35,618 nt of DNA, taken from Labilithrix sp. Its GTDB lineage: Bacteria > Myxococcota_A > Polyangia > Polyangiales > Polyangiaceae. Position 1 is the stretch's first letter, and each line of letters begins with the position of its first letter. Where the stretch lies: positions 1 through 35,618 of the forward strand of contig JAHBWF010000080.1 in assembly GCA_019637105.1 (NCBI GenBank), read 5' to 3'. Both the position numbers and the translations under genes were made by a program. Shown here piece after piece: positions 1 to 35,618 of this stretch. The notes beneath the pieces were generated by a model that was not told where the DNA came from, made no database searches, and saw only the letters and a list, made by a program, of their open reading frames with translations.

Positions 1-3
1 ACG

Positions 4-1377
4 ATGTCGCTCCCCGCGGCGAAGGATCTGCGCGCGCGCGCGGATCGCGTCATCGCAGGCGCGGCGCTCCGTGGGACGCCGCGAAGTCGCTTCCTCCGGG
101 AGCAACGCCGGCGCGTGGCCGCGCGGCTGCTCCCGACGCTCGCGCTCGTCGCCGTCGCGACCGGGACCGCCGCGGTGGTCGATTTGCTCCAGGTGCCCGC
201 GGCGACGCGCGCGGTGACGCTGGCGCAGGGGCTGACCGCGACGCTCCTCGCGGGCCTGGCACTCGGGTGCACCGTCGCGCGTCGGAGCTACGTCGCGCTC
301 ATGTCGATCGCCGTGAGCGGAGTGTGCACCCTGCTCGTCGGGTGGGCGGTCGTCACCGCGGGGACCGGCGGGGCGAAGAGTGCCTACGCGCTGTCGGTTC
401 CGCTCGGGCTGACGGTGCTCGTCATCTCGGTGCCGCTCCTGCCGTGGCACGTGCCGCTGGTCGCGGCGGTCGGAGCCGTCGCGTTCGGGCTCGCCGCGCC
501 GGGCGCGCCGCCGTCCGCCTTCCTCCTCTTCGCGCTGCTCGGCGGGGGAGGCTTCGTCCTCGCGCGGACGCGCCGCCGGCGCGCGCTGCACGCCTTTCGG
601 CGGGTCGAGCGCCTCGCCGCTGCGGTCGCGCGGATACGGCGCGTCCAAGACCAACTCGTCGTCGTCGAGAAGCTCGAGGCGCTCCGGGTGCTCGTCGGAG
701 GCATGGCGCACGAGCTCAACAACGCGCTGGCGGTGAGCCTCGCGTCGACCGAGCAGATCGTGAGCGTCGCCGAGCGCGATCCGCCCGCGGCGGCCAAGGC
801 GGCCGAGCGGGCGCAGCGCGGCCTCGTGCGGATCCGCGCGACGATCGATCGCCTCAAGCGCTTCGCGATGGCGGAGGAGGGTGTGCTTGAGCCGGCCGAC
901 CTCGCTGCGATGCTCGATTTCGCCCTCGAGAGCGCGATCGGCCGCGCGCGCTCCGGGGTCATGATCGATCGAAGCTATGAGGAGGAGCTCCCGCCGATCG
1001 ACACCCACGTCGCGGCGCTCGCCGAGGCGCTCTTCCAGGTGGCCCGCAACGCCGTGGAGTCGATGCCGAAGGGCGGGACGATCCGCGCGTCGCTCCGCCG
1101 CGCCGGCGACCGGGTCGAGCTCTCCGTCGCAGACCAGGGGCAGGGGATCCCTCCCGCGCGCCTCGCCAAGGTGTTCGATCCGTTCTACGCGCGCGAGACC
1201 GCCGACGCGACGTTCAGCGGCGGCCGCCTCCTCACGTCGATGCCGGGCCGGAGCGGCCTCGGGCTCTCGGCCGTCTACGGGCTGGTGAGCGCGATCGGAG
1301 GACGGGTGGAGATCCACAGCGAGGTCGGGCGCGGAACCGAGGTGGTGATCAGCCTGCCGAGCGCGCGGGCCCCTTGA
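4..1377 (+). CDS. Membrane sensor histidine kinase (GHKL, HELNN-type)
   Basis: The N-terminal half (about residues 40-190) holds roughly six hydrophobic segments, so the sensor part lies in the inner membrane. A cytoplasmic kinase core follows. The phospho-acceptor motif is GGMAHELNNAL with His236. The ATP-binding part has an N-box (NAVESMPKGG), DQGQGIPP and a GLGLSAVYGL G-box near the C-terminus. HELNN-type H-boxes are typical of NtrB-like kinases common in myxobacteria. No response regulator or receiver domain is encoded beside it, so its partner is elsewhere. The first in-frame ATG is only 3 bases into the window, so the true start could lie upstream and the gene may be clipped. Signal and target are unknown. 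Confidence 0.88.
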   Translation: MSLPAAKDLRARADRVIAGAALRGTPRSRFLREQRRRVAARLLPTLALVAVATGTAAVVDLLQVPAATRAVTLAQGLTATLLAGLALGCTVARRSYVALMSIAVSGVCTLLVGWAVVTAGTGGAKSAYALSVPLGLTVLVISVPLLPWHVPLVAAVGAVAFGLAAPGAPPSAFLLFALLGGGGFVLARTRRRRALHAFRRVERLAAAVARIRRVQDQLVVVEKLEALRVLVGGMAHELNNALAVSLASTEQIVSVAERDPPAAAKAAERAQRGLVRIRATIDRLKRFAMAEEGVLEPADLAAMLDFALESAIGRARSGVMIDRSYEEELPPIDTHVAALAEALFQVARNAVESMPKGGTIRASLRRAGDRVELSVADQGQGIPPARLAKVFDPFYARETADATFSGGRLLTSMPGRSGLGLSAVYGLVSAIGGRVEIHSEVGRGTEVVISLPSARAP

Positions 1378-1680
1378 TCCTCGCCCGGCGTCCCGCGGTT
1401 GACGCTCCGAACGGCCTCGGAGCCAAGATCCAAAGGCTTCGGAGGCGAATTTGGGGTGTCCAACCATGGGGAGAAAGCCCCCATTCGAGCGCTGCGTGGG
1501 GGCAAGATCCCCGCGTTGGACCGAAGAACACGCCAACACGTCACCGTCCTGGACGTCAGTCGTCGCACACCTGGAGCCCGGGAAGGGGTGTCGGAGAGCT
1601 AACGGGCCCGGGCAAGAAATCGGTAACTCGAGGCAGATTTGGGCATTCTGCTGGGCTCAGTTTTTGCCTAGGGTGCGCGC
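1378..1680. other. Intergenic region between kinase and metalloprotease
   Basis: About 300 bp without a credible gene; short frames here have no recognisable domain. It contains a small hairpin (ATGGGG at 1466-1471 pairing with CCCCAT at 1479-1484) without a T-tract. A Shine-Dalgarno-like AGGG lies 7 bases before the ATG at 1681. No convincing -35/-10 pair was found. Confidence 0.5.
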
Positions 1681-4600
1681 ATGCGATCGAAGTGGCTGAC
1701 AAGGGGGGCTTTTGCGGCCCTCGTCATGGGCGTCCTGGGTAGCTCCGCGGGCTGCGCTGAAGAGCGTGACCCCATCAACCGAGTGCAAGCGGGCGCGGTC
1801 CCGAAGGCATTCTTCCTCGGGGACGATCTCGAGGACTTCAGGGATGACCCGGAGTTCCGGACGAAGTCGTTCAACATCGACAGCGCCGCGAACACCGACA
1901 ACTACTCGGGTACGATCGGCGGGGCGTCGGCGGTCGAGCGCGTTCGCTGGGAAGTCACCGAGGGGTTCCTCTTCGCGCGCCGCTCGTACCAGGAGAGCCC
2001 CAACTCCGACAACCGCGGCCTCCCGCGGAAGGAAGTCGCCCCGGGCAAGTGGGAGTTCCCCACCAAGCCGACCGGGACGATCATCGCGGCGTACCCGATC
2101 GTCAGCCACTTCGACATCCGCCGCGGCTACAACCCGGGCACCGGCGAGGAGCTCAACACGGTCGAGGAGAACATCTCCGACCGCCCCTGGTACCAGCGCG
2201 AGTACATGCGCGTGGACTGGGGCCGCAACGTGGCGCAGAGCACCAGCGGCGACACGAGCTGGGTCTTCGGCGCCGGCGCCACGGCCAACGCGATCGAGTA
2301 CTCGCCGACCAACGAGTTCGACCCCGAGGATCGCCCGCACTTCGAGATGTCCGAGGGCTACTTCGACATCACGAACAAGTACACGATCACGCCGGAGATC
2401 GTCCCGAGCTGGGGCGTCCCCGAGTGCGTCATCGTCGGCTTCTTCAACGGCTCCACCTCGTTCGACTGCACGCCGACCGAAGTGAAGATGCGCCACTCGT
2501 TCGTGAAGCTCACGGGCCAGGAGGACTTCGAGCCCTTCGAGGAGTCCAAGGCGCCGCGTGACATCGTCGGCAACTGGGGCAACGCCGGCAACTCGTTCCT
2601 CCGCGAGTACGGCGCCCCGCCGATCACCGCGTGGGATCCCCAGTACGGCTACACCGACGCGAACACGAAGACGTTCTACGCGATCCACAACATCTGGGAG
2701 AAGAGCCACCAGGACGTCGCGTGCAAGACCAACGTCGACGAGGACCGCGACGGCACGGCGGACGAGTGCACGGCCGACCGCACCAAGTACGGCGGCCACT
2801 CCGGCTCGCAGTGCGACGTTCACATCGGCAAGTGCACGATCCCCGTGCGTGACCGCACGGTCAAGCCGATCGCCTTCTGGCTCAACGCCGACGCGCCGCA
2901 GGACCTCACCGACGAGGTGAGCGAGGACGGCAAGACGGTCCTCCGCGAGGGCGCGTACGAGGAGCTCACCTCGACGTGGAACCAGCTCTTCAGCGTCGCG
3001 GTCGCGACGCGGCGCGAGATCGAGTGCCGCCGGACGCGCGACGGCAGCCGCGCCGATTGCCGGGCGGAGTTCTTCGAGGGCACTGGCCCCGACACGAAGC
3101 AGATGGTGAAGTTCGGCGGATGGGGCGTCGACACGCCGATCGCGCAGCCGGTCGACAAGGGCCTCCCGGTCGTCACGACCTGCCACAACCCGGTCCGTGA
3201 GTACGACCTCCCGCTCTGCGGCAAGCCCGGCGAGGTCATCCGCCTCGGCGACATCCGCAAGAACTACGCGATCTACTGGCCCTACGCGTCGCGCGCGCCG
3301 TACGGCGGCGTCGCCAGCATCGGCGGCGACCCGCTCACGGGCGAGATGCTCGGCGTCACGGCCACGACGATGATGCGCTCGGCGTCGTACGCCGCCGCCC
3401 AGCAGCGCGACATCATCGCGATCGCCCTCGGCGACCTCAGGATGGAGGACCTCATCAGCGGCGCCCAGGTGGGGCGCTACGTCAACCGCGTGCAGACCGG
3501 CGCGGCGTCCGACGCGATGTGGAAGGCGAAGTCGCGCCAGGAGCTCGCGGCGGCGGTCCAGAACATCGACCACGCCGCCATCCAGGCGGCGCTCGGCGAG
3601 TCGCCCGCGTCGACGGCGTCGATGACGAAGGCGGAGCGTCAGCTCAAGAACGCCCTCAAGGCGCACTGGAGCTCGCCGCAGGGACCGCTCATGGCGGCGG
3701 CCGAGCAGCGCTTCCAGGCTCTGCTCGCGCAGATCGACCACCTCCCCGAGATGCACGAGGTCTCGAACAAGAGCCTCAAGCGCCTCGTCTCGCAGTCGCA
3801 GGACCGGAGCACGGCCGTCTACGAGGCCATCAGCACGATGGCGGCCAACGACCCGAGCCGCATCCAGGACCTGTTCTCGAAGTACGAGGCGTACCTCGGC
3901 AACAAGGGCGTGTGCTTCCACGACTCGATCAACACGTCGGCCGCGGGCTCGATCTACCTCCCGAGCCTCGCGCCGTACTTCAAGAAGCTCTACGGGGCGC
4001 TCGACCCGATCGAGCGCGGCGACAGGATCTACAAGGACCTCCTCCGCGAGTCGACGAAGGGCATCCAGTTCCACGAGATCGGCCACGCGATCGGCATGCG
4101 CCACAACTTCGCGAGCTCGTGGGACGCGCTCAACTACCCGCCGCAGTACTGGCAGCTTCGCACCAATGAAGGCGAGTCGATGGAGGCGTGCACCGAGGCC
4201 AACCGGAACAACTGCCTCGGCCCGCGCTACCTCGACCCGCTGACGGACGACGAGGCGGGCCGCGGGAGCGAGCCGCGCCCCGGCATCGAGTACTTCGCGA
4301 ACACGTCGACGATGGAGTACCAGATCGAGCGCGGCGGCGAGACCGTCGGCGCCGGCACGTACGACCTCCACACGATGAAGACGCTCTACGGGCGCGCGCT
4401 CGAGACGTTCGACCTTTCCCAGCTCGACTACTCGCAGCAGACCTTCTTCGCGCTCAAGTCGCTCTCGCAGGGGATCCCCAGCGAGCTCGTCCTCGACCCG
4501 AACAAGGGGTACGGCGTCCACTACACGAGGCTCGCGACACTCGCGAAGGTGTTCAATCCGAAGCGAGATTGCCGCCCGGCGACCGACGAGGAGAAGGAGC

Positions 4601-6099
4601 ATGCCAAGTGGCGCATCGTCCATGGCAAGATCTGCTCGCAGTCGCCGAAGAACCACCTTGCCTACGAGGACATGCAAACGAGCGAGCTCGGCATCAAGCT
4701 CAGCGCGAACGCATCCAATCGGCCCCTCGGCATCGACGGCGTGCGCTGGAAGGGCAAGGACGAGACCGGTAAGGAGCTGGTCCGCTGGGTATACCGCTAC
4801 GGTGAGGACTACAGCGCGGGCGGCTACATCCACGCCAAGCCCTTCGACTCGGGCGCGGACGTCTACGAGATCACGATGAACGTGATCAACCGCTTCGAGA
4901 ACCAGTACCCCTGGTCGTACTTCCGCAGGCAGAACAAGGAGTTCGCCTGGTGGTCGCTCCCGTACGGCGTTGCCAACACGACGTTCGCCCGCCTCCGCGG
5001 CTACCACTGGACAACGACGACGAACATCGGTCGGGCAACGTCGCCGAGCGATCTCGAGGACGATGACGGCGAGCGTCCGGACGTCATGGCCGCGGCCGAG
5101 ATGTTCAACTTCCTCCAGCGCGTCATCCTGACGCCCGAGCCGGGCACCTACGGCGAGACGGCGTCGCGCACGCCGACGCGTCCGGGCGCCGCGACGATCT
5201 TCGATCTCGACACGTCGACCGGCGACGCGCTCGGCGGCGGGATCGGCACGCTCGGCATCGTCGACGGCCGCTTCGTCCAGGTCGACTTCGACAACGGGCT
5301 CGGCGGCAGCTGGGACTACTTCCACTACCCGATCCACACGGGCTTCGACGACGAGAAGGTCCTCGCGCTCCGCGAGCTCGTCGACTCCCGCCCGACGCTC
5401 TCGACCGTCTCGCGCGAGAACGCCCTCGACGGCCGTGACCCGTACATCAGCTTCCGTACGGACACCCCGCACGCGCTCGACCGCCTCCTCGGCGGCCTCC
5501 TCGCGGAGGACTGGGAGACGATCGCCCCCTCGATGAACGCCGACGGGGAGTCGCACTCGGTGTTCAGCCTCCTCGCCAGGAACCCCGCGGAGCTCACGCG
5601 CCCGGCCGACAGCAAGGGGATCCTCTTCCCGAACATCGGTTACGCCAACGAGCTCGGCGCCGGCATCTACACGCTCCTCTTCTCGCGCTTCAGCACCGAC
5701 ATGGTGCTCGCGCAGAAGCTGCGCGTCCGCCTCGACGGCGACAACGTCCCCGTCATCCCCGACGACCGCAAGGCGGCGTTCGTGGACCCGATCACCGGGC
5801 ACCGTTACCTCGCCACCCGCTACGGCACCGAGGTCATCGGCGGCCGCGCGGTGGACAAGGGCATCGCCTCGCGCATGCTCGATCGCGCGAACGACCTCCT
5901 CGCCGACGCGTACTCGGGCGTCAGCGCGCCGGACGCGTACGGTGAGCGCACGGTCACGCTCGGCGGCGACGGCCTCCCGGCCGTGAAGAACGCGGCCGCG
6001 GAGAAGAACCTCCGCCGCTACATCGGCCTCCTCGACGCGATGCGCCAGATTGGCAACCTCCTCGGCGGCGGTCCGATCGGCAGCGGCGCCGGAGACTGA
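1681..6099 (+). CDS. Large lipoprotein zinc metalloprotease (metzincin-like)
   Basis: A 1472-residue exported protein. The N-terminus has a basic start, a hydrophobic stretch and a lipobox-like SSAGC, which suggests lipid anchoring at about Cys25. The zinc-binding signature HEIGHAIGMRH spans residues 798-808 (zinc ligands His798, His802 and His808; catalytic Glu799), followed by NF. A Met-turn-like segment NTSTMEYQ with Met878 lies about 70 residues later, as in metzincins. Long regions without recognised domains flank the catalytic centre. The C-terminus is an unremarkable Gly-rich tail. Predicted role: cell-surface or periplasmic proteolysis of unknown substrates. It resembles the very large secreted zinc-dependent metalloproteases with an HExxHxxGxRHNF motif, but the exact family needs a profile search. 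It is transcribed alone, with a strong hairpin after the stop. Confidence 0.85.
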   Translation: MRSKWLTRGAFAALVMGVLGSSAGCAEERDPINRVQAGAVPKAFFLGDDLEDFRDDPEFRTKSFNIDSAANTDNYSGTIGGASAVERVRWEVTEGFLFARRSYQESPNSDNRGLPRKEVAPGKWEFPTKPTGTIIAAYPIVSHFDIRRGYNPGTGEELNTVEENISDRPWYQREYMRVDWGRNVAQSTSGDTSWVFGAGATANAIEYSPTNEFDPEDRPHFEMSEGYFDITNKYTITPEIVPSWGVPECVIVGFFNGSTSFDCTPTEVKMRHSFVKLTGQEDFEPFEESKAPRDIVGNWGNAGNSFLREYGAPPITAWDPQYGYTDANTKTFYAIHNIWEKSHQDVACKTNVDEDRDGTADECTADRTKYGGHSGSQCDVHIGKCTIPVRDRTVKPIAFWLNADAPQDLTDEVSEDGKTVLREGAYEELTSTWNQLFSVAVATRREIECRRTRDGSRADCRAEFFEGTGPDTKQMVKFGGWGVDTPIAQPVDKGLPVVTTCHNPVREYDLPLCGKPGEVIRLGDIRKNYAIYWPYASRAPYGGVASIGGDPLTGEMLGVTATTMMRSASYAAAQQRDIIAIALGDLRMEDLISGAQVGRYVNRVQTGAASDAMWKAKSRQELAAAVQNIDHAAIQAALGESPASTASMTKAERQLKNALKAHWSSPQGPLMAAAEQRFQALLAQIDHLPEMHEVSNKSLKRLVSQSQDRSTAVYEAISTMAANDPSRIQDLFSKYEAYLGNKGVCFHDSINTSAAGSIYLPSLAPYFKKLYGALDPIERGDRIYKDLLRESTKGIQFHEIGHAIGMRHNFASSWDALNYPPQYWQLRTNEGESMEACTEANRNNCLGPRYLDPLTDDEAGRGSEPRPGIEYFANTSTMEYQIERGGETVGAGTYDLHTMKTLYGRALETFDLSQLDYSQQTFFALKSLSQGIPSELVLDPNKGYGVHYTRLATLAKVFNPKRDCRPATDEEKEHAKWRIVHGKICSQSPKNHLAYEDMQTSELGIKLSANASNRPLGIDGVRWKGKDETGKELVRWVYRYGEDYSAGGYIHAKPFDSGADVYEITMNVINRFENQYPWSYFRRQNKEFAWWSLPYGVANTTFARLRGYHWTTTTNIGRATSPSDLEDDDGERPDVMAAAEMFNFLQRVILTPEPGTYGETASRTPTRPGAATIFDLDTSTGDALGGGIGTLGIVDGRFVQVDFDNGLGGSWDYFHYPIHTGFDDEKVLALRELVDSRPTLSTVSRENALDGRDPYISFRTDTPHALDRLLGGLLAEDWETIAPSMNADGESHSVFSLLARNPAELTRPADSKGILFPNIGYANELGAGIYTLLFSRFSTDMVLAQKLRVRLDGDNVPVIPDDRKAAFVDPITGHRYLATRYGTEVIGGRAVDKGIASRMLDRANDLLADAYSGVSAPDAYGERTVTLGGDGLPAVKNAAAEKNLRRYIGLLDAMRQIGNLLGGGPIGSGAGD

Positions 6100-6125
6100 T
6101 CGCTCGCTGAAGCAGCCGTAACCCC

Positions 6126-6168
6126 CGACGACCCGCGGCGTCCACGAGACCCGCGGGTCGTCGTGTTT
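6126..6168 (+). terminator. Terminator after the metalloprotease
   Basis: A perfect 13-bp stem, CGACGACCCGCGG (6126-6138) pairing with CCGCGGGTCGTCG (6151-6163), encloses a 12-base loop. It is followed by TGTTT and begins 26 bases after the metalloprotease stop. The T-tract is short, but stem strength and position fit an intrinsic terminator. Confidence 0.75.
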
Positions 6169-6407
6169 CCATCGCCTCGCGTTCGTCCCCTCCTGCCGGG
6201 GTCACTTCGCGGTTCGTCCCGGTTCCACGGGGGCGCGCGCTCCCCGGCGCCCGAGGGCTCTCGACGTACGCACGACGGGAGACGTCGTACGGCTCGAGTT
6301 GCTCGACGTCACCCTTCCCGTTCGCGGAGCGGCTACCTCGCGGGGCGGCTACGTCGACGGGCTCGGGGCCATCGTGCCCCCTGAGCGGGGCGGAGCCGAG
6401 GCTGCGC
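6164..6407. other. Convergent intergenic region upstream of pyk 3' end
   Basis: Non-coding spacer between the metalloprotease terminator and the end of pyruvate kinase. A second hairpin, GCTCGGGGC (6361-6369) pairing with GCCCC..GAGC (6376-6386, 2-base bulge), lies about 20 bases past the pyk stop. It could terminate leftward transcription, though it has no T-tract. Nothing else was recognised. Confidence 0.4.
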
Positions 6408-7817
6408 TCAGCCGATGACGTGGACGCGGATCGAGTTCGTGCTGCCGCTCACTCCGAGCGGGGCGCCGAAGACGATGACGACGCGCTCGCCCGGCGAGGC
6501 GAGGCCGTTGGCCATGAGATCGCCGGTGACCCAGTCGACGAGGGCGTCGGTGTCGGTCAGCTTCGGCAGCTCGCGCGGGATGACGCCCCAGAGGAGGGCC
6601 ATCCGGCGGCGGGTCTGCGGGTTCGGCGAGAAGGCGATGATCGGCACGGGCGGCCGCGCGAGGCTCACGTTCGTCGCGCTCGAGCCGCTCTCGGTGAAGG
6701 CGACCAGGTACTTGGCGCCGATCTCGCGGGCGGTGTTCACCGCGCCGCGGGCGATCGCCTCGGCGACGCTGGTCGCGCGCGTGGCGTAGGGGAGGGCCTC
6801 GAAGAACGGGCTCTTCTCGGCCTCCTGCGCGATCGCGCTCATCATGCCGGCGGCGAGGTTCGGGTGATCGCCGGTCGCGGTCTCTCCGGAGAGCATGAGC
6901 GCGTCGGCCCCGGAGAACACGGCGTTGGCGACGTCGCTCGCCTCGGCGCGCGTCGGCCGCGTGCTGGTCGTCATCGACTGGAGCATCTCCGTGGCGACGA
7001 TGACGGGCCGCCGGACGCGGCGGGCGACGAGGAGGATCTGGCGCTGGATGACCGGCACGCGCTCCGGCGGGAACTCGACGCCGAGATCGCCGCGCGCGAC
7101 CATGACGCCGTCGGAGGCGGCGACCACGCTCTCGAGGTTCTCGACGGCGTCGGGCGTCTCGACCTTCGCGATGATCGGGGTAGGCTTGCCCCACTCCTGG
7201 CAGATCTCGCGGACGAGGCGGAGATCGTCGGCGCGCCGGACGAACGAGAGCGCGACGTAGTCGACCCCCTGCGACAGGCCGAAGGAGAGGTCCGTCTTGT
7301 CCTTCTCCGTGAGCGGGCTGATCCGCATCGTGCGCGTCGGCAGGTGGACGCCGACCTTGCTGCGCATGCCGCCGCCCTGGGTGACCTTGACCGTGACCTT
7401 GCCCTTCGCGGTGGAGAGCACCTGGAGCACGATGCGGCCGTCGTCGAACATGATGCGGTCGCCGGCGTGGACGTCATCGCCCAAACCCTCGTACCGGATG
7501 TAGATCTTCGACTCGTCGCCGACGCCGTCGCCCTCGAGGAGGGTGACCTCGGCGCCGGCCTTCAGGTCGAACGGGGCGGGGAACGTGCCGGTCCGGATCT
7601 TCGGGCCGCAGAGGTCCTGCAGCGCGGCGACCGGCTTGTTCTTGGCCGCGCTCGCCTCGCGCAGGCGGGCGAGGCGGGCGCCGTGCTCCTCGTGCGTCCC
7701 GTGCGAGAAGTTGAAGCGCGCGACGTCCATCCCGGCGTCGATCAGCGACTTCAGACCCTCGACGGAGTCACAGGCGGGGCCCAGCGTGCAGACGAGCTTC
7801 GCGCGACGAACGGCCAT
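6408..7817 (-). CDS. pyk: Pyruvate kinase
   Basis: Converts phosphoenolpyruvate and ADP to pyruvate and ATP, the last step of glycolysis, in the cytoplasm. The start is set at the ATG giving MAVRRAKLVCTLGPA, because the family begins with this K-hVxTxGPA strand; the open frame further upstream is low-complexity Arg/Thr sequence. This gives 469 residues, the usual bacterial length. Visible motifs are ARFNFSHG near the N-terminus, the catalytic IIAKVET block with Lys218, MVARGDLGVE and, further on, the conserved ATEMLQSM. The C-terminal regulatory domain ends in a short strand (RVHVIG). The gene is divergent from lysA, with 71 bp between the start codons. Identification is secure. Confidence 0.97.
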   Translation of the reverse strand: MAVRRAKLVCTLGPACDSVEGLKSLIDAGMDVARFNFSHGTHEEHGARLARLREASAAKNKPVAALQDLCGPKIRTGTFPAPFDLKAGAEVTLLEGDGVGDESKIYIRYEGLGDDVHAGDRIMFDDGRIVLQVLSTAKGKVTVKVTQGGGMRSKVGVHLPTRTMRISPLTEKDKTDLSFGLSQGVDYVALSFVRRADDLRLVREICQEWGKPTPIIAKVETPDAVENLESVVAASDGVMVARGDLGVEFPPERVPVIQRQILLVARRVRRPVIVATEMLQSMTTSTRPTRAEASDVANAVFSGADALMLSGETATGDHPNLAAGMMSAIAQEAEKSPFFEALPYATRATSVAEAIARGAVNTAREIGAKYLVAFTESGSSATNVSLARPPVPIIAFSPNPQTRRRMALLWGVIPRELPKLTDTDALVDWVTGDLMANGLASPGERVVIVFGAPLGVSGSTNSIRVHVIG

Positions 7818-7888
7818 GCGGTGGGAGCATCCAACGATGCGCCGGGCTTGGCAAGCCCTGTCGCCCGTGCGACAAGCACGCTTCGTCC
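7818..7888. promoter_or_regulatory. Divergent pyk/lysA control region with two adjacent dyads
   Basis: The short divergent spacer holds two back-to-back perfect inverted repeats. One is GGGCTTG-G-CAAGCCC (7844-7858). The other is TGTCGC-CCGT-GCGACA (7859-7874). Both promoters must sit in or near this spacer unless lysA starts further downstream, so the dyads are candidate operators or transcript hairpins. No clear -35/-10 pair was identified. Confidence 0.45.
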
Positions 7889-9346
7889 ATGGGCGGCGCA
7901 AACGTGTCCTCGAAGCCGACGTCCGGGTCCTCGTCCGGGGCGCCTCCTGGGTCGTCCTCCGACTCGTCCGGGGCGCCGCCCCCGGGCGCGCCTGCGGCAT
8001 CGGGCTCGGCGGGCGCGCCGCCCGCGGGACAGCCGCACGGCCCGGCCGTGACCCGCCTGCCGGGCGGAGAGCTCGCGCTCGGCGGCGTACCGCTGAGCGA
8101 CCTCTCCCGGCGATCGGCCGAGGTCGGCGGCGACGCCGGCGCCCGCGTCGGCACCCCCACGTACGTCTACGACCTCGACGGGATGGCGCGCGAGGCCCGC
8201 GAGCTCGAGGACGCGTTCGAGGGCGCGCCGCACCTCGTCGCGTTCGCGGTGAAGGCCAACAGCGCAGGGCCGATCGTGCGCGCGCTCGTCGCGGAGGGCT
8301 GCGGGGCGGACGTCGTGAGCGGCGCCGAGCTCCTGCTCGCGATGCGTTGCGGCGTCTCGCCGGAGCGCCTCGTCTACAGCGGCGTCGCCAAGCGCGACGA
8401 CGAGCTCGACCTCGCGATCGGCGTGGGCGCCGCCGGCATCCGCGCGATCAACGTCGAGAGCGTGGAGGAGATCCCGCGCATCGCCGCGCGCGCCGCCGAG
8501 CAGGGCCGCGTCGCCCGCGTGACGCTCCGGATCAACCCCGGCGTCGACGCCGAGGAGCTCGACACGCACAGCTACATCGCGACCGGTCACGACGAGGCGA
8601 AGTTCGGCGTGCCGCTCCCGAGCGTCGCCGACGCCGTCGCCGCGCTCGACGCGGCGCGGGCCTCCGTCAAGCTCGTGGGCGTGACCTCCCACGCCGGCTC
8701 GCAGCTCACGTCGGTCGAGGCCTACCTCGCGTCGGCGCGCGCGGTCTTCGAGACGGCGAAGGGCCTCCGCGCGCGCGTCGCGCTCGAGTTCGTCGACACG
8801 GGCGGCGGGTTCGGCATCGACTACGGCGAGGGGTGTCCCGTCCGCCCGGCCGACTTCATCCGCGCGGCGCGCGCCGCGCAGCGCGAGCACGGGCTCGGGG
8901 ACCTGGCGCTCTACTGCGAGCCCGGCCGCGCGCTCGTCGGCGCGCACGGGGTCCTGCTCGCCAAGGTGATCCAGCGCAAGGTCGCCGCGGGGGAGCCCAC
9001 GCGCCGCTGGATGATGATCGACGCCGGCATGAACGATCTGATGCGCCCCGCGCTCTACCAAGCGCGTCATCGCGTCGTGCCGGTGGTGATGAAGGAGGGG
9101 GCGCGCCTCTCGCCGTACCGCGTGGTCGGGCCGGTGTGCGAGAGCTCCGACGACTTCGGCGTGCACGATCTGCCCGAGGGCGAGCTCGCCGAGGTGGCGC
9201 TCCTCGACGCGGGCGCCTACGGCTACTCGATGGCGAGCCGTTACAACGGCCGCCCGCTGCCCGCGGAGGTGTTCCTCCGCGGCGGCGGCGTGGCGACGAT
9301 CCACCCGCGCAAGCCGATCACCGACTGGGTCGACGATCGACGGTGA
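7889..9346 (+). CDS. lysA: Diaminopimelate decarboxylase
   Basis: PLP-dependent conversion of meso-diaminopimelate to lysine, the last step of lysine synthesis. The alanine-racemase-like barrel carries the PLP lysine in FAVKANS (Lys122), the phosphate-binding glycine loop starting at Gly305 (GGGFGIDY), CEPGRALVG (Cys343-Glu344) and the C-terminal active-site CESSDDFG (Cys417-Glu418). The family-typical beginning (GTPTYVYDLDG) appears only around residue 88. Residues 1-52 of the longest reading are Gly/Ser/Ala/Pro-rich. A GTG at 8048 (residue 54) is the only nearby alternative start. Neither start has a clear ribosome-binding site, so the N-terminus is uncertain. The gene converges on the helicase-like gene, with a shared strong hairpin between them. 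Confidence 0.94.
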   Translation: MGGANVSSKPTSGSSSGAPPGSSSDSSGAPPPGAPAASGSAGAPPAGQPHGPAVTRLPGGELALGGVPLSDLSRRSAEVGGDAGARVGTPTYVYDLDGMAREARELEDAFEGAPHLVAFAVKANSAGPIVRALVAEGCGADVVSGAELLLAMRCGVSPERLVYSGVAKRDDELDLAIGVGAAGIRAINVESVEEIPRIAARAAEQGRVARVTLRINPGVDAEELDTHSYIATGHDEAKFGVPLPSVADAVAALDAARASVKLVGVTSHAGSQLTSVEAYLASARAVFETAKGLRARVALEFVDTGGGFGIDYGEGCPVRPADFIRAARAAQREHGLGDLALYCEPGRALVGAHGVLLAKVIQRKVAAGEPTRRWMMIDAGMNDLMRPALYQARHRVVPVVMKEGARLSPYRVVGPVCESSDDFGVHDLPEGELAEVALLDAGAYGYSMASRYNGRPLPAEVFLRGGGVATIHPRKPITDWVDDRR

Positions 9347-9369
9347 GTCGGGGCCCGGCGGTCCGGTCG

Positions 9370-9404
9370 CCGCGCCGGCGCGCGAGAGCGGAGCGCCGGC
9401 GCGG
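9370..9404. terminator. Bidirectional hairpin between converging genes
   Basis: A 12-bp perfect stem (left arm 9370-9381, right arm 9393-9404; core CGCGCCGGCGC / GCGCCGGCGCG) with an 11-base loop fills the 59-bp gap between the lysA stop and the stop of the opposing gene. It probably terminates both transcripts, though neither side has a T-tract. Confidence 0.65.
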
Positions 9405-9405
9405 G

Positions 9406-11505
9406 CTACTCGCCGGTCTTGAGCTTCGGCATCCGCGTGGACGACGAGCGCCGGCGCTCGCCGGACGTGTTCGGCGGCGGCATCGAGCGCGCGCGGACCA
9501 CCTGCCCTTCGACCGTGACCTCGACGCCGACGGTCCGGCAGCGGCGCGCGAGCCGATCGAGATCGACCTGCGACGACACGAGCAGGCCGCCTTGCGGTGA
9601 GGGCTCGAGGAAGAGCTCCGCGGTCGAGCGGCGCGTCCGCAGCAGCTCGCGTACGTTGGCGTCGTCCACCCACAAGAAGCCGATCGAGGGGACGAAGCTC
9701 CCGCGGCCCACGACGACGCTCGCCTGCGCCAGCGTGCGAGAGAGCGTCTCCGGCAGCGGCGCGATCGCCTCGATGCGCTGGCGGAGCGAGTCGGCTTCGT
9801 AGCCGGCGGAGAGCGCCCGCGCGAGGGTCTGCGGCGCGACGACGAGGTCGAGCGACTCCGCCACCCGCCCCACGTCGACGAAGCCGTAGATCCCGAGGAC
9901 CGAGCTGACCTTCGCGGTCGGCCCGAGGCGGAGAACGTGGGTGTCGAGGAACTTCGACGCGTCGCCGTCTTCGGCGGGCGTCTTGTCGGCGACGAGCGCG
10001 CGGCCGCGCGGCGTCAGCCGGAGCGCGACCTGCGGGGCGCCGTCGGCGTCCTCGCTGTCGTCCTCGCCGAGGTCGAGGATGCCGAGGGCGGGGAGGCTCT
10101 CGAGGACGATCCGCCGCGCGACGTCCATCGGCTCGGGCACCTCGACCGAGACGCGCTCGGCCCAGCGGCGGAGCAGCCGGTCGACGCCCGGGACGCGGTG
10201 GTCGGTCGAGAGGTAGCCCTCGAGGCTCGTCCACGGGATCCAGCGGCTCTCGCCGAGGTCGCGCAGCGCCTCGAGCACGAGCTCGCGCACGACGCTGCTC
10301 GCGCTGGAGTCGCGCTGCTCGGCGGGCAGGCGCAGCGTCTCCGGCTCGCCGCGCGCCTCGTCCCACGCGCCGCCGCGCCGCCACGCGCTGAACAGGAGCT
10401 TGGCGAGGTCGCGGAGGTGGAGCGCGCCCGGCGGCGCGCTGGCGCTGAGCGCCGAGGCGTCCCACAGACCCACCGCGCGCGACAGCGCGATGAGGAGCGC
10501 GACGTGGTACGGGTCGCGCCCGAAGCGCGTGCCCAGCTTGGTGACGAGCGACTTCGGCGTCCCGATCCCGGTGCGGACCTCGTTGCCCGGCTCGCGCGCC
10601 GCGAGCGCGAGCGCCATCGCGAACGGCGCCGGGTCTTGCGAGAAGCGCGCGCGGCGCGGCGCGTGATCGCCCTCGCTGACGAAGCTCTTCACCTGCTGGC
10701 GTCGCGCTTCGCGCTCGGCGTTGCGCGTCGCGCCGATGATCTGGCCGACCTCGGTCGGCACGACGTGACGGTTCGGGTGAACGGGGATGAGCAAGCCCCG
10801 CCGCTCGAGCGAGAAGCCGACGCCGCGGCGCGACGGCGTGGCGCCGGACGCGGTGCGGAGGCGGAGCGGCTCGCGCTCGAGCTCGAGGAGCTCCTCGGTG
10901 TCGACCTCGCCGCCGAGCTCCTCGACGCCCTCCAGCACGCGCCGCTCGGTCGCCGAGAGCTTCTCGATCTCCTCGGCGAGCTTCTCGGGATCGCCGAGCG
11001 TCTCCCAGCCGGTCTCGAGCGAGAGCGCGATGGGCGGCGTCGCGGGGCGCCCGAGGTAGTGGCCGGCGATCGCGCTCACGGTCTCGAACGGCGCCTGCGC
11101 GAGCAGCGCGCGGATGCCGCGCGGGTCTTCGCCCTCCCACGAGCGGAGCTGGACGAGGTACGCCGCGGGGAGCACGAGCTCGACGCGGTTCTTCCCCTCG
11201 GTGCGCGCGAACACGATGCCGCGCTCGGCGAGCGGCTGCAGCGCGGGCGGCACGCTCGGGACGACGAGGACGCCGCGCGCCTCTGCGACGCGATGGAGCA
11301 GCTCGACGCTCGGCGCCGGGAGCCTCGCGGGATCACGGAGCTCAGGCAGCGCGACGAGCGCGCGCGCGATCTGCGCCGGAGGATCGAGCCGCTTCGCGGG
11401 GTCGATCCGGACGCCCAGGCGCGACACCAGAGACTCGAGCTCCGACTTCGGGAGCGCCTTCAGGATGTCCACCAAGCGGAGCGGCATGCGCAATTTAGCC
11501 CCCAC
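9406..11505 (-). CDS. Helicase-associated (XPB/Ssl2 N-terminal-like) domain protein
   Basis: A 699-residue cytoplasmic protein without Walker A or DEAD-box motifs, so not itself a helicase. The C-terminal third resembles the helicase-associated domain found in XPB-type helicases and in stand-alone bacterial proteins: a leading beta strand, then an ARALSAGYEADSLRQRIE-type helix pair, then LPETLSRTL. The N-terminus (LRLVDILKALPKSELESLVSRLG) looks like a small helical domain similar to the SAP/Rho-N type. The function of these stand-alone proteins is unclear, perhaps a DNA-binding or sporulation-related role. The start shown is GTG at 11505 with GAGGA just upstream. An ATG at 11487 (MPLRLVDILKAL) is equally credible. 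The C-terminal tail is basic and Ser/Arg-rich. Domain assignment is moderate confidence. Confidence 0.65.
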   Translation of the reverse strand: MGAKLRMPLRLVDILKALPKSELESLVSRLGVRIDPAKRLDPPAQIARALVALPELRDPARLPAPSVELLHRVAEARGVLVVPSVPPALQPLAERGIVFARTEGKNRVELVLPAAYLVQLRSWEGEDPRGIRALLAQAPFETVSAIAGHYLGRPATPPIALSLETGWETLGDPEKLAEEIEKLSATERRVLEGVEELGGEVDTEELLELEREPLRLRTASGATPSRRGVGFSLERRGLLIPVHPNRHVVPTEVGQIIGATRNAEREARRQQVKSFVSEGDHAPRRARFSQDPAPFAMALALAAREPGNEVRTGIGTPKSLVTKLGTRFGRDPYHVALLIALSRAVGLWDASALSASAPPGALHLRDLAKLLFSAWRRGGAWDEARGEPETLRLPAEQRDSSASSVVRELVLEALRDLGESRWIPWTSLEGYLSTDHRVPGVDRLLRRWAERVSVEVPEPMDVARRIVLESLPALGILDLGEDDSEDADGAPQVALRLTPRGRALVADKTPAEDGDASKFLDTHVLRLGPTAKVSSVLGIYGFVDVGRVAESLDLVVAPQTLARALSAGYEADSLRQRIEAIAPLPETLSRTLAQASVVVGRGSFVPSIGFLWVDDANVRELLRTRRSTAELFLEPSPQGGLLVSSQVDLDRLARRCRTVGVEVTVEGQVVRARSMPPPNTSGERRRSSSTRMPKLKTGE

Positions 11506-11812
11506 GATATCCTCGCATCATTATCCCAGATCGCAGCGCGGTTCCATGCGCCGATGCGCGGTCGCCCGCGCGTTGCTGGGGTTGTCAGTCAGTGTGTACA
11601 CAGGTCGACGGCTTCGTTGATTCTCCTCGTCAGCGTCTCCTCTCCTCCGCTCCTCATTCTTCGGGGATCCTCTTCGGGGCGTGCTCGGAAGCGTTCTGGG
11701 TCGTGGGGTCGCGTGACAGCATGGCATACGCGGCCGCGGCGCGCGTCTGGTGTCCCGGCGATCCAGTCGCGCGCGCCGCATCGGATGGGTCTCGTCCGCT
11801 CGTCGGTGAGGC
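11506..11812. promoter_or_regulatory. Divergent region upstream of the methyltransferase operon
   Basis: About 300 bp with no credible gene. On the minus strand GATAAT (11520-11525) resembles a -10 box for the helicase-like gene. It would leave only about 8 bases of leader before the GTG start, which favours the internal ATG at 11487. A perfect 10-bp palindrome TGTGTACACA lies at 11593-11602, next to a TTGTCA (11582-11587) that could be a rightward -35. The region is less GC-rich than the surrounding genes. Confidence 0.4.
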
Positions 11813-13282
11813 GTGGTATCTACGGAACTCGTGTCCCGCCGGGCTCCTACGCACGCACCGTCCCGAGCGCCGCAGCGCGCCGATCCGCATCGGGTGCGAC
11901 TCACTTGGCCAGGAAGGCAGTGGCGCGAGGGGGACGAGCCCCCCATTTCGGCCGCGCGCCCGAAGGCGCTGACGACGGTCGAGATCGCCGGGGATCCGGA
12001 CCTCGCGAACCGGCTCGTTCACGGCGACGGCCTCGACGTGATCGGCGCGCTCGAGGCCGAGGGCCTCCGCGGTCGCGTCGACCTCGTGTACGTCGATCCG
12101 CCGTACGCCTCGGATCGGGACTACGTCGCGGAGGCGCGCCTCGACGGCCCGGCCGACGGACGAGCGCGCCGGACGCTGGCGTACGAGGACCGCTGGACCT
12201 CGGAGCGCGGCGGCGTCGGCGCGTACCTCGACATGCTCGCCCCGCGCCTCGACGCGCTCACGAGGCTCTTGTCGCCGCGGGGGACGATCTGGGTGCACCT
12301 CGACTGGCGCGCGGCGTACCTCGTCCGCGCCCTCCTCGACGAGATCCTCGGCCGCGACGCCTTCGTGAACGAGATCGTCTGGCGGCGGGCGCCCAACCTC
12401 GGCCGTCAGGCCGCGAGCGGGCAGTTCGGCCGAACGCTCGACACGATCGTCGTCTACGGTCGCGAGCGCGCGCGGCTGCGTCCGCCGACGCGCCTCGAGC
12501 CGATCGAGCCCGGCGCGATCCGGTGGGACGACGAAGGGCGACCGTTCACGAGCGCGCCGCGCGGCGACTACACCGACGCGTCGATCGCGAAGCTCGACGC
12601 CGAGGGGCGCGTCCACCGGACGAAGAGCGGCCGCGTCTACATCAAGTACTTCCTCGTGAAGAACGCCGAGGGCGCGCTCTGCCGCGAGCGCCGCGTCGAC
12701 GCCCTCTGGACCGACGTGGCGCCCCTCCGCCACGCCGCCGCCTCCGAGCGGACCGGCTATCCGACGCAGAAGCCGCGCGCGCTGCTCGAGCGCATCATCA
12801 CGTGCGCCACCGAGCCGGGCAGCTGGGTGGTCGACGCGTTCGCGGGGAGCGGGACCACGGGCGTCGCGGCGCACGCGCTCGGGCGCCGCGCCGTCCTCTC
12901 CGACACGAGCCCCGTCGCGATCGCCACCGCGCGCGCGCGGCTCCTCCGCGACGGCGCTCCGCTCCGGGTGGAGCGCGCGGCGGGCACGAGCGCGCCCGAG
13001 GCGAAGGGCGTGAAGGTCCAGCTGAAGGACGACCGCGTCCGCCTCGTCCAGCCCGCCGAGCCGCTCGCGTGGGCCGTCGGCACCGAGGAGCTCGGAGTCT
13101 TCCGCGCGGCGTGGCACGCCGAGCGCGTCCCGGGCGCGAAGCCCGTCCCGGCCGCGCTCGAGGCGCGCGTCCCGCGGCGCCCGAACCTTTGCGTCCGCGT
13201 CTTCTGCGACGACGGCAGCGTCGGCACCTGGGCCCGCCCGCGCGCCGGCGAGCTCGGGGCCGCCGGAGGAGCGACGACATGA
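11813..13282 (+). CDS. DNA methyltransferase, beta-class N4-cytosine/N6-adenine type
   Basis: Transfers a methyl group from S-adenosylmethionine to an exocyclic amino group of adenine or cytosine in DNA. The catalytic DPPY is at residues 95-98. The SAM-binding DAFAGSGTTG comes much later (341-350), preceded by GYPTQKP. This order (motif IV before I) defines the beta class. The segment between (about 190-310) would hold the target-recognition part. About 130 residues after motif I are extra and unassigned. The start is uncertain: GTG 11813 is the longest reading, GTG 11894 an alternative, and conserved sequence begins near VEIAGDPDLANRLVHGDGLDV. No restriction endonuclease lies beside it, so it looks like an orphan methyltransferase. 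Its stop overlaps the next start (ATGA), indicating translational coupling. Confidence 0.9.
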   Translation: MVSTELVSRRAPTHAPSRAPQRADPHRVRLTWPGRQWREGDEPPISAARPKALTTVEIAGDPDLANRLVHGDGLDVIGALEAEGLRGRVDLVYVDPPYASDRDYVAEARLDGPADGRARRTLAYEDRWTSERGGVGAYLDMLAPRLDALTRLLSPRGTIWVHLDWRAAYLVRALLDEILGRDAFVNEIVWRRAPNLGRQAASGQFGRTLDTIVVYGRERARLRPPTRLEPIEPGAIRWDDEGRPFTSAPRGDYTDASIAKLDAEGRVHRTKSGRVYIKYFLVKNAEGALCRERRVDALWTDVAPLRHAAASERTGYPTQKPRALLERIITCATEPGSWVVDAFAGSGTTGVAAHALGRRAVLSDTSPVAIATARARLLRDGAPLRVERAAGTSAPEAKGVKVQLKDDRVRLVQPAEPLAWAVGTEELGVFRAAWHAERVPGAKPVPAALEARVPRRPNLCVRVFCDDGSVGTWARPRAGELGAAGGATT

Positions 13283-14607
13283 TCCTACGCGACGCCGTGC
13301 ACGGCCTCATCTCGTTCGAGTCGGAGGAGGAGCGGGTCGTCCCGCAGCTCATGGATACGCCGGAGGTCCAGCGGCTCCGGCGGATCCGGCAGCTCGGCGT
13401 GGCGTCGTACGCGTTCCCGGGCGCGGAGCACACGCGCTTCGCGCACGCGATCGGGGCGGCGCACGTGATGAAGCTCCTCTTGGCGCGCCTCCGGCAGATC
13501 CACGGTGAGCTGCCGTTCTGGCAGCAGGTCACGAGCGAGCGCGCGCAGGAGGCGCTCGCCGCGGCGTTCCTCCACGACGTCGGGCACGGTCCGCTCTCGC
13601 ACCTCTTCGAGGACGCGATCGCCGGCTCCTCGCACCACGAGGAGTGGACCGAGCGCATCGTCCTCGATCCGTCGACCGGCGTGAACAAGGTGCTCGCGAA
13701 CGTCGACCCGAGCTTGCCGGAGCGCGTCGCGGCGCTCGTGCGCGGCGAGAACGCGCTGCCCTACCTGGCGCGCGCGGTCAGCGGGACGCTCGACGTCGAC
13801 CGCTGCGACTACCTCCTCCGCGACGCGCACTCGACCGGCGTTCGCTACGGCGTCTTCGACCTCGACTGGCTCTTCCGGAGCCTCCGCTTCGCGCCGGCCG
13901 AGAAGGGCAAGGCCCCGGGCCTCGCGATCGACGGCGCGAAGGGGCTGCCGGCGATCGAGGCGTTCATCCTCGGGCGCTTGTTCATGTTCCAGCAGGTGTA
14001 CCTGCACAAGGCGACGCGCGCCGCCGAGTGGATGATCCGGACGGTGCTCGCGCACGCGAGCGCGGTCGTCGCGGACGGCACGCGCCTCGCGGGGACGCCT
14101 CGGGCGATCGAGCTCGCCGCGCACGGCCAGGCGCCGTCGCTGTCCGACTACCTCGAGCTCGACGACGCCGTGCTGACCGTCGCGATGCGCGCGTGGGAGG
14201 ACGCGAAGGACCGATCGCTCGCGGACATCGCGCGGCGCGTGCGGATGCGCGAGCTGTTCAAGACGTACGAGCTGTTCGGCGAGCAGGCGCTGCCCGAGGG
14301 CAGGCAGCGCGCCTTCGAGACGGCCCAGGACATCGCGCGGTCGCGCGGGTTCGATCCCGCGCTGTACGTCGGGCTCGACGTCGCCTCCGACACGCCGTTC
14401 GGCGCCGAGCCGGATCCGCTCGTCGTGGTCTTCGCCAAGGGCCCGGCGCGCCCGCTCAGCGACGTCTCGTTCCTCCTCGCGCGGCTCGCCGGGCAGGTGA
14501 TGTCGCGGGTTCGTCTGATCGTCGCCCCCGAGCTGCGCGACGAGATCGCGCAGGCGCTCTCCGTGTCCGCCGAGTCCACCCCCCCGCCCGAAGGCGTCGC
14601 CGGATGA
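13279..14607 (+). CDS. HD-domain phosphohydrolase (SAMHD1/YwfO-like)
   Basis: A 442-residue cytoplasmic HD-superfamily protein. The N-terminus reads like the SAMHD1/COG1078 group (DAVHGLI, then QRLRRIRQLG and the first metal ligand His51 in EHTRFAHAIG). The HD pair is His99-Asp100 in FLHDVGHGPLSH, and the final ligand is Asp174 in DVDRCDYLLRD. All H...HD...D residues are present, so it should be active. Family members hydrolyse dNTPs or GTP; the exact substrate cannot be read from sequence. The ATG at 13279 overlaps the methyltransferase stop and has GGAGGA 8 bases upstream, so the start is well supported. Pairing with a methyltransferase could matter for nucleotide-pool or phage-related functions, but that is speculation. 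Confidence 0.92.
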   Translation: MILRDAVHGLISFESEEERVVPQLMDTPEVQRLRRIRQLGVASYAFPGAEHTRFAHAIGAAHVMKLLLARLRQIHGELPFWQQVTSERAQEALAAAFLHDVGHGPLSHLFEDAIAGSSHHEEWTERIVLDPSTGVNKVLANVDPSLPERVAALVRGENALPYLARAVSGTLDVDRCDYLLRDAHSTGVRYGVFDLDWLFRSLRFAPAEKGKAPGLAIDGAKGLPAIEAFILGRLFMFQQVYLHKATRAAEWMIRTVLAHASAVVADGTRLAGTPRAIELAAHGQAPSLSDYLELDDAVLTVAMRAWEDAKDRSLADIARRVRMRELFKTYELFGEQALPEGRQRAFETAQDIARSRGFDPALYVGLDVASDTPFGAEPDPLVVVFAKGPARPLSDVSFLLARLAGQVMSRVRLIVAPELRDEIAQALSVSAESTPPPEGVAG

Positions 14608-15272
14608 CGGCGTGGCCGAGGCTCCCGCTCGCCGCGGCGCTCTCTGGTGTGCTCGCGGCGTCCGCCGTCGCGAGCGCCGAGGAGCGGCCCGGCCGCGGGC
14701 GGGACGCTTCGCACGGGCGCTTCGACGGAGACCTCGGGGTCGCGGGCGCCGTCGGGATGACGGTCGGTCCCCGCGGGCCGCGCGCGGGAGGGGATCTCCG
14801 GTTCCGCTACCTCTCCACGGCGGGCCTCTTCGCGACGTACGAGGACGGGCCGGTCGTGGGCTCGAAGGCGGAGCCGCGGCGCGCGCTCGCGCTCGGCGTC
14901 GAGCTGCGGCCGCTGTTCCTCGCGCGCTGGGCGACGGGGCGTCACCTCGGGGCGCCGCGCCTCGATCTCTTCGTCGACTCGCTCGCGCTCGAGCTCGGCG
15001 CCGTCTTCGTCGAGCCCGCCGGCGCGCGCTTCGGGGCGCGCCCGGGGCTCCAGGCGGGGCTCGGTCTGGAGCTGCCGTTCTTCGCGAGCGCGAGCGGGCC
15101 GTTCGCCGCGCTCCACGGCGGCGTGCGCTGGAGCGACGCGGCGCTCTCGGGCGGGCCGCTCGAGGGGCCGAGCGATCGCGCGTTCTACCTGACCGTCGCG
15201 CTCGGGTGGCAGCAGCTCTTCGGCGGCCACGTCGTCGACCTCGGGGATCGCAAGAAGACGGCTCGTCGATGA
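14604..15272 (+). CDS. Exported outer-membrane barrel-like protein
   Basis: 222 residues with a signal peptide (basic start, LPLAAALSGVLAASA, likely cleavage near AVASA-EE). The mature part has alternating hydrophobic strands, many Gly/aromatic pairs and a penultimate strand AFYLTVALGWQQLF. This suggests a small outer-membrane beta-barrel, although the true C-terminus (HVVDLGDRKKTARR) lacks the terminal aromatic expected of classic porins. No family is recognised. It overlaps the HD gene (ATGA) and the glycerate kinase gene (ATGA), so it is translated with them although its compartment differs. Why an envelope protein is embedded in this operon is unexplained. Confidence 0.75.
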   Translation: MTAWPRLPLAAALSGVLAASAVASAEERPGRGRDASHGRFDGDLGVAGAVGMTVGPRGPRAGGDLRFRYLSTAGLFATYEDGPVVGSKAEPRRALALGVELRPLFLARWATGRHLGAPRLDLFVDSLALELGAVFVEPAGARFGARPGLQAGLGLELPFFASASGPFAALHGGVRWSDAALSGGPLEGPSDRAFYLTVALGWQQLFGGHVVDLGDRKKTARR

Positions 15273-16558
15273 GCCGTCGCGCCGTCGAGGACGCGGTCCG
15301 CCGCGCGCTCGCGCGGCTCGCCCCGAGCGCGCGGGTCGCGGGCGCGCTGCCCGATCGCCCGCCGCGCGCGGGCGCGCCTCGCCGGTCGGGCGCGCCGCGC
15401 GCCGTCTCCGTCGTCGCGATCGGGAAGGCCGCGCCGTCGATGGCGCGCGGGGCGATCGAGCGCTGGGGCGACGCGATCGCGGACGTCCTCGTCGTCACGA
15501 CCGACGGCACGGACGTGGCGTCGGTCGCGCGCGATCCGCGCGTCGAGATCCTCGTCGCGGCGCACCCGCTGCCCGATCGCCGAAGCGCGCGCGCCGCCGA
15601 GCGCTGCCTCGCGCGGGCGCGCTCGTGCGCCGACCGGGATCGCCTCCTGCTCGTCCTCGTCTCGGGCGGCGCGTCGTCGCTCGTCTGCGCGCCGAGCGAC
15701 GGCGTCTCCTTGCGCGACAAACGCGCGGTGACGCGCGCGATGATCGCGAGCGGCGCGTCGATCCAGGAGATCAACGTGGTGCGCAAGCACCTGTCGCGCA
15801 TCAAGGGCGGCGGCCTCGCGCGCGCGGCGTTCCCGGCGAGGGTGGTGACGCTCGCGTCGAGCGACGTCATCGACGGCGCGATCGCCGACGTCGGCTCCGG
15901 CCCGAGCGTGGCCGACGCGAGCTCGGTCGCGCGCGCGCGCCGCCTCCTCGCGCGCTACGCGCCGCGCTACGCCGCCCTGCCGCTCGCCGCGACCGGACGC
16001 GCGCCCAACGCGGCGATCGGCCGGATCGTGGCGTCGCCCGAGGAGCTCGCGCGCGCCGTGGCCCGCGAGCTGCGCGCGCCGCGGAGCGAGGGCCGCGCGC
16101 CGCGGGGCGAGATCGATTCGGGAGGGGCTCGCGCGTTCCGCGTGCGCGTGCTCGAGCCCTCGCAGGGCTCGGTCGATCGACTCGCGCGCGAGTACGTCGA
16201 GGCGGCCCGGCACCTTCGCGCGGGGACGGCGATCGTGCGCGCGGCCGAGCCCTCGCTCGCTGTGCCCGACGGCGCCGGGCGAGGGGGCCGCTCGACCCAC
16301 CTCGCGGCGCTCGTCGGCCTCGAGCTGCCGCGCGGCGCGACGTTCCTCGCCGCGGCGACCGACGGCGTCGACGGCGCGAGCGGGACCGGGGGCGCCGTCG
16401 TCGACGCCACGTTCGTCCGGCGCGCGGGGGAGGCCGCCGTCCGTCGCGCGCTCGCGCGCTACGACGCGGGAGCGCTCCACCTCGCCGCGAAGACGGCGCT
16501 GCCGCTCCGCCCGAGCGGGCACAACCTCGCGGACATCCATGTCCTCGCGATGACGTGA
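15269..16558 (+). CDS. Glycerate 2-kinase, type 2 (DUF4147/MOFRL)
   Basis: ATP-dependent phosphorylation of D-glycerate to 2-phosphoglycerate, feeding lower glycolysis; pyruvate kinase is encoded 8 kb away. Family hallmarks are the phosphate-binding VVAIGKAAPSMARGA, the LLVLVSGGASSLVCAP loop, INVVRKHLSRIKGGGLA and, in the C-terminal MOFRL domain, GRGGRSTHLAAL and AATDGVDGASGTGGAVVD, ending with HNLADIHVL. At 429 residues it is normal length. The ATG overlaps the preceding stop (ATGA). It is the last gene of the four-gene operon. It belongs to the GckA/TtuD group, but I do not assign a symbol because the pathway context is missing. Confidence 0.93.
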   Translation: MSRRAVEDAVRRALARLAPSARVAGALPDRPPRAGAPRRSGAPRAVSVVAIGKAAPSMARGAIERWGDAIADVLVVTTDGTDVASVARDPRVEILVAAHPLPDRRSARAAERCLARARSCADRDRLLLVLVSGGASSLVCAPSDGVSLRDKRAVTRAMIASGASIQEINVVRKHLSRIKGGGLARAAFPARVVTLASSDVIDGAIADVGSGPSVADASSVARARRLLARYAPRYAALPLAATGRAPNAAIGRIVASPEELARAVARELRAPRSEGRAPRGEIDSGGARAFRVRVLEPSQGSVDRLAREYVEAARHLRAGTAIVRAAEPSLAVPDGAGRGGRSTHLAALVGLELPRGATFLAAATDGVDGASGTGGAVVDATFVRRAGEAAVRRALARYDAGALHLAAKTALPLRPSGHNLADIHVLAMT

Positions 16559-16725
16559 GCGCGCGTCGCGCGCGGCGGCGAGCGCGTCGCGTGGCGGCGA
16601 GCGCGTGGCGGCGAGCGCGTCGCGCGCGGCGGCGAGCGCGCAGCGTGTGGGGCGCGGCGAGCACGTCACGCGTGGCGGGCGATCGCGGCGCGCGTGGCGG
16701 CCGAGCACGGTGCGCGGCGCGCGCG
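16559..16725. repeat. Degenerate GC-rich tandem repeat
   Basis: About seven or eight imperfect head-to-tail units of 14-25 bases follow the glycerate kinase stop. The shared core is GCGCGTCGCG...GGCGGCGA. Unit boundaries I could place are 16561, 16582, 16601, 16615, 16636, 16661, 16683 and 16705. Units 1 and 4 are identical (21 bases), and later units diverge. It is non-coding on the plus strand. Its size variation and decay look like slippage or recombination of a short repeat. Confidence 0.7.
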
Positions 16726-16800
16726 CGGTCGCGTGGCCCGATGGCCGGTGTGACGACGGAAGAAACGAGCGCCGGGGGACGCTGGTCCATCACGCGCTCG

Positions 16801-16810
16801 TTCGCGCGAA
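16801..16810. promoter_or_regulatory. Palindrome upstream of the lipoprotein/MNIO pair
   Basis: The perfect 10-base palindrome TTCGCGCGAA sits 15 bases before the ATG of the lipoprotein gene, just ahead of its GAGG ribosome-binding site. It is a candidate repressor site or leader hairpin. Given the GC content it could also arise by chance. Confidence 0.25.
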
Positions 16811-16825
16811 AGCATCGAGGCTGTC

Positions 16826-17185
16826 ATGAAGATCCCTTCTCATATCCTCCAGTTGCTCGTGGTCTCCGTCCCGATCGTCGCCGCGTGCGGCGATGGCGGC
16901 GACGGCGAGCTCGCGCCGGCCACGACCGATCAGAGCGTCCTCGCCGAGCCCTCGGCGGATCACGTCGAGCCGCTCGATCGCGCGTCGGGCGCGCCCGGCG
17001 TCGCGACCGCGTCGAGCCGCGCCGAGCCGCCCCAGGACGACCCCGGTGTGCCGCCGGCGGACGACGCGGCGCGGGGCGCGCCGCGCGACCCGCCGGCCGC
17101 GCCGTCGGGGACGCCGGGGCGGGCGGGCGCGGACGCCGGAGCGCCGGCGACGCCGGAGCCGTGCCCGGCGTGCGGCCTCGGGTGA
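16826..17185 (+). CDS. Small lipoprotein with C-terminal CPACGLG; candidate MNIO substrate
   Basis: 119 residues. A type II signal peptide (hydrophobic ILQLLVVSVPIV and lipobox VAAC) predicts lipidation at Cys21. Residues 22-109 are Ala/Pro/Asp/Gly-rich and probably disordered, like a tether. The last ten residues are PEPCPACGLG, with only two further cysteines (Cys113, Cys116) in a CxxC four residues from the end. GAGG lies 5 bases before the ATG. The stop is 21 bases before the MNIO gene, so the two are probably co-transcribed. A cysteine pair at the very end of a tether next to a Cys-modifying oxidase family suggests it is the enzyme's substrate, a RiPP-like precursor exposed at the envelope; this is inference. 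Without the neighbour it would be called a hypothetical lipoprotein. Confidence 0.82.
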   Translation: MKIPSHILQLLVVSVPIVAACGDGGDGELAPATTDQSVLAEPSADHVEPLDRASGAPGVATASSRAEPPQDDPGVPPADDAARGAPRDPPAAPSGTPGRAGADAGAPATPEPCPACGLG

Positions 17186-17206
17186 CCCAATCGTCGCCGC
17201 CGTCCC

Positions 17207-18436
17207 GTGTCGAAGCTTCTGGCCGTGATGACGCCGTGGGTCGGGCTGTCGCTGATGACCGAAGACGACTTTCGCGTCGCCGCGTCGCCGCTCTTCGCCG
17301 GCGGCGAGGTGGACGTGCTCGAATGGTCGTTCGACGCGGGGCGGCGGCCCGTCCCCGCGTGGGCGGAGGCGCTCCTCGACCACTACGCCGGGGAGGGGAG
17401 GCTCTTCGGTCACGGTGTGCACTACTCGCCGTTCTCCGCGCGCTGGGAGCCTCGCCAGCAGAGCTGGCTCGAGGCGCTCGGCCGCGAGCTGTCGCGCCGG
17501 CGCTACGCGCGCGTCTCGGAGCACTACGGCTTCATGACCGCCGCGCCGTACGTCCGCGGCGCGCCGCTGCCGGTCCCGCGCGACCGCGCGTCGTTGCAGG
17601 TCGGGCGTGAGCGGCTCGACCGCATGCGCGCCGTGCTGTCGACCGGGGGGACCTGTCCGCTCGGCCTCGAGAACCTCGCGCTCGCGTGGAGCCGCGACGA
17701 GGCGCTGGCGCACGGCGCGTTCCTCGACGACGTCCTCACGCACGACGACGACTTCATCGTCCTCGACGTCCACAACCTGTACTGCCAGACGGAGAACTTC
17801 GGGCTGTCTCCGGACGAGCTCCTCGCCACCTTCCCGGCGGCGCGCGTCGGCGAGCTGCACGTGTCGGGAGGGAGCGTCCTCCCCGCCTGGCCCGGCGGGC
17901 GCGACGAGGTCCGCTGCGATACCCACGACCACGCCGTCCCGGCGTGTGTCTTCGACCTCCTCGAGCGCGCGCTCGCCCGTTTCCCCAACGTCCGCGCCGT
18001 CGTCTTCGAGCGGCTCGGCGGGACGATCCGGACCGTCGAGGACGCCGAGGCGCTGCGGAGCGACTTCCGGCGCACGAGGGAGCTGGCCGCCCGGGCCCGG
18101 GGCGTCGCGGACGCGGGCGCCGCACCGTCTCTCCCCGACGCTCGCCGCGCGTCGGCGCCGGAGCGCGGCGGGGTCGTCGCGCTCGCGGCCCTGCCGTCCG
18201 GCGCGGCGTCGTCGGCGCGCGGAGACGACGACGCGCTCGCGGAGTTCCAGTCCGCGCTCCTCGCGCTGTTCGAGCGCGAGAGCGACGAATTCGTGATCCG
18301 TGCGCACCTCGAGGTCGCGCCCGAATTTGCGCCGTACCGCGCCGCGGTCCGCGCGTTCGACGGACGCGCGCTCGGGGTCGCCGCGCGGGTCGTGAAGAAA
18401 TGGACGCGCCGCGCGCCAGCGACGCATGATCCCTAG
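17207..18436 (+). CDS. MNIO (DUF692) family multinuclear non-heme iron oxidase with C-terminal extension
   Basis: A TIM-barrel oxidase of the MbnB/TglH/ChrH/bufferin-maturase family, whose members bind two or three irons and oxidatively rearrange cysteine or other residues in ribosomally made substrates. The family ligand motifs appear in order: HGVHYSPF (His69, His72), SEHYGF (Glu105, His106), LENLA (Glu155, Asn156), DVHNLYCQTENF (Asp187, His189, Asn190), GELHVSGG (His218), DTHDHAVP (Asp238, His240) and VFERL (Glu268). The core ends near residue 290. A low-complexity linker and a roughly 60-residue helical basic segment (about 345-405) follow and match nothing I recognise. No separate partner protein (MbnC/TglI/DUF2063-like) is beside it. 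Starts are GTG 17207, GTG 17225 or ATG 17228. The lipoprotein upstream is the likely substrate. Confidence 0.9.
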   Translation: MSKLLAVMTPWVGLSLMTEDDFRVAASPLFAGGEVDVLEWSFDAGRRPVPAWAEALLDHYAGEGRLFGHGVHYSPFSARWEPRQQSWLEALGRELSRRRYARVSEHYGFMTAAPYVRGAPLPVPRDRASLQVGRERLDRMRAVLSTGGTCPLGLENLALAWSRDEALAHGAFLDDVLTHDDDFIVLDVHNLYCQTENFGLSPDELLATFPAARVGELHVSGGSVLPAWPGGRDEVRCDTHDHAVPACVFDLLERALARFPNVRAVVFERLGGTIRTVEDAEALRSDFRRTRELAARARGVADAGAAPSLPDARRASAPERGGVVALAALPSGAASSARGDDDALAEFQSALLALFERESDEFVIRAHLEVAPEFAPYRAAVRAFDGRALGVAARVVKKWTRRAPATHDP

Positions 18437-18486
18437 ATCCTCGAAGGGCGCGCGCGTCGCGACCGGGGGGACGTGGAATGGGCCGA

Positions 18487-18520
18487 GGCGTCGCCGGCGT
18501 CCCTACGGGCCGGCGTCGCC
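18487..18520. terminator. Hairpin between converging MNIO and membrane-protein genes
   Basis: A 12-bp stem with one T:T mismatch (18487-18498 with 18509-18520) and a 10-base loop. It begins 50 bases after the MNIO stop and overlaps the stop codon of the opposing gene (18503-18505). Position suits a shared terminator, but no T-tract is present. Confidence 0.4.
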
Positions 18521-19549
18521 CGCGCCGGCGTCCGAGGCGGCGGCGGCCAGCGGCTTGATGGCCGCCCAGACGTCCTGCGCGAGCGCGCAGTTGTTCACCT
18601 GCCGCTTCATCGCCGCCAGCACGTACGGATCGCGCAAGGTGCGCTCGCCGGCGAAGCGGAACTCGGCCTCGGACTCACGACGGAGACGGACCATCTCCTT
18701 GCCTCGCTTCAGGTCCACGAGGTGGACGCGGGCGGGGTGGGGGACCTGCTGGAGCTCACGCCAGGTCACCTTGCCGGCGCTCCGCCCGGCGTCGCTCGTC
18801 AGGGCGGCCGCCTCCGGCACGTCCTCGTCGAGCACCAGGAGGAAGAACTGCGCCTTCTTGATGATGTCGATCGCGAGCGGGATCTCCTCGTCCTTCGCCT
18901 TGTCGTACTGCTGCACGAAGACGCGCAGGTTGATCTCGTCCTTGGCGTCCTTCACCTCCGTGGCCCACTCGTCCGTGAGGATGCGCGTCGCGTAGTAGGC
19001 GAGCCGCAGGTTCCACGGCTGGTCGTTCCAGCCCGAGCCGGCGTCGGCCTCTCCGCGCGCCGTCGCCGCGGCCGTCGGGTTGTTCTCGCGCAGGAGGCAA
19101 CCGACGAAGGAGTCGCGCGCGGAGTCGTCGGCGCTCTTGCGGATCAGCTCCGCGTCGCGCGCCTCCTCCACGCGCATCCGCAGGTAGATGCCGGGGAGGC
19201 TGCGGAAGTCCCACGCCGCCGTCTCGGGATCGACGAAGTCTCCCTTGAACTCGCGGGCGGCCTCGAGCGTCGTCGCCTCGAGCTTGTCACGGAGCGGGAA
19301 CCACTCCGCGCCGACGGTGGTGACGGCGGCGCGCTGCTTCGAGAGGAGCTCTTCCTTCTGGTTCGCGAGCGAGCGATCGCTGAAGAGCCACGCGGCGACG
19401 ACGACGGAGAGCGTGGCGCTGACGACCACGAGCCACGCCTTGCCCGTGATGCGGCCGTGCTTGGACGAGGCGCGCTCGATGCGCGCGTCGCGGACGGCCT
19501 TGAGCCCGATGTCACGAGGCTTGTCGCTGGAGCTTTCGTGTTCGCTCAA
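18503..19549 (-). CDS. Single-pass membrane protein of unknown function, downstream of ExbB/D module
   Basis: 348 residues from a TTG start chosen because GGAG lies 8 bases upstream; the longer open frame overlaps the ExbD gene and is low-complexity Ser/Arg. A cytoplasmic tail of about 37 residues is followed by one TM segment (38-56, rich in V/A/L), then about 290 periplasmic residues containing mostly charged helices (SLANQKEELLSKQRAAVTT) and a C-terminal Ala/Gly/Asp tail. No known domain was recognised. It lies downstream of ExbB-ExbD-ExbD on the same strand, so it could be an accessory or cargo-linking part of that motor. A strong terminator in between means it may be expressed at a lower level or separately. 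Confidence 0.75.
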   Translation of the reverse strand: MSEHESSSDKPRDIGLKAVRDARIERASSKHGRITGKAWLVVVSATLSVVVAAWLFSDRSLANQKEELLSKQRAAVTTVGAEWFPLRDKLEATTLEAAREFKGDFVDPETAAWDFRSLPGIYLRMRVEEARDAELIRKSADDSARDSFVGCLLRENNPTAAATARGEADAGSGWNDQPWNLRLAYYATRILTDEWATEVKDAKDEINLRVFVQQYDKAKDEEIPLAIDIIKKAQFFLLVLDEDVPEAAALTSDAGRSAGKVTWRELQQVPHPARVHLVDLKRGKEMVRLRRESEAEFRFAGERTLRDPYVLAAMKRQVNNCALAQDVWAAIKPLAAAASDAGAGDAGP

Positions 19550-19589
19550 GACAGGGACTCCGGAGGTGCTGTCGACGCAGGGGCGGTTA

Positions 19590-19628
19590 AAAACGAAGAG
19601 CTCGCGTGCCGCTGAGGAACGCGAGCTC
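19590..19628 (-). terminator. Intrinsic terminator after the leftward ExbD genes
   Basis: On the minus strand a 10-bp perfect stem GAGCTCGCGT/ACGCGAGCTC (arms 19619-19628 and 19598-19607) with an 11-base loop is followed by TTCGTTTTTAA. It starts 18 bases after the ExbD stop. It is the best intrinsic terminator in the window and separates the motor genes from the membrane protein downstream. Confidence 0.85.
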
Positions 19629-19646
19629 GATCGGCCGCGCGGCGGG

Positions 19647-20195
19647 CTACTCGCCCTTTTCCGCCTTCGGCAGGCCGTTGACCATGAAGCTGACGTTCGG
19701 GAAGCCCGCGAACGCCGCCGTCTGGAAGACGCTCTTGACGACGATGGCCTGAACGTCCTGATCGATCTGGAGGACGACGACGCCCGGGAACTCACGGCCC
19801 GGGTGAAGCTGCTTCCAGACCTCGCGCTTGGCCTTGAGCATGTTGAAGAGCTCGTCGATGCGCTGCAGGCGCTTGCTGTCCTCGATCGCGCGGGTGTTGC
19901 CCGCGGCGTTGCCGTCGACGAGGATCAGGCTGCCCGTGATCGCGACCATCGGCGCGTCGATCATGTCGAGCGTGTTCTCGGCGTCGGGGAGCTTGATGCC
20001 CTTGGGCATCGCCGTCTCGCCGGAGGCGCTGAACGTGATGAGGAGGAAGACGACGGTGACGACGAGGAAGTCGATCATGCTCGTCAGAGAGAGGTTCGCG
20101 CTCGTGGCGCGCTGGCCGTGGCCGGAGACCTTCTTCTGGACGAACTTGAGCGGGATGCCGTGCATGAGACGGCGGCCAGGCTGATGAATCGTCAT
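19647..20195 (-). CDS. ExbD/TolR-type biopolymer transport protein (leftward module, second)
   Basis: 182 residues: a short basic cytoplasmic tail, one TM segment (SMIDFLVVTVVFLLIT) carrying the family's proton-path aspartate (Asp42), then a periplasmic domain (PKGIKLPDAENT onward) that ends with the typical strand-helix pattern (VVLQIDQDVQ...VKSVFQTAAFAGFPNVSFMV). With an ExbB/TolQ pentamer such dimers couple proton flow to movement or force across the envelope. It lies 10 bases after the other ExbD gene, so both are co-translated. Which ExbD/TolR subfamily it belongs to cannot be decided by eye. Confidence 0.92.
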   Translation of the reverse strand: MTIHQPGRRLMHGIPLKFVQKKVSGHGQRATSANLSLTSMIDFLVVTVVFLLITFSASGETAMPKGIKLPDAENTLDMIDAPMVAITGSLILVDGNAAGNTRAIEDSKRLQRIDELFNMLKAKREVWKQLHPGREFPGVVVLQIDQDVQAIVVKSVFQTAAFAGFPNVSFMVNGLPKAEKGE

Positions 20196-20205
20196 GGCGC
20201 TGTCC

Positions 20206-20775
20206 TCAGTTGACCGCGAAGGTGACGTTGAACGCGGGGACCATCTCGGCCTTGCCCGCGACGTTGAACGGACGGTGGGGCTGGTAGATCGCGTCGATGA
20301 CGCCGATCAAGTAGACGTACGGCGTCTCGTTGTCGGTGTGCAGGATCGCCTGGTCGAACTTCTTGTCCGTGGCGTCGCGGTGACCGCCGACCGACTTCCA
20401 CTCGGCCTCGATCTTCGCGGCGAGCTCGGGGAAGCGGATGGCCTTCTTGCCGTCCTTGATGACCAGGTTGTCCTTGCGGGGCACGTCGACGGTGCTGATG
20501 ACCGTCCCCGACTGCTTCCAGATGAGGACGAACTTGTCGGGCGACCGCATCTCCACGTGGAGCTGCTTCTCCGGCTCGACCTTGTCCGGCTCCACTTCGC
20601 GCGGCGGACCGGGCACCTGGGCGTCCGCGTTGATGCGGGCCATGTGCGACCACACCGCCGTGATGAGGAGGAAGGAGATCGTGACCATCAGCAGGTCGAT
20701 GAACGGGATCATGTTGATCTCCGAGTTCGTCTCCCGCTTTCCGCCGCCTCCGCCGCCTACGTCTACGCCACCCAT
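20206..20775 (-). CDS. ExbD/TolR-type biopolymer transport protein (leftward module, first)
   Basis: 189 residues. The N-terminus is glycine-rich (six consecutive Gly), then NMIPFIDLLMVTISFLLITAVW contains the TM segment with the conserved Asp27. The periplasmic domain has a charged proline-rich linker (PPREVEPDKVEPEKQ) and the usual ExbD fold ending in PAFNVTFAVN. GGAG six bases before the ATG supports the start. It follows the ExbB gene after a 91-bp gap containing a strong hairpin. Two distinct ExbD proteins per ExbB are also found in the Agl gliding motor of Myxococcus (AglR with AglQ and AglS), but that link is only by composition. Confidence 0.92.
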   Translation of the reverse strand: MGGVDVGGGGGGKRETNSEINMIPFIDLLMVTISFLLITAVWSHMARINADAQVPGPPREVEPDKVEPEKQLHVEMRSPDKFVLIWKQSGTVISTVDVPRKDNLVIKDGKKAIRFPELAAKIEAEWKSVGGHRDATDKKFDQAILHTDNETPYVYLIGVIDAIYQPHRPFNVAGKAEMVPAFNVTFAVN

Positions 20776-20800
20776 GGGTCACTCCACAAATCGAGCAGGG

Positions 20801-20828
20801 CGGGGCCGCGGCTCTTCCGCGGTCCCCG
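20801..20828 (-). other. Intercistronic hairpin between exbB-like and exbD-like genes
   Basis: An 11-bp stem with one bulged base (CGGGG-CCGCGG at 20801-20811 with CCGCGG-T-CCCCG at 20817-20828) and a 5-base loop, in the 91-bp gap inside the operon. It has no T-tract, so it is likelier an mRNA-processing or stabilising element or weak attenuator than a terminator. It could raise ExbB over ExbD, matching the 5:2 stoichiometry known for Exb complexes. Confidence 0.55.
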
Positions 20829-20866
20829 CGTCATGGCTGATTACCTCGAGACGAGCGCCTGAACGA

Positions 20867-21523
20867 TCAGGCCGCGACCGCCGACAGGTTGACCTTCTGG
20901 CGGTTGGTCACGACGAGGTTGAGCACCTGGACGCTCGCCTCGTTGATGTCGTCCTCGAGCGCCTGCGTCTTGCCGTTGAGGACGGCGAAGCCGATGAGGC
21001 CGAGGATGGCGACGAAGAGACCGAACCAGGTGCAGTGCATCGCCTCGGAGATACCCTCCGCGAGGATGCGCGCCTTCTGGGCCGGGTCGACGCTCTCGCC
21101 GGAGACCGCGCCGAAGGAGGTGATGAGACCGGTCACGGTGCCGAGGAGGCCCGTGAGCATCGCGAGGTTCGCGAGGAGCGCGAGGAAGCCGGTGCGCTTC
21201 GCGATCTTCGGGATTTCGCGGAGGGCGGCCTCGTCCATCGCGGCCTGGACCTCCTCGTCGGGGCGGTTCACCTTCACGAGGCCGGCCTGGACGATGCGCG
21301 CGAGCGGCGCGTTCGCGGCCGAGCACATCTTCACGGCCTTCGCGACGTCACCCGCGAGGATGCACTTCTGCATCGTGGCGAGGAACACGTCCTTGTTGAT
21401 CGACGAGCCGTACAGGTAGAGCGCGCGCTCGATGATGATGCCGATCGTGAAGATCGACCACATCAGGATGACGCTCATCATCACCACGCCGCCCTCTTTG
21501 TATGCCTTCCACAGACCAGCCAT
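20867..21523 (-). CDS. MotA/TolQ/ExbB proton-channel protein (leftward module)
   Basis: 218 residues with the three-TM ExbB/TolQ layout: TM1 near residues 12-34 (MMSVILMWSIFTIGIIIERALYL, split here), a cytoplasmic loop with the CILAGDVAKAVKMC type helix repeat, TM2 (about 112-136) carrying LLGTVTGLITSF with the conserved threonine, and TM3 (about 160-182, WFGLFVAILGLIGFAVL). It forms the ring through which protons drive the paired ExbD proteins encoded next. GGAG four bases before the ATG supports the start. It is the first gene of the leftward motor operon and diverges from a second ExbB gene 1.1 kb away. Confidence 0.93.
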   Translation of the reverse strand: MAGLWKAYKEGGVVMMSVILMWSIFTIGIIIERALYLYGSSINKDVFLATMQKCILAGDVAKAVKMCSAANAPLARIVQAGLVKVNRPDEEVQAAMDEAALREIPKIAKRTGFLALLANLAMLTGLLGTVTGLITSFGAVSGESVDPAQKARILAEGISEAMHCTWFGLFVAILGLIGFAVLNGKTQALEDDINEASVQVLNLVVTNRQKVNLSAVAA

Positions 21524-22000
21524 GTTGCTCCGTCCTTCTGGGGGGGTCGCGCCCGCCGCGTTTCCTCGCTCGCCTCGCGGCTCGCTCGGAAGTCTTCGTC
21601 AGTGTCTCGCCTCGCTCGAGGCGAGGTGAAGTTTTGGGTCTTGTTACTTCTCGCGTCGGCGCGAGGAAGTCTCTCTCTCGTCCCGTGTCGTCTCTGGTCA
21701 CGCGAGCCGACGTGTCGATCTCGGGTGCCGTCGTCGAATGGCGCGCGGACGATATCGTCTCACACGCAAATCACGCAAGCCTCCTTCGGTACTGCTTCGC
21801 TTGCTCCTTCGGGCGGGGCGACGATGCGTCGCGGACTCGTTCTCTCTCGCGTGATCGGCTCGCGTGCTCCCAACCCGCGCGAGCTCGTTTCCGCCGTGAG
21901 CGGTTTCCACCCGCCAACGGGCGGGAGTCTGACGTTACAGACCACGCGGCGTCAATAGAGTTTGGGATCGCCCGTGCGCTTTCTACGAGGGTAAAGTTTC

Positions 22001-22036
22001 GCAGTGTCGCCAGTTTGCGCAATATTGCAGTGTCGC
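22001..22036. promoter_or_regulatory. Dyad flanked by direct repeats (candidate operator)
   Basis: GCAGTGTCGC occurs at 22001-22010 and 22027-22036, 26 bases apart. Between them, partly overlapping the second copy, is the perfect palindrome GCAATATTGC (22019-22028). This stretch is locally AT-rich. The arrangement resembles a protein-binding site, but no regulator is known. Confidence 0.4.
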
Positions 22037-22441
22037 TAAAAGACGAAGGTTCCAGGTTGGAGAGCGAATCTGGAAGGAGCGGGGAGAGCGGGGCTTTCCC
22101 CGTGACCGTGAACGTGACCGAGGACGCTTCGAGCGACGCTTCACGAGCGTCGCGACCCTCCACGAGCGTCGCCAGGCGGGGTTGGAGCATCGGCCGCCGG
22201 CGACGTGGTCGTCCATCTCGCCTTGGGAGTCCCGCGTCGGCGTTGGTGTCCTGCGTCGGCGTTCGGGCACGGTCACGGTCACGGTTTCGCGCCGGGCACG
22301 GTCAGGCTCGGCCATACCGCGGTCGACGGCGCCCAGCACGGAGCACGGCCCGCGCCACTTTAGGCCCCGGGCGGCTCTCGGCGGTCGGGGGAGGGCGACG
22401 CGACGCGAGGCGGGTCGCTGGATCCGGCCGGTGAGGCCTCG

Positions 22442-22471
22442 TTGACTTCGCTCGAAGTCCCCGGCTATCGT
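22442..22471 (+). promoter_or_regulatory. Candidate sigma-70 promoter for the rightward ExbB operon
   Basis: TTGACT (22442-22447), an 18-base spacer and TATCGT (22466-22471). A perfect inverted repeat GACTTCG-CT-CGAAGTC (22444-22459) overlaps the -35 and spacer, so a repressor could act here. The leader to the ATG would be about 150 bases and is A-rich near its end. The same -10 sequence appears in the candidate promoter of the RRM gene. Confidence 0.45.
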
Positions 22472-22627
22472 GGCGCATCCCTTCCGGCTACGCGCGCGAA
22501 ACGCGACAAAAAACAATCCCTCTGTCGCCCTCAACCAACACGCGCGAAGCATGACGAAGAGCACGTCGACCTCAATCGGACCGAGACGACGCGGCAGTTT
22601 GCAGAGGACTAGAAAGGAGCATCGGGG

Positions 22628-23338
22628 ATGTTCGTGGCTCTTCTGAGCAGCCTGGGTGATGGAGCTCCCGCGGCAGCCGCTGGAGGTGGCTCGAGTGAGA
22701 TCGGGTTCATGGCTGCGTTCAAGGAAAACCCGACCTTCCTCTCGATCAACCTCTTCGTCTGCGCGCTGGTCATCGCGCTGATCGTCGAGCGCGCCGCGTT
22801 TCAGCTCGGAAAATACCGAGTTAATTCGCGCGAGTTCTTCGCCCAGATCAAGAAGCTCGTGACCGCCGGCAACATCGATCGCGCCATCAAGCTCTGCGAC
22901 GCCGGCGACTACCCGACGCTTCACCTCGTGAAGGCGGGGCTGACGCACGCCAACAAGGGACCCGACGAGATCGACGCCGCGATGAGCGAGAAGATCGGCG
23001 AGCTGAAGCCCGCCGTCGAGAAGCGCGTCGGGTCGCTCTGGTCGCTCGCGAACATCGCCACGCTCGTCGGCCTCCTCGGCACCGTCATCGGCCTCATCAA
23101 CACGTTCGCCGCCATCGCCGCGCCGGGCCTCTCCGCGGCGGACCGCCAGCGCCTCCTCGCGAACGGCATCGCGGAAGCGATGTACAACACGGCGCTCGGT
23201 CTCGGCATCGCCGTGCTCTGCATGGTCTCCCACCTCATCTTGCACCAGCGCGCGAAGACGATTCAGCACGATCTCGACGCGACGCAGGAGCGTGTCTTCA
23301 ACCTCCTCACGATCCAGACGCGCCCCGGCGGTTACTGA
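22628..23338 (+). CDS. MotA/TolQ/ExbB proton-channel protein (rightward module)
   Basis: 236 residues. A short Ala/Gly-rich N-terminus precedes TM1 (SINLFVCALVIALIVERAAF), the cytoplasmic helices (KKLVTAGNIDRAIKLCDAGDYP), TM2 with LLGTVIGLINTFAAI including the conserved Thr, and TM3 (NTALGLGIAVLCMVSHLIL). AAGGAG eight to nine bases before the ATG marks the start. It is the first gene of a rightward ExbB-ExbD-ExbD operon, the mirror of the leftward one. Sequence identity between the two ExbB proteins is limited to family motifs, so they are not a recent duplication. Confidence 0.93.
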   Translation: MFVALLSSLGDGAPAAAAGGGSSEIGFMAAFKENPTFLSINLFVCALVIALIVERAAFQLGKYRVNSREFFAQIKKLVTAGNIDRAIKLCDAGDYPTLHLVKAGLTHANKGPDEIDAAMSEKIGELKPAVEKRVGSLWSLANIATLVGLLGTVIGLINTFAAIAAPGLSAADRQRLLANGIAEAMYNTALGLGIAVLCMVSHLILHQRAKTIQHDLDATQERVFNLLTIQTRPGGY

Positions 23339-23387
23339 GCCCTCGGTCTTCTCGACTCGCGAGACAGGAGAGGAGGGAGCGTCGTAG

Positions 23388-23939
23388 ATGGCGACCGAGA
23401 AACTCAGCGCCCAGCAGCGGAGCAAGATCCGTCGGCTCTCGCAGCCGAAGGAGCACGCTCCGGACGAGGCGGGCGGAGAGCTCAACATCGTCCCGTTCCT
23501 CGACATCATCACGAACGTGCTGATGTTCGTGCTCGCGACGATCAGCGTCACGTTCACCGCGACGATCGACACCTACCCGCCCCGCGCGGGGAGCGGCGCG
23601 CGCGCGCCGACGACGCCGACGCTCGGTCTCACGGTGCTCGTGGTCCCCGACGGCTTCAGCGTGAAGGCGCGCGGCGGCAACGTCGCGCCAGGGTGCAGCG
23701 ACACCGGGCCGGGCATCGCCATCCCGAAGAAGGACGGCGACTACGACTACAAGGGGCTCAAGGCGTGCGCCGAGAAGCTGAAGGGCGCGGCCCCCGAGTT
23801 CAAGGACGAGATGGGCGTGACGATCAGCGCGAACCCGCCGATCCCGTACCAGGTCGTCATCAGCGCGATGGACGCGGTCCGCAAGAACGAGACCGGTGAA
23901 GAGATGTTCCCCGAGGTCACCTTCGGAGTCGCGAGGTAG
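23388..23939 (+). CDS. ExbD/TolR-type biopolymer transport protein (rightward module, first)
   Basis: 183 residues. The cytoplasmic tail is basic (QQRSKIRRLSQPKEH), then NIVPFLDIITNVLMFVLATI forms the TM segment with Asp39. The periplasmic domain contains a Cys pair (in APGCSDTG and LKACAEKL) that the other three ExbD proteins in this window lack, so it might form a disulfide. It ends with the ExbD pattern PYQVVISAMDAVRKNETGEE (split at 20) and a final strand. A GGAGGGAG element precedes the ATG. It lies 49 bp after the ExbB stop and is followed by a further ExbD gene. Confidence 0.92.
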   Translation: MATEKLSAQQRSKIRRLSQPKEHAPDEAGGELNIVPFLDIITNVLMFVLATISVTFTATIDTYPPRAGSGARAPTTPTLGLTVLVVPDGFSVKARGGNVAPGCSDTGPGIAIPKKDGDYDYKGLKACAEKLKGAAPEFKDEMGVTISANPPIPYQVVISAMDAVRKNETGEEMFPEVTFGVAR

Positions 23940-23983
23940 CCGATGACGACGTCGCACGGATCGACGCGCCCGCGGAGCGCGCG

Positions 23984-24631
23984 ATGAACCAGCCCCCCGC
24001 GGGAGGACCGCCGCCGGGATCGCCGCCGCCGGGCGCGCCGAAGGGCCCGCCGCCCGCGCAGAAGCCGGCCAGCATGGCGCGCTACAAGCGCGAGCTGCGC
24101 CGCGCGATCGCGAAGAACCACAAGGAGCCGGAGATCGATTTTCTCAACATCACGGCGATGCTCGACATGATGACGATCATCCTCGTCTTCTTGCTCAAGA
24201 GCATGAGCCAGTCGTCGGCGTCGCTCCCGCAGTCGGGCGACCTGACGATGCCGAAGAGCGTCCTCACGACGGAGGCCTCGCAGGAGGGCGTCGCCGTCAT
24301 GATCTCGCGCAGCTCGATCATCGTCGACGACAACATCGTCGCCCAGGTCCCCGCGGACGCGACGCACGGCGTCGAGGGCAAGTACAAGCGCACCGGACCG
24401 ACGGACCTCTACATCGTCCCGCTCGCCAACGCGCTCCAGAGCTGGCGCGAGCGCGATCGTCAGGTCCGCCTCGCGACGGGCAAGGATCCGAGCTCGAGCG
24501 AGGCGATCGTCATCGCCGACGCCAACACGCCCTACCGCCTCCTCACCGAGGTCCTCTTCACGCTGGGCCAGAGCGAGTTCGCCAAGTTCCACCTGATGGT
24601 CCTTCAGGGCGCCTCCGCCTCGCCGAACTGA
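23984..24631 (+). CDS. ExbD/TolR-type protein with proline-rich N-terminus (rightward module, second)
   Basis: 215 residues, the longest of the four ExbD proteins. Residues 1-28 are Pro/Gly-rich (PPAGGPPPGSPPPGAPKGPPP), then a basic helix (RYKRELRRAIAKNHKEPE) leads into LNITAMLDMMTIILVFLLKS, the TM with Asp61. The periplasmic domain starts with LPQSGDLTMPKS and ends with YRLLTEVLFTLGQSEFAKFH (split at 20). The cytoplasmic proline-rich arm could bind another protein or be the site of regulation. It is 44 bp after the previous ExbD stop and is the last gene of the operon. Confidence 0.92.
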   Translation: MNQPPAGGPPPGSPPPGAPKGPPPAQKPASMARYKRELRRAIAKNHKEPEIDFLNITAMLDMMTIILVFLLKSMSQSSASLPQSGDLTMPKSVLTTEASQEGVAVMISRSSIIVDDNIVAQVPADATHGVEGKYKRTGPTDLYIVPLANALQSWRERDRQVRLATGKDPSSSEAIVIADANTPYRLLTEVLFTLGQSEFAKFHLMVLQGASASPN

Positions 24632-24797
24632 GCGCGCGTCCGCGCGTCGCGCCGAGAGACCACGTTTCGTCTCACGAGCTCGAGGGCGCGCGCCTCGACG
24701 ATCGACGCGCGCGCGTTCTCGTCCCCGTTCACTGCGCGGTCGACGCGCGACGACCGAACGCCGTCGCGCCGCGACGCGGAGGTCACGACCCCGCGGT
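24632..24797. other. Convergent intergenic region
   Basis: 166 bp between two converging genes. It contains TCGAGG (24680-24685) pairing with CCTCGA (24693-24698) across a GC-rich loop and several GCGCG runs. A shared terminator is plausible but not clear. No gene is visible. Confidence 0.35.
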
Positions 24798-25220
24798 CTA
24801 CTTCGGCAGGCAGAGGGAGGCGGCGGCGAGGCAGCACTCCGACGCGCTGCACGGGCAGGGCGTGGGGTTCGAGACGAGCATGAGCTTGATGATGTTCAGC
24901 GGATCGTTCGGATCGCAGTCGTCGCCGCCGGTCGGAGGGGGCCCCGCGTCGGGCGCCGGCGGGGTCGCGTCCTTCGTGCCCGCGTCCTTCGGCGCGTCCG
25001 CGTCCTTCCCGGCGTCGGTCGTCGTGTCGTCGTCCTGGCTCGGGTTCGACGCCGCCGGGAGCTTCGCGCTGGCGGGCTCGTCCTCGGGCGACGCCGGGTT
25101 CTGCTCTTGCGTCAGCCCGCTCAGGTCGTCGTCGGTCGGCGCCGTGGCGCAAGCGCCGAGGGCGAAGGTGACGGCCGTGAACGAGAGGAGGAAAACGCGG
25201 CTGAGGGCGGTACGACGCAT
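24798..25220 (-). CDS. Lipoprotein with cysteine-rich C-terminus
   Basis: 140 residues. A type II signal peptide (RVFLLSFTAVTFALGAC) predicts lipidation at Cys24. The middle (25-100) is Asp/Pro/Ala/Thr-rich and disordered, with repeated DAGKDADAPKDAGTKDA-like steps. The C-terminal 40 residues form a small Cys-rich module: Cys102 in DDCDPND, then CPC at 122-124, CC at 129-130 and Cys137 in LCLPK. Six cysteines suggest disulfides or metal binding. Disordered tether plus terminal cysteines recalls the MNIO-linked lipoprotein 7.6 kb away, but sequences differ and no modifying enzyme is adjacent. Function unknown. Confidence 0.8.
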   Translation of the reverse strand: MRRTALSRVFLLSFTAVTFALGACATAPTDDDLSGLTQEQNPASPEDEPASAKLPAASNPSQDDDTTTDAGKDADAPKDAGTKDATPPAPDAGPPPTGGDDCDPNDPLNIIKLMLVSNPTPCPCSASECCLAAASLCLPK

Positions 25221-25574
25221 GGGCAGGACACTACCAGTGGAAAACCTCAGCCGAGGCGAGGCAGGTCGCCAAGAGACTCAGTGGTGACAGACACTTAGGC
25301 CCACATCGGATCCTTCGCGATCCATGGACGCCCGGCGGTCGCACCCGGGCGCGGTCCCGATCGTGGAAATCCGAGGAAGCTTGCCCATTTGGGCATCATT
25401 GTTCGATTCGGAATAGTCTCGCGCCGCGCGTCGCTACGCCTACACGAGGCGCTTTCTCCGTCTGTCTCCATCCACGTTCAGGATTCCGATTCGCGTTCGC
25501 ACGCGACCGCGACCGACGAATCGTCGCGCGCGTCGACGGTCACGGCGTTTGCCAGCTCCGGGGACGGCGCGCGC
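25221..25574. other. Intergenic region between rodA and the Cys-rich lipoprotein
   Basis: 354 bp without a gene, lying between two minus-strand genes, so it should contain the end of the mre operon and the promoter of the lipoprotein gene. It has a perfect dyad TGCCCA-TT-TGGGCA (25382-25395) in a locally AT-rich stretch, a candidate operator or hairpin. No confident promoter hexamers were identified. Confidence 0.45.
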
Positions 25575-26735
25575 TCAGCCGCGCGAGAGCAAGCTGGTCG
25601 TACGCGTCGGTGACACCCAGAAGCGTCGCATCGACACGTTCATCAAGAGCCCGATGCCGAGCAGGATCGTGAGCACGCTCGAGCCGCCCGCGGAGAAGAG
25701 CGGGAGCGTCACGCCGACGACCGGCAAGATGCCCGTCACCATGCCGAGGTTGAACACCGCGTGCCAGAAGATGAGCGCGCCGACGCCGATCGCGAGCACC
25801 GCGCCGAAGCGATCCTTCGCCGTCGCCGCGATGCGGATCGCCCAGAGGACCAGGAAGCCGTAGAGCGACACGAGCACGAGGCAGCCGAAGAAGCCCCAGT
25901 CCTCGGCGAACACCGCGAACGGGAAGTCGGAGTGCTGATCGGGCAAGAAGAGGAACTGGTTCTGCGTGCCCTGCATGAAGCCTTGCCCCCTCCAGCCGCC
26001 CGCGCCGATCGCGACGCGCGCGTGGTGCGCGTGCCAGCCGGAGCCGAGCAGGTTCGCCTCCGGGTTCAAGAACACCTCGATCCGTTGCTTCTGGTAGTCC
26101 TTCATCATGTAGGTCCACCAGAGCGGGATGAAGATGCCCGCCGAGACGACGATGCCCACGATGGTCTGCCAGCGGATCCTCGTGAGGAGGCACACCGTCA
26201 CGAAGATGAACAGGTGGATGAGCGCGGTCCCGAGGTCGGGCTGCTTGAGGATGAGGAAGGTCGGGATCCCGGTGATCAGCGCCGGCAGCGCCAGGTCCTT
26301 GATGCTGCGCGCCTCGGTGCGAGGATCGTCGTGCAGGTACTTCGCGAGCGCGATGATCAAGAACAGCTTCATGAACTCGCTCGGCTGAAAGCCGAAGCTG
26401 CCGATCGCGATCCAGCGTGAGCTCCCGCGGATGTCCTTCCCGAGGATGAAGACGAGGACGAGGAAGACGATGCCGACCCCGTAGAGGAGGTAGCCGAGGC
26501 GCTCGTAGTGGCGGTAGTCGATGACGGCGACGACGGCCCCGAGGATGCCGCCGAGGACGAGCCAGTAGACCTGCTGGACGTAGATGTCCGAGAGCGCCGC
26601 GCGCGCGACGCTCGTCGCGGAGTAGAGGTTGATGACGCCGATGACGGCGAGGGCCGAGGCCGTGAGGAAGAGCGTCCAGTCGAAGCTGTCGCGCGGCATC
26701 CCGAAGAAGCGCGCCTGATCGCGGCGGCTCCTCAC
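25575..26735 (-). CDS. rodA: Peptidoglycan polymerase RodA (SEDS family)
   Basis: SEDS-family glycosyltransferase that polymerises lipid II during lateral wall growth, working with the class B PBP2 encoded just upstream. About ten TM helices are visible, starting with LFLTASALAVIGVINLYSAT. Conserved features include GSSRWI, GFQPSEFMKLFLI, LKQPDLGTALI and, near the C-terminus, FNLGMVTGILPVVGVTLPLFSAGGSS. At 386 residues it is typical. The GTG start at 26735 overlaps the mrdA stop (GTGA) and has GGAG seven bases upstream; an ATG at 26699 is the alternative. It is the last gene of the mre operon. Confidence 0.95.
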   Translation of the reverse strand: MRSRRDQARFFGMPRDSFDWTLFLTASALAVIGVINLYSATSVARAALSDIYVQQVYWLVLGGILGAVVAVIDYRHYERLGYLLYGVGIVFLVLVFILGKDIRGSSRWIAIGSFGFQPSEFMKLFLIIALAKYLHDDPRTEARSIKDLALPALITGIPTFLILKQPDLGTALIHLFIFVTVCLLTRIRWQTIVGIVVSAGIFIPLWWTYMMKDYQKQRIEVFLNPEANLLGSGWHAHHARVAIGAGGWRGQGFMQGTQNQFLFLPDQHSDFPFAVFAEDWGFFGCLVLVSLYGFLVLWAIRIAATAKDRFGAVLAIGVGALIFWHAVFNLGMVTGILPVVGVTLPLFSAGGSSVLTILLGIGLLMNVSMRRFWVSPTRTTSLLSRG

Positions 26736-28915
26736 GGCTCGTCTCCCGGATCGGCGGGGGGAGGCTCGTCGTTCGGATCGGGGAGCCACGCCGGCGGACC
26801 GTTCGGATCCGGAGGCGGAGGATCGCGCGGGAGCGGCTCGCTGTCGGCGCCGGGCGCCGGGGCCGGCTTCCGCTCGACGCCGTCCTTGGCGTCCTTCGCC
26901 TCGGGCTTCTTGGCGCCGCCCGCGGCGGCGAGCTTGATCGCGCGCGCGGCGGCGAGGCGGTGGTACTCCTTGACGACCTGCATCGCGATCGGCGCGGCCA
27001 CGGTGGGGCCCGAGCCGCCGTGCTCGACGAGGACCACGACCGCGATCTCGGGCGCCTTCGCCGGCGAGTAGGCGGCGAACCAGGCGTGGTCGCGGGAGAG
27101 GTACCAGGCCTTCTTCGGATCGTCGCTCCCCGGGTTCACGTAGCCGGTCTGGGCCGTCCCGGTCTTGCCGGCGACCTCGAGCGTGCGATCGCGCACCGGG
27201 TAGGCGGTCCCCTTGTCCTCGTTGACGACGGCGTAGAGCGCGTCGCTCACGCGGGCGAGGTTCTCGGGAGCGATCTTGGCCTTCTGGCGGACGCGCGGGG
27301 GGAAGTCCTGGACGACCGCGCCGTCGCTCGTCTCCACCGCCCGCACGAGCTGCGGCGAGTAGACGGTGCCGCCGTTGCCGAGCGCGGCGTAGGCGAGCGC
27401 GAGCTGGAGCGGCGTGACGGTCGTGGCGCCCTGGCCGATCGACGTGTTCAGCGTGAAGCCGATGCGGAACTGCCCCTTGTAGCGGAGCGCGTACCACGAG
27501 CGCGTCGGGATGCGCCCGGCGGCCTCGGGGTTCACGCCGATGCCGGTCTTCTGCCCGAGCCCGAACTCGTTCGCGACGCGCGCGATGCGGTCCATGCCGA
27601 CGGACTCGGCGAGCTTGAAGAAGTAGATGTTGCACGACTCGGCGATCGCCTCGCGCATGTCGACCTTCCCGTGCACGTGCGCGCAGCGGAAGATGCGGCG
27701 ACCGAACGAGAGGTACCCGTCGCAGCGCTCCTTCTCGTAGGGCGAGATGAGCTTGTCCTCGAGCGCGGCGAGCGCCGAGAAGGGCTTGAACGTGGAGCCG
27801 GGGTGGAAGACGCCCGACATGGTCTTGTCGAGCATCGGCCGGAGCGGATCGGTGTAGAGCTTGTTGAACGCCTCGCGGATGCGCTCCTTGCCCGAGCCGC
27901 CGGCGAGGTCGTTCGGATCGAAATCCGGCTTCGAGTAGAGCGCCAGGAGGCGCCCGGTGCGGACGTCGACGACCACCACCGCGCCCGCCACGTGCGCGCG
28001 CATCGCGCGCTCCACGGACTGCTGGAGCTCCATGTCGATCGTCAGCCGGAGGTCGCGGCCGGGGAGCGGCTCCTGCCTCGACGGAGCGTCGAGGAGCCGC
28101 TCGGCCTCCGGGCCCGTGCGGTAACGTCCGCGCGCGTCGACGACGCGCTTCTCCCAGCCGCGCTGCCCGCGGAGGTAGCTCTCCCAGGAGCGCTCGACGC
28201 CGGTCGCGCCCACGATGTCGCCCTGGTCGTAGCCGAGCGGGTTCTGCTTCTGGCGCTCCTCGGCCGAGAGCTGCTCGTAGCCGGGGGGGCGGTACTTCGC
28301 GAGCGTCTCGGCGTCGATCTCGCTCGTGTAGCCGAGGAGGTGGGCGCCTTGGTTCTTGTACGGGTAGTAGCGGACGGGCTGGCTGACGACCTCGGCGCCG
28401 GTCATCTCGGCCGCGTGCTGCTTGACCTCCGCGACGATGTCGCGCGACAGGTCCTCGCGGACGAGGATGGGCCGCCAGCACGGCGAGCGGTCCTCGTCGG
28501 TGACGCACGCGTCGCGGATGCGCGTCGCCAGGCGCTGGCGCTCGTCCGGGTTCAGGCGCAGCGTGTCCGCGATGCGCGTGAAGCTGTCGGGCTCCTCCAC
28601 GCCGGACCGGGCCCGGCGCGACGGGCGCGCGCTCGGCATCACCCGTCCCGGCACGAGCAGCACGTTGAACGACGAGCGGCTCGACGCGAGGACGCGCCCT
28701 TGCGAGTCGCGCACGACGCCGCGCGTCGTCGGCAAGGTCACGCGCCGGATCACGTTCTCGTGCGCCGTCTGGGCGTAGTCCGCGCCGCGGACGATCTGGA
28801 GCTGGAACAGGCGCCCGGCGATGACGCCGAACGCGAGGAACGCGACGAGCGCCAGCCAGCGGTAGCGCTTGCGGAACTCGCTGACGTCGGAGCGCGGGAC
28901 GAGGAGGTTGCTCAC
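26732..28915 (-). CDS. mrdA: Penicillin-binding protein 2 (elongation transpeptidase)
   Basis: Class B PBP that cross-links peptidoglycan during rod elongation. A cytoplasmic tail and one TM helix (YRWLALVAFLAFGVIAGRLF) lead to the pedestal domain, including TTRGVVRDSQGRVLA. The transpeptidase motifs are PGSTFKP (Ser374, Lys377), SCN (Ser427-Asn429) and KTGTAQT (Lys584). Residues about 663-727 form an unusual Pro/Asp/Lys-rich disordered periplasmic tail (for example PRDPPPPDPNGPP) not found in textbook PBP2. The GTG start overlaps the mreD stop (GTGA), and the stop overlaps the rodA start. Confidence 0.96.
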   Translation of the reverse strand: MSNLLVPRSDVSEFRKRYRWLALVAFLAFGVIAGRLFQLQIVRGADYAQTAHENVIRRVTLPTTRGVVRDSQGRVLASSRSSFNVLLVPGRVMPSARPSRRARSGVEEPDSFTRIADTLRLNPDERQRLATRIRDACVTDEDRSPCWRPILVREDLSRDIVAEVKQHAAEMTGAEVVSQPVRYYPYKNQGAHLLGYTSEIDAETLAKYRPPGYEQLSAEERQKQNPLGYDQGDIVGATGVERSWESYLRGQRGWEKRVVDARGRYRTGPEAERLLDAPSRQEPLPGRDLRLTIDMELQQSVERAMRAHVAGAVVVVDVRTGRLLALYSKPDFDPNDLAGGSGKERIREAFNKLYTDPLRPMLDKTMSGVFHPGSTFKPFSALAALEDKLISPYEKERCDGYLSFGRRIFRCAHVHGKVDMREAIAESCNIYFFKLAESVGMDRIARVANEFGLGQKTGIGVNPEAAGRIPTRSWYALRYKGQFRIGFTLNTSIGQGATTVTPLQLALAYAALGNGGTVYSPQLVRAVETSDGAVVQDFPPRVRQKAKIAPENLARVSDALYAVVNEDKGTAYPVRDRTLEVAGKTGTAQTGYVNPGSDDPKKAWYLSRDHAWFAAYSPAKAPEIAVVVLVEHGGSGPTVAAPIAMQVVKEYHRLAAARAIKLAAAGGAKKPEAKDAKDGVERKPAPAPGADSEPLPRDPPPPDPNGPPAWLPDPNDEPPPADPGDEP

Positions 28916-29472
28916 GCCGCCTCCTTCGTCGCCCCCGTCACGGTCGCGGCGTGGATGCGCGCGGCCAGGCGGAACACGAGCGGCGCGACGACCCCCGTGG
29001 CGAGGACGTGCGGGAGCGTCATGGGATAGAGGGCGCGCGGGACGTAGGCGTCGCGCCCGAAGATCGCGAGCAAGATGAGGATCATCACGCTGTGGACGAG
29101 CGTGAAGGCGAGCGCGAGGCCGACCTGCATCAGCATCGTCTGCGCGGCGAGCCGGACGCCCGCGGCGCGCGCGAGCACGTAGATCGCGACGTAGGTCGAG
29201 GTGTAGAGGCCGATCGGCGCGATGCCGACGAGGTCGGTCAGGTAGCCGAGCGCGAAGGCGACGCTCGCGCCGCGCACGAGCGAGTACTCGTGCACGCCCA
29301 TGAACAAGATGAGCGGCAGGACGAGCGACGGGACGAGGCCGGGGACCACGAGGTCCTGCTTCGCGTTCACGACCCAGCCGACGAAGCGGAGCGCGACGCC
29401 GAGCAGCCGGAAGAAGTTCGACTGCAGGAGGAGCAGCACCACCCCGGCGACGAAGAACGCCGTGTTCCTCAC
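28912..29472 (-). CDS. mreD: Rod-shape protein MreD
   Basis: A small polytopic inner-membrane protein of the elongasome, linking MreC to the wall-synthesis machinery. It has about five hydrophobic helices (AFFVAGVVLLLLQSNFF to the ATGVVAPLVFRLA segment near the end). The frame is open from a GTG at 29628 (238 aa), overlapping the end of mreC, but that adds 52 Arg/Pro/Ser-rich residues and has no ribosome-binding site. The GTG at 29472 has GGAGG six bases upstream and gives 186 residues, close to the family length, so I chose it. The longer form cannot be excluded. The stop overlaps the mrdA start. Confidence 0.88.
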   Translation of the reverse strand: MRNTAFFVAGVVLLLLQSNFFRLLGVALRFVGWVVNAKQDLVVPGLVPSLVLPLILFMGVHEYSLVRGASVAFALGYLTDLVGIAPIGLYTSTYVAIYVLARAAGVRLAAQTMLMQVGLALAFTLVHSVMILILLAIFGRDAYVPRALYPMTLPHVLATGVVAPLVFRLAARIHAATVTGATKEAA

Positions 29473-29617
29473 GCGACGCCTCCGGGCCCGCCGCGCGATC
29501 CCGGCGCTCCGTCGACGGGGGCGGGCGACGCGGACCGCAGCCGCTCGCTCGGCCGGTTCACCGGATCGTTCGCCCGAGGGCGACGCGCGCTCCGACGCGG
29601 GGAGAGGAGGAGGCGCC

Positions 29618-30511
29618 TCACTTGCCACCTTGCTTGGCGGACGCGGTCGACTTCTTGTCCTTCGGGTCCTGCTCGGCGTCCTCCGAGGGAGGCGCGACGA
29701 GGATGAGGACGGCGTCGAGGCGCGAGAAGTTCACCGTCGGGACCGCCTCGATCTCCTGGTCGCGACCCGGCTCGCGCTTGACGACCTTCGTGACGTGCGC
29801 GACGGGCAGGCCCTTGGGGAACCACTTGCCCTTGCCGCTGGTCACGAGGAGATCTCCGATCTCGACCTCGTCGCGCGAGTCGACGTTCTCGACCTTGCAG
29901 GAGTAGCGCGACGGATCTCCCGTGCCGCGGACGAAGCCGCGGGCGTGCGTGCGCTCGTCCTCGACGTCGATGCCGAAGGCGGCGTCGACGGCGAGCTGGA
30001 CGTCGATGGCGTCGCCGTTGACGCGTTGGACGGCGCCGACGACGCCGTCGGGCGAGACGACGGGCATGTGCGGGCGGATGTTGCGGGAGCCGCGATCGAG
30101 CACGACCCGCGTGACGCGGAAGAACTCGGTGAAGTCCTTGCCGACGACCTGGGCGCTCACGAGATCGCCGGGGATCGACTCGCGGAGCTGGAGGAGCCGC
30201 CGGAGCTCGCGGTTCTCCGCCTCTTTCTGCTCGAGGTGATGCACCTGCTCGCGGAGGCGCGCGTTGTCGTAGGCGAGGCGCTCGTTGTCGGCCTTCACGT
30301 CGACGAGGTAGACGTAGCTCTCCCAGACGTTCGAGATCCCGCGGGCCAGGCTCGAGGCGGCGAACTCGATCGGCGCGCTGACGCGCAGGATGACGCGGTC
30401 GAGCGCGTTCAGGCTCGTCGGCGCCTTCATGTTGGCGCGGAGGAAAAAGAACGGAACCGCGAGGAGGATGATGACGATTCCGACGTCCCGATACCGCTTG
30501 AACGCCGACAC
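29618..30511 (-). CDS. mreC: Rod-shape protein MreC
   Basis: A bitopic elongasome protein of 297 residues: one N-terminal TM (DVGIVIILLAVPFFFL), a periplasmic coiled coil (about 75-115, NERLAYDNARLREQVHHLEQ) and two beta-barrel domains with family motifs GVVGAVQRVN and GDLLVTSGKGKWFPKGLPVA. The tail is Lys/Ala-rich. It binds PBP2 and positions wall synthesis along MreB filaments. The GTG start has GGAG six bases upstream. It lies 59 bp after mreB, with a small hairpin in the gap. Confidence 0.95.
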   Translation of the reverse strand: MSAFKRYRDVGIVIILLAVPFFFLRANMKAPTSLNALDRVILRVSAPIEFAASSLARGISNVWESYVYLVDVKADNERLAYDNARLREQVHHLEQKEAENRELRRLLQLRESIPGDLVSAQVVGKDFTEFFRVTRVVLDRGSRNIRPHMPVVSPDGVVGAVQRVNGDAIDVQLAVDAAFGIDVEDERTHARGFVRGTGDPSRYSCKVENVDSRDEVEIGDLLVTSGKGKWFPKGLPVAHVTKVVKREPGRDQEIEAVPTVNFSRLDAVLILVAPPSEDAEQDPKDKKSTASAKQGGK

Positions 30512-30546
30512 TGGTCACTCCGACGGGCGCGAAAGGCCTGCGAGCT

Positions 30547-30563
30547 CTCTCCGGGAAGGAGAG
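30547..30563 (-). other. Hairpin in the mreB-mreC gap
   Basis: CTCTCC (30547-30552) pairs with GGAGAG (30558-30563) around a 5-base loop, starting about 8 bases after the mreB stop in the minus-strand transcript. Without a T-tract it may be a processing or attenuation site that makes MreB more abundant than the downstream membrane proteins. Confidence 0.35.
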
Positions 30564-30570
30564 GGCGCGG

Positions 30571-31704
<1,134 letters not shown>

Positions 31705-31746
31705 TCATTCGAGCCTGCTCGGGCGAGCCGTGGACGAAACACGGAA

Positions 31747-31773
31747 GGCCCGCGTCGCATAGCGACGCAGGCC
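31747..31773. terminator. Hairpin downstream of rpmG
   Basis: A 12-bp stem (GGCCCGCGTCGC 31747-31758 with GCGACGCAGGCC 31762-31773, one G:T or A:C position depending on strand) and a 3-base loop. In the leftward transcript it is followed by TTCCGTGTTTCG. It starts 50 bases after the rpmG stop and lies upstream of the mreB promoter candidate, so it likely separates the two units. Confidence 0.6.
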
Positions 31774-31823
31774 CGAGTCGAGCGAACCAGGCGCGAGGCG
31801 GCGGGCGTTCGAGCCCCGCCGGA

Positions 31824-31985
31824 TCAGCCCTTGGAGATCTTGCCTTCCTTGTGGGGGAAGTGCTTGCGGCAGGTCGAGCAGAACTTCTTGATCTCGAACT
31901 TCTCCGCCATCGTCCGCTTGTTCTTCGTCGTCACGTAGTTCGCGCGGTTGCAGTTCGCGCAGCTCATCTTGATGATGTCACGCAT
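31824..31985 (-). CDS. rpmG: 50S ribosomal protein L33
   Basis: A 53-residue protein: [20 protein letters not shown], then a basic middle ([15 protein letters not shown]) and [18 protein letters not shown]. It has the L33 pattern of two CxxC pairs (Cys9/Cys12 and Cys36/Cys39), which makes it a zinc-binding (C+) version. L33 sits near the E site of the large ribosomal subunit. It stands alone here, not beside rpmB, secE or a tRNA gene as in many genomes. It has its own promoter candidate and a downstream hairpin. Confidence 0.93.
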
Positions 31986-32068
31986 CTTGGCCTCGTTGTC
32001 GCGAAGCGAGCGCTCCTGACGGTGCGCGGGCCTCGAAACCGCTCCCTCGGGGACCGAGCGGGCGGCGG

Positions 32069-32097
32069 AAGTTATTACTCTGCGGTGCCCCGGTCAA
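32069..32097 (-). promoter_or_regulatory. Candidate promoter of rpmG
   Basis: On the minus strand TTGACC (32092-32097), a 17-base spacer and TAACTT (32069-32074). A TAATAA (32072-32077) overlaps the -10 at a shorter 14-base spacing. The AT-rich patch in otherwise very GC-rich DNA supports a promoter. The leader to the ATG would be about 75 bases. Confidence 0.45.
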
Positions 32098-32106
32098 GCA
32101 CGGCAT

Positions 32107-32138
32107 GAGCGGCCACCCCCAGAGGAGGGGGGCCGCTC
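32107..32138 (-). terminator. Hairpin after the RRM protein gene
   Basis: GAGCGGCC (32107-32114) pairs with GGCCGCTC (32131-32138), with four further C:G pairs beyond a one-base bulge and a short loop. It begins 22 bases past the stop of the RRM gene in the leftward transcript and just precedes the rpmG promoter. There is no T-tract on the exit side. Confidence 0.5.
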
Positions 32139-32159
32139 GTTCGTGGCGCGGTACGCCGA

Positions 32160-33071
32160 TCAGTCGTCGTCCTTGTCGCCGACGTTCGCGCTCCGCCAGT
32201 CGAAGTCGTCGTTGCTCTCGTGGCCCGGGCGCGTGCGGCCGCCGCCGCGCTTCTTGCCCTCACCCTCGCCGCCGCCGCCGCCCTTGCGCTTGCGGTCGTC
32301 GAAGGTGCGCCGCGACGGCGGAGGTCCACCCCCGAAGGAGGGAGGTCCGCCGTAGCCGCCGAACGAGGGCGGGCCGCCGCCGTAGCCGCCCCCGAAACCA
32401 CCACCACCGCCGCCGCCGCCGCCTCCGCCTCCGCCGCCGCCGAAGCCGTCGCTCCGCGGGGGGCGGTCCCCCTTCGGGTGCGCGATGTTGACGATGAGCC
32501 GCCGCCCGCGAAGGTCGGCGGACTTGAGCTGCTCGGCCGCGTTCTTGGCCGACTCCGAGCTCGCCATCGTCACGAACCCGAACCCGCGCTTGCGGCCGTC
32601 GGGGTCCATCGGAAGGTGGACGCGGACGACCTGGCCTTCACCGACGACGCCGTTGATGAGCGCCTCGACCTCGGGCTGCGAGCAGTCGTAGGGCAGGTTG
32701 CCCACGTAGAGCGTGCGGTCCGGCGCCTGCTGCGAGCCGCCGCCGGAGCGGGGACCGCTCGAGCGAGGCCCGCTCGAGAGCGGACCGCCTTCCCCTTTGC
32801 GGGGCGGCTCGGCCTGGAACGGGCGCACGGAGATCGAACGACCGCCCTGAAGGGAGCCGTCGAGCGCGTTGCGCGCGGCCTCCGCTTCCTGCGGCGTCGA
32901 CAGCGTCACGAACCCGAACCCCCTGGGACGTCCCGTCATGCGGTCCTTGGGGAGGCTCACGCTCACGACCTTGCCGCCGGTCGCTTCGAAAATCTGCTTG
33001 AGCACCTCTTCCGAAACGCTGTCTGGGAGTCCTGCGACGAATAGCTTTGCTTCCTCGTTCCCGATCGCCAT
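32160..33071 (-). CDS. RNA-binding protein with two RRM domains and Gly-rich tail
   Basis: 303 residues from the ATG giving MAIGNEEAKLFVAGLP, which has AAGGG 8 bases upstream; the longer open frame is not supported. RRM1 (about 7-85) has RNP2 LFVAGL and RNP1 RGFGFVTL. RRM2 (about 120-200) has RNP2 LYVGNL and RNP1 RGFGFVTM. A 40-residue Gly/Pro/Ser/Arg-rich linker separates them. The C-terminal third is low complexity: a run of about 15 glycines, then FGGGYGGGPPSFGG-type repeats, then a basic and finally acidic tail (DWRSANVGDKDDD). Single-RRM Gly-rich proteins act as RNA chaperones in cyanobacteria and some other bacteria; a tandem-RRM form with a long Gly tract resembles eukaryotic hnRNP proteins. 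The role is probably RNA binding, perhaps phase-separating. Confidence 0.92.
   Translation of the reverse strand: MAIGNEEAKLFVAGLPDSVSEEVLKQIFEATGGKVVSVSLPKDRMTGRPRGFGFVTLSTPQEAEAARNALDGSLQGGRSISVRPFQAEPPRKGEGGPLSSGPRSSGPRSGGGSQQAPDRTLYVGNLPYDCSQPEVEALINGVVGEGQVVRVHLPMDPDGRKRGFGFVTMASSESAKNAAEQLKSADLRGRRLIVNIAHPKGDRPPRSDGFGGGGGGGGGGGGGGGFGGGYGGGPPSFGGYGGPPSFGGGPPPSRRTFDDRKRKGGGGGEGEGKKRGGGRTRPGHESNDDFDWRSANVGDKDDD
32398..32445. repeat. Trinucleotide repeat encoding the Gly tract
   Basis: A run of CCN/GCC-type triplets on the plus strand (GGN codons on the minus) encodes the glycine tract of the RRM protein. Its near-perfect period of three makes it prone to length change. Confidence 0.65.
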
Positions 33072-33102
33072 GCCGATACCCTTGAAAGACCTCCCAAACG
33101 AA

Positions 33103-33121
33103 CGCTCTCGTCGGGAGAGCG
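33103..33121 (-). promoter_or_regulatory. Leader hairpin of the RRM gene
   Basis: CGCTCTC (33103-33109) pairs with GAGAGCG (33115-33121) around a 5-base loop in the presumed 5' leader, 31 bases before the start codon. It is a possible site for autoregulation by the encoded RNA-binding protein. Confidence 0.4.
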
Positions 33122-33175
33122 CGGACACACGAATTCGTGCGGGCGCAACATAGAGCCTTCCCGCGTCGAGATCAC

Positions 33176-33203
33176 ACGATATCTTCTGCGGGCCCCCCGT
33201 CAA
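33176..33203 (-). promoter_or_regulatory. Candidate promoter of the RRM gene
   Basis: On the minus strand TTGACG (33198-33203), a 16-base spacer and TATCGT (33176-33181). It lies just downstream of the sensor kinase stop and gives a leader of nearly 100 bases that contains the hairpin at 33103-33121. Confidence 0.45.
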
Positions 33204-33215
33204 CTCAGCCGTGGA

Positions 33216-34892
33216 TTACTCGGCCGCTCTTGGATCGGGCAGCGGCTCCTTGACCTCCATCCGTTGCGCCGAGCCGCGGGCGGTCGCGGCGGGGATCGAG
33301 AAGCTGAAGGTCGAGCCGGTGGGACCGGTGGAATTCGCCTCGTTGCGCGATGAGGCGACCCAGGCGCGCCCGCCGTGGCTCTCGGCGATGTGCTTGACCA
33401 AAGCAAGTCCGATGCCACTTCCTCGGACCTGGGAGTCGCCCGACTCGCCCGCCCGGGAGGTGAGGCGGACGAAGCGCTCGAAGATGCGGTGGCGCTCCTC
33501 GGGCGGGACGCCCGGCCCCCGGTCGATCACGTCGACCCGGACCGAGTCGCCCTCCGAGCTCGCGCGGACGATGATCTCCTTGCCGTCGGGGGCGTACTTG
33601 AGCGCGTTGTCGACGAGGTTCACGACCGCGAGCTGAATGGCGCGCTCGTCGATGTGCGCGCGCGGGAGGTTGGGCTCGACGTCGACGGCGAGGCGCATCC
33701 CCTCGCGCTCGGCGCGGTAGCGGTAGACGTTCGCCGCGCGCGTCACGGCGTCGCCGACGTCCCCCTCGGCGAACTCGTAGCTCCCGCGGCCGCGCTCGAG
33801 GCGCGCGAAGTCGAGCACGTTCTCGATGAGCGCCGAGAGGCGCTCGCTCTCGCGGACGATGATGTCGAGGTACTCCTGGCGCTTGGCGTCGGTCTGGACG
33901 CGCCCCGACTGCAGCATCTCGGCGAACATCCGCACGAGCGCGAGCGGCGTCTTCAGCTCGTGGCTGACGTTGGCGACGAACTCGCTCTTCAGCGCGGAGA
34001 CGCGGCGCTCCTTCTCGGAGACGAGGATGATCGCGATCGCCCCGACGACGATGACGATCGCGCTCAAGCTCACCATCGTGACCTCGAGCAGGCGGCGGTT
34101 CTGGACGCGCTCCGCGAGCTCCTCGCTCGCCTGGGGCGAGACCTGCACGCGCCAGTTGTAGAGCGTGGTCGGGAAGCGGACGCCGACGGTGAACTCGCCG
34201 GTGCGGAGCGGCGGCCCGTAGATGATGCGGCCCTCCTCGTCGATGACGTTGACGCGGCTCGCCGCCGGCGGGTGCGAGGCGGGCGTCGGCTCGTGCGCGG
34301 CGCTCGGCGGGTCGCCCGTCAGCGTCGGGAGGGTCTCGCGGACGAGGCGCCCGATGTCGTGCCAGGCCACCACGAGGTACCGTCGGCCGGCGTGCACGCG
34401 CTGCCAGTACGAGAGCAGGTAGCTCTGCGCCGCGTACTCGCGGTGGAGGTGGCGGAGCTGCTCGGACGGAGAGACGAGCTCCATGTCGTGGACGATGCGC
34501 TCGGTGAGGAGGCGCCGGAAGCCCTCCTCGTCGGCGAACGCGCCGCTCGCGCGCGACGCGAAGGCGAGCACGGTGCGGCTGTCGTCGAGGATCACGATCG
34601 CCCGGACCGTCGGCGTCTCGCGCCGCGCGGTCGGCAGCCAGCGATCGGCGAGCTCCTCGAGGCGAGCGGGGTCGGCGACGGCGACGACGACGTTGTCTTG
34701 ATCGATGATCTGCCGGTCGAGGCGGTTCGCCTTCTCGGTCGCGAGCGCGAGGGTCGCCTCGAGGACCGACTGCTGGCGCAGCGAGTCGGCCTGGAGGGTC
34801 GTGCGGAACGTGAAGTACGCGAGCACGCCGACCGCGACCACGACCACGGGCAGCAGCACGAACACCTTGAGGCGGTCACGCCATCGCGACAC
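33216..34892 (-). CDS. Two-TM sensor histidine kinase with periplasmic sensor domain
   Basis: 558 residues. TM1 (about 8-29, VFVLLPVVVVAVGVLAYFTF) and TM2 (about 268-290) enclose a roughly 235-residue periplasmic sensor region with no recognised family, including a Pro/Ala-rich insert (EPTPASHPPAASR). The kinase core has the HisKA H-box FVANVSHELKTPLALV with His311, the N-box VVNLVDNALKYAPDGKE, DRGPGVPPEERHRIFERFVR and the G-box GSGIGLALVKHI. It should autophosphorylate in response to an envelope signal and pass the phosphate to an unlinked regulator. The GTG start lacks a clear ribosome-binding site but gives a proper N-terminal TM. A GAF-domain gene lies 58 bp upstream on the same strand, so they may be co-transcribed. 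Confidence 0.93.
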   Translation of the reverse strand: MSRWRDRLKVFVLLPVVVVAVGVLAYFTFRTTLQADSLRQQSVLEATLALATEKANRLDRQIIDQDNVVVAVADPARLEELADRWLPTARRETPTVRAIVILDDSRTVLAFASRASGAFADEEGFRRLLTERIVHDMELVSPSEQLRHLHREYAAQSYLLSYWQRVHAGRRYLVVAWHDIGRLVRETLPTLTGDPPSAAHEPTPASHPPAASRVNVIDEEGRIIYGPPLRTGEFTVGVRFPTTLYNWRVQVSPQASEELAERVQNRRLLEVTMVSLSAIVIVVGAIAIILVSEKERRVSALKSEFVANVSHELKTPLALVRMFAEMLQSGRVQTDAKRQEYLDIIVRESERLSALIENVLDFARLERGRGSYEFAEGDVGDAVTRAANVYRYRAEREGMRLAVDVEPNLPRAHIDERAIQLAVVNLVDNALKYAPDGKEIIVRASSEGDSVRVDVIDRGPGVPPEERHRIFERFVRLTSRAGESGDSQVRGSGIGLALVKHIAESHGGRAWVASSRNEANSTGPTGSTFSFSIPAATARGSAQRMEVKEPLPDPRAAE

Positions 34893-34950
34893 GCCGGAGA
34901 GCGTAGCGGATCGGGCCGCCGGCTTCAGGTCTCAGGCGAGTCGGCTCGAC

Positions 34951-35520
34951 TCAGCGCGGCGCCGCGGCGCTCTGGATGCGATCGCGATCGAGCACGATGC
35001 CGCGCGAGCCGAGGTACTCGGCGTATTGCTCCGCGATGTAGGTCATCGCGTTGCCCTCGTCCTCCGTGAACGGCATGCCGTCGAGCGGGTTGATGATCTC
35101 GAGCGCGCCGAGCGCGCGGCCGGCCTGCATGATCGGAGCGATGATCATGCTCCGGCTGCCGCCGAGCGTCTGGTAGCGCTGGGCCGCGGCCGCCGCGGCG
35201 TTCGCGGTCACGATCGCGCGGCGCTTGCGGGCGGCGTCGCGGAGGAGCTCGTCGCTCTCGGGCGTCCGCAGCGTGAGCAGGCGCGAGGTGTCCTTGCCGC
35301 GGGTGCAGGCGATCACCCACTCGCGCTTCTCGACGTCGAAGAAATGGATGATCGCCGCGCGGGCCGGGAGCACCTCGGTCGCGAGCGCGAGGCAGAACTG
35401 GCCGCCGTCGAGCGCGTCCCGCAAGAAGTGCAGGTCGTGCATCGACTCGAAGAGCGCGGTGATGAGCTCGTCGCCGGTCGTCCGTCCTCGGACGAAGCGC
35501 CCCGACGGCGTTCGCACCAT
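34951..35520 (-). CDS. GAF-domain protein
   Basis: 189 residues. A short basic N-terminus and a helix (TTGDELITALFESMHDLHFL) lead into one GAF domain (about 30-170), recognisable from AAIIHFFDVEKREWVIA, the central SMIIAPIMQAGRALGALEIIN strand-helix and PFTEDEGNAMTYIAEQYAEY. GAF domains bind small ligands or act in dimer signalling. There is no output domain, so it may modulate the histidine kinase encoded just downstream; that pairing is inferred from gene order only. The ligand is unknown. Confidence 0.86.
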   Translation of the reverse strand: MVRTPSGRFVRGRTTGDELITALFESMHDLHFLRDALDGGQFCLALATEVLPARAAIIHFFDVEKREWVIACTRGKDTSRLLTLRTPESDELLRDAARKRRAIVTANAAAAAAQRYQTLGGSRSMIIAPIMQAGRALGALEIINPLDGMPFTEDEGNAMTYIAEQYAEYLGSRGIVLDRDRIQSAAAPR

Positions 35521-35562
35521 GCCGTCGGACCGCGCCGCGAGGCCCTCCGGCGACGACGGGCG

Positions 35563-35618
35563 TCACGCGGCGGGAGGCTCGCCAGCCGCCGTCGGGACGA
35601 CCGCCGGCGCGGGAGGCG
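35563..35618 (-). CDS. Possible 3' end of a minus-strand gene clipped by the window edge
   Basis: A minus-strand frame is open from the window edge to a TGA at 35563-35565. It would encode a Pro/Ala-rich tail ending in ...TAAGEPPAA, 42 bases before the GAF gene. Pro/Ala tails are common in this genome, but the piece is too short to be sure it is coding. Confidence 0.3.
   Translation of the reverse strand, partial: PPAPAVVPTAAGEPPAA

Follow-up and report, generated by a model that had tools for sequence, protein, structure and literature searches.

The window analysed here is a 35,618-nucleotide stretch of a Labilithrix sp. draft genome, in which a short lipoprotein gene lies directly upstream of a gene for an MNIO (DUF692) enzyme. 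The features of this gene pair are:

16826-17185, + strand: precursor lipoprotein gene, 119 aa, tail CPACGLG
16826-16888, + strand: signal peptide with lipobox VAAC (pattern test)
16889-17161, + strand: variable Ala/Pro/Asp-rich tether, residues 22-112
17162-17182, + strand: C-terminal motif CPACGLG, predicted modification site (Cys113, Cys116); stop codon at 17183-17185
17207-18436, + strand: MNIO (DUF692) of the ChrH/DybH type (PF05114, 97.6 bits; NF050165, 267.8 bits)
18203-18433, + strand: extra C-terminal domain of the MNIO, about residues 333-409 (tblastn second segments)

The precursor starts with MKIPSHILQ and ends in EPCPACGLG. Its N-terminus, MKIPSHILQLLVVSVPIVAAC, has its cysteine inside the lipobox VAAC (residues 18-21), and Cys21 is the predicted lipidation site by pattern only. 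Cys113 and Cys116 are the sole cysteines besides Cys21, as the original prediction had read from the sequence. The G+C content by codon position is of the coding type both in the precursor (0.82/0.66/0.92) and in the MNIO (0.78/0.53/0.93), and together with the Pfam match of the enzyme it bears out the predicted pair as real; a spurious ORF is ruled out by this composition and by conservation in relatives. The NCBIfam model NF050125 ChrA_rel_RiPP, for chryseobasin-related RiPPs, reaches 22.3 bits on the precursor tail, short of its cut-off of 40. The motif CPxCGxG followed by a stop codon occurs once in the draft genome (8,454,228 bases in 334 contigs, 91.5% complete), at the window precursor, and the reversed control pattern does not occur. 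Additional substrates acting in trans in the same genome were set aside on this single occurrence, which applies to the exact pattern and not to looser tails.

The enzyme comprises 409 residues from its GTG start, and the gap to the precursor gene is 21 bp, as predicted, for this start. An in-frame ATG at 17228 coincides with a methionine (MxPW) in three relatives described below (L004, L005, and L006); if it is the start, the predicted gap does not hold and is 42 bp. The Pfam family PF05114 MbnB_TglH_ChrH far exceeds its cut-off of 25, and the best NCBIfam model is NF050165 MNIO_ChrH. As its score lies under the equivalog cut-off of 600 bits, the sequence identifies the enzyme as ChrH-type but does not establish it as ChrH proper. 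The other branches score lower, with 77.4 bits for bufferin (BufB; cut-off 310), 59.3 for HvfB, and 35.7 for ApyH; the methanobactin, bufferin, oxazolin, and aminopyruvatide types were rejected for the pair on such lower or absent scores. The same genome harbors a second MNIO (L003, 1234-2232) that scores 274.4 bits with NF050167 BufB (cut-off 310) and 53.4 with ChrH, and a further MNIO match in L002.

The metal-ligand motifs noted earlier are confirmed in an alignment of 30 MNIO rows, two of which (L010 and L048) are one gene. The positions H69, H106, E155, N156, D187, H189, H218, H240, and E268 (window numbering) are common to 26 rows including the window; the deviating rows are L003 and L022 at H189, and L019 and L023 at N156. 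Residues of this type serve as iron ligands in MNIOs. The solved DUF692 protein 8hci can be aligned to the enzyme over residues 138-271 (E 6.7e-7). The C-terminal domain matches no Pfam family; it is fused in the window, L004, and L005, and its homolog is a separate small ORF in L006 (50.5% by tblastn) and L007 (37.7%).

A contig scan yielded four related loci, in two Labilithrix MAGs (L004 and L005), in Myxococcales bacterium 68-20 (L006), and in a Candidatus Omnitrophota MAG (L007); the sequences at this place in G444 and G445, of the window's genus, are the same as L004 and L005. In all four, a lipoprotein-like ORF lies immediately 5' of the MNIO or slightly overlaps it. The tails are CPACGLG in L004 and L005, CPYCGMG in L006, and CRACGMG in L007. 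The Omnitrophota MAG thus has the same kind of lipoprotein and MNIO pair (5795-6879), and L005 contains a second lipoprotein-like ORF 3' of its MNIO (7234-7467) with the tail CHSCGMG. By eye and by ORF ends, the flanks of L004 and L005 resemble those of the window, with a glycerate-kinase type gene upstream and ExbD/ExbB type genes downstream. Those of L006 and L007 are unlike the window's, and the persistence of the pair despite these different flanks defines the unit as lipoprotein plus MNIO.

Conservation is uneven along the precursor. The last ten residues (110-119) are identical to the window at 10/10 positions in L004 and L005 and at 8/10 in L006, so that the tail conservation proposed as a check of the original prediction is borne out, and the relatives differ by synonymous codons within the tail. 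Identity of the signal peptide is 18/21, 14/21, and 12/21 in L004, L005, and L006, respectively, and the lipobox pattern is present in all three. The tether (residues 22-109) falls to 44/87, 29/82, and 11/56 in the same order, which is 35-51% between the window and the two Labilithrix MAGs. Since the signal peptide and tip are conserved while the tether drifts, function probably resides in the modified tip, and the tether appears almost free to vary.

The flanking ORFs of the window match the Pfam families DUF4147/MOFRL, HD domain, DNA methylase, PLP decarboxylase, ExbD (twice), and MotA_ExbB. Four ORFs on the minus strand have no Pfam match, namely 9409-11505, 18506-19552, 24798-25220, and 13285-15870; the last is probably spurious, and 24798-25220 is a lipoprotein-like ORF with the cysteine-rich end PTPCPCSASECCLAAASLCLPK. 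None of the flanking ORFs scanned with Pfam (22628-24631 excluded) is a gene of the ChrI, ChrE, or ChrP type, a SusCD-like transport gene, or a DUF2063-type partner.

A search with the window MNIO finds related enzymes in 21 of 377 genomes drawn from the phylum at E <= 1e-15 and in 16 of 184 genomes of the order at E <= 1e-40; in the genus as listed, the enzyme is found in 4 of 13 genomes, the window's own included. A query with only the MNIO portion of L045, a relative, yields 26 matches at E <= 1e-45, spread over 25 of the 318 class genomes. These 26 MNIOs were sorted by their adjacent ORFs, drawing on previously extracted loci wherever these covered the same place. Directly upstream of 16 of them is an ORF with a two-cysteine CxxCGxG ending, which answers the proposed check for co-occurrence in Myxococcota; its end falls no more than 61 bases ahead of the point where MNIO homology starts and no more than 24 bases past it. 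Three more (L008, L009, and L071) are accompanied by a short ORF with an embedded CxxCGLV and, by eye, no signal peptide, five by single-cysteine tails, and two (L044 and L048) have no recognisable tail nearby. None of the 13 weaker MNIO loci of the phylum (L017-L029) has a CxxCGxG tail. Beyond the class, L016 has the tail CPACGRG, and L049 has a lipoprotein-like ORF with the tail CPPCGRG about 3 kb before its MNIO. The more distant MNIOs L019 (= L050), L020, L021, L023, L028, and L029 follow ORFs that share a CGMGHVPERxxRFLxxF-like C-terminus and are perhaps another type of substrate or partner.

Eleven of the 16 CxxCGxG tails of the class have a proline after the first cysteine; the other five are CLACGMG, CGPCGMG (twice), CTACGRG, and CLGCGMG. 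As these sequences and CRACGMG of the Omnitrophota MAG show, natural tails do not always keep the proline of the published CPxCGxG. The N-terminal parts are lipoprotein-like, secreted-looking with Lys-Pro linkers (L034, L035, and L040, by eye), or, in L037, an NHLP leader. The L037 ORF (1190-1474) matches the NHLP leader model TIGR03793 at 65.6 bits (cut-off 50.9), ends in CPLCGAG, and lies directly before a ChrH-type MNIO, so that a different leader class is joined to the same tail type.

These patterns bear on the simplest rival reading, an ordinary CxxC lipoprotein whose adjoining MNIO acts on something else. It is highly improbable, given that the tail and not the body is conserved and accompanies the enzyme across genera, that it is kept with differing N-terminal parts (lipoprotein, secreted-looking, or NHLP leader), and that CPxCGxG-stop is found in the genome only at the window precursor. 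The co-occurrence of pair and tail in relatives instead points to the lipoprotein as the likely substrate of the MNIO and to its C-terminal cysteines as the likely target, in agreement with the original prediction.

That prediction had also called the system possibly undescribed, which the literature contradicts. A preprint of November 2025 (PMC12636315) already describes the ChrH/DybH subfamily including lipidated precursors, and the ChrH reaction is given in PMC10214503. According to PMC12636315, the subfamily, among which Myxococcota are named, recognises a C-terminal CPxCGxG, and the motif alone suffices for modification, even on GFP. DybH converts it to a macrocycle and a hydantoin with a loss of 4 Da and no partner protein, and mass-spectrometric and NMR evidence backs the product of modification (PMC12636315, PMC10214503). 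Precursors with a third cysteine are lipoproteins, their products are named DAG-RiPPs, and E. coli triacylates DybA; the authors describe what these lipoproteins do biologically as unknown. HymA, with the tail CPGCGLG, is likewise modified by -4 Da (PMC12636315). The exact tail CPACGLG is absent from the main text of PMC12636315, and the survey of MNIOs in PMC12452194 lists the chryseobasin cluster.

The best explanation, held with high confidence, is that the window pair is a minimal two-gene locus for a DAG-RiPP (a lipid-anchored RiPP) of the chryseobasin/DybA type, in which the neighboring iron enzyme very probably rebuilds the last seven residues into a small ring. Its chemistry and lipidation are carried over from published relatives, and the pair is a new member of a described kind of system with a likely chemistry. 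Points against this explanation are that both proteins fall short of the curated cut-offs of the ChrH and ChrA-related models, that the extra enzyme domain has no Pfam family, that CPACGLG is absent from the main text of PMC12636315, and that L044, L048, and the 13 weaker phylum loci show no such tail. In the cytoplasm, the iron enzyme would bind the C-terminal CPACGLG and oxidise Cys116 with O2. The carbonyl of Cys116 would be rearranged into a hydantoin over Gly117/Leu118, and the sulfur of Cys113 would be joined to the former beta-carbon of Cys116 to form a small macrocycle with a free thiol, for a net change of -4 Da. Sec export, lipidation of Cys21, and cleavage by signal peptidase II would then follow, so that a long flexible tether would carry the modified tip on a membrane. 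The residue at +2 after the lipidation cysteine is Gly in the window, L004, and L005 and Ala in L006. In E. coli, Gly or Ala at +2 leads to no retention in the inner membrane, and by that rule the lipoprotein would not be retained there.

Two further rivals concern the product. In the first, the enzyme carries out the same reaction and adds an S-methylation, giving a +10 Da form of the tail, as in ChrH. This outcome, to which we give a smaller though appreciable chance, draws on ChrH itself (+10 Da) and on the myxobacterial ArlAH, which yields a mixture of -4 and +10 Da; against it, the -4 Da product is reported for DybAH, ChsAH, and HymAH of Bacteroidota and for cyanobacterial MelA1 with MelH and MelHc (PMC12636315). 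In the second, the tail is modified to another product, such as a thiooxazole or oxazolone-thioamide, that binds copper, and the lipoprotein serves as a bufferin- or oxazolin-like metal buffer anchored to the membrane. A CxxC is compatible with metal, ∼16% of Buf2 bufferins have lipoprotein signals (PMC12452194), and the window's genome also encodes a BufB-like MNIO; however, the window enzyme is nearest to ChrH and not to BufB, the Pfam-scanned flanking ORFs include no DUF2063-type partner, and modified DybA displays no UV-vis feature of aromatic groups of the thiooxazole or oxazolone-thioamide type (PMC12636315). Copper buffering is therefore very unlikely, and the "possibly metal-binding" group of the original prediction is not supported here; in the published DybA product, a free thiol stands beside the macrocycle and hydantoin (PMC12636315). 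For the role of the lipid-anchored product, the conserved signal peptide and tip and the unconserved tether invite a tentative guess, in which we place low confidence, that an envelope-anchored tip is the binding site for a ligand in the periplasm or outside it.

The class also contains enzymes with an altered architecture. In L042, L043, L045, L046, and L047, the MNIO, the extra domain, and a zinc-dependent alcohol dehydrogenase form a single ORF of 705-737 residues, and these are the same five MNIOs that have single-cysteine tails. The fused ORFs with recorded positions or strand are:

L042, 7639-9852: fused MNIO-dehydrogenase ORF
L045, 8431-10608: fused MNIO-dehydrogenase ORF
L047, 8940-11087: fused MNIO-dehydrogenase ORF
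L043, minus strand: fused MNIO-dehydrogenase ORF

Pfam ADH_N and ADH_zinc_N match L042, L045, and L047, the three scanned. The best non-MNIO match in NCBIfam, for which only L042 was scanned, is the NADPH aldehyde reductase Ahr at 214.6 bits, below its cut-off of 470. The motifs CGTD.H, GHE, and APL.C.G and a glycine-rich nucleotide motif, all presumably catalytically meaningful in the dehydrogenase, are present in all five fusions. All eight upstream precursors end in CGRG and have lost the first cysteine; four lipoprotein-like ORFs lie in a row in L042 (6147-7625), with the tails NCGRG, ACGRG, DCGRG, and PCGRG. A lipobox, by a looser pattern than the window's, is found in seven of the eight precursors, each with exactly one later cysteine; the script finds none in the L046 precursor, where GIGC is read as a lipobox by eye.

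Among the 24 MNIOs with a recognisable tail, the single-cysteine form accompanies 5/5 fused and 0/19 unfused enzymes (one-sided 2.4e-5 if independent). The five fused MNIOs form one group in the MNIO tree, from which row L049 was dropped as too short, with support of 94/86, just under the mark of 95/80; as members of one clade, they are not independent cases for this value. The long branches inside the group argue that the association of fusion and single-cysteine tail is old and kept. It is the first cysteine that supplies the macrocycle's thioether, and its loss in CGRG tails therefore leads to the expectation of a different product. In ChrA, replacing the first cysteine by serine gives a partial product of -36 Da, and replacing the second abolishes activity (PMC10214503). 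We rate as an even call the broader proposal that Myxococcota harbor a radiation of tail-modified, often lipid-anchored proteins that includes the window pair, and that the fusion clade performs a new modification in which the dehydrogenase reduces an oxidised cysteine intermediate to a non-macrocyclic product. The intermediate may be a thioaldehyde or a species of -36 Da as in the ChrA variant, and the stable product would be displayed on a membrane tether. Against this proposal, the dehydrogenase could act in the other direction or on another substrate, and all five fusions come from draft genomes.

The literature search, which covered main texts and few subscription papers, found no report of MNIO-alcohol dehydrogenase fusions; neither PMC12636315 nor PMC12452194 uses the word "dehydrogenase" in its main text, the alcohol dehydrogenase passage in PMC11002830 concerns an unrelated RiPP, and the match in PMC12257519 is the title of a reference. 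A fusion of an MNIO to a nitroreductase is already reported (PMC12452194), so MNIO fusions as such are not new, and the novel lead is the combination of dehydrogenase fusions with single-cysteine tails, which suggests a new version of the chemistry. This clade offers a directly testable change of reaction outcome and could help to order the steps of the ChrH mechanism.

Among known systems, DybA/DybH of Dyadobacter crusticola (PMC12636315) is like the window pair in its lipobox cysteine, its C-terminal CPxCGxG, its adjacent ChrH-type MNIO, and its minimal gene pair with no partner protein seen nearby. The DybA tail is CPACGMG in place of CPACGLG, and the window differs in its hypervariable Ala/Pro/Asp-rich tether, its Myxococcota host, and the absence of SusCD-like genes in the scanned flanks. 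The extra C-terminal domain of the window MNIO, separately encoded in L006 and L007, may correspond to the C-terminal helical bundle, fused or separate, of the DAG-RiPP enzymes. Chryseobasin ChrA/ChrH (PMC10214503) shares CPACGxG and an MNIO, and the window enzyme finds its best curated match in ChrH; in contrast to the chryseobasin operon, the scanned flanks of the window have no genes of the ChrI, ChrE, or ChrP type, and the signal of ChrA is of the signal peptidase I type whereas the window precursor looks like a lipoprotein. The bufferins and oxazolins (BufB, HvfB) are also modified by MNIOs, some with lipoprotein signals, but belong to a different enzyme branch with a different, multi-cysteine precursor in the case of bufferins. 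Archangium ArlA/ArlH (PMC12636315) is a Myxococcota member of the same subfamily; its precursor has an embedded CPACGMMM, the type seen in L008, L009, and L071, whereas the motif of the window precursor stands at the very end. With the window pair, the range of lipid-anchored chryseobasin-type peptides comes to include Labilithrix-type myxobacteria.
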